A model generated the notes under the pieces. The model had not been told where the DNA came from. It saw nothing but the letters and a program-made list of their open reading frames with translations, and did not search any database. The position numbers were made by a program, and so were the translations under genes. Shown here one piece after another: positions 1 to 33,760 of a stretch of 33,760 nucleotides of DNA (positions are counted from its first letter, which is position 1; each line of letters begins with the position of its first letter). Source of the DNA: Kiritimatiellia bacterium (GTDB taxonomy: Bacteria > Verrucomicrobiota > Kiritimatiellia > CAIQIC01 > Lenti-01); the NCBI GenBank assembly GCA_017527155.1, contig JAFXQI010000065.1, positions 1-33,760 on the forward strand. Direction: 5' to 3'.

Positions 1-545
1 CGCATGTCCGTGTCGCCCCCCTCCGTATCGTCCTCCGCCGCCGTCAGCCGCACCGGCGCGTCCGCCGTACCGGCCAGCCGCAGCGTCCCCCCGCGCTCCA
101 CCGCGATTCCCGACCCGCGCGTGAACTTCACCACCGTCCCCGCACCGATTTCCAGCGTCACCCCGCTCGGCACCGCCACCCAGTCCCGCACCACGTGCAC
201 CTTGCCGCTGCCCCACGACGCATTCCCCGAAAGCCGGCCGTATTCGATGGCCGCTGTGCCTTTGTTCAGCACGGCCACCTCCGCCGTGTTCGTCCCCTTC
301 GTCACCGTCTGCCAGCCGTCCGCCAGCTTCGTCGTGTTCCACGCCGACGCCGCCCCGCCATCCGGGTTTCCCATCCGCTCCGTCCCGTGCACCAGCCGAC
401 CACCGAAGTCTCCCCGGCAGTCCACCCGTCCTGCCGACACCCATGCCGACTCTCCCCAGGCGAACTCCGCCCGCACCTCGCCGGCAGCCAGCCCCAGCCA
501 AGCCGCCGCCAACGCCATCGCCCAAACCGCTACGCTTTTCTTCAT
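1..545 (-). CDS. Exported beta-helix-like protein, N-terminal part (runs off left edge)
   Basis: Reading the minus strand from an ATG at 545 gives 181 codons without a stop up to the window edge, so the gene is cut there. The N-terminus MKKSVAVWAMALAAAWLGLA is a typical signal peptide (residues 1 to about 26, cleavage near VRA-EF). From about residue 115 the chain has the pattern of right-handed beta-helix or autotransporter-like passengers: VPSGVTLEIGAGTVVKF, then GIAVERGGTLRLAG and TADAPVRLTA. An SD-like GAGAGG lies 4 nt upstream of the ATG. Export is well supported; the beta-helix fold is inferred from these motifs and the function is unknown. Apparent long frames on the plus strand over the same bases are GC-driven shadows, because this frame has the signal peptide and sensible composition. 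Confidence 0.8.
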   Translation of the reverse strand, partial: MKKSVAVWAMALAAAWLGLAAGEVRAEFAWGESAWVSAGRVDCRGDFGGRLVHGTERMGNPDGGAASAWNTTKLADGWQTVTKGTNTAEVAVLNKGTAAIEYGRLSGNASWGSGKVHVVRDWVAVPSGVTLEIGAGTVVKFTRGSGIAVERGGTLRLAGTADAPVRLTAAEDDTEGGDTDM

Positions 546-574
546 CGCCTCTCTTCTCCCTCGCTCAAGAACCC

Positions 575-611
575 GCTTGCAATCTCGTGCATCTTGCATT
601 ACCTTGCAAGC
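575..611 (+). promoter_or_regulatory. Toxin-antitoxin promoter with overlapping inverted-repeat operator
   Basis: A promoter-like pair TTGCAA (577-582), 17-nt spacer, TACCTT (600-605) precedes the antitoxin ATG at 638. A perfect 8-bp inverted repeat, GCTTGCAA (575-582) and TTGCAAGC (604-611), covers both boxes, with two TGCAT-like half-sites between the arms. RelB/DinJ-family antitoxins repress their own operons through such palindromes, so this is a likely autoregulatory operator. The assignment is by eye. Confidence 0.55.
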
Positions 612-637
612 AAACACCAACAAAAGGAGTACTCTCC

Positions 638-916
638 ATGTCCGCCACCGCCACCATTTCCTTCCGCGTCAAACCCGACATCAAGCGCCGCGCCGATGCC
701 CTCTTCGCCCGCCTCGGCATGTCCACTTCCGCCGCCATGAACATCCTCCTCATGCAGTCCCTTGCCCACCGCGGCTTTCCCTGCCCCATCACCTTGCCCG
801 ACGAAGCGGACGAAACGCCCAACGAAACCACCCGCCAAGCCATCGAGGATCTTGACAACGACCGCAACCTCTCCCGGTACGACTCCGTGGACGCCCTGCT
901 GGAAGACGCACTGTGA
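638..916 (+). CDS. dinJ: Type II antitoxin, RelB/DinJ family
   Basis: 92 residues. The N-terminal ATISFRVKPDIKRRADALF followed by GMSTSAAMNILLMQ is the ribbon-helix-helix DNA-binding segment of DinJ/RelB antitoxins; the acidic C-terminal half (residues about 50-92, ending DSVDALLEDAL) is the toxin-wrapping part. The ATG at 638 is chosen because an AAAGGAG ribosome-binding site lies 8 nt upstream and the RHH domain begins there; longer frames upstream cross the promoter. The gene overlaps the toxin by GTGA (913-916), the usual coupling of such pairs. It should neutralise YafQ and, alone or as complex, repress the shared promoter at 575-611. Family assignment is confident; the exact subfamily name is by similarity to DinJ. 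Confidence 0.9.
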   Translation: MSATATISFRVKPDIKRRADALFARLGMSTSAAMNILLMQSLAHRGFPCPITLPDEADETPNETTRQAIEDLDNDRNLSRYDSVDALLEDAL

Positions 917-1185
917 AAACCGTCGTCGCCACCACCCAATTCAAGCGCGACCTCAAACTCTGCAAACGGCGTCACCGGGACCTCTCCAAACTGACCCGCA
1001 TACTCGAATTGCTGGCAAGCGGCCACCCTCTCCCCGCCGCAAACCGCGACCACGCCCTCGTCGGCAACTGGCTCCCGAAACGCGAATGCCACATCGCTCC
1101 CGATTGGCTCCTCGTGTACGAATCCACTCTGACGGAACTCCGGCTTGCCCGTACCGGCTCCCACGCCGACCTCTTCGGCAAATAA
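913..1185 (+). CDS. yafQ: mRNA-interferase toxin, YafQ family (RelE/ParE superfamily)
   Basis: 90 residues, starting with GTG at 913 inside the antitoxin stop (GTGA overlap). E. coli YafQ is a ribosome-dependent mRNA-cleaving toxin. The alignment is clear: RDHALVGNW matches KDHPLQGSW, CHIAPDWLLVY matches AHVEPDWILIY, and RTGSHADLFG matches RTGTHAALFG. The catalytic set is intact: H47, H60, D64 and H84 correspond to E. coli H50, H63, D67 and H87. Length is normal (92 in E. coli), so the toxin looks functional. It is co-transcribed with the DinJ-like antitoxin upstream. Confidence 0.92.
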   Translation: MKTVVATTQFKRDLKLCKRRHRDLSKLTRILELLASGHPLPAANRDHALVGNWLPKRECHIAPDWLLVYESTLTELRLARTGSHADLFGK

Positions 1186-1216
1186 ACACCGTACCGCAAA
1201 CCAAGGAATACCCGCC

Positions 1217-1393
1217 ATGCCCGCCCCCTCCTCCCTTCCTCCCGGCGAAACCCGCACCGACGAAGAAGAAGCCAACGAAATTCCGAACGCCGAAACCGCC
1301 GCCACCCTCCAGCGCGTCCTCGACGGTACCGAACCGACATACGGCCCCTTCGATTCGGTGGAAGAAATGTTCGCTTTCATCTTGAAAGACTGA
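1217..1393 (+). pseudogene. Degenerate second DinJ/RelB antitoxin copy
   Basis: 58 codons from an ATG preceded by AAGGAATACCCGCC. The C-terminal half (PNAETAATLQRVLDG, then FDSVEEMFAFIL) is a recognisable DinJ/RelB toxin-binding tail, but the N-terminal ribbon-helix-helix is absent; instead there is an acidic stretch GETRTDEEEANEI. The nucleotides around the start still resemble those of the intact antitoxin at 638 (AAGGARTACYCKCCATGYCCGCC in degenerate code, written here as AAGGA, TAC, CC, ATG, CCGCC), so this looks like a tandem duplicate whose 5' end was frame-shifted and partly deleted. It might still make a short peptide that binds a toxin, but it should not bind DNA. Confidence 0.6.
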
Positions 1394-1524
1394 AGGAAGC
1401 CCTCGCCGGATTCCGCGACTGCCACGTCGAACCCGACTTCGTGCTGGTCTACCGCATCGTCCGCGACCAGCTCCAGCTCGTCTGCGTCCCCCTCGGCACC
1501 CACGCCGACCTCTTCGGCAAATAG
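1381..1524 (+). pseudogene. 5'-truncated YafQ toxin remnant
   Basis: In a frame different from the preceding antitoxin remnant, codons ending at the TAG at 1522-1524 read LKEALAGFRDCHVEPDFVLV, then YRIVRDQLQLVCVPLG, then THADLFGK. This is the C-terminal half of a YafQ toxin: CHVEPDFVLVY keeps H and D of the active site, and GTHADLFGK matches the last catalytic histidine block. The N-terminal half, including the first catalytic His, is missing and there is no start codon with a ribosome-binding site, so it cannot make a normal toxin. Together with 1217-1393 it is a decayed copy of the neighbouring intact pair. Confidence 0.7.
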
Positions 1525-1647
1525 CCGCCGGCCGTCTGCCGCACCGTCCGCGCGCAACTCGGCTTCCGCCATCTGGACTTCTTCACCGACCGGGAACGGC
1601 ATACCGCCTCGCCTTTCGCTTTCCTTGGACGAGCAACGGACTGGAGG

Positions 1648-1667
1648 GACGGGCGCCCTCGCCCGTC
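1648..1667. repeat. GGAGGG-family hairpin, member 1
   Basis: GACGGGCG-CCCT-CGCCCGTC: a perfect 8-bp stem with a 4-nt loop, preceded by CTGGAGG. It has the same architecture as the hairpins at 14664, 14708, 15674, 15702, 15790, 24000 and 24046. Confidence 0.7.
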
Positions 1668-1721
1668 TTTGCGCAAAAGGTTCGCACGGGATTCGCAACC
1701 CGGCAGCTTCCCCACACGAAT

Positions 1722-1742
1722 GGACGGACGAGGCGTCCGTCC
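1722..1742. repeat. GGAGGG-family hairpin, member 2
   Basis: GGACGGACG-AGG-CGTCCGTCC: a perfect 9-bp stem with a 3-nt loop. On the minus strand it is preceded by GGGGG, similar to the GGAGGG lead of the other members. It lies 54 nt from member 1, a paired arrangement as at 14664/14708. Confidence 0.65.
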
Positions 1743-1802
1743 CCCCCAGTCTTGGCAGCCTATCGGAATGGCTGAGGCGACATGCCGTATATGGCACATC
1801 CC

Positions 1803-1833
1803 CCCAGGCGGCCCACACATCGGGCCGCCTGGG
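1803..1833 (-). terminator. Strong hairpin downstream of the FGE-like gene
   Basis: CCCAGGCGGCCC (1803-1814) and GGGCCGCCTGGG (1822-1833) form a perfect 12-bp stem around a 7-nt loop. It lies about 85 nt past the stop of the minus-strand gene at 1917. There is no U-tract on either side, so it may be a transcript-end stabiliser or a Rho-assisted terminator rather than a classical intrinsic terminator. Confidence 0.5.
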
Positions 1834-1916
1834 ATTCGACACCATCCGGCATGCCGTCCGTCCGGTCTTTCCTTGCGCTTCCACGCCGCGCTCCTGCCCC
1901 CGGGGCTGTGTGCGTC

Positions 1917-3134
1917 TCAAATCCCGGCAGGGCAGCACAGGCGGAAGCCGAAGTAATCATAGTTGTTGCGGCAGTTGCTATTAGAAGAAGCTGATATGCG
2001 CCTGGCAGAGCGGCAGTCCGGCGCCTTGGAGTAAGCCCCTCCTCCCCGGAGAATCCGTTGTGATCCACTTGCGGCACCGACGGGGTCGGTGGTCTCTTCC
2101 GTCACATAGTTCCCGGACCAATCCAAGCACCACTCCCAAACATTTCCGTGCATATCATAGAGGCCCCATGCGTTCGGCGGATAACTGCCTACATTTGCCG
2201 ATGCACCATAATTACTTCCCCCATTGTAGTAATACCGCCCCACTTCCGCCACGTTCGGACAGGCATCCGTCGCCGTGATGTTTTTCCCGCTGTTGAGCGC
2301 CGTCGTCGTTCCCGCCCGGCAGGCATACTCCCATTGCGCCTCCGTCGGCAAATCGAAGCTCAGGCCCGTCTTCTCGCGCATAATGCCCAAAAAGTTCCCC
2401 GCATCCACCGCACCGGACGCCGGCCAGTTCGCCCCGGAACCACCTCCGCGGATCTCGTTGTAACTAATATGCCTTGGAGTTTTGTCAGAACTCCCGGAAC
2501 TTGTCACATAATAATACTGCCCACCTGTCACCTCGAACACCCCGATGAAATACGGCCGCGTCAAGGTGACCTCGTGCTGGACCTCGCCGCCATCCCGTCC
2601 CAGCTCGTCCACCGGCGATCCCATCGTGAACGTTCCGGGCATGATGAGACGCAGGACCATCTTCTTCGTCTTGTACTCGTCCGTCCAGCCGCCTTCCGGC
2701 ACCGCATCCAGGCCGCTGACGGTCCAAGTGCCGGTCTTGCCGCCGGACATGTCCACCACCAGATACTGCTGGGTGCCGGTGAACGCCCGCATCTGGACCG
2801 CGAAGTCCGACGAATGGAAATCCCGCCGGTCGTTGCCCATGTCCCAGGTCATCCGGTGCTTGCCGGGCTTGACCGGCCCGACGGCTCCGTCGCCGCTCAA
2901 CTTCACCATGGGGACGGCCATGTTCAAGTCCCTGTCGTACCCCGTCGGCATCACGTACACGTCCGCATCCGCGTCGTCGCAGACCACCTCGTAGTCGATG
3001 TCCACCAGCCCGTTCCAGGGGTACCGCTGCTGCACCGTCACGTTCGTGACCCCGACCGCGCCCCACGCCATTCCGGCCCAAAGCGCCACCGCGGCCGCCA
3101 GGGCCGCCATCCAACCAGTCTTGTTCCGTTTCAT
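1917..3134 (-). CDS. Secreted formylglycine-generating-enzyme-like (SUMF1/FGE fold) protein
   Basis: 405 residues from the ATG at 3134, chosen because it starts a clear signal peptide (MKRNKTGWMAALAAAVALWA, cleavage about residue 25) with GGAG 9 nt upstream. Residues about 26-150 form an N-terminal beta-rich domain (VTNVTVQQRYPWNGLVDIDY) of the sort that recurs in PVC secreted proteins. Residues about 155-405 are the FGE-sulfatase fold: PGTFTMGS (166-173), LPTEAQWEYACRAGT (262-276), NAWGLYDMHGNVWEWCLDW (321-339), ILRGGGAYS (361-369), CRSARR (374-379) and YFGFRLC (394-400). True aerobic FGE enzymes use two nearby cysteines in the RGGS region; only one (C374) is visible here, so a binding or structural role is more likely than formylglycine synthesis. 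Substrate is unknown and no sulfatase is next to it. Confidence 0.88.
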   Translation of the reverse strand: MKRNKTGWMAALAAAVALWAGMAWGAVGVTNVTVQQRYPWNGLVDIDYEVVCDDADADVYVMPTGYDRDLNMAVPMVKLSGDGAVGPVKPGKHRMTWDMGNDRRDFHSSDFAVQMRAFTGTQQYLVVDMSGGKTGTWTVSGLDAVPEGGWTDEYKTKKMVLRLIMPGTFTMGSPVDELGRDGGEVQHEVTLTRPYFIGVFEVTGGQYYYVTSSGSSDKTPRHISYNEIRGGGSGANWPASGAVDAGNFLGIMREKTGLSFDLPTEAQWEYACRAGTTTALNSGKNITATDACPNVAEVGRYYYNGGSNYGASANVGSYPPNAWGLYDMHGNVWEWCLDWSGNYVTEETTDPVGAASGSQRILRGGGAYSKAPDCRSARRISASSNSNCRNNYDYFGFRLCCPAGI

Positions 3135-3876
3135 GTTCGTTTCTCCGTTGCTTTTCAAATCGGTTTTCCGCCAACCACGAAAATGCCTCTTTCCAATGTC
3201 CAGCAATTGGGCTCGTCAGAAGGCCCTTCCGAAAAACACGAAAAGAGGCGCGCTTGTTGCGCGCTTGTCTTGCACGTGCCGTTCGGGTGAATGGTCTGAC
3301 GATTCAATTGCAACGACGTTTCCATGCAGAAAGCGGATGACATCAATTGTGTGTTTCCAAATGTTCTCTCGATGACTCCATCGGGTCCGCATTCCTTGCC
3401 GACCTTGCGCCCATCCTCCCCGAATCCCCTCCCTCCGTCAACCACAAAATGAGCCACCCGCCCCGCCCGCCCGTCCCCGCCGGGGGCTGGCAGCGGCCTT
3501 CCTTCCTTTCGTTCGATCTCATCTGCAACGTCCATTCGAATGCTCCAAGCGCGGGCCGCCGGAACCCTCCGGCATTCCATGCTCTACCCTATATTGCCGT
3601 CTTGGGCGGAAATCTTACGCGCCTCCCGCACTTTTTCGCCTCTCCGGCCGCCCGCCCCCTCCCGAACCCCCGGCCTTCCCGGCCTCCCGAACGCGGCCTT
3701 CCGAACAACCGGCCTTCCGGACAACCGGGAGTTCGGCGGTTTTGGGGGGCGGGTGTTCGCGGCGGGAGGGGCGGGAGGGCCGGGAGGGCGGGAGTTCGGG
3801 GCAAACAGCGGTTTGGCCTTGCGTTTTTTCCTGCCGGCTGACAGACTCCGGCAAAAACTGAACAGGAGTTCCCATC
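3135..3876. other. Intergenic region without a supported gene
   Basis: About 740 bp between the divergent FGE-like and four-helix-bundle genes. The first 280 bp are less GC-rich and must hold the promoter of the FGE-like gene, but no clear -35/-10 pair stands out. A GCGCGC-TTGTT-GCGCGC hairpin lies at 3248-3264. Frames spanning 3347-3841 or 3155-3580 have poor composition and no homology I recognise. The last part (3650-3805) is the repeat element described separately. Confidence 0.5.
3650..3805. repeat. GC-rich inverted-repeat element, copy A
   Basis: The left half is rich in CTCCCGAAC and CCGAACAACCG words, the right half in their complements (GGGAGTTCGG, GGGCGGGAGTTCGGG), so the element can fold back over most of its length. 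A 23-bp block at 3748-3770 is identical to 4728-4750 in copy B. The two copies bracket the gene at 3877-4629 in the same orientation. Confidence 0.7.
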
Positions 3877-4629
3877 ATGTCCAAATCCCTCTCCTCCCCG
3901 AATGGCGGATACCGCTGGCTCGACGTCTGGGCGCTCGCGTGCGTCATCCAGCTGGGGACCCAGCGGTTCTGCCTCCGCCACCTCGACCGGAGCAACGATC
4001 CCTGCGGACGCCTCCACGACCAGATGGCCATGGCCGCGCGCTCCGTCCCCGCCAACATCGCCGAAGGCTACGCCCGCCGCTCCACCTCCGCCGAGACCCA
4101 GCTCCGCCTCTACGACGTGGCCCGCGCATCCCTAGCCGAACTCGCCGGCGACTTCCGCAATTTCCTCCTGTTCCGCCGCGAACTCCCCTGGTCCGAGACC
4201 GACCCCGAGGAACGCGCCGTGTTCGCCACGCCCCTCGACAAACCGGCCTTCACCGCCGACATCGAACGCGCCTCCGCCGCCCACGTCCTCGCCCAGTACG
4301 ACAAATTCGCCCGCTGGCTCGATGCCCCCGACCCGCTCCTCGCCGCGCGCGCCCTCCTCGTGCTCGTCGCCCGGGCCATCCTGATGCTTTCCGCCACCAT
4401 CGACCGGGCCCACACGGACTTCCTCGCGAACGGGGGCTTCTCCGAAACCCTTTCCCGCGAACGCATCGCGGCCCGCGCCGCCGCCCCGGCCGCCAAGGAC
4501 GCCCCCCTCTGCCCCGAGTGCAACAAGCCCATGCAAAAGCGCCTGGCCAAGCGCGGTCCCAACGCCGGCCACCCCTTCTGGTCCTGCCCCGACTACCCCG
4601 CATGCCCCGGCACCCGCCCCTGCCGCTGA
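3877..4629 (+). CDS. Four-helix-bundle (23S rRNA IVP-like) protein with C-terminal topoisomerase-type zinc finger
   Basis: 250 residues; AGGAG lies 11 nt before the ATG. Residues about 12-180 match the four-helix-bundle family first seen as proteins encoded in rRNA intervening sequences: DQMAMAARSVPANIAEGYAR (48-67), then S-x-x-E and ARASLAELAGDFRNFL. This family is of unknown biochemical role. Residues 212-249 are a C4 zinc finger of the topoisomerase I C-terminal type, with C212, C215, C237 and C243 (CPEC...FWSCPDYPACPGTRPC), a module that binds single-stranded nucleic acid in topoisomerases. The combination suggests a nucleic-acid-binding protein. The gene is isolated between two copies of a repeat element and is convergent with the rubrerythrin operon. 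Domain calls are fairly sure; function is not known. Confidence 0.8.
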   Translation: MSKSLSSPNGGYRWLDVWALACVIQLGTQRFCLRHLDRSNDPCGRLHDQMAMAARSVPANIAEGYARRSTSAETQLRLYDVARASLAELAGDFRNFLLFRRELPWSETDPEERAVFATPLDKPAFTADIERASAAHVLAQYDKFARWLDAPDPLLAARALLVLVARAILMLSATIDRAHTDFLANGGFSETLSRERIAARAAAPAAKDAPLCPECNKPMQKRLAKRGPNAGHPFWSCPDYPACPGTRPCR

Positions 4630-4637
4630 TTGCCCCC

Positions 4638-4775
4638 CCTCCCGAACTCCCGGCCCTCCCGAACAACCGAACGCGGCCTCCCGAACAACCGCCCTCCCGA
4701 ACCACCGGTTGTTCGGCAGTTCGGGAGGGCGGGTGTTCGCGGCGGGAGGGCCGGGAGGGGCGGGAGTTCGGGTTG
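4638..4775. repeat. GC-rich inverted-repeat element, copy B
   Basis: CCCGAACTCCCG (4641-4652) pairs perfectly with CGGGAGTTCGGG (4761-4772), and the inner parts pair with slippage around a centre near CACCGGTTG (about 4702-4710). It shares a 23-bp identical block with copy A (4728-4750). It lies between the convergent ends of the zinc-finger gene and rubrerythrin, so it could also work as a bidirectional terminator or transcript-end structure. Confidence 0.7.
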
Positions 4776-4778
4776 GGC

Positions 4779-4796
4779 GGGGCGCGAACGCGCCCC
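4779..4796. repeat. GGAGGG-family hairpin, member 3
   Basis: GGGGCGC-GAAC-GCGCCCC, perfect 7-bp stem (8 bp if the loop is AA). On the minus strand it reads TGGAGGGGCGCG..., with the family's GGAGGG lead. It lies 31 nt past the stop of rubrerythrin and may serve as its transcript end. Confidence 0.6.
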
Positions 4797-4826
4797 TCCA
4801 CCCGGGCTGGGGAGAGAAACCGGCGC

Positions 4827-5402
4827 TTACCAGTTCTCGCCGAGGAGTTCGAAGTAGGCCTGGGGGTGGAGGCAGGCGGGGCAGAGCTGCGGGGCTTCCT
4901 TGCCTTCGTGGATGTAGCCGCAGTTGAGGCAGCGCCAGATGACGACGCCGTCGCGCTTGAAGACCTTGCCGGCTTCGAGGTTCTTCCAGAGGTCGTTGTA
5001 GCGCTTCTCGTGCTGCTTTTCGGCGATGGAGACGCGCTCCCACAGGACCGCGATCTCGGGGAAGCCTTCTTCGCGGGCGATGCGGGCGAACTCGGGATAG
5101 GCCTGGGTCCATTCTTCGTTTTCGCCGGCGGCGGCCGCCTTGAGGTTTTCGAGGGTGTTGCCGATGACGCCCGCGGGGAAGGAGGCGGTGATTTCGACGG
5201 CGCCGCCTTCGAGGTACTTGAAGAAGCGCTTGGCGTGTTCCTTTTCCTGGAGGGCGGTCTCTTCGAAGATCTTGGAGATCTGGACGAGGCCTTCCTTCTT
5301 CGCGACGCCGGCGAAGAAGTCGTAGCGGTTGCGGGCCTGCGATTCCCCGGCGAAGGAGTGCAGGAGGTTCTTTTCGGTGCGGGTTCCCTTGATGCTGGCC
5401 AT
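4827..5402 (-). CDS. rbr: Rubrerythrin
   Basis: 191 residues, full length. Rubrerythrin is a cytosolic non-haem diiron peroxidase that removes hydrogen peroxide in anaerobes. The N-terminal diiron four-helix domain has E20, E53, H56, E94, E97, E128 and H131 in the expected spacing (LQEKEHAK, ENEEW, AEKQHEKRY). The C-terminal rubredoxin domain has C158, C161, C174 and C177 (CLNCGYIHEGKEAPQLCPAC) for the electron-transfer iron. It begins 36 nt after the accA stop on the same strand with a purine-rich GAAAGAGAG site, so it is probably the last gene of the kinase-ldt-accA-rbr operon. Its presence fits an anaerobic host. Confidence 0.97.
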   Translation of the reverse strand: MASIKGTRTEKNLLHSFAGESQARNRYDFFAGVAKKEGLVQISKIFEETALQEKEHAKRFFKYLEGGAVEITASFPAGVIGNTLENLKAAAAGENEEWTQAYPEFARIAREEGFPEIAVLWERVSIAEKQHEKRYNDLWKNLEAGKVFKRDGVVIWRCLNCGYIHEGKEAPQLCPACLHPQAYFELLGENW

Positions 5403-5438
5403 GATGGTCTCTCTTTCTTGTTTTTGCTTCTATATCGG

Positions 5439-6431
5439 TCATTCGGGCACGGGCGGCGGCGGCGGGACGAAGCGTTCGCCTTCGCGGAAGACGCCCATGG
5501 CGCGGAATTTGTCGTAGCGCTGGTCGAGCAGGGCGTCGGTGGGCCACGTGAGGAGTTCTTCGAGGTGCTTGACGGTGGCGGCGCGGACTTTCTCGGCGGC
5601 CGCGGCGGGGTCGGAGTGGGCGCCGCCGTCGGGCTCGGGGATGAGTTCGTCGGCGATGTGCATGCGCATGAGGTCGGGGGCGGTGAGCTTGAGGGCGGCC
5701 GCGGCGTCGGAGGCGTAGGCGCGGTCTTTCCAGAGGATGGCGGCGCAGCCTTCGGGGGAAATCACGGAGTAGTATGCGTGCTCCATGATGAGGAGGCGGT
5801 TGCAGACGCCGATGCCGAGGGCGCCGCCGCTGCCGCCTTCGCCGATGACGACGGACACGATGGGGACGGGCAGGCGGAACATTTCGCGGAGATTGACGGC
5901 GATGGCTTCCGCGACGTGGCGCTCTTCGCCCTCGATGCCGGGGAAGGCGCCGGGGGTGTCGATGAAGGTGACGATGGGGACGCCGAAGCGCGCGGCGAGG
6001 CGCATGAGGCGGAGGGCCTTGCGGTAGCCTTCGGGGAAGGGACAGCCGAAGTTGCAGGCGAGGTTGGACTTGGTGTCGCGGCCCTTCTGGGTGCCGATGA
6101 CCATGACGCGGTGGCCGTTGAGCTTGCCGAAGCCGCCGAGGATGGACTGGTCGTCGGAGACGAGGCGGTCGCCGTGGAGTTCGGTGAAGTCGTCGATGAA
6201 GGCGGCGATGTAGTCGCCGGTGTAGGGGCGCAGGGGGTGGCGCGCGACCATGACTTCCTGCCAGGGCGTGAGGTGCGCGTAGAGTTCGCGCCGGGCGGCC
6301 TGGAGTTCCTTGCGAAGGCGGGCGGTTTCCTCTTCGACGGAGAGGTTGCTCTCCTCGGCGAATTTCTTGAGTTCGTCGAGCTTGTGCTGGAACTCGAGCA
6401 GGGGCTTTTCGAACGGCAGCATGTAGGACAT
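5439..6431 (-). CDS. accA: Acetyl-CoA carboxylase carboxyltransferase subunit alpha
   Basis: 330 residues (319 in E. coli). AccA with AccD transfers carboxyl from biotin to acetyl-CoA to make malonyl-CoA for fatty-acid synthesis. Recognisable blocks: N-terminal FEKPLLEFQHKLDELKK helix, ARHPLRPYTGDYI, FTELHGDR, IGTQKGRDTKSNLACNFGCP, and the crotonase-like core TFIDTPGAFPGIEGEERH followed by VIGEGGSGGALGIGV (oxyanion glycine loop) and SVISPEGCAAILWKD. The ATG at 6431 lies 8 nt after the stop of the LysM/L,D-transpeptidase gene and has GAGTGAGG upstream; an internal ATG at 6422 is an alternative. accD is not in the window. The C-terminus ends in a proline run (PPPPPVPE). Confidence 0.96.
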   Translation of the reverse strand: MSYMLPFEKPLLEFQHKLDELKKFAEESNLSVEEETARLRKELQAARRELYAHLTPWQEVMVARHPLRPYTGDYIAAFIDDFTELHGDRLVSDDQSILGGFGKLNGHRVMVIGTQKGRDTKSNLACNFGCPFPEGYRKALRLMRLAARFGVPIVTFIDTPGAFPGIEGEERHVAEAIAVNLREMFRLPVPIVSVVIGEGGSGGALGIGVCNRLLIMEHAYYSVISPEGCAAILWKDRAYASDAAAALKLTAPDLMRMHIADELIPEPDGGAHSDPAAAAEKVRAATVKHLEELLTWPTDALLDQRYDKFRAMGVFREGERFVPPPPPVPE

Positions 6432-6439
6432 GGCGCGCC

Positions 6440-7594
6440 TCACTCCACGATGGTCACGACGGTGCCCTTGGGCAGGATCGTGTACAGTTCTTCGATTTCT
6501 TCGTTCAGCAGCCGCACGCAGCCCGCGCTGGACTGGCTGCCGATCGACTCCGGCTCCCAGGTGCCGTGCAGGCCGTAGCCGGGACGGTCGAGCGCGAGCC
6601 AGTGGGTGCCGAGCAGGTTGCCGGGGTCGCCGTAGGGGATGGAGCGGCCGCCGGAGGGGAACCAGGTGGGGTGCTCGATCTTGTCGACGATCTTGAAGAC
6701 GCCCGCGGGGGTCCCGGCGTTGGTGCCGGTGGATACGCGGTAGCGCTTGAAGAATTTGCCGTCGAGGGTCAGCACCAGGTCGTTGCGGCTCTTGCTGACG
6801 CGCACGGCGAAGACGTGGTTGCGGCCGTCGAGGATCACCAGCTTCTGCCCCAGGCGGATGTTGTCCCCGCGCACGCCGTTGGCCTTGGCGATGAGCAGGA
6901 CGGGGGTGTTGTAGGTCGCCGCGATCTTGCCGAGGAAGTCGCCGGACTGGACGGTGTACTCCATCTTCTCCGGCATCGGGTTCGGCGAGAAGAGCAGGTC
7001 CATGTCGAGCTTCGAGAGGAACGCCTCGATTTCGGGGTCGCCCGGACGCGCCGCCAGCGCTTCGAGCCCGGCCCCGCGGGCGCCCGCCAGGTCGCCGACG
7101 GACTGCTTCTCGCGGGCCTGCGCCATCAGCGCGTCGGCATCGCCGCCGGAGGGCGCGGGGAGCTCTTCGGCGACCGGCGCGGGCGCGGCATCGGCGGGCG
7201 GAGCGACCGTTTCGGCAGGCGCTTCGGCTTCGGGCGCGGGGGAATCGACCGGCGCGGCGGCGGGCGCGGCCGCCTCCGGTTCCGGTTGCGGCATCGGCGC
7301 CGGGGGGGGCGGTGGCGGAAGGGGGGCCGGGACGGGCACCGCTTCGGCGGGGGCGGCCTCCGGCACCGGTTCGGCGGGCAGGTCGCCCTCGACGGGCGCC
7401 TCGGGCAGTTCCAGCGGGGCGGCCGGCTCCACGCCGTCGTCCGCCTTGTTCCACCACCACCAGCCGGCGGCGAGCGCCGCGGCGAGGGCCGCCGCGCCGA
7501 GCACGACGACCATCAGCAGGCAGCCCGAACGCGATTTCTCGCGCCGCATGCGGTAGATGTCCTGGGAAAGGCCGAATTTGTCACTTGTATCCAT
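6440..7594 (-). CDS. Membrane-anchored LysM / L,D-transpeptidase (YkuD)
   Basis: 384 residues. A short cytoplasmic N-terminus is followed by one membrane segment (about 25-44), a Pro/Ala/Glu-rich spacer (55-150), a short helical-repeat-like stretch (152-200), a LysM peptidoglycan-binding domain (211-256, YTVQSGDFLGKIAATYN...KANG...LGQKL) and a YkuD catalytic domain (about 260-384). The active site is seen as H343 (LHGTWEP) and C359 in SSAGCVRL, replacing the more common SHGCVRL. Such enzymes make 3-3 crosslinks in peptidoglycan or attach proteins to it. The gene starts 48 nt after the kinase stop and ends 8 nt before accA, so it is in an operon linking a Ser/Thr kinase, wall synthesis and fatty-acid synthesis. 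Confidence 0.93.
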   Translation of the reverse strand: MDTSDKFGLSQDIYRMRREKSRSGCLLMVVVLGAAALAAALAAGWWWWNKADDGVEPAAPLELPEAPVEGDLPAEPVPEAAPAEAVPVPAPLPPPPPPAPMPQPEPEAAAPAAAPVDSPAPEAEAPAETVAPPADAAPAPVAEELPAPSGGDADALMAQAREKQSVGDLAGARGAGLEALAARPGDPEIEAFLSKLDMDLLFSPNPMPEKMEYTVQSGDFLGKIAATYNTPVLLIAKANGVRGDNIRLGQKLVILDGRNHVFAVRVSKSRNDLVLTLDGKFFKRYRVSTGTNAGTPAGVFKIVDKIEHPTWFPSGGRSIPYGDPGNLLGTHWLALDRPGYGLHGTWEPESIGSQSSAGCVRLLNEEIEELYTILPKGTVVTIVE

Positions 7595-7642
7595 GACTTC
7601 AGGTCCCTGTTCGTGTGGAGGGAAAGCGCGGACGTCCCCCTG

Positions 7643-8455
7643 TCAGCCGAGCCGGTCCAAATCGCGCAGAACCAGGCCCATGTCGGGGTATCGGTCGTCG
7701 GGGTTCTTGGCGATGCACTTCATGACGAGGTTCGCGAGCGCGACCGGGATGTCCGGGTTGAGCTGCCGGACGGGGGTGGGCGGCACCTTCGGATCGATCT
7801 GGTCGGCGCGGACCTTCTCGATCTTGTCGCCTTCGTACGGCTTGCGGAAGGTGAGCATTTCGTAGCAGCAGATGCCGAAAGCGTAGATGTCGGCCCGCTC
7901 GTCGGCGGTGTGGTTGACGAGCGTCTCCGGCGGAACGTAGGAGGTGGTGCCGGGGATTTCCTTGATTTTCTTGAAGAACCGCTTGCGCGGCAGCGCGAGG
8001 TCGAAGTCGATCAGCACCATCTGCCCGTTCGGCTGGACGAGGAGGTTCTCGGGCTTGATGTCGAGGTGGAGGTAGCCCTGCGAATGCACATACTGGATGA
8101 CGAGCGCCAGCTGCTTGATGAAGACCATGACGTTGTCGGTCAGCAGCGGCTCGCGGTAGAGGATGAGGTCGCGGAGGGTGCGCGATTCGATGTATTTGAG
8201 CACCATGTAGGGGATTTTGCCCTCGTACCCCTGCTTGACGAACGGCACGATGTCGGGCCGCCCCTTCCGGATTTTGGCGAGGATGTCGCCGCCGCGGAAG
8301 AAGCGGGCGCGGGCCTTGCGGTCCTTGGCGGTCATCGCGTCGAGGACGCGGATGACGTACCGTTCCTGCTGGGCGTCGACGGCCACGTACAGCTTGGTCA
8401 TCCCCCCGCCCGAAATGGAGCGGGTGATCGAATATCCTGCAAAACTCTGGTTCAT
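7643..8455 (-). CDS. Hanks-type protein kinase with divergent catalytic motifs
   Basis: 270 residues from the ATG at 8455; a longer start at 8491 would overlap the promoter. Kinase landmarks: glycine-loop region SISGGGMTKLYVAVD (13-27), catalytic loop HLDIKPENLL (130-139) with D132 and N137, metal site DFD (150-152), activation-loop end PPE (175-177) and DIYAFG (189-194). Odd points: the invariant beta-3 lysine is replaced by R36 (YVIRVLD), HRD is HLD, DFG is DFD, and no clear alpha-C glutamate is seen. There is no membrane segment or extracellular sensor, so it is a bare cytosolic kinase domain. It leads the operon with an L,D-transpeptidase, so a link to wall growth is possible. It may be a weak kinase or a pseudokinase. 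Confidence 0.9.
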   Translation of the reverse strand: MNQSFAGYSITRSISGGGMTKLYVAVDAQQERYVIRVLDAMTAKDRKARARFFRGGDILAKIRKGRPDIVPFVKQGYEGKIPYMVLKYIESRTLRDLILYREPLLTDNVMVFIKQLALVIQYVHSQGYLHLDIKPENLLVQPNGQMVLIDFDLALPRKRFFKKIKEIPGTTSYVPPETLVNHTADERADIYAFGICCYEMLTFRKPYEGDKIEKVRADQIDPKVPPTPVRQLNPDIPVALANLVMKCIAKNPDDRYPDMGLVLRDLDRLG

Positions 8456-8462
8456 GCGTTGG

Positions 8463-8491
8463 AGACTACCCGACCAGGCCCCGTTTGGCAA
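8463..8491 (-). promoter_or_regulatory. Promoter of the kinase-ldt-accA-rbr operon (leaderless arrangement)
   Basis: Minus-strand TTGCCA (8486-8491), 17-nt spacer, TAGTCT (8463-8468). Only 7 nt separate the -10 box from the ATG at 8455, so transcription would start at or next to the start codon. No SD precedes that ATG, consistent with a leaderless mRNA. Confidence 0.55.
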
Positions 8492-8537
8492 CGTCCGTTT
8501 TCGGAAACCGGGCCTGCGGAGTGGGGTGGGGGAGAGG

Positions 8538-10103
8538 TCACTCGTGGAAGACGTCGGCTTCGAAGACGCTGAATCGGCAGGCGGGGTCGCGCCAGGCGTC
8601 GGCGGGGAGTCCGGCCTTGCGGGAGAGGTGCGTGAGGGTGGTTTCGAGGTCCCAGCCCTGCTCGGGGGCGACCTGGGGGAGGAAGACGGCCATGCGGCCG
8701 TGGAGGGAGAGGGTCATGCCGTGGCGGCCGATTTGGATGTCGTGCCAGGAATCGACGGGACGGGGCGGGGTGAGGGCGCTGATTTCGATGCGCACGGAGG
8801 GCCATTCGGCGGCAGTGAGCGGCGGAAAGCGCGGGTCCTCGAAGGCGGCGGACAGGGCGTGGTCGGCCACGACGCGCACGAGGGGTCGGCGGGGCAGGAT
8901 TTCGCCGATGCAGCCGCGGAGTTCGCCGTCGATGGTCAGCGTCACGAACGCGCCGCGGCGCTCGCGGAGGGCCGGGGTGAGCGGGAGGGACATGTCGTCG
9001 AGTTCGGCGAGGGCGTCGCCGTGGAGGGCTTCGTCGATGACGGTGCGCGCGAGGGTGAGGAGGGTGTGTTTGTCGTCGGGCGCGAGGGGGGAGAATGAAC
9101 CGGGAGCTCCGGTGGTTCCGGAATCTCCGGTACCTCCGGAGGAGGAGGCGTTGTCGTCCGGGGCGTCGAAAGCGAGAGCGGCGTAGGAGACGCAGGAGTC
9201 GTAGTCGCCGGTGCGGGCGCCGGATGAGTCGTAGGCGAGTTCGCGTCCGGTGGCGGTCGGCGGGAGGAGGCGGAGGAGGAGGCCGATGGGGTCCTGTCCG
9301 CAGATGGTGGCGGAGGTGTCGCGGCAATAGGCATCGAAAGCCGCCGCGTCGCGCGCGAGGATGGGGGCGATGGCGCCGTGGTCGAGGGCGGAGAGGCGGG
9401 CGGGGATGTCGTCGCGGAACGGGGTGTAGCCGAAACGGTCGCCGTAGTGGGTGAAGTCGCTGCTGGCGACAACGGCGGTATGGCCGTCGAGGAGCGGGGC
9501 GATGGCGCGGGCGGCGGCGTCGAGGTGGGGGGCGTCGAGCTGGCCGAGGGTCAGGGGGACGAGCGTCCAGGGGCGGTCGGCGAGGGCGGCCTGGAGGAGG
9601 GGGACGATGAGTTCGATGCTGTTTTCGCCGTCGCGGGTGGCGGGGACGTCGACGAAGAGCGGGCTGGCGGCGAGGGCGTCGAGCGCGGCGCGGTCGAGGG
9701 GAACGGTGCCGAGGGGGGAGCGGTAGGCGGTCTCGCGGGAGGGAAGGCTGATGCGGTCGGGGAGCCCGACGTGGTGGGTGAAGCCGAGGAGGACGACGCG
9801 GCGGAGGCCGGACCAGGCGGCGAGGGCGCGGGCGGCGGCGGCGGCGGTGGGGCCGGAATAGACGAAGCCGGCGTGCGGGAGGATGGCGGCCATGGCGGGG
9901 TGTGCGGGGGCGGGGGCGGCGCGGAGGTAGCCGTCGAGTTCGCGGCGGAGGCGGGCGCCGTCGGCGGCGTACCACTGTCCGGCGAGGGTGGATTCCATGC
10001 AGATGGGCTGGTTTTTGTTCATGTCGGAGTCCTCCGCGGCGCAGCCGGCCGCCATCCAGAGGAGGGCGATGAGGATGGGGAGGAGGCTGCGCGCTTTCGT
10101 CAT
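8538..10103 (-). CDS. Memo-AMMECR1 fusion lipoprotein (AmmeMemoRadiSam system proteins B and A)
   Basis: 521 residues. The N-terminus is a lipoprotein-type signal (LLPILIALLWMAAGC, C21 the likely lipidated cysteine; the lipobox AAGC is slightly weak). Residues about 35-312 are a Memo-like domain: ILPHAGFVYSG (H77), LLGFTHH (H110/H111), SSDFTHYGDRFGY (215-226) and C268 (ATICGQDP), the expected metal ligands. A Ser/Gly/Thr linker (about 313-340) leads to AMMECR1 (about 341-521; RRGAFVTLTIDGELRGCIGEI, FEDPRFPPL). In bacteria these two families co-occur with a radical-SAM enzyme (AmrS); none is adjacent here. An envelope location for this pair is unusual. The linker DNA carries short CCGG-type repeats. 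Start chosen for the signal peptide and the promoter at 10111-10139. Confidence 0.9.
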   Translation of the reverse strand: MTKARSLLPILIALLWMAAGCAAEDSDMNKNQPICMESTLAGQWYAADGARLRRELDGYLRAAPAPAHPAMAAILPHAGFVYSGPTAAAAARALAAWSGLRRVVLLGFTHHVGLPDRISLPSRETAYRSPLGTVPLDRAALDALAASPLFVDVPATRDGENSIELIVPLLQAALADRPWTLVPLTLGQLDAPHLDAAARAIAPLLDGHTAVVASSDFTHYGDRFGYTPFRDDIPARLSALDHGAIAPILARDAAAFDAYCRDTSATICGQDPIGLLLRLLPPTATGRELAYDSSGARTGDYDSCVSYAALAFDAPDDNASSSGGTGDSGTTGAPGSFSPLAPDDKHTLLTLARTVIDEALHGDALAELDDMSLPLTPALRERRGAFVTLTIDGELRGCIGEILPRRPLVRVVADHALSAAFEDPRFPPLTAAEWPSVRIEISALTPPRPVDSWHDIQIGRHGMTLSLHGRMAVFLPQVAPEQGWDLETTLTHLSRKAGLPADAWRDPACRFSVFEADVFHE

Positions 10104-10110
10104 GGACGGC

Positions 10111-10139
10111 AGTGTAGCATCTTCGGGAATGGATGGGAA
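10111..10139 (-). promoter_or_regulatory. Promoter of the Memo-AMMECR1 gene (leaderless arrangement)
   Basis: Minus-strand TTCCCA (10134-10139), 17-nt spacer, TACACT (10111-10116). The -10 box ends 7 nt before the ATG at 10103 and no SD is present, as for the kinase promoter. The -35 box is weak. Confidence 0.4.
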
Positions 10140-10192
10140 TGGGGATTGCAGGAGAGGACCGAGGAGGGGTGGTGATGCAAGGATTTCTGCGC

Positions 10193-10222
10193 TCGACATG
10201 GGGGAGGGGAGTGGGGCATAGT
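10193..10222 (+). promoter_or_regulatory. Possible promoter of the FadL-like gene
   Basis: TCGACA (10193-10198), an 18-nt G-rich spacer, CATAGT (10217-10222). It would give a leader of about 25 nt before the ATG at 10253. Boxes are only moderate matches. Confidence 0.35.
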
Positions 10223-10252
10223 CGGAGAAGTTTCCAACGAAAGGGTTTCGAC

Positions 10253-11536
10253 ATGAGTAATCGTTTTGTCCGCATCTCCGCCGCGGCCGCGCTGGCCACG
10301 GGACTGCTCGCCGCCGCCGCGCAGGCTGCCGACGGGCGCTACCGCGATTACGTCATCGGCGACCGCGCCAGCGGCATGGGCGGCGCGGCCATCGCCATCG
10401 CGCAGTCGGTCGACGCGGTCTACTACAACCCCGCCGGCCTGTCGGACACCAAGCGCGACAGCCTGTCGCTCTCCGCCAACCTCTACGGGTTCGAGAAAAT
10501 GCGCCAGCGCAACGCGATGGCGCCGGGCGAGGATGCGTCGAGCAGCTCGTTCGTGGCGATCCCGACGGCCGTCGGCGGCGTGGCGCGCTTCTCGGACGAG
10601 TGGGTGGGCGGCTTCGGCGTGTTCACGCCGGAGAACGACAAGGCCTCCCTCATCGCGTCCAAGGCGAACGGCGAACACCTCTACACCCTCAACGGGTCGG
10701 ACCAGACGCTGAAGTTCGGGCCGGCCATCGGCTGGCAGCCGGGCGGCGACTCGCCGTGGAGCTTCGGCGCGGCGGTCTTCGGCGTGTACCGTTCGATGGA
10801 GCTGGATGTGGGCCTGTACCGCACGGAGGACGGCCAGATGAACCAGGCGTACAACCTCAAGGACTTCAGCCTGATGGCGATGCTGGGCGCGCAGTACGAT
10901 TTCGGCGGCGGCTGGCGGGCGGGCGCGACCGTGCAGAGCCCGAACCTGCACCTGTACGGCACCGGGAAGCGGTACCTCACGATGGCCGTCCCCGATGCCC
11001 AGTTCCAGCTCGGCGCCTACAGCGACGACGTGGACACGGACAACCGCCAGGCGCTCCAGCTCGGGCTGGGCATCGGGCGGAGCGTGCCCGGGCAGTACGC
11101 GTTCGGGCTGGACGTGCTCTACCATCCCTCCACCAGCTACGACCTGATGGACTGGAGTTTCGCACAAGGCGGCCACGACGCCGCCCACGTGAGGATGAAG
11201 GACGTGGTGGACTTCAGCCTCGGCGGCGAGTACTACGTCGCGGAGAACTGGCCGGTCCGCGCGGGCGTCTTCACCTCCTTCTCCGCCGTGGACGTCCCGG
11301 ACGCGGAAGACAGCGACGAGTTCCTCGACACGGACGTGGACCTGTACGGAATCACCTTCAGCGTCGGCCGCGAGACCCAGAACATGGGCATCAACCTCGG
11401 GATCGAATACGCCTTCGGCAACGGGCACACCAGCGGATACGACAGCTATGCCGAGGACGGCCAGATCGTGGGCGGCGAGACCCCCTGCAAGAAACAGCTC
11501 ATCCTCGTGTCGCTGAGCACGTCGTACTACTTCTGA
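10253..11536 (+). CDS. Outer-membrane beta-barrel protein, FadL/OmpP1-like
   Basis: 427 residues. A signal peptide (MSNRFVRISAAAALATGLLA, cleavage after AQA at about 25) is followed by the FadL-type start ASGMGGAAIAIAQSVDAVYYNPAGLS (about 40-64): a conserved N-terminal segment of long-chain fatty-acid channel proteins (GxGxA...D....NPAGL). The rest alternates short polar turns and amphipathic beta strands and ends with YYF, the C-terminal aromatic signal of BAM substrates. The family passes hydrophobic molecules across the outer membrane; the substrate here is unknown. Its presence shows a diderm envelope. It is monocistronic as far as seen; rpmE downstream has its own promoter. Confidence 0.88.
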   Translation: MSNRFVRISAAAALATGLLAAAAQAADGRYRDYVIGDRASGMGGAAIAIAQSVDAVYYNPAGLSDTKRDSLSLSANLYGFEKMRQRNAMAPGEDASSSSFVAIPTAVGGVARFSDEWVGGFGVFTPENDKASLIASKANGEHLYTLNGSDQTLKFGPAIGWQPGGDSPWSFGAAVFGVYRSMELDVGLYRTEDGQMNQAYNLKDFSLMAMLGAQYDFGGGWRAGATVQSPNLHLYGTGKRYLTMAVPDAQFQLGAYSDDVDTDNRQALQLGLGIGRSVPGQYAFGLDVLYHPSTSYDLMDWSFAQGGHDAAHVRMKDVVDFSLGGEYYVAENWPVRAGVFTSFSAVDVPDAEDSDEFLDTDVDLYGITFSVGRETQNMGINLGIEYAFGNGHTSGYDSYAEDGQIVGGETPCKKQLILVSLSTSYYF

Positions 11537-11553
11537 GCGGCCGTTTTTCGGAC

Positions 11554-11582
11554 TTGCACAGGGGGGGAGGGAAGTGTATGGT
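11554..11582 (+). promoter_or_regulatory. rpmE promoter
   Basis: TTGCAC (11554-11559), 17-nt purine-rich spacer, TATGGT (11577-11582). It predicts a leader of about 50 nt containing a small hairpin (GCCGG 11598-11602, CCGGC 11609-11613) before the SD (AAAGAGAG) and the ATG at 11638. Confidence 0.6.
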
Positions 11583-11637
11583 GCCCGCCGATTTGCTGCC
11601 GGCAAAATCCGGCGCATCTAACCTGAAAGAGAGAACC

Positions 11638-11856
11638 ATGAAGAAAGACATCCATCCCAAGTACGAGGAAGCCACGATCACCTGCGCGTGCGGGTACGTG
11701 CTCAAGACGCGCTCCACCGTCAAGAACATGAGCGTCAACACCTGCGCCGCCTGCCACCCCTACTTCACCGGCCAGGCCAAGTTCATCGACACCGAAGGCC
11801 GCGTCGACCGCTTCAAGAAGCGCTACGCCGCCGCCGCCGCCGCGAAGAAGAAATAG
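11638..11856 (+). CDS. rpmE: 50S ribosomal protein L31, zinc-binding type
   Basis: 72 residues: MKKDIHPKYEEATITCACGY is the standard L31 start. Zinc ligands C16, C18, C36 and C39 (TCACGY, NTCAACHP) mark the C+ (zinc-containing) form. HPYFTGQAKFIDTEGRVDRFKKRY is the conserved C-terminal core, followed by an alanine/lysine tail. L31 bridges the two ribosomal subunits. The gene has its own promoter and lies directly before prfA, a common neighbourhood. Confidence 0.97.
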   Translation: MKKDIHPKYEEATITCACGYVLKTRSTVKNMSVNTCAACHPYFTGQAKFIDTEGRVDRFKKRYAAAAAAKKK

Positions 11857-11869
11857 CCGCATCCCTCCG

Positions 11870-11907
11870 CGGGCCGGCGCTTTCCCCACGGGGGAGGCTC
11901 CGGCCCG
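11870..11907 (+). terminator. Hairpin between rpmE and prfA
   Basis: CGGGCCGG (11870-11877) pairs with CCGGCCCG (11900-11907), and inside it TCCCC-ACG-GGGGA pairs, followed by only TTT. It may end rpmE transcripts partly, or attenuate read-through into prfA, which has no other visible promoter. Confidence 0.5.
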
Positions 11908-11922
11908 TTTGCGTACACCGCC

Positions 11923-13029
11923 ATGGAAATCGATTCCGCCTATTTCGCACAGGCCGCCCGCCGCGTCGAGGAACTCGAACGCGAGATGTCCGCCCCCGGC
12001 GCCGCGTCGAACCCCGCCGTCTTCAAGGAACTCGTGCGCGAGCACCAGCGCCTCAGCGAGCTGGGCAAGGCCGCGGAGGAGTGGCGCCGCACGAAGGCGA
12101 TGCTCGCCGAGAACGCGGAGGTCCTCGCGGACGCCGCCGGGGACCCCGAACTCGCGGAAATCGCCCGTGCGGAGAAGGAGGAGCTGGAGGCGCGCGCGGC
12201 CGCCGCGGAGCGCCGCCTGCTGGAGCGGATGCTGCCGCCGGACCCGGACGACAGCCGCAACACGATCATGGAAATCCGCGCGGGCACGGGCGGCGAGGAG
12301 GCGGCCCTCTTCGCGGGCGACCTCTACCGCATGTACGTGCACTACGCCGATTCGAAGGGCTGGAAGACGGGCGTCATCGACGCCTCCCCCTCGGAACTCG
12401 GCGGCTACAAGGAAATCGTCTTTTCGGTCGAGGGCACCGACGTCTACAAGACCCTCCGCTACGAATCCGGCGGCCACCGCGTCCAGCGCGTGCCCGAGAC
12501 GGAGGCGCAGGGCCGCATCCACACCTCCGCCGCGACGGTGGCGGTGCTGCCGGCGGTCGAAGAAATCAGCGAGGTCGAAATCAAGCCGGAGGAGCTGCGG
12601 ATCGACCTCTTCTGCGCGTCGGGGCCCGGCGGGCAGAAGGTCAACAAGACGGAGTCCGCCATCCGCATCACCCACCTGCCGACGGGACTGGTGGTCGCCT
12701 GCCAGGACGAGCGCAGCCAGAACCGCAACCGCGAAAAGGCCATGCGCGTGCTCGCCTCCCGCCTGCTCGACCTGCGCCGCCAGCAGGACCACGACAAGCT
12801 CGCCAGCGAGCGCAAGTCGCAGATCGGCTCCGGCGACCGGAGCGAGCGCGTGCGGACGTACAATTTTCCGCAGAACCGCCTGACGGACCACCGAATCAAC
12901 CTGACGATCTACTCGCTGGACCAGGTGATGGAGGGGCATCTGGACGAGGTGATCGACGCGTTGCAGGCCAAGGACATCGAGATGCGGCTCGCCGCGCGCA
13001 CGGCGCAGCAGGGGCAGGGGGAGCCGTGA
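11923..13029 (+). CDS. prfA: Peptide chain release factor 1
   Basis: 368 residues. RF1 reads UAA and UAG and releases the finished peptide. The stop-codon-recognition motif is [10 protein letters not shown] with PET at 191-193, the PxT motif of RF1 rather than the SPF of RF2. The catalytic GGQ is at 236-238 ([15 protein letters not shown]). The N-terminal helical domain (1-110) is present, with alanine/glutamate-rich helices typical of this GC-rich genome. The stop overlaps the GTG of prmC by GTGA, so release factor and its methyltransferase are translationally coupled, the usual arrangement. Confidence 0.98.
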
Positions 13030-14063
13030 AACGGCGATTGCAATCGACTGCAATCGAGCGCAATCGAGTGCAAGCGAAACCGAAAGCGAAGCCAAAGCCG
13101 AAGCCGCAACCGAAACCGGCATCGCGGGCGGGACGCCCGCGCCCCCAGCGGAAGCCGTCCGGATGGCCGGCGGCGCTGGCGACGGCGAAGGCGCGTCTCG
13201 TGGCGGCGGGCACGGAGGGGAGCGAGACGGAGAGCCAGTTGCGCTGGCTGGCGGCCCACCTGCTGCGGTGCGGGCTGCTCGACGTGGACCTGCGCTGGGA
13301 CGAGGCGGCGGGGGCGGGGTTGCCGGGCACGATCTCGTTCGGCGAGAGCTGGTCGGCGGGCGTGGCACGCCTGGAGCGGGGGGAGCCGGTGCAGTACGTC
13401 ATCGGCGAAACCGATTTCATGGGGATGCGGTTTTTCTGCGATGCGTGGGCGTTGATTCCGCGTCCCGAGACGGAGCTCGTCGTGGAGGCCGCCGAAGCGT
13501 TCGCGCGCGAGGCCCTCGCGGCGCCGTACGGTACCTGGCCGCGGCCCTTGCCCGTGCTGGACGTCTGCACGGGGAGCGGCTGCATAGCGTGCTCGCTGGC
13601 GGCACGGCTCGGGGACGCGGCCTCCGTCGCGGCGAGCGACATCTCCGCCGACGCGCTCGCGCTCGCCCGCAAGAACGCGACCGCCCTCGGCGTCGGGGTC
13701 GCGCTGCGCAAGGCGGATTTGTTCGAGGGCGTCGCGCCCGCGTCGGTGGCGCTCGTCACGGCGAACCCGCCCTATGTTTCGAGCGCCGACTGCGACCGCC
13801 TTCCGCGCAACGTCCGCGACTGGGAGCCGCGCCTCGCGCTCGACGGCGGGGCGGGAGGGATGGAGATCATCTCGCGGCTTGTCGCGGGGGCGGCGGATGT
13901 GCTTTTATCGGGCGGACGGCTGGTCATGGAAATCGGCGAGGACCAGGGGCCGGCCGTACGGGAGTTGCTATGCCAGGAACGAACAACCATGCGGATGCTG
14001 GAGCTTCGGCGAGACTTCGCCGGACGGGATCGCGTAGTCGTGGCGGAGCGGTTGCCCCGCTGA
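13026..14063 (+). CDS. prmC: Release-factor glutamine methyltransferase with repeat-encoded N-terminal extension
   Basis: 345 residues, GTG start at 13026 overlapping the prfA stop. PrmC methylates the GGQ glutamine of release factors using S-adenosylmethionine. The enzyme proper starts near residue 46 ([20 protein letters not shown]) with the helical RF-binding domain, [14 protein letters not shown] (123-136), [10 protein letters not shown] (144-153), the SAM motif [16 protein letters not shown] (177-192) and the substrate-binding NPPY (247-250). The first 45 residues are extra: a basic Lys/Pro stretch encoded by 10-bp (CAATCGA-type) and 6-bp (CGAARC-type) tandem repeats and by a perfect GC hairpin at 13123-13141. 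No in-frame start lies between this tract and the conserved domain, so the extension is probably translated. Confidence 0.95.
13037..13116 (+). repeat. Tandem 10-bp and 6-bp repeats inside prmC
   Basis: Three 10-bp units (CAATCGACTG, CAATCGAGCG, CAATCGAGTG; 13041-13070) and a partial fourth, then six or seven hexamers of the form CGAAAC/CGAAGC/CAAAGC (about 13075-13116). They encode the [14 protein letters not shown] tract at the N-terminus of PrmC. Confidence 0.75.
13123..13141. repeat. GC hairpin inside prmC coding sequence
   Basis: CGCGGGCG-GGA-CGCCCGCG: a perfect 8-bp stem with a 3-nt loop, like the intergenic GGAGGG hairpins in size. It lies in the non-conserved extension (encoding SRAGRP), just before the conserved enzyme starts. 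Confidence 0.6.
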
Positions 14064-14107
14064 GCGGGCGCGGCGGCCGGCGCACGTCCATCGGCGGCGG
14101 CGGCGGC

Positions 14108-14581
14108 ATGGCGCGAGGCGGCAACGCGGGCTACGCGTGGATCGTCGTGCTGATTGCCGTCGGTTTCGCCATCTGGCTCCAGAACCGCTGGATGAAGGAG
14201 CAGAAGCAGCGCGCCCTCGACGGCTCCCGCACCGTCTCCAACGGCTTCGCCGACAAGGCCGCCGACTGGATGCTCCGCAAGCGCGGCCTCGCCCCCGAGA
14301 AGGCGGCCGCCGGAACCACCGCCGCGACCGCGTTCGACCGCGCCGACCGCCGCATCGACTGCGTCGCCTGCGGCGGGCTCGGCGCCGTCTACGGCGACGA
14401 CGGAAAAGCCCGTCCCTGCGGCATCTGCCAAGGCGTCGGCTACCGCATGATCCGCCCCTTCGACGAACTCGACCTTCCCTGCTCCGCCTGCGGCGGCATG
14501 GGCCGTATCGAGACGGAAGAGGGCTCCGCCGAAACCTGTCCCCGCTGCGATGGCCGCGGCTTCGTCCGCCCCGGGCCGTGA
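14108..14581 (+). CDS. Membrane-anchored protein with DnaJ-type CxxCxGxG zinc-finger repeats
   Basis: 157 residues. One membrane segment near the N-terminus (YAWIVVLIAVGFAIWL, about 9-24), a short linker, then four cysteine repeats in the C-terminal half: CVACGGLG, CGICQGVG, CSACGGMG and CPRCDGRG, the DnaJ cysteine-rich zinc-binding pattern, without a J-domain or peptide-binding domains. It is probably a zinc-binding or redox/chaperone accessory at the inner membrane; function is not known. The start at 14108 puts the membrane helix at the N-terminus; an in-frame ATG at 13970, inside prmC and preceded by GGAG at 6 nt, would add 46 residues and give translational coupling. Which is used cannot be settled here. 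Confidence 0.75.
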   Translation: MARGGNAGYAWIVVLIAVGFAIWLQNRWMKEQKQRALDGSRTVSNGFADKAADWMLRKRGLAPEKAAAGTTAATAFDRADRRIDCVACGGLGAVYGDDGKARPCGICQGVGYRMIRPFDELDLPCSACGGMGRIETEEGSAETCPRCDGRGFVRPGP

Positions 14582-14609
14582 CTCCTTGTCTCCACGCGGC
14601 CGGAAGCCC

Positions 14610-14646
14610 CACCTCCGGATGCACTGCCGCACAACTTCCGGAGGTG
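14610..14646 (+). terminator. Hairpin after the DnaJ-type zinc-finger gene
   Basis: CACCTCCGG (14610-14618) pairs perfectly with CCGGAGGTG (14638-14646) around a 19-nt loop, 28 nt past the stop. No U-tract follows. It is a likely transcript-end structure. Confidence 0.45.
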
Positions 14647-14647
14647 A

Positions 14648-14785
14648 AGCATTCCACCCACATGGTCGCGCGGAAGCGCGACCCTCCCGTACGCTCTCCA
14701 CGGGGAGGGACGCGCTTCTGCGCGTCCGCGAAAGAAAAGGTGGCGACACCATGGACAGCGGCCACACTATTTCCGAAGCCGCTCC
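14648..14785. repeat. Composite dispersed element, copy 1 (paired hairpins plus flank)
   Basis: Contains hairpins GGTCGCGC-GGAA-GCGCGACC (14664-14683) and GGACGCGC-TTCT-GCGCGTCC (14708-14727). Similarity to copy 3 (23981-24120) goes beyond the hairpins on both sides: GAAG..TTCC.CCCAC before, and GGCG.CAC.ATGG, CCACACT.TTTC and CCGCT after. It fills the gap between the zinc-finger gene and rsmE. Confidence 0.75.
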
Positions 14786-14815
14786 AGGAAGCCCCGTTTC
14801 CCAAGGATGCCCCCC

Positions 14816-15547
14816 ATGAACTGGCTTCTCCTTGAACCTTCCGACGTCCCTGCTGGCAGCCCCGTCGTCCTGCGCGGCGACCAGGCCCGCCACGCGCGCG
14901 AAGTCCTGCACGCCGCCCCCGGCCAGCGCTTGCGCCTCGGCATCGTCGACGGCCCGCTCGGCCACGGCGAAGTCCTCGGAACCGACCCCGATGGCAGCAT
15001 TCGGCTTCGCGCCGAATGGGAGGCGACCCCGCCGCCGCGCCCGCGCATCGACCTGTTGCTGGCGATGCCGCGGCCGAAGGTCATGCGCCGCCTCTGGCCC
15101 GTCCTCGCTTCCCTCGGCGTCGGCCGCATCTTCATCGCGAACGCCTGGAAGGTCGAACGCGGCTACTTCGACACCCCCGCCCTCGCCCCGGTCACGATCC
15201 GCGCAGGCCTCCTCGAAGGCCTCCGTCAGGCGGGCGACACTCTCCTGCCCGAAGTGACCATCCACCGCCGCCTGCGCCCGTTGCTTGAGGATGTTCTGCC
15301 CACGCTTCCTGCGTACTCCTCCCGGTGGATTGCGCATCCCGACGCCTCCGCTTCCACCTCTCCATCTGCCCTTCCGTCCTCCGGCCGCATCCTCCTTGCC
15401 ATCGGCCCCGAAGGGGGGTGGATTCCCGACGAAGTCGCCCTCTTCCGGCGCCACGGTTTCGCCCCGCTGTCCCTGGGGACGCGCATCCTCCGCACCGACA
15501 CCGCCTGCGCGGTCCTGCTCGGCCTCCTCCACGCCGCCGGCGCGTGA
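14816..15547 (+). CDS. rsmE: 16S rRNA m3U1498 methyltransferase
   Basis: 243 residues (243 in E. coli). RsmE methylates N3 of U1498 in the decoding region of 16S rRNA using S-adenosylmethionine; it is a SPOUT enzyme with a trefoil knot. The N-terminal PUA-like part (residues 1-70, VLRGDQARHAREVLHAAPGQRLRL) and the C-terminal knot signatures IGPEGGW (196-202) and LGTRILRTDTA (220-230) are intact. AAGGA lies 8 nt before the ATG at 14816; an ATG at 14807 overlaps that SD and is less likely. The middle has a low-complexity insert (ASASTSPSALPSSG, about 177-190). It completes the translation-related block with rpmE, prfA and prmC. Confidence 0.96.
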   Translation: MNWLLLEPSDVPAGSPVVLRGDQARHAREVLHAAPGQRLRLGIVDGPLGHGEVLGTDPDGSIRLRAEWEATPPPRPRIDLLLAMPRPKVMRRLWPVLASLGVGRIFIANAWKVERGYFDTPALAPVTIRAGLLEGLRQAGDTLLPEVTIHRRLRPLLEDVLPTLPAYSSRWIAHPDASASTSPSALPSSGRILLAIGPEGGWIPDEVALFRRHGFAPLSLGTRILRTDTACAVLLGLLHAAGA

Positions 15548-15673
15548 ACCCGGCGGCAGGACTGGCAAGGGGAACTGTGGGTGAGAAGCAGAAGCCCTCA
15601 CGTCCCCAGCGGAGATGGATGATCGCGGGAGGGTAGGGGAGGGGATTGGGAGAGGAGAAGGTAAAGTACATGC

Positions 15674-15721
15674 GGACGCGCAGAAGCGCGTCCCTCCCTT
15701 GGGTCGCGCTTCCGCGCGACC
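15674..15721. repeat. Composite dispersed element, copy 2 (inverted orientation)
   Basis: GGACGCGC-AGAA-GCGCGTCC (15674-15693) and GGTCGCGC-TTCC-GCGCGACC (15702-15721), 8 nt apart. This is the reverse complement of the hairpin pair in copies 1 and 3, with a shorter spacer. It lies between the convergent ends of rsmE and the phosphofructokinase gene. Confidence 0.8.
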
Positions 15722-15789
15722 GTTCGGACAACGGCGCCCCGCCGTCGGCAAGCGGGTGGGACAAGACAGTCAGTCGCGCGAAACGGGAG

Positions 15790-15809
15790 GGTCGCGCTTC
15801 CGCGCGACC
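15790..15809. repeat. Single GGAGGG-family hairpin
   Basis: GGTCGCGC-TTCC-GCGCGACC, identical to the hairpin at 15702-15721 and preceded by GGGA. It lies 12 nt beyond the phosphofructokinase stop codon (minus strand), so it probably ends up in the 3' end of that mRNA. Confidence 0.8.
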
Positions 15810-15820
15810 ACCAACCCGGC

Positions 15821-17122
15821 CTATTCCCAGACGTGCGGCTGTCCGGTCGCGGCGATGACGGAGGTCCAGAGGGAGCCTTCGGGATCGACTTTCTTGCGCG
15901 AGGACGTCGCCGCCGGAATCGGGACGTGGACGTAGACGCCGTGCCAGTCGCCGATGATCAGGTCCGTCTTGCCCGCCATCGCGGCGTGGACGGCGTGCCG
16001 GGCGTAGCTGTCGCAGATGCGCGCGTCCTGGGAGTTCGCGGGGACGGAGCGGATGATGTAGGAGGGGTCGATGTACTTGAGGTTGATCGGCGTGTTCTTT
16101 TCCTTGAAGTACTCGTTGATGCGGTCCTTCAGGAAAACCCCGATGTCGAGCTTCTTGGCGTTGCTGATGCCATCCGCTTCCGTGGCCCCCATCAAGTCCT
16201 GTCCCGCTCCTTCCGCGACCACCACGACCGCGTGCCGCCGCTCCGTGATCCGCCGGTGCAGTGCCGCCATGAACCCTTTCGGGCCGTCCAGCTTGATCGG
16301 GATTTCCGGGATGAGCACGAAGTTCACCTCCTGCGAGGCGATCGTGGCGCCTGCCGCGATGAATCCGCTGTCTCGCCCCATCAGCTTGACCAGCCCGATG
16401 CCGTTGGGCGCGCCCTTGGCTTCGCAGTGCGCGCCGTCCAGGATGGTGCGGGCGGCTTCGATGGCGGTGTAGTAGCCGAACGTCTGGCGGACGTACTGGA
16501 TGTCGTTGTCGATCGTCTTGGGCACGCCCACGACCGCGATCGGCAGACCGCGCTTGCGGATTTCCTCCGCGATGGAATGCGCGCCGCGCTGGGTGCCGTC
16601 GCCGCCGACGCAGATCAGGATGTTGATGTCGCGGTTGACCAGGAAATCCACCATTTCTTCCGCCGAGCGCTGCCCTCGCGAGGAGGAGAGGATGGTACCG
16701 CCGACGCGGTGGATGCCTTCGACGTCCTCGGAGCTGAGGGTGATGGGCGGCGGGGCGTTGAAGGTCAGGCCCATGTAGCCGTAGCGGATGCCGAGGACCT
16801 CGCGGACGCCGTAGTTGTGGCGGAGTTCGAGGTAGGCCGAACGGATGACGTTGTTGAGGCCGGGGCACAGGCCGCCGCAGGTCACGATGGCCGCGCGCGT
16901 GCGGGCCGGGTCGAAGAAGAGTTTCTGGCGGGGACCGGCCTTCTCGAAGAAGGTTTCGTTGTCCTCTGGGATGCCGGGGGCCAGCTCGACCTGGTAGCGG
17001 ATGCGGGTCGCGTCGTACGTGAAATTGCCGATGTGGTCGCCCTCCACGTTGTTGAGCGCGAGCGGCGAGGCGTAACGGCAGTCGCCGAGGGTGGCGATGC
17101 GGGTGTCGATTGCGGGGGCCAT
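15821..17122 (-). CDS. pfkA: 6-phosphofructokinase, ATP-type of the PPi-PFK-related clade
   Basis: 433 residues from the ATG at 17122 with AGGAG 6 nt upstream. The enzyme phosphorylates fructose 6-phosphate in glycolysis. Motifs: TCGGLCPGLN (81-90) in the nucleotide-binding region, GGDGTQRG (173-180) and PKTIDNDI (201-208) with the catalytic D205, and MGRDSGFIA for sugar-phosphate binding. A glycine after GGD (GGDG rather than GGDD) points to ATP rather than pyrophosphate as donor. The extra N-terminus of about 75 residues and the length above 400 place it with the long TP0108/plant/trypanosome-like group, not with E. coli PfkA (320). Donor specificity is inferred. Confidence 0.93.
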   Translation of the reverse strand: MAPAIDTRIATLGDCRYASPLALNNVEGDHIGNFTYDATRIRYQVELAPGIPEDNETFFEKAGPRQKLFFDPARTRAAIVTCGGLCPGLNNVIRSAYLELRHNYGVREVLGIRYGYMGLTFNAPPPITLSSEDVEGIHRVGGTILSSSRGQRSAEEMVDFLVNRDINILICVGGDGTQRGAHSIAEEIRKRGLPIAVVGVPKTIDNDIQYVRQTFGYYTAIEAARTILDGAHCEAKGAPNGIGLVKLMGRDSGFIAAGATIASQEVNFVLIPEIPIKLDGPKGFMAALHRRITERRHAVVVVAEGAGQDLMGATEADGISNAKKLDIGVFLKDRINEYFKEKNTPINLKYIDPSYIIRSVPANSQDARICDSYARHAVHAAMAGKTDLIIGDWHGVYVHVPIPAATSSRKKVDPEGSLWTSVIAATGQPHVWE

Positions 17123-17216
17123 GGTTGTCTCCTGTCGGGTTCTTCCGTTGCCCATACCGTAGCGCGTGCGGGCGCGGGGGAAAAGCAAATTCGCCGGGGG
17201 GGCGGGGAAGGAATTT

Positions 17217-18371
17217 TCAGGCCTTCCAGCGGACCTCGTAGCGGCCGCGGAGGGCAATCCAGGCGGCGCGGAGGAGGACGGCGTGGAGGGTCCAGACGGT
17301 GCCGAGCAGTCCGAGGAGACGCGACGGAATGCGCCGGGCGAGACGGGCGGCGGCCGCGGCAAACGCGAAACCGAGGACCATCGCGGCGAAGAACCACAGC
17401 CACGGGCCGCCGCGCGCCATCCACGCGAGGGCGCCGGAGGAGAGAACCAGCGCGGCGGTCCAGAAGGGCGTGAACAGGCGCGCCATCTTGTGGAAGAACC
17501 AGCGGGCGAAGATGGGATTCTTCCCCGGCGAAAGCAACCGCGGTTCGAGGGCAGGCAGCTGCCAGTTGCCGGCGAGGGTACGGAGCTTGCGGCGGCCTTC
17601 GCGGTCGAACCGCGCCTCCGCGACGTCCCACGCCACGGCGCCCGGCATGAAGAGGCACCGGCGTCCGGCGAGGACGGCCTGCATGGGTTGCCAGACGTCG
17701 TCGTCCAGCACGTCGGGCGGGAACGGCCGGCAGAGGCCGGCGCGGATGGCGTAGAACGCGCCGGTGGCACCGGGCACGGCCCACACGCGGCTCTCGGCGG
17801 CGCGCAGGCGCTTCTCGTAGGCCCAGTAGGACTGGGCGCCCTTCTGGACACCGCCACCGGGCGTCTCGTACACGAGTTCGCCGGAGACCACGCCGACCGT
17901 GCCGTCCGCGAACGGCTCCAGCACGCGCGACAGCGCGCCGGGGTCGATGCGCTGGCGGACGTCCATCATGACGAACACGCCGGCACCGGCCGCGGCCTCG
18001 GCCATGAGGTCGTTCAGGACGGAGGGCTTGCCGCGGCGCTCGGCGAAGGCCCGGAGGTGCACCCGCGGATCGGCCCCGGCGAGCGCGGCGAGGGTGGGGG
18101 AGGTGTCCGCGGATTCGCCGTCGAGACCGATCCAGATCCCGTCCAGCGGCTCGCGGTCGGCGAGCGCGAGCAGTTCGCGGACCTTTTCCGCGGCGCGTTC
18201 CCCTTCGCCGCGCGCGGCCATCAGGGCGACGGCGCGCCCCGTGAAAGGGGCCTTGCGGACGGGACGCGGGCGGATCCGGGCCCAGAGTTCCATCGCGAGC
18301 GGATACCCGGCGTACGTCCACGCGAGGGCCACGGCGGCGACGGCGAACAGGATGATCCAGAAGAGTTCCAC
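17217..18371 (-). CDS. Membrane-associated family 2 glycosyltransferase
   Basis: 384 residues, GTG start at 18371 with GAGGA 9 nt upstream. One N-terminal membrane segment (about 3-20), a GT-A catalytic domain (about 46-270) and two or three C-terminal membrane segments (about 297-375). Landmarks: RAVALMAARGE in place of the usual SVIIAARNE, IGLDGESADTS, a metal/nucleotide motif D-V-R (MMDVRQRI, 137-139) in place of DxD, and LDDDVW (222-227) as the acidic catalytic motif, with RRKLRTLAGNWQL (260-272) in the place of a QxxRW-like motif. It most likely transfers a nucleotide sugar to a lipid or growing glycan at the inner membrane. The palindrome array at 18417-18542 lies immediately upstream. 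Confidence 0.88.
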   Translation of the reverse strand: MELFWIILFAVAAVALAWTYAGYPLAMELWARIRPRPVRKAPFTGRAVALMAARGEGERAAEKVRELLALADREPLDGIWIGLDGESADTSPTLAALAGADPRVHLRAFAERRGKPSVLNDLMAEAAAGAGVFVMMDVRQRIDPGALSRVLEPFADGTVGVVSGELVYETPGGGVQKGAQSYWAYEKRLRAAESRVWAVPGATGAFYAIRAGLCRPFPPDVLDDDVWQPMQAVLAGRRCLFMPGAVAWDVAEARFDREGRRKLRTLAGNWQLPALEPRLLSPGKNPIFARWFFHKMARLFTPFWTAALVLSSGALAWMARGGPWLWFFAAMVLGFAFAAAAARLARRIPSRLLGLLGTVWTLHAVLLRAAWIALRGRYEVRWKA

Positions 18372-18416
18372 GGGCCGTCCTCAGCGGAATTCCGCGGAAG
18401 GCCGCGCGGCGCGGGC

Positions 18417-18542
18417 TTTTCCGATCATTGGAAAAACATTTCCGGATTTTTCCAACCATTGGAAAAAAGTTTTCCAATCATTGGAAAAAACAAGCCGGAT
18501 TTTCCAACCATTGGAAACTTTTTTTCCAATCATTGGAAAAAT
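18417..18542. repeat. Array of five CCAAYCATTGG palindromes with 52-bp higher-order period
   Basis: Units with cores at 18421 (CCGATCATTGG), 18452 (CCAACCATTGG), 18474 (CCAATCATTGG), 18504 (CCAACCATTGG) and 18526 (CCAATCATTGG), each flanked by T-runs on the left and A-runs on the right. The AACC and AATC versions alternate, so the true unit is a dimer repeated at 52-53 bp. CCGG-containing spacers (TCCGGA, GCCGGA, TCCGGC) lie between dimers. The array is far more AT-rich than its surroundings. Confidence 0.9.
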
Positions 18543-18565
18543 TCCGGCGGGACGGCAGAAGGCCG

Positions 18566-19423
18566 TCAGAGGACGAGTTTCAGGCGGAAGTGGCCAGCGG
18601 AGGCCGCGCCGGGTTCGTCGAGTTCGACTTCGACGCGGATGCTGGTTTCGCCGGGATCGGCGGTGATGGTGTCGCCGACATCCTCCCATGCGACTTCGCC
18701 GGTTTCGGGATCGCGCAGGAGCGACGGGGCGTGCTGGAGCTGGTAGGTGCGGCCGGGAACGGACTGCCACTGCACCAGCACCAGCACGGGTTCGTCGGGG
18801 GACGCCGTGCGCGGGGAGACTTCGGCAATCGGGACCTCGATGGCTTCGAAGGCCATCAGGCTGGCGTCGTTGCCGACGTCGGTGCCGGCCAGCACCTCTT
18901 CCCAGTCGGTCATGCCGTCGTCGTCGGAGTCGATTCCGGAGGCGTGCATGCGATCGAGGGCGTCGGCATAGGCGGCGTCGGCATCGCCATCGAACTTGGC
19001 CATGGGTTGCCACGCATTGAAGTCGAGGAGCATGCGGCCAGTGGCCGGGACGGGAGCGTTGGCGCTGCGGAAATAAGATGCATCGTTGGAGGTTGCGGCG
19101 TCGTAGGCTACAACCCGGAGGACGGTGTTCGTCGCCGGGCGGTCGGGAATCGTCAGGGAAAAATAGCCCTTGCCGGGACTGGCGTTGGCACCGACGTAGG
19201 TGTTCGTCAAGAGGACGGCGGGGCGACCGATGCGGCCCATGGCGAAGACATCGACGCGCGCGCGGGGGGAATAGGCAGGGCCGTCGAGCTTGCGTGCAAA
19301 GACGTCGGCGAGTGGATGGACGTTGCCGACCCTCAACGGTTCGGTGAACTGCCCACGGGTCGTCGTTGCGAATGTTGCCGCGGTCGCGAAGAGCACCGCC
19401 CAGATAGCCGAACGTGTTTTCAT
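18566..19423 (-). CDS. Secreted protein with a calcium-binding (thrombospondin-3-like) repeat
   Basis: 285 residues. A signal peptide spans about 1-24 (MKTRSAIWAVLFATAATFAT). A beta-rich middle (VFAMGRIGRPAVLLTNTYVG) is followed by DSDDDGMTDWEE (165-176), a DxDxDG calcium loop of the thrombospondin-3/dockerin-like kind that is common in PVC secreted proteins. The C-terminal part includes VQWQSVPGRTYQLQHAPSLL, a motif seen near the ends of many such exported proteins. No enzyme motif was recognised and the function is unknown. The start is supported by a promoter just upstream; no SD is seen. Confidence 0.8.
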   Translation of the reverse strand: MKTRSAIWAVLFATAATFATTTRGQFTEPLRVGNVHPLADVFARKLDGPAYSPRARVDVFAMGRIGRPAVLLTNTYVGANASPGKGYFSLTIPDRPATNTVLRVVAYDAATSNDASYFRSANAPVPATGRMLLDFNAWQPMAKFDGDADAAYADALDRMHASGIDSDDDGMTDWEEVLAGTDVGNDASLMAFEAIEVPIAEVSPRTASPDEPVLVLVQWQSVPGRTYQLQHAPSLLRDPETGEVAWEDVGDTITADPGETSIRVEVELDEPGAASAGHFRLKLVL

Positions 19424-19752
19424 GACAAAATCACTTTACCGCAGGCGTCCCGATTCCACAATCCATTTTTGCCGGATTTGCGATTTTCTGCGTGCCCGCG
19501 CCCGGCGGGACATCCCGGGGATCGGCAAGGCCGCCGTCGCGGCTCGTGAGGTGGGGCGAGCTCTCCGAGCGAGCCGTATCAAGCTCTGTGTAACAAAAGC
19601 CATATCACACTACGGTGCGATAAGTTACGTACTCCACTTTGCAACATAAGATATATTATGCGACGTTGCTTGTATCCGCCTGGAGACCGGCGCCTGACCA
19701 GAGCAAGGACGAGAAAACCCACCTGCCAGCCCCCCCTCCAGTCGTGAGGACC
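19424..19752. other. Intergenic stretch, no gene seen
   Basis: Holds the promoter at 19433-19461 and a hairpin CGGCTCG (19540-19546) / CGAGCCG (19570-19576). An unusually AT-rich patch (about 19577-19690) contains CATAAGATATATTATG, an imperfect palindrome. It follows the stop of the minus-strand LRR gene. No coding frame is convincing. Confidence 0.5.
19433..19461 (-). promoter_or_regulatory. Promoter of the secreted calcium-repeat protein (leaderless arrangement)
   Basis: Minus-strand TTGTGG (19456-19461), 17-nt spacer, TAAAGT (19433-19438). The -10 box ends 9 nt before the ATG at 19423, leaving at most 2-3 nt of leader. Confidence 0.5.
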
Positions 19753-22350
19753 TTACGGAGAGCCCGGCTCCGTCCGGCTGGCGGCCTGCCAGTCGGTACG
19801 GGTGTAGATGGTGCAGGTCTTCGGAACCCGCCACGGTGAAGCGCGGCGTTCATGGGCGTCCGGAATGACCATCCGTTGCAGACCGGTGCAGTTGGCAAAA
19901 GCGTCCGGCGCCGCCCGATCCAGGCTGTCCGGCAGGAAGAACTCGGTCAGACCGGTACATCCCCAGAAGGCGTCCATCCCGATCCGCAACAGTCCTTCGG
20001 AGAGTTCCACGCGGTCCAGACGGAGGCAATTCTGGAAAGCGGCAATGCCGATTTCGGTGACGGATTCCGGCACCTCCACTTCGGACAAGGCCGCCCCGAA
20101 GAAGGCCCGTTCGCCGATGGCCCGCACGCCGTCGGGAACCCGGTAGCCTCCGGTGCGCCCGCGCGGGTACAGCACCAGCACCGCGCGATCGCGGGTGAAC
20201 AGAACGCCGTCATCCGCCACATACGCGCCTTCCCCCGGAGCCGTCTCCAGGGCCGTCATGGCCGTGCATCCGTCAAAAGCCCGCGGATCGATGGATTCCA
20301 GGCTTGACGGCAAGGTCGCCGATGCGAGCAAGGGACAGTCCAGAAAGGCACATTCCCGCACGGTTTCGAGGCCTTCTTGCAAAGAAATGTTACTTAGATT
20401 GACGCATTTCGAGAAAGTTTCCCGTTCCATCGTGGCGGTTTCGCCTGGCCAGATGACCGATTCAAGGCCGGATTGGCGGAAACAGGCTTCGCCGATGTGT
20501 GCGATGCCGTCCGGCAGCGCCAGCGCCTTCAGTCCGGTACATTCCGCGAAGGATTCCCGTCCCAGGCGGGCGATGCCGTCCGGCAATTCCACCTGCTCCA
20601 AGCGGGTGCAATGCAGGAAAGCGGCTTCGGCGATTTCCCTCACGCGGGGCGGGACGGCGAACGACCCGGCGCGTCCGGCCGGGCAGACGAGCAGGACGGA
20701 GCCTTCGCGGTCATAGAGGATGCCATCTTCCGTTTGGTAGCGCAGATTCCCCTGCCCCGCCACCACTGCCTGCAAGCTTTCACAACGGGCAAACGCACGC
20801 GAGCCCAGTTCCGCGGCGTCGGGAAGTTCGACACGCGCCAGCGCGTGGCACTCCGCGAACGCTTCATCGCCAATCCGGAGGAGCCCCGCCGGCAACGCGA
20901 CGGATTCCAGGGAGCGGCAAGCGGCGAACGCGCGCGCGCCGATGTTCGTCACGCCATCGGGGATGACCACCGACCGCAGCGAATGGCACCCGGCAAACGC
21001 CCCGTCGGGAATGGAGGTCAGACCGGGCGGCAGGACGACGTCCAGCAGATCTCCGCAGCCGGAAAAGGCGTCCGCGCCGATTTCCTCCACGCCGCCGGGA
21101 ATCGCGATGGCCGCCAGCGAGGAACAGTCCGCGAACGCGCCCGCGCCGATGCGTTCGAGTCCGTCCGGGAGGGACACCGACGCGAGGGCGCGGCACCCGG
21201 AGAATGTCCGTTCGCGGATGGTCCGGATGCCGGATGGCACCCCGGCCGACTCCAGCGACGCGCAGCCCTCGAAGGCGCGGCTGCCGAGTACCGTCACGTC
21301 CGGCGGGATGGCGATGGCCGCCAGTTGGCGGCACCCTTTGAACGCGTAGGCGCCGACCGTGGTCAGCCCGGCGGGAATCCGAACCCGTTCCAGCGAGGTG
21401 CACCCCTCGAAGGCGGAATGCGGAAGCACGCGGATGCCGTCCGGAATCGCGACTTCTTCCAGCGAAGCGCATCCGTAGAAGGCGTATGGGCCGATGCGCT
21501 CCACGGTGGACGGGATGTCCGCGGACCGCAATGCGTCGCAGCGGTAGAAAGCGGCCTCGCCGATGGCCGTCGCACGGGGAGGCATCTGCACGGCTTCCAG
21601 ACGGTAACAGCCGGAGAGCACGCCCTCGGGCACCGTCTCCAACCCCGGCGGCAGGCGCACGGCGCCGAGCATGGAGCAGCTGTTGAATGCGTAGGGGCCC
21701 ACCTCCCCTACCCCTTCGGGAATGTCGACCTCGGCCAGGCCGGTGCACCCCGAAAACGCGTGGTCTCCGATCGATCGCAGGCCGTCCGGCAACGCCAGCC
21801 GCTCCATGCGGATGCAACCGTAGAATGCACGCGCGCCGATGGATTCCAGCCGTTCGGGGAGCTCCGCGGCTTTCAGGCGGACGCAGCCGTAGAACGCGTC
21901 GTCCCCGATCCGGCGCAGATGCGATGGCCATTCCGCCCAGCCCAGCTGGGTGCAGCCCGCGAACGCCCCGGAGCCGATTCCGCGCACGTGGCGCGGGAAT
22001 TTCACCGAAAACAGTTCGGTCCGGCCACGGAACGCGTCCGTCCCCACCGACCGCACGCGGCGACCGCCCAGCACGGCCGGAATCCGGAGGTGTCCGTCGT
22101 CCTCTTCCGGTGAGAGCTCTTCCGGTGCGATCTCCCCTGCCCCGCCGGACACGGTGGCCGGCGATGGGGGTGGCCCGGCGATTTCTTCCCATCCGGTCAC
22201 TTCCGCTCCGCGCCAGTCCGTCGCGTAGGCCAGACCGTCCTCCTCCCCGTCCTGGCGGCCGCAGGCGGTCAAGAGCACGGCAAGCGCCAGCAGCGGCAGG
22301 AAGAGGAGGCCCGCGCGGACGGCGCGGACGGGTTGCCGGACGGAGTCCAT
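19753..22350 (-). CDS. BspA-type leucine-rich-repeat lipoprotein
   Basis: 865 residues. A lipoprotein signal (LLALAVLLTACGR, C30 lipidated) is followed by an acidic spacer and about 29 LRR_5 repeats of 22-24 residues with the pattern LPDGLxxIGxxAFxGCxxL, from about residue 95 to 830. Two non-repeat inserts of the BspA sort (NLRYQTEDGILYDREGSVLL and GAYVADDGVLFTRDRAVLVL) interrupt the array and restart it with VPxxVRxIxExAF. These proteins are surface-exposed and often bind host or glycan ligands. The gene starts 17 nt after ybaB on the same strand, without a clear SD, so it is probably co-transcribed. The internal DNA repeats make this region prone to unequal recombination. Confidence 0.92.
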   Translation of the reverse strand: MDSVRQPVRAVRAGLLFLPLLALAVLLTACGRQDGEEDGLAYATDWRGAEVTGWEEIAGPPPSPATVSGGAGEIAPEELSPEEDDGHLRIPAVLGGRRVRSVGTDAFRGRTELFSVKFPRHVRGIGSGAFAGCTQLGWAEWPSHLRRIGDDAFYGCVRLKAAELPERLESIGARAFYGCIRMERLALPDGLRSIGDHAFSGCTGLAEVDIPEGVGEVGPYAFNSCSMLGAVRLPPGLETVPEGVLSGCYRLEAVQMPPRATAIGEAAFYRCDALRSADIPSTVERIGPYAFYGCASLEEVAIPDGIRVLPHSAFEGCTSLERVRIPAGLTTVGAYAFKGCRQLAAIAIPPDVTVLGSRAFEGCASLESAGVPSGIRTIRERTFSGCRALASVSLPDGLERIGAGAFADCSSLAAIAIPGGVEEIGADAFSGCGDLLDVVLPPGLTSIPDGAFAGCHSLRSVVIPDGVTNIGARAFAACRSLESVALPAGLLRIGDEAFAECHALARVELPDAAELGSRAFARCESLQAVVAGQGNLRYQTEDGILYDREGSVLLVCPAGRAGSFAVPPRVREIAEAAFLHCTRLEQVELPDGIARLGRESFAECTGLKALALPDGIAHIGEACFRQSGLESVIWPGETATMERETFSKCVNLSNISLQEGLETVRECAFLDCPLLASATLPSSLESIDPRAFDGCTAMTALETAPGEGAYVADDGVLFTRDRAVLVLYPRGRTGGYRVPDGVRAIGERAFFGAALSEVEVPESVTEIGIAAFQNCLRLDRVELSEGLLRIGMDAFWGCTGLTEFFLPDSLDRAAPDAFANCTGLQRMVIPDAHERRASPWRVPKTCTIYTRTDWQAASRTEPGSP

Positions 22351-22367
22351 CGCAACCGCCGCGAGCG

Positions 22368-22685
22368 TCAGAACCCGAATCCCGGCGGCAGCTGGAGGCC
22401 GGCCGTCACCGCACCCATCGCGGAATTGGCGACCTCGCCGGCCTTGGCCTGGAAGCCCTGGATGGCCGACAGGACCAGGTCTTCGAGCATCGCGACGTCA
22501 TCCGCCTTGACGACGTCCGGCGAAATCTCGATTTCGGTCACCTGCCCGTCCGCGTGGCCGCGTACCGTGACCGCGCCGCCGCCGCTGCCGAATTCCACGG
22601 CGGTCGTCTTCAGGTCTTCCTGCACGCTCTGCATCTTCTTCTGCATGCTGGTGACCTGTTTCATCATCTTCATAATGTTGGGCAT
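22368..22685 (-). CDS. ybaB: Nucleoid-associated protein, YbaB/EbfC family
   Basis: 105 residues (109 in E. coli). YbaB/EbfC is a small dimeric DNA-binding protein. The sequence begins MPNIMKMMKQVTSMQKKMQSVQEDL, the N-terminal coiled helix, then VEFGSGGGAVTVRGHADGQV with the conserved G-rich strand, and EIEISPDVV. AAGGAG lies 8 nt upstream of the ATG at 22685. The usual partners dnaX and recR are not here; instead the LRR lipoprotein follows at 17 nt. Confidence 0.95.
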   Translation of the reverse strand: MPNIMKMMKQVTSMQKKMQSVQEDLKTTAVEFGSGGGAVTVRGHADGQVTEIEISPDVVKADDVAMLEDLVLSAIQGFQAKAGEVANSAMGAVTAGLQLPPGFGF

Positions 22686-22727
22686 GGCGATTCTCCTTCT
22701 TCCGCCCGTTCCGGCGGCACTCTTTCC

Positions 22728-22756
22728 AGCATACGCAATCCACAACCGGAAATCAA
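22728..22756 (-). promoter_or_regulatory. Promoter of the ybaB-LRR transcript
   Basis: Minus-strand TTGATT (22751-22756), 17-nt spacer, TATGCT (22728-22733). It predicts a leader of about 35 nt that includes the SD of ybaB. Confidence 0.6.
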
Positions 22757-22784
22757 CCGCGACACCGCGGCATCCGGCGGACGG

Positions 22785-23876
22785 CTATTCCGCCAGCACC
22801 TGCACGTCGGACGGATCGACGTGGACGCGTACGGGCTCGCGGTTGCCGTCGCGGACCATGCGGCGGGGCCGGACCTCCAGCGCCTTGAGGACGATGCCGC
22901 CCGGCAGTTCGACATCGTGCTGCGCGGTCTCGCCGAGGTAGACGGTTCCGGAAAGGGCGCCGTCGAACACGTTGGGGGTTCCGTCCGGCATCTCCGCGTG
23001 GAGGCGCACCGCCTCGGGGCGAACCGACAGCCATACCGGTTGTCCGGCCTCCGCCGTCCCGCTCCCGTCCCCCACCCCGCCGGCCGCCAACCAGGTCCCC
23101 GCCGCCGTCTCCACTTCCACGCCGTCCCCCTTGCGGCCCGTGACGCGTCCCTCCACGAACGTCGTCTCGCCGATGAACTGCGCCACGAACCTGTTCCGCG
23201 GCCGCAGGTACACCTCGTCCGGCGCCCCCGTCTGGAGCAAACGCCCCGACTCCAGCACCGCCACGCGGTCGGCAATCGAAAGCGCCTCCTTCTGGTCGTG
23301 CGTCACGTAGATTGCCGTCAGCCCGGCCTCCTTGCAGATGCGGCGGATCTCGGTGCGCATCTCGATGCGCAATTTCGCGTCCAAATTCGACAGCGGCTCG
23401 TCCAGGAGCAGGCACTGGGGCTCGATCACCAGCGCCCGCGCCAGCGCCACGCGCTGCTGCTGGCCGCCGGAAAGCTCGTTCGGCTTGGATTGCGCGCGGT
23501 CCGCGAGGCGTACCAGCCCCAGCGCCTTCATCACGCGCGGCGCCATGTCGGCCTTGGGCACGCCGCGCATCTCCAGCCCGAAGGCCACGTTCTCGAACAG
23601 CGTCATGTGCGGCCACAGCGCGTAGCTCTGGAAGACCATCCCCATGTCCCGCTTGTGCGGCGGCAGGTGTGTCACGTCCCGGTCCCCGGCCAGGATGCGT
23701 CCGCCGTCCGGCTCGTTCAGCCCCGCGATCGCCCGCAGCAGGGTCGTCTTGCCGCAGCCGCTCGGGCCGAGCAGGAAGAAGATTTCGCCCGCCCCGATCC
23801 GTACGTCGATTCCCTTGAGGACCTCCGTCTTCCCGAACCGCTTGACCAGATTCTCGATGATGATCGGCACCGCCAT
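22785..23876 (-). CDS. ABC transporter ATP-binding protein, PotA/MalK/FbpC type
   Basis: 363 residues. The nucleotide-binding domain has Walker A GPSGCGKT (37-44), Q-loop VFQSYALWPHM (81-91), signature LSGGQQQR (135-142), Walker B CLLLDEP (155-161) and H-loop THD (H193). Residues about 240-363 form a TOBE/OB domain, the regulatory C-terminus of importer ATPases for polyamines, ferric iron or sugars (VWLSVRPEAVRL is typical). AAGGAG precedes the ATG at 23876. No permease or binding-protein gene is next to it, so it is an orphan ATPase that must pair with membrane parts elsewhere, and the substrate cannot be stated. Confidence 0.94.
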   Translation of the reverse strand: MAVPIIIENLVKRFGKTEVLKGIDVRIGAGEIFFLLGPSGCGKTTLLRAIAGLNEPDGGRILAGDRDVTHLPPHKRDMGMVFQSYALWPHMTLFENVAFGLEMRGVPKADMAPRVMKALGLVRLADRAQSKPNELSGGQQQRVALARALVIEPQCLLLDEPLSNLDAKLRIEMRTEIRRICKEAGLTAIYVTHDQKEALSIADRVAVLESGRLLQTGAPDEVYLRPRNRFVAQFIGETTFVEGRVTGRKGDGVEVETAAGTWLAAGGVGDGSGTAEAGQPVWLSVRPEAVRLHAEMPDGTPNVFDGALSGTVYLGETAQHDVELPGGIVLKALEVRPRRMVRDGNREPVRVHVDPSDVQVLAE

Positions 23877-23980
23877 GTTTCGTTCTCCTTGTTCCCGCTC
23901 CCTATACCAGAATCCCCTGCTCCCCGCACGCTCCAATTTCAGTCGCGGGACGAGATCATCGTGGCGCCTGTGGCTTCCCG

Positions 23981-24120
23981 GAAGTTTTCCCCCACGCAAG
24001 GTCGCGCGGAAGCGCGACCCTCCCCGGGGCGCTCGCCAAGGGGAGGGACGCGCTTCTGCGCGTCCGCGGTGGCAAATTGGCGGCACAATGGGGGCAACCA
24101 CACTCTTTCTGGAACCGCTC
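23981..24120. repeat. Composite dispersed element, copy 3
   Basis: Hairpins GGTCGCGC-GGAA-GCGCGACC (24000-24019) and GGACGCGC-TTCT-GCGCGTCC (24046-24065) in the same orientation as copy 1, with similar flanks on both sides over about 135 bp. It lies between the ABC ATPase start and the acyltransferase stop. Confidence 0.75.
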
Positions 24121-24130
24121 TTATCCGACG

Positions 24131-25027
24131 TCACACATCGGTCCTGCCCCCGGGGTGCGCCGCGGCGGCGGGGGTGGTGCGCCAGAAGGGGTAGAAGGTG
24201 AACCACTGGCAGGGGTCGGAAAGGATGGTCTGCTCCATCAGGGCGACGAGGCGGTCCTGGATGGCGGCTTCGGTGGGGTATTCTTCGGGGGTGATGAGGG
24301 GGGCGAGGCGGATGGCGTAGGTGTCGTCGGGTTCGCGGCGGACGGCCCCGAACAGGATCGGGACGCCCAGTTTGTGCGCGAACCAGGCGGCGCCGTGGGG
24401 CAGGGTGGCCGGGCGGCCCATGAAGTCGTGGGGAAGGCCGGTGCCGGTGAAGTCGCGGTCGCCCACCATCGCCACCAGGTCGCCCCGGCGGAGGGCCCGG
24501 ACGATTCCGGTGGAGGCGCGCGCCAGGGGGATGACGTCCATGCCGCGCTGCCGGCGGAAGAAGGTGTAGATGCGCTCCATCGGCGGCGAGGCGACGGGCT
24601 GGACCACGGCGTGCACCTTGAAGCCCAGCGCGGGGAAGACCGCGCCGCCCAGTTCCCAGTTGCCGTAGTGGAGGGTCAGGAGGATGCCGCCGCGGCCGGT
24701 GGCGCGGAGTTTTTCGACTTCGGAAAGGCCCGCGACGGAGACGAACCGGCGGAGGCGGTCGGGGGGCATCTCGCGGAAGCGGATGAAGTCGGCGGCGTAT
24801 TTGCCGAAGTACTGGAAGGTTTTGCGCGCGCAGCCGGCGGCGTGGTCGTCGGAGGGCTGGAGGCCTTCGTGGGCCCAGACGGTGCGGAGGTTTTCTTCGA
24901 CGGCGGCGCGCGCGCGCCGGTTCAGGAAGTAGGCCGCGTCGCACAGGCGCAGCCCGATCCAGTGCGCCAGGGCGCGCGGCATGGCCCGGATCACGAAGGC
25001 GAGGAAGCGGTAGAAGGCGTAGGTCAT
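24131..25027 (-). CDS. Lysophospholipid/lipid A acyltransferase, LpxL/HtrB family
   Basis: 298 residues. The family adds a secondary acyl chain to lipid A (or acylates related lipids) at the inner membrane. A hydrophobic N-terminal helix (FYRFLAFVIRAMPRALAHWIGL, about 5-26) anchors it; the catalytic HX4E motif is LHYGNWE with H120 and E125; MVGDRDFTGTGLPHDFMGR and PHGAAWFAHKLGVPI follow, and WFTFYPFW is the usual near-C-terminal motif. It starts 1 nt after the mgtE stop (TAG-C-ATG), so the two are translationally coupled. With the outer-membrane barrel at 10253, it supports a lipid-A-bearing diderm envelope. Confidence 0.92.
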   Translation of the reverse strand: MTYAFYRFLAFVIRAMPRALAHWIGLRLCDAAYFLNRRARAAVEENLRTVWAHEGLQPSDDHAAGCARKTFQYFGKYAADFIRFREMPPDRLRRFVSVAGLSEVEKLRATGRGGILLTLHYGNWELGGAVFPALGFKVHAVVQPVASPPMERIYTFFRRQRGMDVIPLARASTGIVRALRRGDLVAMVGDRDFTGTGLPHDFMGRPATLPHGAAWFAHKLGVPILFGAVRREPDDTYAIRLAPLITPEEYPTEAAIQDRLVALMEQTILSDPCQWFTFYPFWRTTPAAAAHPGGRTDV

Positions 25028-25028
25028 G

Positions 25029-26390
25029 CTAGCCGATCGGGAGCCAGCGGAAGAAGAGGGTCGCGATGGAGAAGTAGATGAGGATGCCCAGGATGTCGGC
25101 GACGGAGGTGATGAGGGGCGGTGCCGCGGTCGCCGGGTCGAGGTGCAGGCGGTCGAGCAGCATGGGGAGGGTCGTGCCCAGCAGGCTGCCCATGATGACC
25201 AGCGCGAACATGCTCGCCGCCACGACGACGCCCACCCCCAGGGAGTGGCCGAGCCACCAGCCGAGGAAGAACACGGCGGCCGACATGATGGCGCCGATGC
25301 TCACGCTCACGGCGATTTCGCGGAAGAAGATGCGCCACCAGTCGCCGGACTCGACGTCGCCCGTCGCGATGGCGCGCACGAGCAGGGTCGCGGCCTGGGA
25401 GCCGGCATTGCCGCCGCTGCCGATGAGCAGGGGCATGAAGAAGACGAGGGCGACGACTTTCTGGATGGTTTCTTCGAAGATGGAAAGCCCCATCCCGGTG
25501 AAGATATTCACGCCGACGAGGGCGAGCAGCCAGCCGATGCGCTTGTGGACGAGAAGGCGTATGGTGGCGTCCTTGAGGGAAGTCTGGAGGGGGCGGACGG
25601 AGGCCATCTTGTGGAAGTCTTCCGTGGCTTCCTCTTCGGCGACGTCGAGGATGTCGTCGATGGTCACGATGCCCAGCAGCACGCCGTCGGCGTCGACGAC
25701 GGGGAGCGCGAAGAGGTCGTAGTCCTGGAAGATGCCGACCGCTTCTTCGCGGTCCTGGAGGGAGGTGAGGCTGGCGTAGTGGCCGTCGAGGAGGTCGCGG
25801 ACGCGCGTCATCGGCGCGGCCAGGATCAGGCGGCGCAGGCGCAGGTCGTCGACGAGGTGGCCCTCGGCGTCGGTGATGTAGATCATCGTCATGGTTTCGG
25901 AATCCATGCCGGCGGCGCGCAGGTGGTCGAGGGTCTGGGTGACGGTCCAGTCGGGGTTGACCGTGACGTAGCGGTCGGTCATCAGGCGGCCGACGGAGCC
26001 TTCGGGGTAGCCGAGGAGGGTCAGGGCGAGCTTGCGGTCCTTGTCGTTGAGGAGCGTGAGAAGGCCCTTGACGACGCGCGCGGGGAGTTCCTCGAAGAGG
26101 GCGGTACGGTCGTCCGGGGTCAGACCCTTGAGGACATACCGGACTTCCTCCTGGGCCATGTTCTTGAGCATCCAGTTCTGGAGGTTGGGTTCGAGGAGCG
26201 AGAACACTTCGTCGGCGAGGGTGCGCGGGAGCACGCGGAAGATGAGGAGGGCGTCCTTGTCGTCGAGGGCGGCGAGGAGGTCGGTGATTTCGGGGGCCGG
26301 CTGCTTGGCGAGGAAGTCGCGGACCTCGTTGAGACGGTTGGCCTCGACGAGTTCCAGGATGTCCGGGAGGAGCAGATGGCGTAGGATCAT
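25029..26390 (-). CDS. mgtE: Magnesium transporter MgtE
   Basis: 453 residues from the ATG at 26390. MgtE is a homodimeric Mg2+ channel gated by cytosolic Mg2+. The N-terminal superhelical domain (about 1-130, LLPDILELVEANRLNEVRDFL) and a CBS pair (about 131-255, VTVNPDWTVTQTLDHLRAAG and LPVVDADGVLLGIVTIDDILD) precede a five-helix membrane domain (about 275-453) with FFMPLLIGSGGNAGSQAATL (pore/helix region) and AAPPLITSVADILGILIYF (ion-binding helix). Its own promoter lies at 26422-26450. The predicted leader is only about 25 nt, too short for a magnesium riboswitch. It is followed by the acyltransferase. Confidence 0.97.
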   Translation of the reverse strand: MILRHLLLPDILELVEANRLNEVRDFLAKQPAPEITDLLAALDDKDALLIFRVLPRTLADEVFSLLEPNLQNWMLKNMAQEEVRYVLKGLTPDDRTALFEELPARVVKGLLTLLNDKDRKLALTLLGYPEGSVGRLMTDRYVTVNPDWTVTQTLDHLRAAGMDSETMTMIYITDAEGHLVDDLRLRRLILAAPMTRVRDLLDGHYASLTSLQDREEAVGIFQDYDLFALPVVDADGVLLGIVTIDDILDVAEEEATEDFHKMASVRPLQTSLKDATIRLLVHKRIGWLLALVGVNIFTGMGLSIFEETIQKVVALVFFMPLLIGSGGNAGSQAATLLVRAIATGDVESGDWWRIFFREIAVSVSIGAIMSAAVFFLGWWLGHSLGVGVVVAASMFALVIMGSLLGTTLPMLLDRLHLDPATAAPPLITSVADILGILIYFSIATLFFRWLPIG

Positions 26391-26421
26391 GGTCGGTTCC
26401 CCTGTATTGGCGTACTCCGAC

Positions 26422-26450
26422 AGAATAGCCGCCGGGAGCACCCGCGGCAA
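26422..26450 (-). promoter_or_regulatory. mgtE promoter
   Basis: Minus-strand TTGCCG (26445-26450), 17-nt spacer, TATTCT (26422-26427), with a GGGGAA SD-like site before the ATG at 26390. Confidence 0.6.
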
Positions 26451-26565
26451 GCCGGAATGAACCGGACATTATGGCGCGGTGGGGGTGGGCGTTTTGTCGC
26501 AGGAGGCACGGGGTGGCACGTCGAAGACACTGGGAAACGGGCGGTTTTGCCGATGTTTCGCAAGT

Positions 26566-26580
26566 TGGCACGGAACGTGC
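26566..26580 (+). promoter_or_regulatory. Sigma-54-type promoter of the sHsp-moxR-bat operon
   Basis: TGGCACG-GAAC-GTGC matches the sigma-54 consensus TGGCACG-N4-TTGC at 10 of 11 defined positions, with GG and GC at the exact -24/-12 spacing. Transcription would start near 26592, only 4 nt before the ATG at 26596. A second TGGCACG at about 26512-26518 lacks a -12 half. A TTGC-N9-GCAA inverted repeat just upstream (about 26547-26563) could be an activator site. The call is by eye. Confidence 0.55.
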
Positions 26581-26595
26581 TTGGAGAAAAGTGCC

Positions 26596-27447
26596 ATGAC
26601 AGACGAATTCACTCCATCCACCTCCCCCACCCCGCCGCCGGTGCCGCAACCGCAGCAGCGTCCCCAAGGACGCGGCCTGCTCTGGCTGATTCTCGCGTTG
26701 CAGGCGGTCATCCTCGGGTGGCTGGCCAAGAACCAATTTGACGGGACATCCCAACGCGGGGGTTCCTTTCCCTCCTCCCCCGCGGTTCCTGCCGCCGCCA
26801 TTCCCCCCTCCTTGGAATGCGATCGGGATGTTCCGTCACCTTCTGCTCCCGCACCCGACGCGGACGATCCCGCCGACGTCGACGTTGCCGCCGGCGCCCC
26901 CGCCCCCGCCGCCCTCCCGCCGCCCGCGGCCTACCGCGATCCCTTCGCGCTGTTCCGCCGCTCGCCGCGGCCGTCGTTCGCCCCGCGGTCGTTTCCCCGC
27001 TGGCATGCGGACGTGCAGCGGATGATGGACGAGGCGATGGAGGCGCACGAGGCGATGCTCCAGGACTTCGGGTCGTTCTTCTCGCCCGGCCCCGAATGGG
27101 CGGCGCTGCCGGCCTCCCCCGCCGTGAACATGCGCGAGCTCGACGACGCCTACGAGCTGACCCTCGCCCGCTCCGGCCTGGCCCCCGACGACCTCGACGT
27201 ACGCCTCGATGGCCGCACCCTTTCCCTCCGCTACGACCGCCGCACGGACACCGCGGACGCCAACGGCCGCCAGACCGGCCGCCAATCCGGTTCGGTGCGC
27301 ATGGGCCTGCCGGGCCCCGTCGCGCCCGGCGCGGTCCCCGAGATTTCGAACGACAACGACCGCATCCGGATCCGCATCGCGAAGCCGGGCGCGCCGGCAA
27401 CCCCGGCGGCCGCGACGGCCGCCCCCGCCCCAACCGCAACCCCCTAA
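26596..27447 (+). CDS. Membrane-anchored small heat-shock (alpha-crystallin) domain protein
   Basis: 283 residues. A proline-rich N-terminus, one membrane segment (GLLWLILALQAVILGWL, about 27-43), a long Pro/Ala/Ser spacer (45-135), a short helix (MMDEAMEAHEAMLQDF, 143-158) and an alpha-crystallin domain (about 174-264): NMRELDDAYELTLARSGLAP, DLDVRLDGRTLSLRYDRR and SVRMGLPGPVAPGAVPEISN then DRIRIRIAKP, matching the Hsp20 strand order and its GxLxI-like position in part. It would hold unfolding proteins at the periplasmic face or near the membrane, if the N-terminus is inside. It is the first gene of the operon, 10 nt before moxR, which suggests a shared envelope-stress role. GGAG lies 9 nt before the ATG. 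Confidence 0.82.
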   Translation: MTDEFTPSTSPTPPPVPQPQQRPQGRGLLWLILALQAVILGWLAKNQFDGTSQRGGSFPSSPAVPAAAIPPSLECDRDVPSPSAPAPDADDPADVDVAAGAPAPAALPPPAAYRDPFALFRRSPRPSFAPRSFPRWHADVQRMMDEAMEAHEAMLQDFGSFFSPGPEWAALPASPAVNMRELDDAYELTLARSGLAPDDLDVRLDGRTLSLRYDRRTDTADANGRQTGRQSGSVRMGLPGPVAPGAVPEISNDNDRIRIRIAKPGAPATPAAATAAPAPTATP

Positions 27448-27457
27448 GGAGAACCCC

Positions 27458-28459
27458 ATGAGCAGCACCAGCAGCGGCATCACCGCCATCAACGAAAAAG
27501 TCCAGCAGGAGAGCGCCTTCGTCGCCCCCCTCCGCGCCGAACTCGAAAAAGTCGTCGTCGGCCAGCGCTACATGCTCGACCGCCTTCTCGTCGGCCTCCT
27601 CGCCAACGGCCACATCCTGCTCGAAGGCGTCCCCGGGCTGGCCAAGACCCTCGCCGTCAAGACCCTCGCCGCCGCGCTGGAGACGAGCTTCCGCCGCATC
27701 CAGTTCACGCCGGACCTGCTCCCCGCGGACCTCATCGGCACGCAGATCTACAACCCCAAGACCGGCGACTTCGGCACCCGCAAGGGCCCGGTCTTCGCGA
27801 ACATCGTGCTCGCCGACGAAATCAACCGCGCGCCGGCGAAAGTCCAGTCCGCCCTCCTCGAAGCGATGGAGGAGCGCCAGGTGACGATCGGCCAGGAGAC
27901 CTTCGCGCTGCCGGAGCCGTTCCTGGTCCTCGCCACGCAGAACCCGGTCGAGCAGGAAGGCACGTACCCGCTGCCCGAAGCCCAGGTGGACCGCTTCATG
28001 CTCAAGCTCAAGATCGGCTATCCCACGCTCGACGAAGAGCGCCGCATCCTCGAAGCCAACGCGCGCACGGAAGTCGTCCGCGACGTCCGCCCCGTCGTCA
28101 AGCCCGACACCATCCTCAGGGCGCGCAAGACGGTCGACGCCATCTACGTCGACGACAAGATCAAGGACTACGTCCTCTCGCTCGTCTTCGCCACCCGCAA
28201 CCCGGCCGCCTACAAACTGAACGCCCTTGCCGGCAACATCCGCTACGGCGCCTCCCCGCGCGCCACCCTCGCGCTGATGCTGGCGGCGAAGGCCCACGCC
28301 TTCCTGCAAGGCCGCGGCTACGTCACCCCGCAGGACGTCAAGTCCGTCGCCCCCGACGTCCTCCGCCACCGCATCATCCCCTCCTTCGAAGCCGAAGCCG
28401 AGGAACTCACCGCCGACTCCCTCGTCTCCATCCTCCTCGACGAACTCCCCGTCCCGTAA
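27458..28459 (+). CDS. moxR: MoxR-family AAA+ ATPase
   Basis: 333 residues with AAGGAG 7 nt upstream. MoxR ATPases act as chaperone-like motors with von Willebrand A partners, often in maturation of complexes or envelope stress. Walker A GVPGLAKT (57-64), Walker B VLADEINRA (118-125) and the MoxR-typical ATQNPVEQEGTYPLPEAQVDRF sensor block are present, as is the C-terminal lid with NALAGNIRYGASPRATLAL. The operon partners downstream (DUF58, DUF4381-like, BatA, BatBC) are standard for this family. Confidence 0.97.
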   Translation: MSSTSSGITAINEKVQQESAFVAPLRAELEKVVVGQRYMLDRLLVGLLANGHILLEGVPGLAKTLAVKTLAAALETSFRRIQFTPDLLPADLIGTQIYNPKTGDFGTRKGPVFANIVLADEINRAPAKVQSALLEAMEERQVTIGQETFALPEPFLVLATQNPVEQEGTYPLPEAQVDRFMLKLKIGYPTLDEERRILEANARTEVVRDVRPVVKPDTILRARKTVDAIYVDDKIKDYVLSLVFATRNPAAYKLNALAGNIRYGASPRATLALMLAAKAHAFLQGRGYVTPQDVKSVAPDVLRHRIIPSFEAEAEELTADSLVSILLDELPVP

Positions 28460-28483
28460 CCCGGAAAACACCCCCACCGCATC

Positions 28484-28511
28484 TTTTCACTTTTCTCTTT
28501 TATCTTTTCAC
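28484..28511 (+). repeat. Heptamer array 1 (four TTTTCAC-type units)
   Basis: TTTTCAC, TTTTCTC, TTTTATC, TTTTCAC in the gap between moxR and the DUF58 gene, ending 10 nt before the latter's ATG, where an SD would be expected; no good SD is left. Confidence 0.8.
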
Positions 28512-28521
28512 TGAATATCCC

Positions 28522-29397
28522 ATGCTTCCCCGCGAAACACTCCGCAAAATCCGCCGCATCGAAATCCGCACCCGCCGCGCGGTGCAGGACGTCTTTGCGG
28601 GCCGCTACCATTCGGTCTTCAAGGGCCAGGGCATGGAGTTCGAGGAAGTCCGCGAGTACCAGCCCGGCGACGACATCCGCGCGATCGACTGGAACGTCAC
28701 CGCCCGCACCGGCACCCCCTTCGTGAAAAAATACCGCGAAGAGCGCGAACTGACCCTGATGCTTCTCGTCGACGTCTCCGCCTCCAACCGCTACGGCTCC
28801 GGCGCCATGACCAAGCGCGACCTGGCCGCCGAAGTCGCGGCCACGCTCGCCTTCTCGGCCATCGCCAACCAGGACCGCGTCGGACTGCTCCTCTTCGGCG
28901 ACCGCGTCCAGAAGTTCGTCAAGCCGGCCAAAGGCGTCCCCCACGTCCTGCGCGTCATCTCCGACGTCCTCGAAGCCCCGGCCGCCTCCCGCGCCACCGA
29001 CCTCGCCCCCGCGCTCGACTACCTCAACCGCGTCATCCGCCGCCGTTGCGTCGCCTTCCTGCTCTCCGACTTCCAGGCCCCGCCGTGCGACCGCCTGCTG
29101 CGCGTCACCGCCCGCCGCCACGACCTCGTCAGCCTGGTCGTCGGCGACCCCCGCGAACGCGAACTCGCGCCCGCCGGCATCCTCGACCTCACCGACGCCG
29201 AAACCGGCCGCCGCGTCCTCGTCGACACCACCTCCCCCGCCGTCCGCCGCGCCTACGCCGTCCGCCAGGCCGCCGCCCGCGCCGCCCTCCTCGACCGCCT
29301 CCGCACCGCCCGCAGCGACGCCATCGAACTCTGGACCGACCGCCCCTACGACCGCGAACTCGTCCGCTTCTTCCTCCGCCGCGAGGCCCGCAAATGA
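28522..29397 (+). CDS. DUF58 / von Willebrand A-like protein
   Basis: 291 residues. The DUF58 signature is clear: FKGQGMEFEEVREYQPGDDI (33-52) and RAIDWNVTARTGTPFVKKY (53-71). It continues as a vWA-like domain with a metal site DVSAS (D84, S86, S88). No membrane segment; it is a cytosolic adaptor that in these operons works with MoxR. The stop overlaps the next gene by ATGA (29394-29397). Translation probably depends on a site modified by the heptamer array just upstream. Confidence 0.95.
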   Translation: MLPRETLRKIRRIEIRTRRAVQDVFAGRYHSVFKGQGMEFEEVREYQPGDDIRAIDWNVTARTGTPFVKKYREERELTLMLLVDVSASNRYGSGAMTKRDLAAEVAATLAFSAIANQDRVGLLLFGDRVQKFVKPAKGVPHVLRVISDVLEAPAASRATDLAPALDYLNRVIRRRCVAFLLSDFQAPPCDRLLRVTARRHDLVSLVVGDPRERELAPAGILDLTDAETGRRVLVDTTSPAVRRAYAVRQAAARAALLDRLRTARSDAIELWTDRPYDRELVRFFLRREARK

Positions 29398-30440
29398 AAC
29401 TCCTCTCCATCCTCATCTTTTCACTTTTCACTGTTCACTTTTCACTCGCCGCGCCCTCCCGGCGCCCCGCGCAGCCTTCCCTCGACGCGGCGCCCCTCCT
29501 CTCCGACGAACCCGCCCGCCTGACCGCCACCCTCTCCACCAACACCATCCGCATCGGCGATCCCATCGACCTGACCCTCACCGCCCTCCACCGCCCCGGC
29601 ACCACCATCGACTTCCCGCTCGCCGGCCTCGCTCACGGAAAAGACGTCATCGTCCGCGACACCGCCGCCCCCGAGACCCACCCCGCCGACGGCGGCCTCG
29701 AGCGCACCGTCCGCCACTGCACCCTGACTTCCCTCGTCGTCAGCAACCACGTCATCGCCGAGAACGCCCCCGTCCTCATCCACCTCCCCGACGGCACCAC
29801 CGCCACCCAGTCCATGCCCTTCGCGGCCTTCGAGGTCGTCAGCTCCCTTGAGGAAGGCGAAACCGAGCTCCGCCCCATGGACATGACCCCGGCCCACTGG
29901 CCCGCCCCTCCCTCCCACTGGCTCCTCATCCTCCTCGGCGTCCTCGCCGTCCTCCTCCTCGCCGCGGCCGCCCTCTGGTACTTCGCGCGCCGCGTCACCG
30001 TCGTCCTCGCCAAACCGACGCCCCCGCCCCCGCCGCACGCCACCGCCCTGGCCGCCATCGCCGCCATGCGCGCCGAAGACTGGACCGGCGGCGACAGACA
30101 GGACCCCTTCTTCGTCCGCCTCTCCGCCATCGTCCGCACCTACGTCGAAGCCCGCTTCTCCATCCGCGCCCCCGAACGCACCACCGAAGAATTCATCCGC
30201 GACGCCCTGAAATCCCCCGACCTCACCCCCGCCCACCGCCGCCGCCTCGCCGATTTCCTCGAAACCAGCGACCTCGTCAAATTCGCCTGCCACCGCCCCG
30301 GCACCCCCGAACTCCTCACCGCCCTCGACTCCGCCGAAACCTTCGTCCGCGAAACCATCCCCGCCCCGTCCGCCCCCACCCCGTCCCGCGCGGCGCCGGA
30401 CACGGCGCCGTCCCCCTCCGAGAAAGGAGGCATCCCATGA
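29394..30440 (+). CDS. DUF4381-like membrane protein of the MoxR-Bat operon
   Basis: 348 residues. A signal peptide (MKLLSILIFSLFTVHFSLAA) is followed by an extracytoplasmic beta-rich domain (about 38-150, TATLSTNTIRIGDPIDLTLT, like the BatD Ig-like domain), one membrane segment (about 176-197, HWLLILLGVLAVLLLAAAAL) and a cytoplasmic helical tail (about 215-335). The layout matches DUF4381/BatD-like partners of MoxR operons, so family placement rests on layout and context more than on a unique motif. Its hydrophobic signal core is encoded by four heptamer repeats (29418-29445). It overlaps the DUF58 gene by ATGA. Confidence 0.8.
   Translation: MKLLSILIFSLFTVHFSLAAPSRRPAQPSLDAAPLLSDEPARLTATLSTNTIRIGDPIDLTLTALHRPGTTIDFPLAGLAHGKDVIVRDTAAPETHPADGGLERTVRHCTLTSLVVSNHVIAENAPVLIHLPDGTTATQSMPFAAFEVVSSLEEGETELRPMDMTPAHWPAPPSHWLLILLGVLAVLLLAAAALWYFARRVTVVLAKPTPPPPPHATALAAIAAMRAEDWTGGDRQDPFFVRLSAIVRTYVEARFSIRAPERTTEEFIRDALKSPDLTPAHRRRLADFLETSDLVKFACHRPGTPELLTALDSAETFVRETIPAPSAPTPSRAAPDTAPSPSEKGGIP
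29418..29445 (+). repeat. Heptamer array 2, inside a signal-peptide coding region
   Basis: TTTTCAC, TTTTCAC, TGTTCAC, TTTTCAC in coding sequence; it is translated as FSLFTVHFSL, the hydrophobic core of the signal peptide of the gene at 29394. Confidence 0.8.
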
Positions 30441-30532
30441 TCTCCCTCTCCCTTCTCTCCCAAACTAACCCACCGCCCACTTTTCAGTTGTCACTTTTCA
30501 CTTTTCACTCGTCGCCGGAGGCCCAGCCATGA
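30437..30532 (+). CDS. Possible 31-residue coupling ORF between the DUF4381-like gene and batA
   Basis: ATG at 30437 overlaps the upstream stop (ATGA), and its TGA at 30530-30532 overlaps the batA ATG (ATGA again). GGAGG lies 7 nt before its start. The peptide MISLSLLSQTNPPPTFQLSL... is mostly heptamer-repeat translation. Its start block (GGAGGCATCC-CATGATCTCC) resembles the batA start block (GGAGGCCCAG-CCATGATTTCC), so it probably arose by duplication of the batA start during repeat insertion. It may be translated only to pass ribosomes on. Confidence 0.4.
   Translation: MISLSLLSQTNPPPTFQLSLFTFHSSPEAQP
30481..30508 (+). repeat. Heptamer array 3 (before batA)
   Basis: TTTTCAG, TTGTCAC, TTTTCAC, TTTTCAC, preceded by AACCCACCGCCCAC, the same lead-in as array 4. 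Confidence 0.8.
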
Positions 30533-31536
30533 TTTCCTTCGCAAACCCCTGGCTTCTCCTCCTGCTTCTCCTCGTCCCCCCGGCGACGTACCTCCTCCAC
30601 ACCCCCCGCCGCCGCGCCACCCTCCACTTCTCCGACGCCACCCCCCTGGCGGCCCTGCCGACCACCCCGCGCCTCGTCCTCCTCCGCTGGCTGCCGCCGA
30701 CCCTCACCGCCCTTGCGCTCGTCCTCCTCGTACTGGCCGCCGCCCGTCCCCGCCGCGGCATCGCCGAATCCCGCGCCCGCACCGAAGGCGTGGACATCGT
30801 CCTGCTCGTCGACACCTCCACCTCCATGAACGCCGACGACCTCTCCACGCGCACCCAGCGCCTTACGCGCCTCGACGCCGCCAAGAAAGTCATCGCCCAA
30901 TTCGTGCGCGACCGCACCGACGACCGCATCGGCCTGGTCGCCTTCGCGGCCATGCCCTACACCCTGGCCCCCCTCACCACCGACCACGAATGGCTCCTCC
31001 TCCAGATGGACCGCCTCCAGACCGGAATGCTCGAAGACGGCACCGCCATCGGCGACGCCATCGCCTCCGGCGTCAACCGCCTGCGCGACTCCGAAGCCAA
31101 GAGCAAAGTCCTCGTCCTGCTGACCGACGGCATCCACAACGCCGGCCAGCTCGCCCCGCGCGACGCCGCGCAGGCCGCCGCGGCCCTCGGCATCAAGATC
31201 TACTGCGTCGGCGCCGCCTCCGACCGCCCCCAGAGCGGCGGCTTCTTCGGCCTCGCCCTGCCCGCGCCGGAGATCGACGAAGACACCCTCCGCTCCGTCG
31301 CCACCGCCACCGACGCCGCCTACTTCCGCGCCACCGACGCCGCCTACTTCCGCGCCACCGACCTCGACTCCCTCGCCGCCACCTACGAAAAAATCGACGC
31401 CATGGAAAAAACCGAAATCGAACTCTCCTCCTACACCCGCCACGAAGACATCTTCGCCCTCCCGGCCCTCCTCGCCCTCCTCCTGCTGGCCGCCGAAGCC
31501 GTCCTCTCTGGCACCATCCTCGGGAGGCTCCCATGA
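30529..31536 (+). CDS. batA: BatA-like von Willebrand A membrane protein
   Basis: 335 residues. Two N-terminal membrane segments (about 7-22 and 54-71), a vWA domain (about 88-300) with the metal site DTSTS (D95, S97, S99) and LLTDGIHNAG, and one C-terminal membrane segment (about 308-327). The fold faces the periplasm and is thought to mediate protein-protein contacts under MoxR control. GGAGG lies 12 nt before the ATG. An 8-residue block, DAAYFRAT, occurs twice in tandem (31312-31335 and 31336-31359 are identical), a recent duplication. The stop overlaps the next start by ATGA. Confidence 0.94.
   Translation: MISFANPWLLLLLLLVPPATYLLHTPRRRATLHFSDATPLAALPTTPRLVLLRWLPPTLTALALVLLVLAAARPRRGIAESRARTEGVDIVLLVDTSTSMNADDLSTRTQRLTRLDAAKKVIAQFVRDRTDDRIGLVAFAAMPYTLAPLTTDHEWLLLQMDRLQTGMLEDGTAIGDAIASGVNRLRDSEAKSKVLVLLTDGIHNAGQLAPRDAAQAAAALGIKIYCVGAASDRPQSGGFFGLALPAPEIDEDTLRSVATATDAAYFRATDAAYFRATDLDSLAATYEKIDAMEKTEIELSSYTRHEDIFALPALLALLLLAAEAVLSGTILGRLP
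31312..31359 (+). repeat. 24-bp perfect tandem duplication in batA
   Basis: 31312-31335 and 31336-31359 are identical; the product gains one extra copy of DAAYFRAT in the vWA domain. The frame is kept. Confidence 0.9.
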
Positions 31537-33404
31537 ACTGGGGCGCCCCGCACATCCTCTGGCTCCTCCTCGCCCTCCCCGTCTGGCTCTGGGCCGCCCA
31601 CCGCCTCCTCCGCGCCCGCCGGCGCCGCCTCGCCGCGTGGGTCGACGAAAAAAACGCCCCCTTCCTCCTTCCCGGACGCAACCCCGCTGCCGCCGCCCGC
31701 CGCATCTGGCTGCGCACCCTCGCCCTCGCCTGCCTCATCCTCGCCCTGGCGCGCCCCCAATGGGGGTTCCACTGGGAAGAAATCACCCGCCGCGGCCTCG
31801 ACCTCCTCGTCGTCCTCGACACCTCCCGCTCCATGACCGCCGCCGACATCAAACCCTCGCGTCTCCAGCAGGCCAAATGGGGCATCCACGACCTCCTGCG
31901 GGCCCTGCGCGGCGACCGCGTCGGCCTCATTCCCTTCGCCGGGTCCAGCCTGCTCCAGTGCCCTCTCACCACCGACTACGCCGCCTTCGCCATGACCCTC
32001 GACGACCTCTACTGCGGCATCATCCCCCGCGGCGGAACCGCCATCGCGCAAGCCCTGCGCACCGCCATCGACTCCTTCCCCAACGACACCACCGCCGACC
32101 GCTGCATCCTCCTCGTCACCGACGGCGAAGACCACGAAGGCGACCCCCTGTCCCTCCTCCCCGAACTCAAAGAAAAAGGCATCCGCTTGTACGCCATCGG
32201 CATCGGCACCCTCGAAGGCGAAATGATCCCCGGCGACGCCTCCACCGGCTCCGCCTACTTCAAAGACCGCAAAGGCCAGATCGTCAAGACCACCCTCCAC
32301 GAAGACATCCTCCAGCAGCTCGCCACCTCCACCGGCGGCGCCTACGTCCGTTCCGCCGCCGGCGACACCGGCCTCGAGCGCGTCTTCCGCGAATCCATCG
32401 ACAAACTCAAACGCACCGAAGCCGAATCCCGCACCGCCCGCATCAACGAAGAACGCTTCCAGTGGCCCCTCCTCCTCTCCCTCCTCCTCCTCCTCCTCGA
32501 ATCCCTCACCCCCGACCGCTCTGTCGGAGCGCGGGCGGCCCGCCCGCTTTTCCAAAACAAATCAGCCTCTTTCATCATCATCCTCGCCACCCTCCCCCTC
32601 CTCTCCCCCGCTCCCGCTCGCGCCCAATCCCCCCGCCCCCTCTTCACCGCCGGCCTCGCCGACCTGGCCGCCTCCAACTACCCCTCCGCCGCCTCCAACT
32701 TCCTGGCCGCGGCCGAACTCGCCCCCACCAACAACCTCCCCGCGGCCCCGGCCCTCTACAACGCCGCCCTTGCGACCGCGGCCGCCGGCGACCCCGACGC
32801 CGCCTCCACCCTCCTCGCCGAATCCGCCCGTGCCATTCCCGACCTCGACGCCCAAGCCCGCGCCTACTACAACCGCGGCAACACCCTCTACGCCCTTTCC
32901 GACGCCGACCCGACCTCCACCAACGCCCCCGCCCTGATCGCCGAAGCCCTCCAATCCTACGAAAACGCCATCGCCCTCGCACCCTCCGCCCCCGACTACA
33001 AAGCCAACTACGAACTCGCCCTCCTCAAACAACAACAAATCCAGCAGCAACAGCAGCAGCAGCAACAGCAACAGAACAAAGACCAATCCCAAGACCAGCA
33101 AAACCAAGACCAATCCTCCTCCGACGACCAGCAGCAATCCCAGCAACAAGACCAGCAGCAGGAGCAACAGCAGGAGCAACAGGAGCAAGCCCAGCAACAA
33201 TCCCAATCTCAATCCCAAGAGTCTCAAGAATCCCAAGAATCCCAGCAGCAATCCCAGCAGCAATCCCAAGAGCCCCCCTCCGAGCAAATGACCCCCGAAG
33301 AAGCCACCCAACTCCTCGACGCCATGCGTGCCCGCGAACAATCCCAGCGCGACCAACTCAAACCCCTCTTCGGCCGTCCCATCCCCGTCGAAAACGACTG
33401 GTGA
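31533..33404 (+). CDS. batB: BatB-BatC fusion: vWA membrane protein with TPR and Gln-rich C-terminus
   Basis: 623 residues. Residues 1-325 are BatB: two N-terminal membrane segments (about 7-22 and 59-74), a vWA domain with DTSRS (D96, S98, S100) and LVTDGEDHEGD, and a membrane segment (about 309-325, FQWPLLLSLLLLLLESL). Then comes a junction with a GC hairpin (32531-32547), and directly after it a second signal-peptide-like stretch (SASFIIILATLPLLSPAPARAQ). From there, residues about 365-500 are TPR-like (BatC), 500-586 a Gln-rich tract (CAG/CAA/CAR runs), and the end is the BatC-like EEATQLLDAMRAREQSQRDQLKP. The second signal looks like the relic of a separate batC gene. It may now act as an extra membrane segment. 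Confidence 0.9.
   Translation: MNWGAPHILWLLLALPVWLWAAHRLLRARRRRLAAWVDEKNAPFLLPGRNPAAAARRIWLRTLALACLILALARPQWGFHWEEITRRGLDLLVVLDTSRSMTAADIKPSRLQQAKWGIHDLLRALRGDRVGLIPFAGSSLLQCPLTTDYAAFAMTLDDLYCGIIPRGGTAIAQALRTAIDSFPNDTTADRCILLVTDGEDHEGDPLSLLPELKEKGIRLYAIGIGTLEGEMIPGDASTGSAYFKDRKGQIVKTTLHEDILQQLATSTGGAYVRSAAGDTGLERVFRESIDKLKRTEAESRTARINEERFQWPLLLSLLLLLLESLTPDRSVGARAARPLFQNKSASFIIILATLPLLSPAPARAQSPRPLFTAGLADLAASNYPSAASNFLAAAELAPTNNLPAAPALYNAALATAAAGDPDAASTLLAESARAIPDLDAQARAYYNRGNTLYALSDADPTSTNAPALIAEALQSYENAIALAPSAPDYKANYELALLKQQQIQQQQQQQQQQQNKDQSQDQQNQDQSSSDDQQQSQQQDQQQEQQQEQQEQAQQQSQSQSQESQESQESQQQSQQQSQEPPSEQMTPEEATQLLDAMRAREQSQRDQLKPLFGRPIPVENDW
32531..32547. repeat. GC hairpin at the BatB-BatC junction
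   Basis: GCGGGCG-GCC-CGCCCGC, perfect 7-bp stem, in frame between the BatB and BatC parts (encoding GARAARPL). It looks like an intergenic palindrome read through after the genes joined. Confidence 0.65.
33030..33290 (+). repeat. Gln-rich low-complexity tract in batBC
   Basis: Runs of CAG/CAA codons with interspersed GAC, GAG, TCC and TCT give QQQ, QDQ, QEQ and SQES runs of about 85 residues. Shared short units (AGTCTCAAGA/ATCCCAAGA) suggest slippage-driven length change. Confidence 0.8.
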
Positions 33405-33440
33405 GCCCCCATGCCCCTTTTTCCCCCCATCCCTCCTGAC

Positions 33441-33459
33441 GGCGGGCGGTCCGCCCGCC
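33441..33459 (+). terminator. Perfect hairpin after batBC
   Basis: GGCGGGCGG and CCGCCCGCC form a 9-bp stem around a single T, 36 nt past the batBC stop. No U-tract. It could be a transcript-end or processing structure, or another member of the dispersed palindromes. Confidence 0.5.
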
Positions 33460-33687
33460 GCCCCCCCACTTTCCCCTTCCCCCACCACCCCCAACCCACT
33501 ATCCTCCCTCCCACCATGAACCCACCATCCACCACCACCACCCACCCGCACCCCACCCGCACCTCGGGGGCTCGGGGGCTCCGCCCCCGTCCCTTGCACC
33601 ACCCCCTCCGCCCTCCCTCCCGCTCCCCCTCCACCCCACTCTCCACCCCCCCCTCCTCCCGTTTCCCCAACACAACCCACCGCCCAC

Positions 33688-33715
33688 TCGTCACTCGTCA
33701 CTCGTCACTCGTCAC
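33688..33715 (+). repeat. Heptamer array 4 (four TCGTCAC units)
   Basis: Four identical TCGTCAC units preceded by AACCCACCGCCCAC as in array 3. The bases differ from TTTTCAC in the second and third positions only. Confidence 0.85.
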
Positions 33716-33741
33716 TCTCTTCCCCCTCGTCCTCCTCTCTC

Positions 33742-33760
33742 TTTTCACTTTTCACTTTTC
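33742..33760 (+). repeat. Heptamer array 5 (cut by window edge)
   Basis: TTTTCAC, TTTTCAC, then TTTTC at the edge. It again sits where the start of a next gene would be expected. Confidence 0.75.

Follow-up and report, generated by a model that had tools for sequence, protein, structure and literature searches.

Dispersed arrays of four heptads at gene boundaries in a Kiritimatiellia bacterium

Introduction

Why should a single operon carry short arrays of a 7-nt repeat at one gene junction after another? The window analyzed here is one whole contig (C46) of 33,760 bases, taken from a 3.23-Mb draft genome of 114 contigs. Its operon has the order MoxR, DUF58, DUF4381-like, BatA, and BatB/TPR. 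An initial annotation listed five TTTTCAC arrays along this operon and attributed them to a dispersed, mobile, or gene-conversion-spread repeat rather than to chance. The arrays were compared with the rest of the genome, with a congener, and with more distant bacteria. Gene starts were taken from a simple caller written for this analysis, about a quarter of the window genome was read, and the genomes are drafts, including that of the one congener.

Results

Arrays in the operon

All five arrays were confirmed in place. The arrays, their leads, and the adjoining genes are as follows.

28474 to 28483, forward strand: lead of array 1, CCACCGCATC (sequence)
28484 to 28511, forward strand: array 1, TTTTCAC-TTTTCTC-TTTTATC-TTTTCAC, four heptads of which the two middle ones are degenerate
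28522 to 29397, forward strand: DUF58 gene, downstream of array 1 (Pfam PF01882, E = 1e-72)
29394 to 30440, forward strand: DUF4381-like gene (translation; the match to Pfam PF14316 is weak and below the cut-off)
29418 to 29445, forward strand: array 2, four heptads, the third being TGTTCAC, within the signal-peptide codons of the DUF4381-like gene
30467 to 30480, forward strand: lead of array 3, AACCCACCGCCCAC (sequence)
30481 to 30508, forward strand: array 3, four heptads, with changes in the first two (TTTTCAG, TTGTCAC), and a remnant TCGTCGC
30529 to 31536, forward strand: batA (VWA, BatA N-terminal domain)
33516 to 33760, forward strand: start of BatD, truncated by the contig end and holding arrays 4 and 5 (translated from the window, and from the complete gene in the congener)
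33601 to 33720, forward strand: 120-bp in-frame block of lead and TCGTCAC x4, present in the window BatD and missing in the congener (alignment)
33674 to 33687, forward strand: lead of array 4, AACCCACCGCCCAC (sequence)
33688 to 33715, forward strand: array 4, TCGTCAC x4
33742 to 33760, forward strand: array 5, two units and TTTTC before the contig ends, thus at least two heptads

The reported count of four units holds for each of arrays 1 to 4, although units are partly degenerate or altered in arrays 1 to 3, and the unit of array 4 is TCGTCAC rather than TTTTCAC. Arrays 3 and 4 do have an identical lead-in. The positions before DUF58, in the DUF4381-like start, and before batA also stand. 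Arrays 4 and 5, however, do not simply follow batBC. In the congener, the operon genes are followed by BatD (complete gene, Pfam BatD E = 1e-22) and then by a TPR protein that we read as BatE-like (L071), and because this continuation places BatD next, both arrays lie in the N-terminal coding region of BatD.

Ten nucleotides separate array 1 from the DUF58 start codon, and the array keeps its four units in the congener with one base changed. A Shine-Dalgarno (SD) sequence, GGAGG, lies between array 3 and the batA start; the congener has TTTTCAC x4 at this position, with the number four retained and two units changed. Both array-to-start spacings, 10 nt and 20 nt, are retained in the congener. 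Array 2 encodes part of the signal peptide MKLLSILIFSLFTVHFSLAAP of the DUF4381-like protein (translation). It is missing from the congener, where a GACAATTCC palindrome stands in its place and gives a lipoprotein-like signal. Array 5 is retained in the congener as TTTTCAC-TTTTCTC-TTTTCTC-TTTTCTC and encodes the core of the BatD signal peptide. Signal-peptide cores are array-coded in three genes of the operon: the DUF4381-like gene (window genome), BatD (both genomes), and the TPR protein (congener). No known RNA family matched positions 28000 to 33760 of the window up to E = 1.

Several other repeats were observed alongside the arrays. The congener's DUF4381-like gene (L343, 6856 to 6950) starts with the GACAATTCC palindromic repeat, not with a heptad-coded signal. 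A second dispersed family, of TTTTCCAAnnATTGGAAAAA palindromes, occurs in the window at 18417 to 18541, and palindromes of this type are found in the DUF4381 N-termini of relatives (L361, L365, and L366) at the same signal-peptide position as array 2. A GC-rich palindromic repeat, GTCGGAGCGCGGGCGGCCCGCCCGC, lies within the batB/TPR reading frame (32523 to 32547) and is intergenic elsewhere (L048, 1504 to 1530, 3246 to 3272, and 4730 to 4756). Inside batA, a 24-bp segment is perfectly duplicated in tandem and in frame, in 2.4 copies (31305 to 31362).

Dispersal and format of the element

With one mismatch allowed, the search pattern (TNNTCAC)3 gave 7 matches in the window and 0 in 100 dinucleotide shuffles, which rules out a chance origin. 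The reversed pattern was unusable as a control because it is the same repeat in a different phase. A genome-wide search for TNNTCAC arrays, the check proposed at the outset, found them well outside the operon: the exact three-unit pattern has 44 + 36 matches in the window genome, or ~42 arrays on more than 20 contigs, and 65 + 41 matches in the single congener, at unrelated genes. The arrays mark gene boundaries in general, not one operon. They are neither restricted to this operon nor fully conserved, and the reading as an operon-specific signal is ruled out by the genome-wide arrays. Dispersal of the element is thus supported, as the initial annotation had claimed. Elsewhere in the family, TNNTCAC arrays are few in two other genera and absent from the remaining genomes; a relative from the same order (G019) has its own TGATCAC version.

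The arrays have a constant format. Exactly four units were found in 41 of 52 arrays in 789 kb of the window genome and in 45 of 62 in 474 kb of the congener, where the totals are arrays of at least two units and the regions examined are enriched for arrays. Of 79 four-unit arrays, 69 have CCGC in the 12 nt preceding the array, compared with 11.9% of random intergenic 12-mers. The usual lead is CCACCGC followed by ATC, AAAC, CCAC, or AAC. Leads of CG-only arrays are mostly AAAC, CCAC, or CTC, and TG-mixed arrays have ATC leads, often with GC-rich hairpins on both sides. Heptads of other types (TTCTTCC, TCGTCTC, and TGGTCAC) follow this lead as well. Given that most arrays combine the constant lead with a count of four, the element is both longer and more tightly constrained than a run of heptamers alone would be. 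Period 7 dominates the intergenic tandem repeats of the window genome, with 60 arrays against 1 to 19 for periods 5, 6, and 8 to 11. The units TTTTCAC, TCGTCAC, TTGTCAC, and TCTTCAC contain GGG on neither strand.

Position relative to genes

Arrays are polar with respect to the neighboring gene. The median distance to coding sequence was 24 nt from the array end and 164 nt from the lead end in the window genome (P = 0.012), and 26 nt and 210 nt in the congener (P = 4e-6). This near/far polarity was seen both at start codons, with the array in sense, and at stop codons of convergent genes, with the array in antisense. Fourteen arrays in the window genome end less than 30 nt from a start codon (5 to 28 nt, most 5 to 21 nt). 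An SD sequence was found in 2 of these 14 leaders versus 45% elsewhere (P = 0.018), a depletion that applies to only some of the arrays and is partly trivial because the array occupies the space; in the congener, 3 of 9 near-start array leaders have one. Array leaders also fold more weakly (-3.6 versus -8.3 kcal/mol, P = 6e-4).

TG-type arrays in the congener are oriented 17 sense and 16 antisense, with many antisense copies at gene 3' ends, which rules out a purely sense-oriented mRNA element for this type. Outward-pointing inverted pairs were found in both genomes (L048, L350, and L339), with spacers that vary from 46 to 301 nt in this genus; most window-type arrays are single. On one 5.1-kb contig (C90, L048), two genes, presumably encoding a DUF4143-like ATPase and a DUF1016-like protein, are each flanked by inward-pointing arrays, and the intergenic regions consist of shared repeat modules. 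Mobile gene cassettes bounded by arrays, which this contig suggests, are not a general rule: the array-flanked genes checked were mostly ordinary (AcrB, lipid A acyltransferase, HPr kinase, and TP methylase) and had no functional theme.

Turnover between congeners

Whole arrays differ between the window genome and its congener. A 69-bp block of lead and TCGTCAC x4 before an rsmI-like gene is cleanly missing in the congener; a 9-nt CTAG-containing repeat lies immediately upstream of this block (L045, 9780 to 9815). At other junctions, the flanks are intact up to the array and the array itself is swapped, as in TTTTCAC/TTGTCAC x5 versus TCGTCTC-TCGTCAC-TCGTC and TTTTCAC x4 versus (TTCTTCC)3-TTCTTAC. 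In one inverted pair, both arms changed array type together. Where both genomes have an array at an aligned site (13 pairs), the unit number agrees in 11 and differs by one or two heptads in the other two.

With two genomes compared, insertion and deletion are indistinguishable. No target duplication is evident at the 69-bp and 120-bp blocks, the two sites available, neither of which is polarized as insertion or deletion. The mobile or gene-conversion origin first proposed has only partial and indirect support, from the clean presence/absence blocks and from en-bloc swaps with conserved flanks; no donor copy or copying enzyme was identified in this comparison of two genomes.

Period-7 arrays in other genera and phyla

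An intergenic period-7 peak is also present in G006 (CTGAACC) and G019 (CTGATCA) and is weak in G017 (CTGAAAC, few loci). No period-7 intergenic arrays were found in 50 kb of Escherichia coli, and at most one in G018. At the DUF58 leader, arrays with a lag-7 score of at least 10 occur in 8 of 24 lineages, with our own genus counted once. Their units are unrelated between lineages (ATTCTTA in G016, CTGAACC in G006, AATATTG in G008, TTTCAGG in G019, GAGGTCA in G026, and others), and most end 0 to 13 nt before the ATG. Against a background of 10 lag-7 arrays at 410 gene starts (G006, G017, and G018), the enrichment has a binomial P of 6e-8, or 9e-7 without our own genus (7 of 23) and ~1e-4 by genus as a rough estimate, values that are indicative only because the junction was chosen where the finding lay and congeneric species are not fully independent. 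Several g6 species (L430, L432, and L367) have octad arrays, NNNTTCCA, and no heptads at the DUF58 leader; the period itself can therefore differ between close species.

A search of the genome collection for exact TYKTCAC x4 gave at least 120 matching stretches, mostly from Prevotella and other Bacteroidales, with further ones from Acidobacteria, Verrucomicrobia, Clostridia, and other groups; 84 stretches of viral contigs matched as well. As only four-unit arrays could match, this search is no measure of the four-unit mode in these groups. In Prevotella, many of the four-heptad arrays are arranged as outward inverted pairs with 37 to 64 nt between them, either immediately following a stop codon or shortly ahead of a box resembling TAnnTTTG, the promoter box consensus. 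Outward four-heptad pairs with this spacing, placed downstream of a stop codon and ahead of the following promoter, were observed at L150, L134, L110, and L113 (Prevotella and other Bacteroidales). One Prevotella pair was folded and forms a long hairpin (z = -7).

Discussion

Comparison with known repeats

Dispersed heptameric repeats are known as a class; what is new here is the separation of the heptad format from its sequence. No published match for this heptamer itself was found in the literature. The short tandemly repeated repetitive (STRR) heptamers of cyanobacteria are dispersed heptanucleotide repeats as well and differ in unit sequence. REP/MITE-type elements are short, dispersed, extragenic, and partly palindromic and paired, and the arrays share all of these traits, but their core is a direct heptad tetramer and single copies are common.

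The closest parallels are two heptamer families. The GGGNATC repeats of Xanthomonas and Nostoc (Rehm et al. 2015) likewise have period 7, are dispersed and mostly intergenic, prefer four units, and form inverted pairs (PMC4692102). Their geometry also matches, with an ORF at an average of 28 nt on one side and 160 nt on the other, compared with 24 and 164 nt here. They are G-rich and form quadruplexes, to which the authors tie the four units (PMC4692102). The units described here lack G-tracts on either strand, and quadruplexes therefore cannot explain the number four here, nor be a general explanation for it. For 90% of GGGNATC repeats, the flanking ORFs are the same in both species (PMC4692102), whereas many of our arrays are absent or swapped in the congener. 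The TAACTGA direct repeats of marine Beggiatoaceae (MacGregor 2015) occur in two to six copies with a strong forward bias and were suggested as regulatory binding sites (PMC4679880). They too are heptamers with rare SD sequences and no functional theme, mostly just before start codons, a position that part of our arrays share. They differ in unit and in orientation, as the TG-type arrays have no forward bias, and no constant lead was reported for them.

Origin of the arrays

On balance, we favor the reading that the arrays are copies of a lineage-specific dispersed heptad element, spread en bloc and reused as unstructured leaders or signal-peptide codons. The element would consist of a lead (CCACCGC plus 2 to 4 nt ending in C), four pyrimidine-rich heptads, and a T, and would sit at gene boundaries with its array end facing the coding sequence, often in outward-pointing inverted pairs. 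Copies may have been spread and overwritten en bloc, through recombination or gene conversion or because lead and array were copied together, and slippage would now and then have changed them by one or two heptads. They would be tolerated, and partly kept, where, in a genome of 68% GC, a G-poor, weakly structured stretch just before the start codon helps ribosomes to load with no SD sequence, or where the repeat happens to encode a hydrophobic signal-peptide core. The antisense TG-type arrays at gene 3' ends count against a leader role, which leaves them unexplained.

The simplest alternative is that the arrays are ordinary slippage microsatellites, grown in place as the polymerase slipped over a 7-nt footprint, with no spreading and no function. 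Among bacterial repeats of 5 to 11 nt, heptamers are the commonest, and a slippage mechanism acting at 7 nt has been put forward (cited in PMC4679880 and PMC4692102), period 7 dominates the intergenic tandem repeats here, and the two aligned pairs of unequal length are what slippage would leave. Yet unit number is sharply peaked at four instead of spread, and the constant lead stands ahead of different heptads. This fixed lead and the swaps, in which lead and array are present, absent, or exchanged as a whole, argue against pure slippage, and we regard it as unlikely. Clean empty sites, outward inverted pairs (in this genus and in Prevotella, with one hairpin), flanking GC hairpins, and four Y1_Tnp matches in the window genome (three above the cut-off) would fit a MITE/REP-like non-autonomous mobile element, with heptad arrays as its inverted ends and single arrays as decayed halves. 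Most window-type copies, however, have no partner, pair spacers vary widely, and no target duplication is evident at the two clean blocks, so that this origin seems quite improbable.

Selection at each gene for a site bound by a specific DNA- or RNA-binding protein, through S1-type leader binding or Rho loading, for example, could account for the tight spacing of most near arrays to start codons, including the spacings kept in the congener, and has its precedent in the proposal for TAACTGA repeats. We give it little credence: orthologous junctions swap or lose the heptad, unrelated heptads occupy the DUF58 leader in other genera of the order, antisense copies lie at gene ends, and the genes share no theme. 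That heptads are exchanged freely at one and the same gene also speaks against a protein with a sequence-specific site. A further idea, which we think very unlikely, is that the format and not the sequence is written: a dedicated process would insert a genome-specific 7-nt word in fours at gene boundaries, so that the word turns over and the place and format persist. RNA-templated synthesis of tandem repeats of a DRT10-like kind is a candidate for such writing. DRT10 is a telomerase-like phage-defense reverse transcriptase with a 9-nt periodicity in one system and a motif whose length and sequence vary between systems (PMC12632851). A motif scan of 587 + 341 predicted genes, about a quarter of the genome, found no reverse transcriptase near the arrays. 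If true, templated writing would explain four-unit heptads that are not G-rich in distant phyla without quadruplexes or slippage.

Implications

The preference of bacterial heptamers for four units has so far been read as a sign of quadruplexes; here, the same preference, polarity, and inverted pairs occur in heptads unable to form one. Because congeners swap whole arrays and keep their place, the question of why seven, why four, and why gene edges becomes separable from sequence and testable at orthologous junctions. For the dispersed element that we favor, the recruitment of arrays into ordinary genes, as leaders or as signal-peptide codons, may represent a cheap route to new gene 5' ends.
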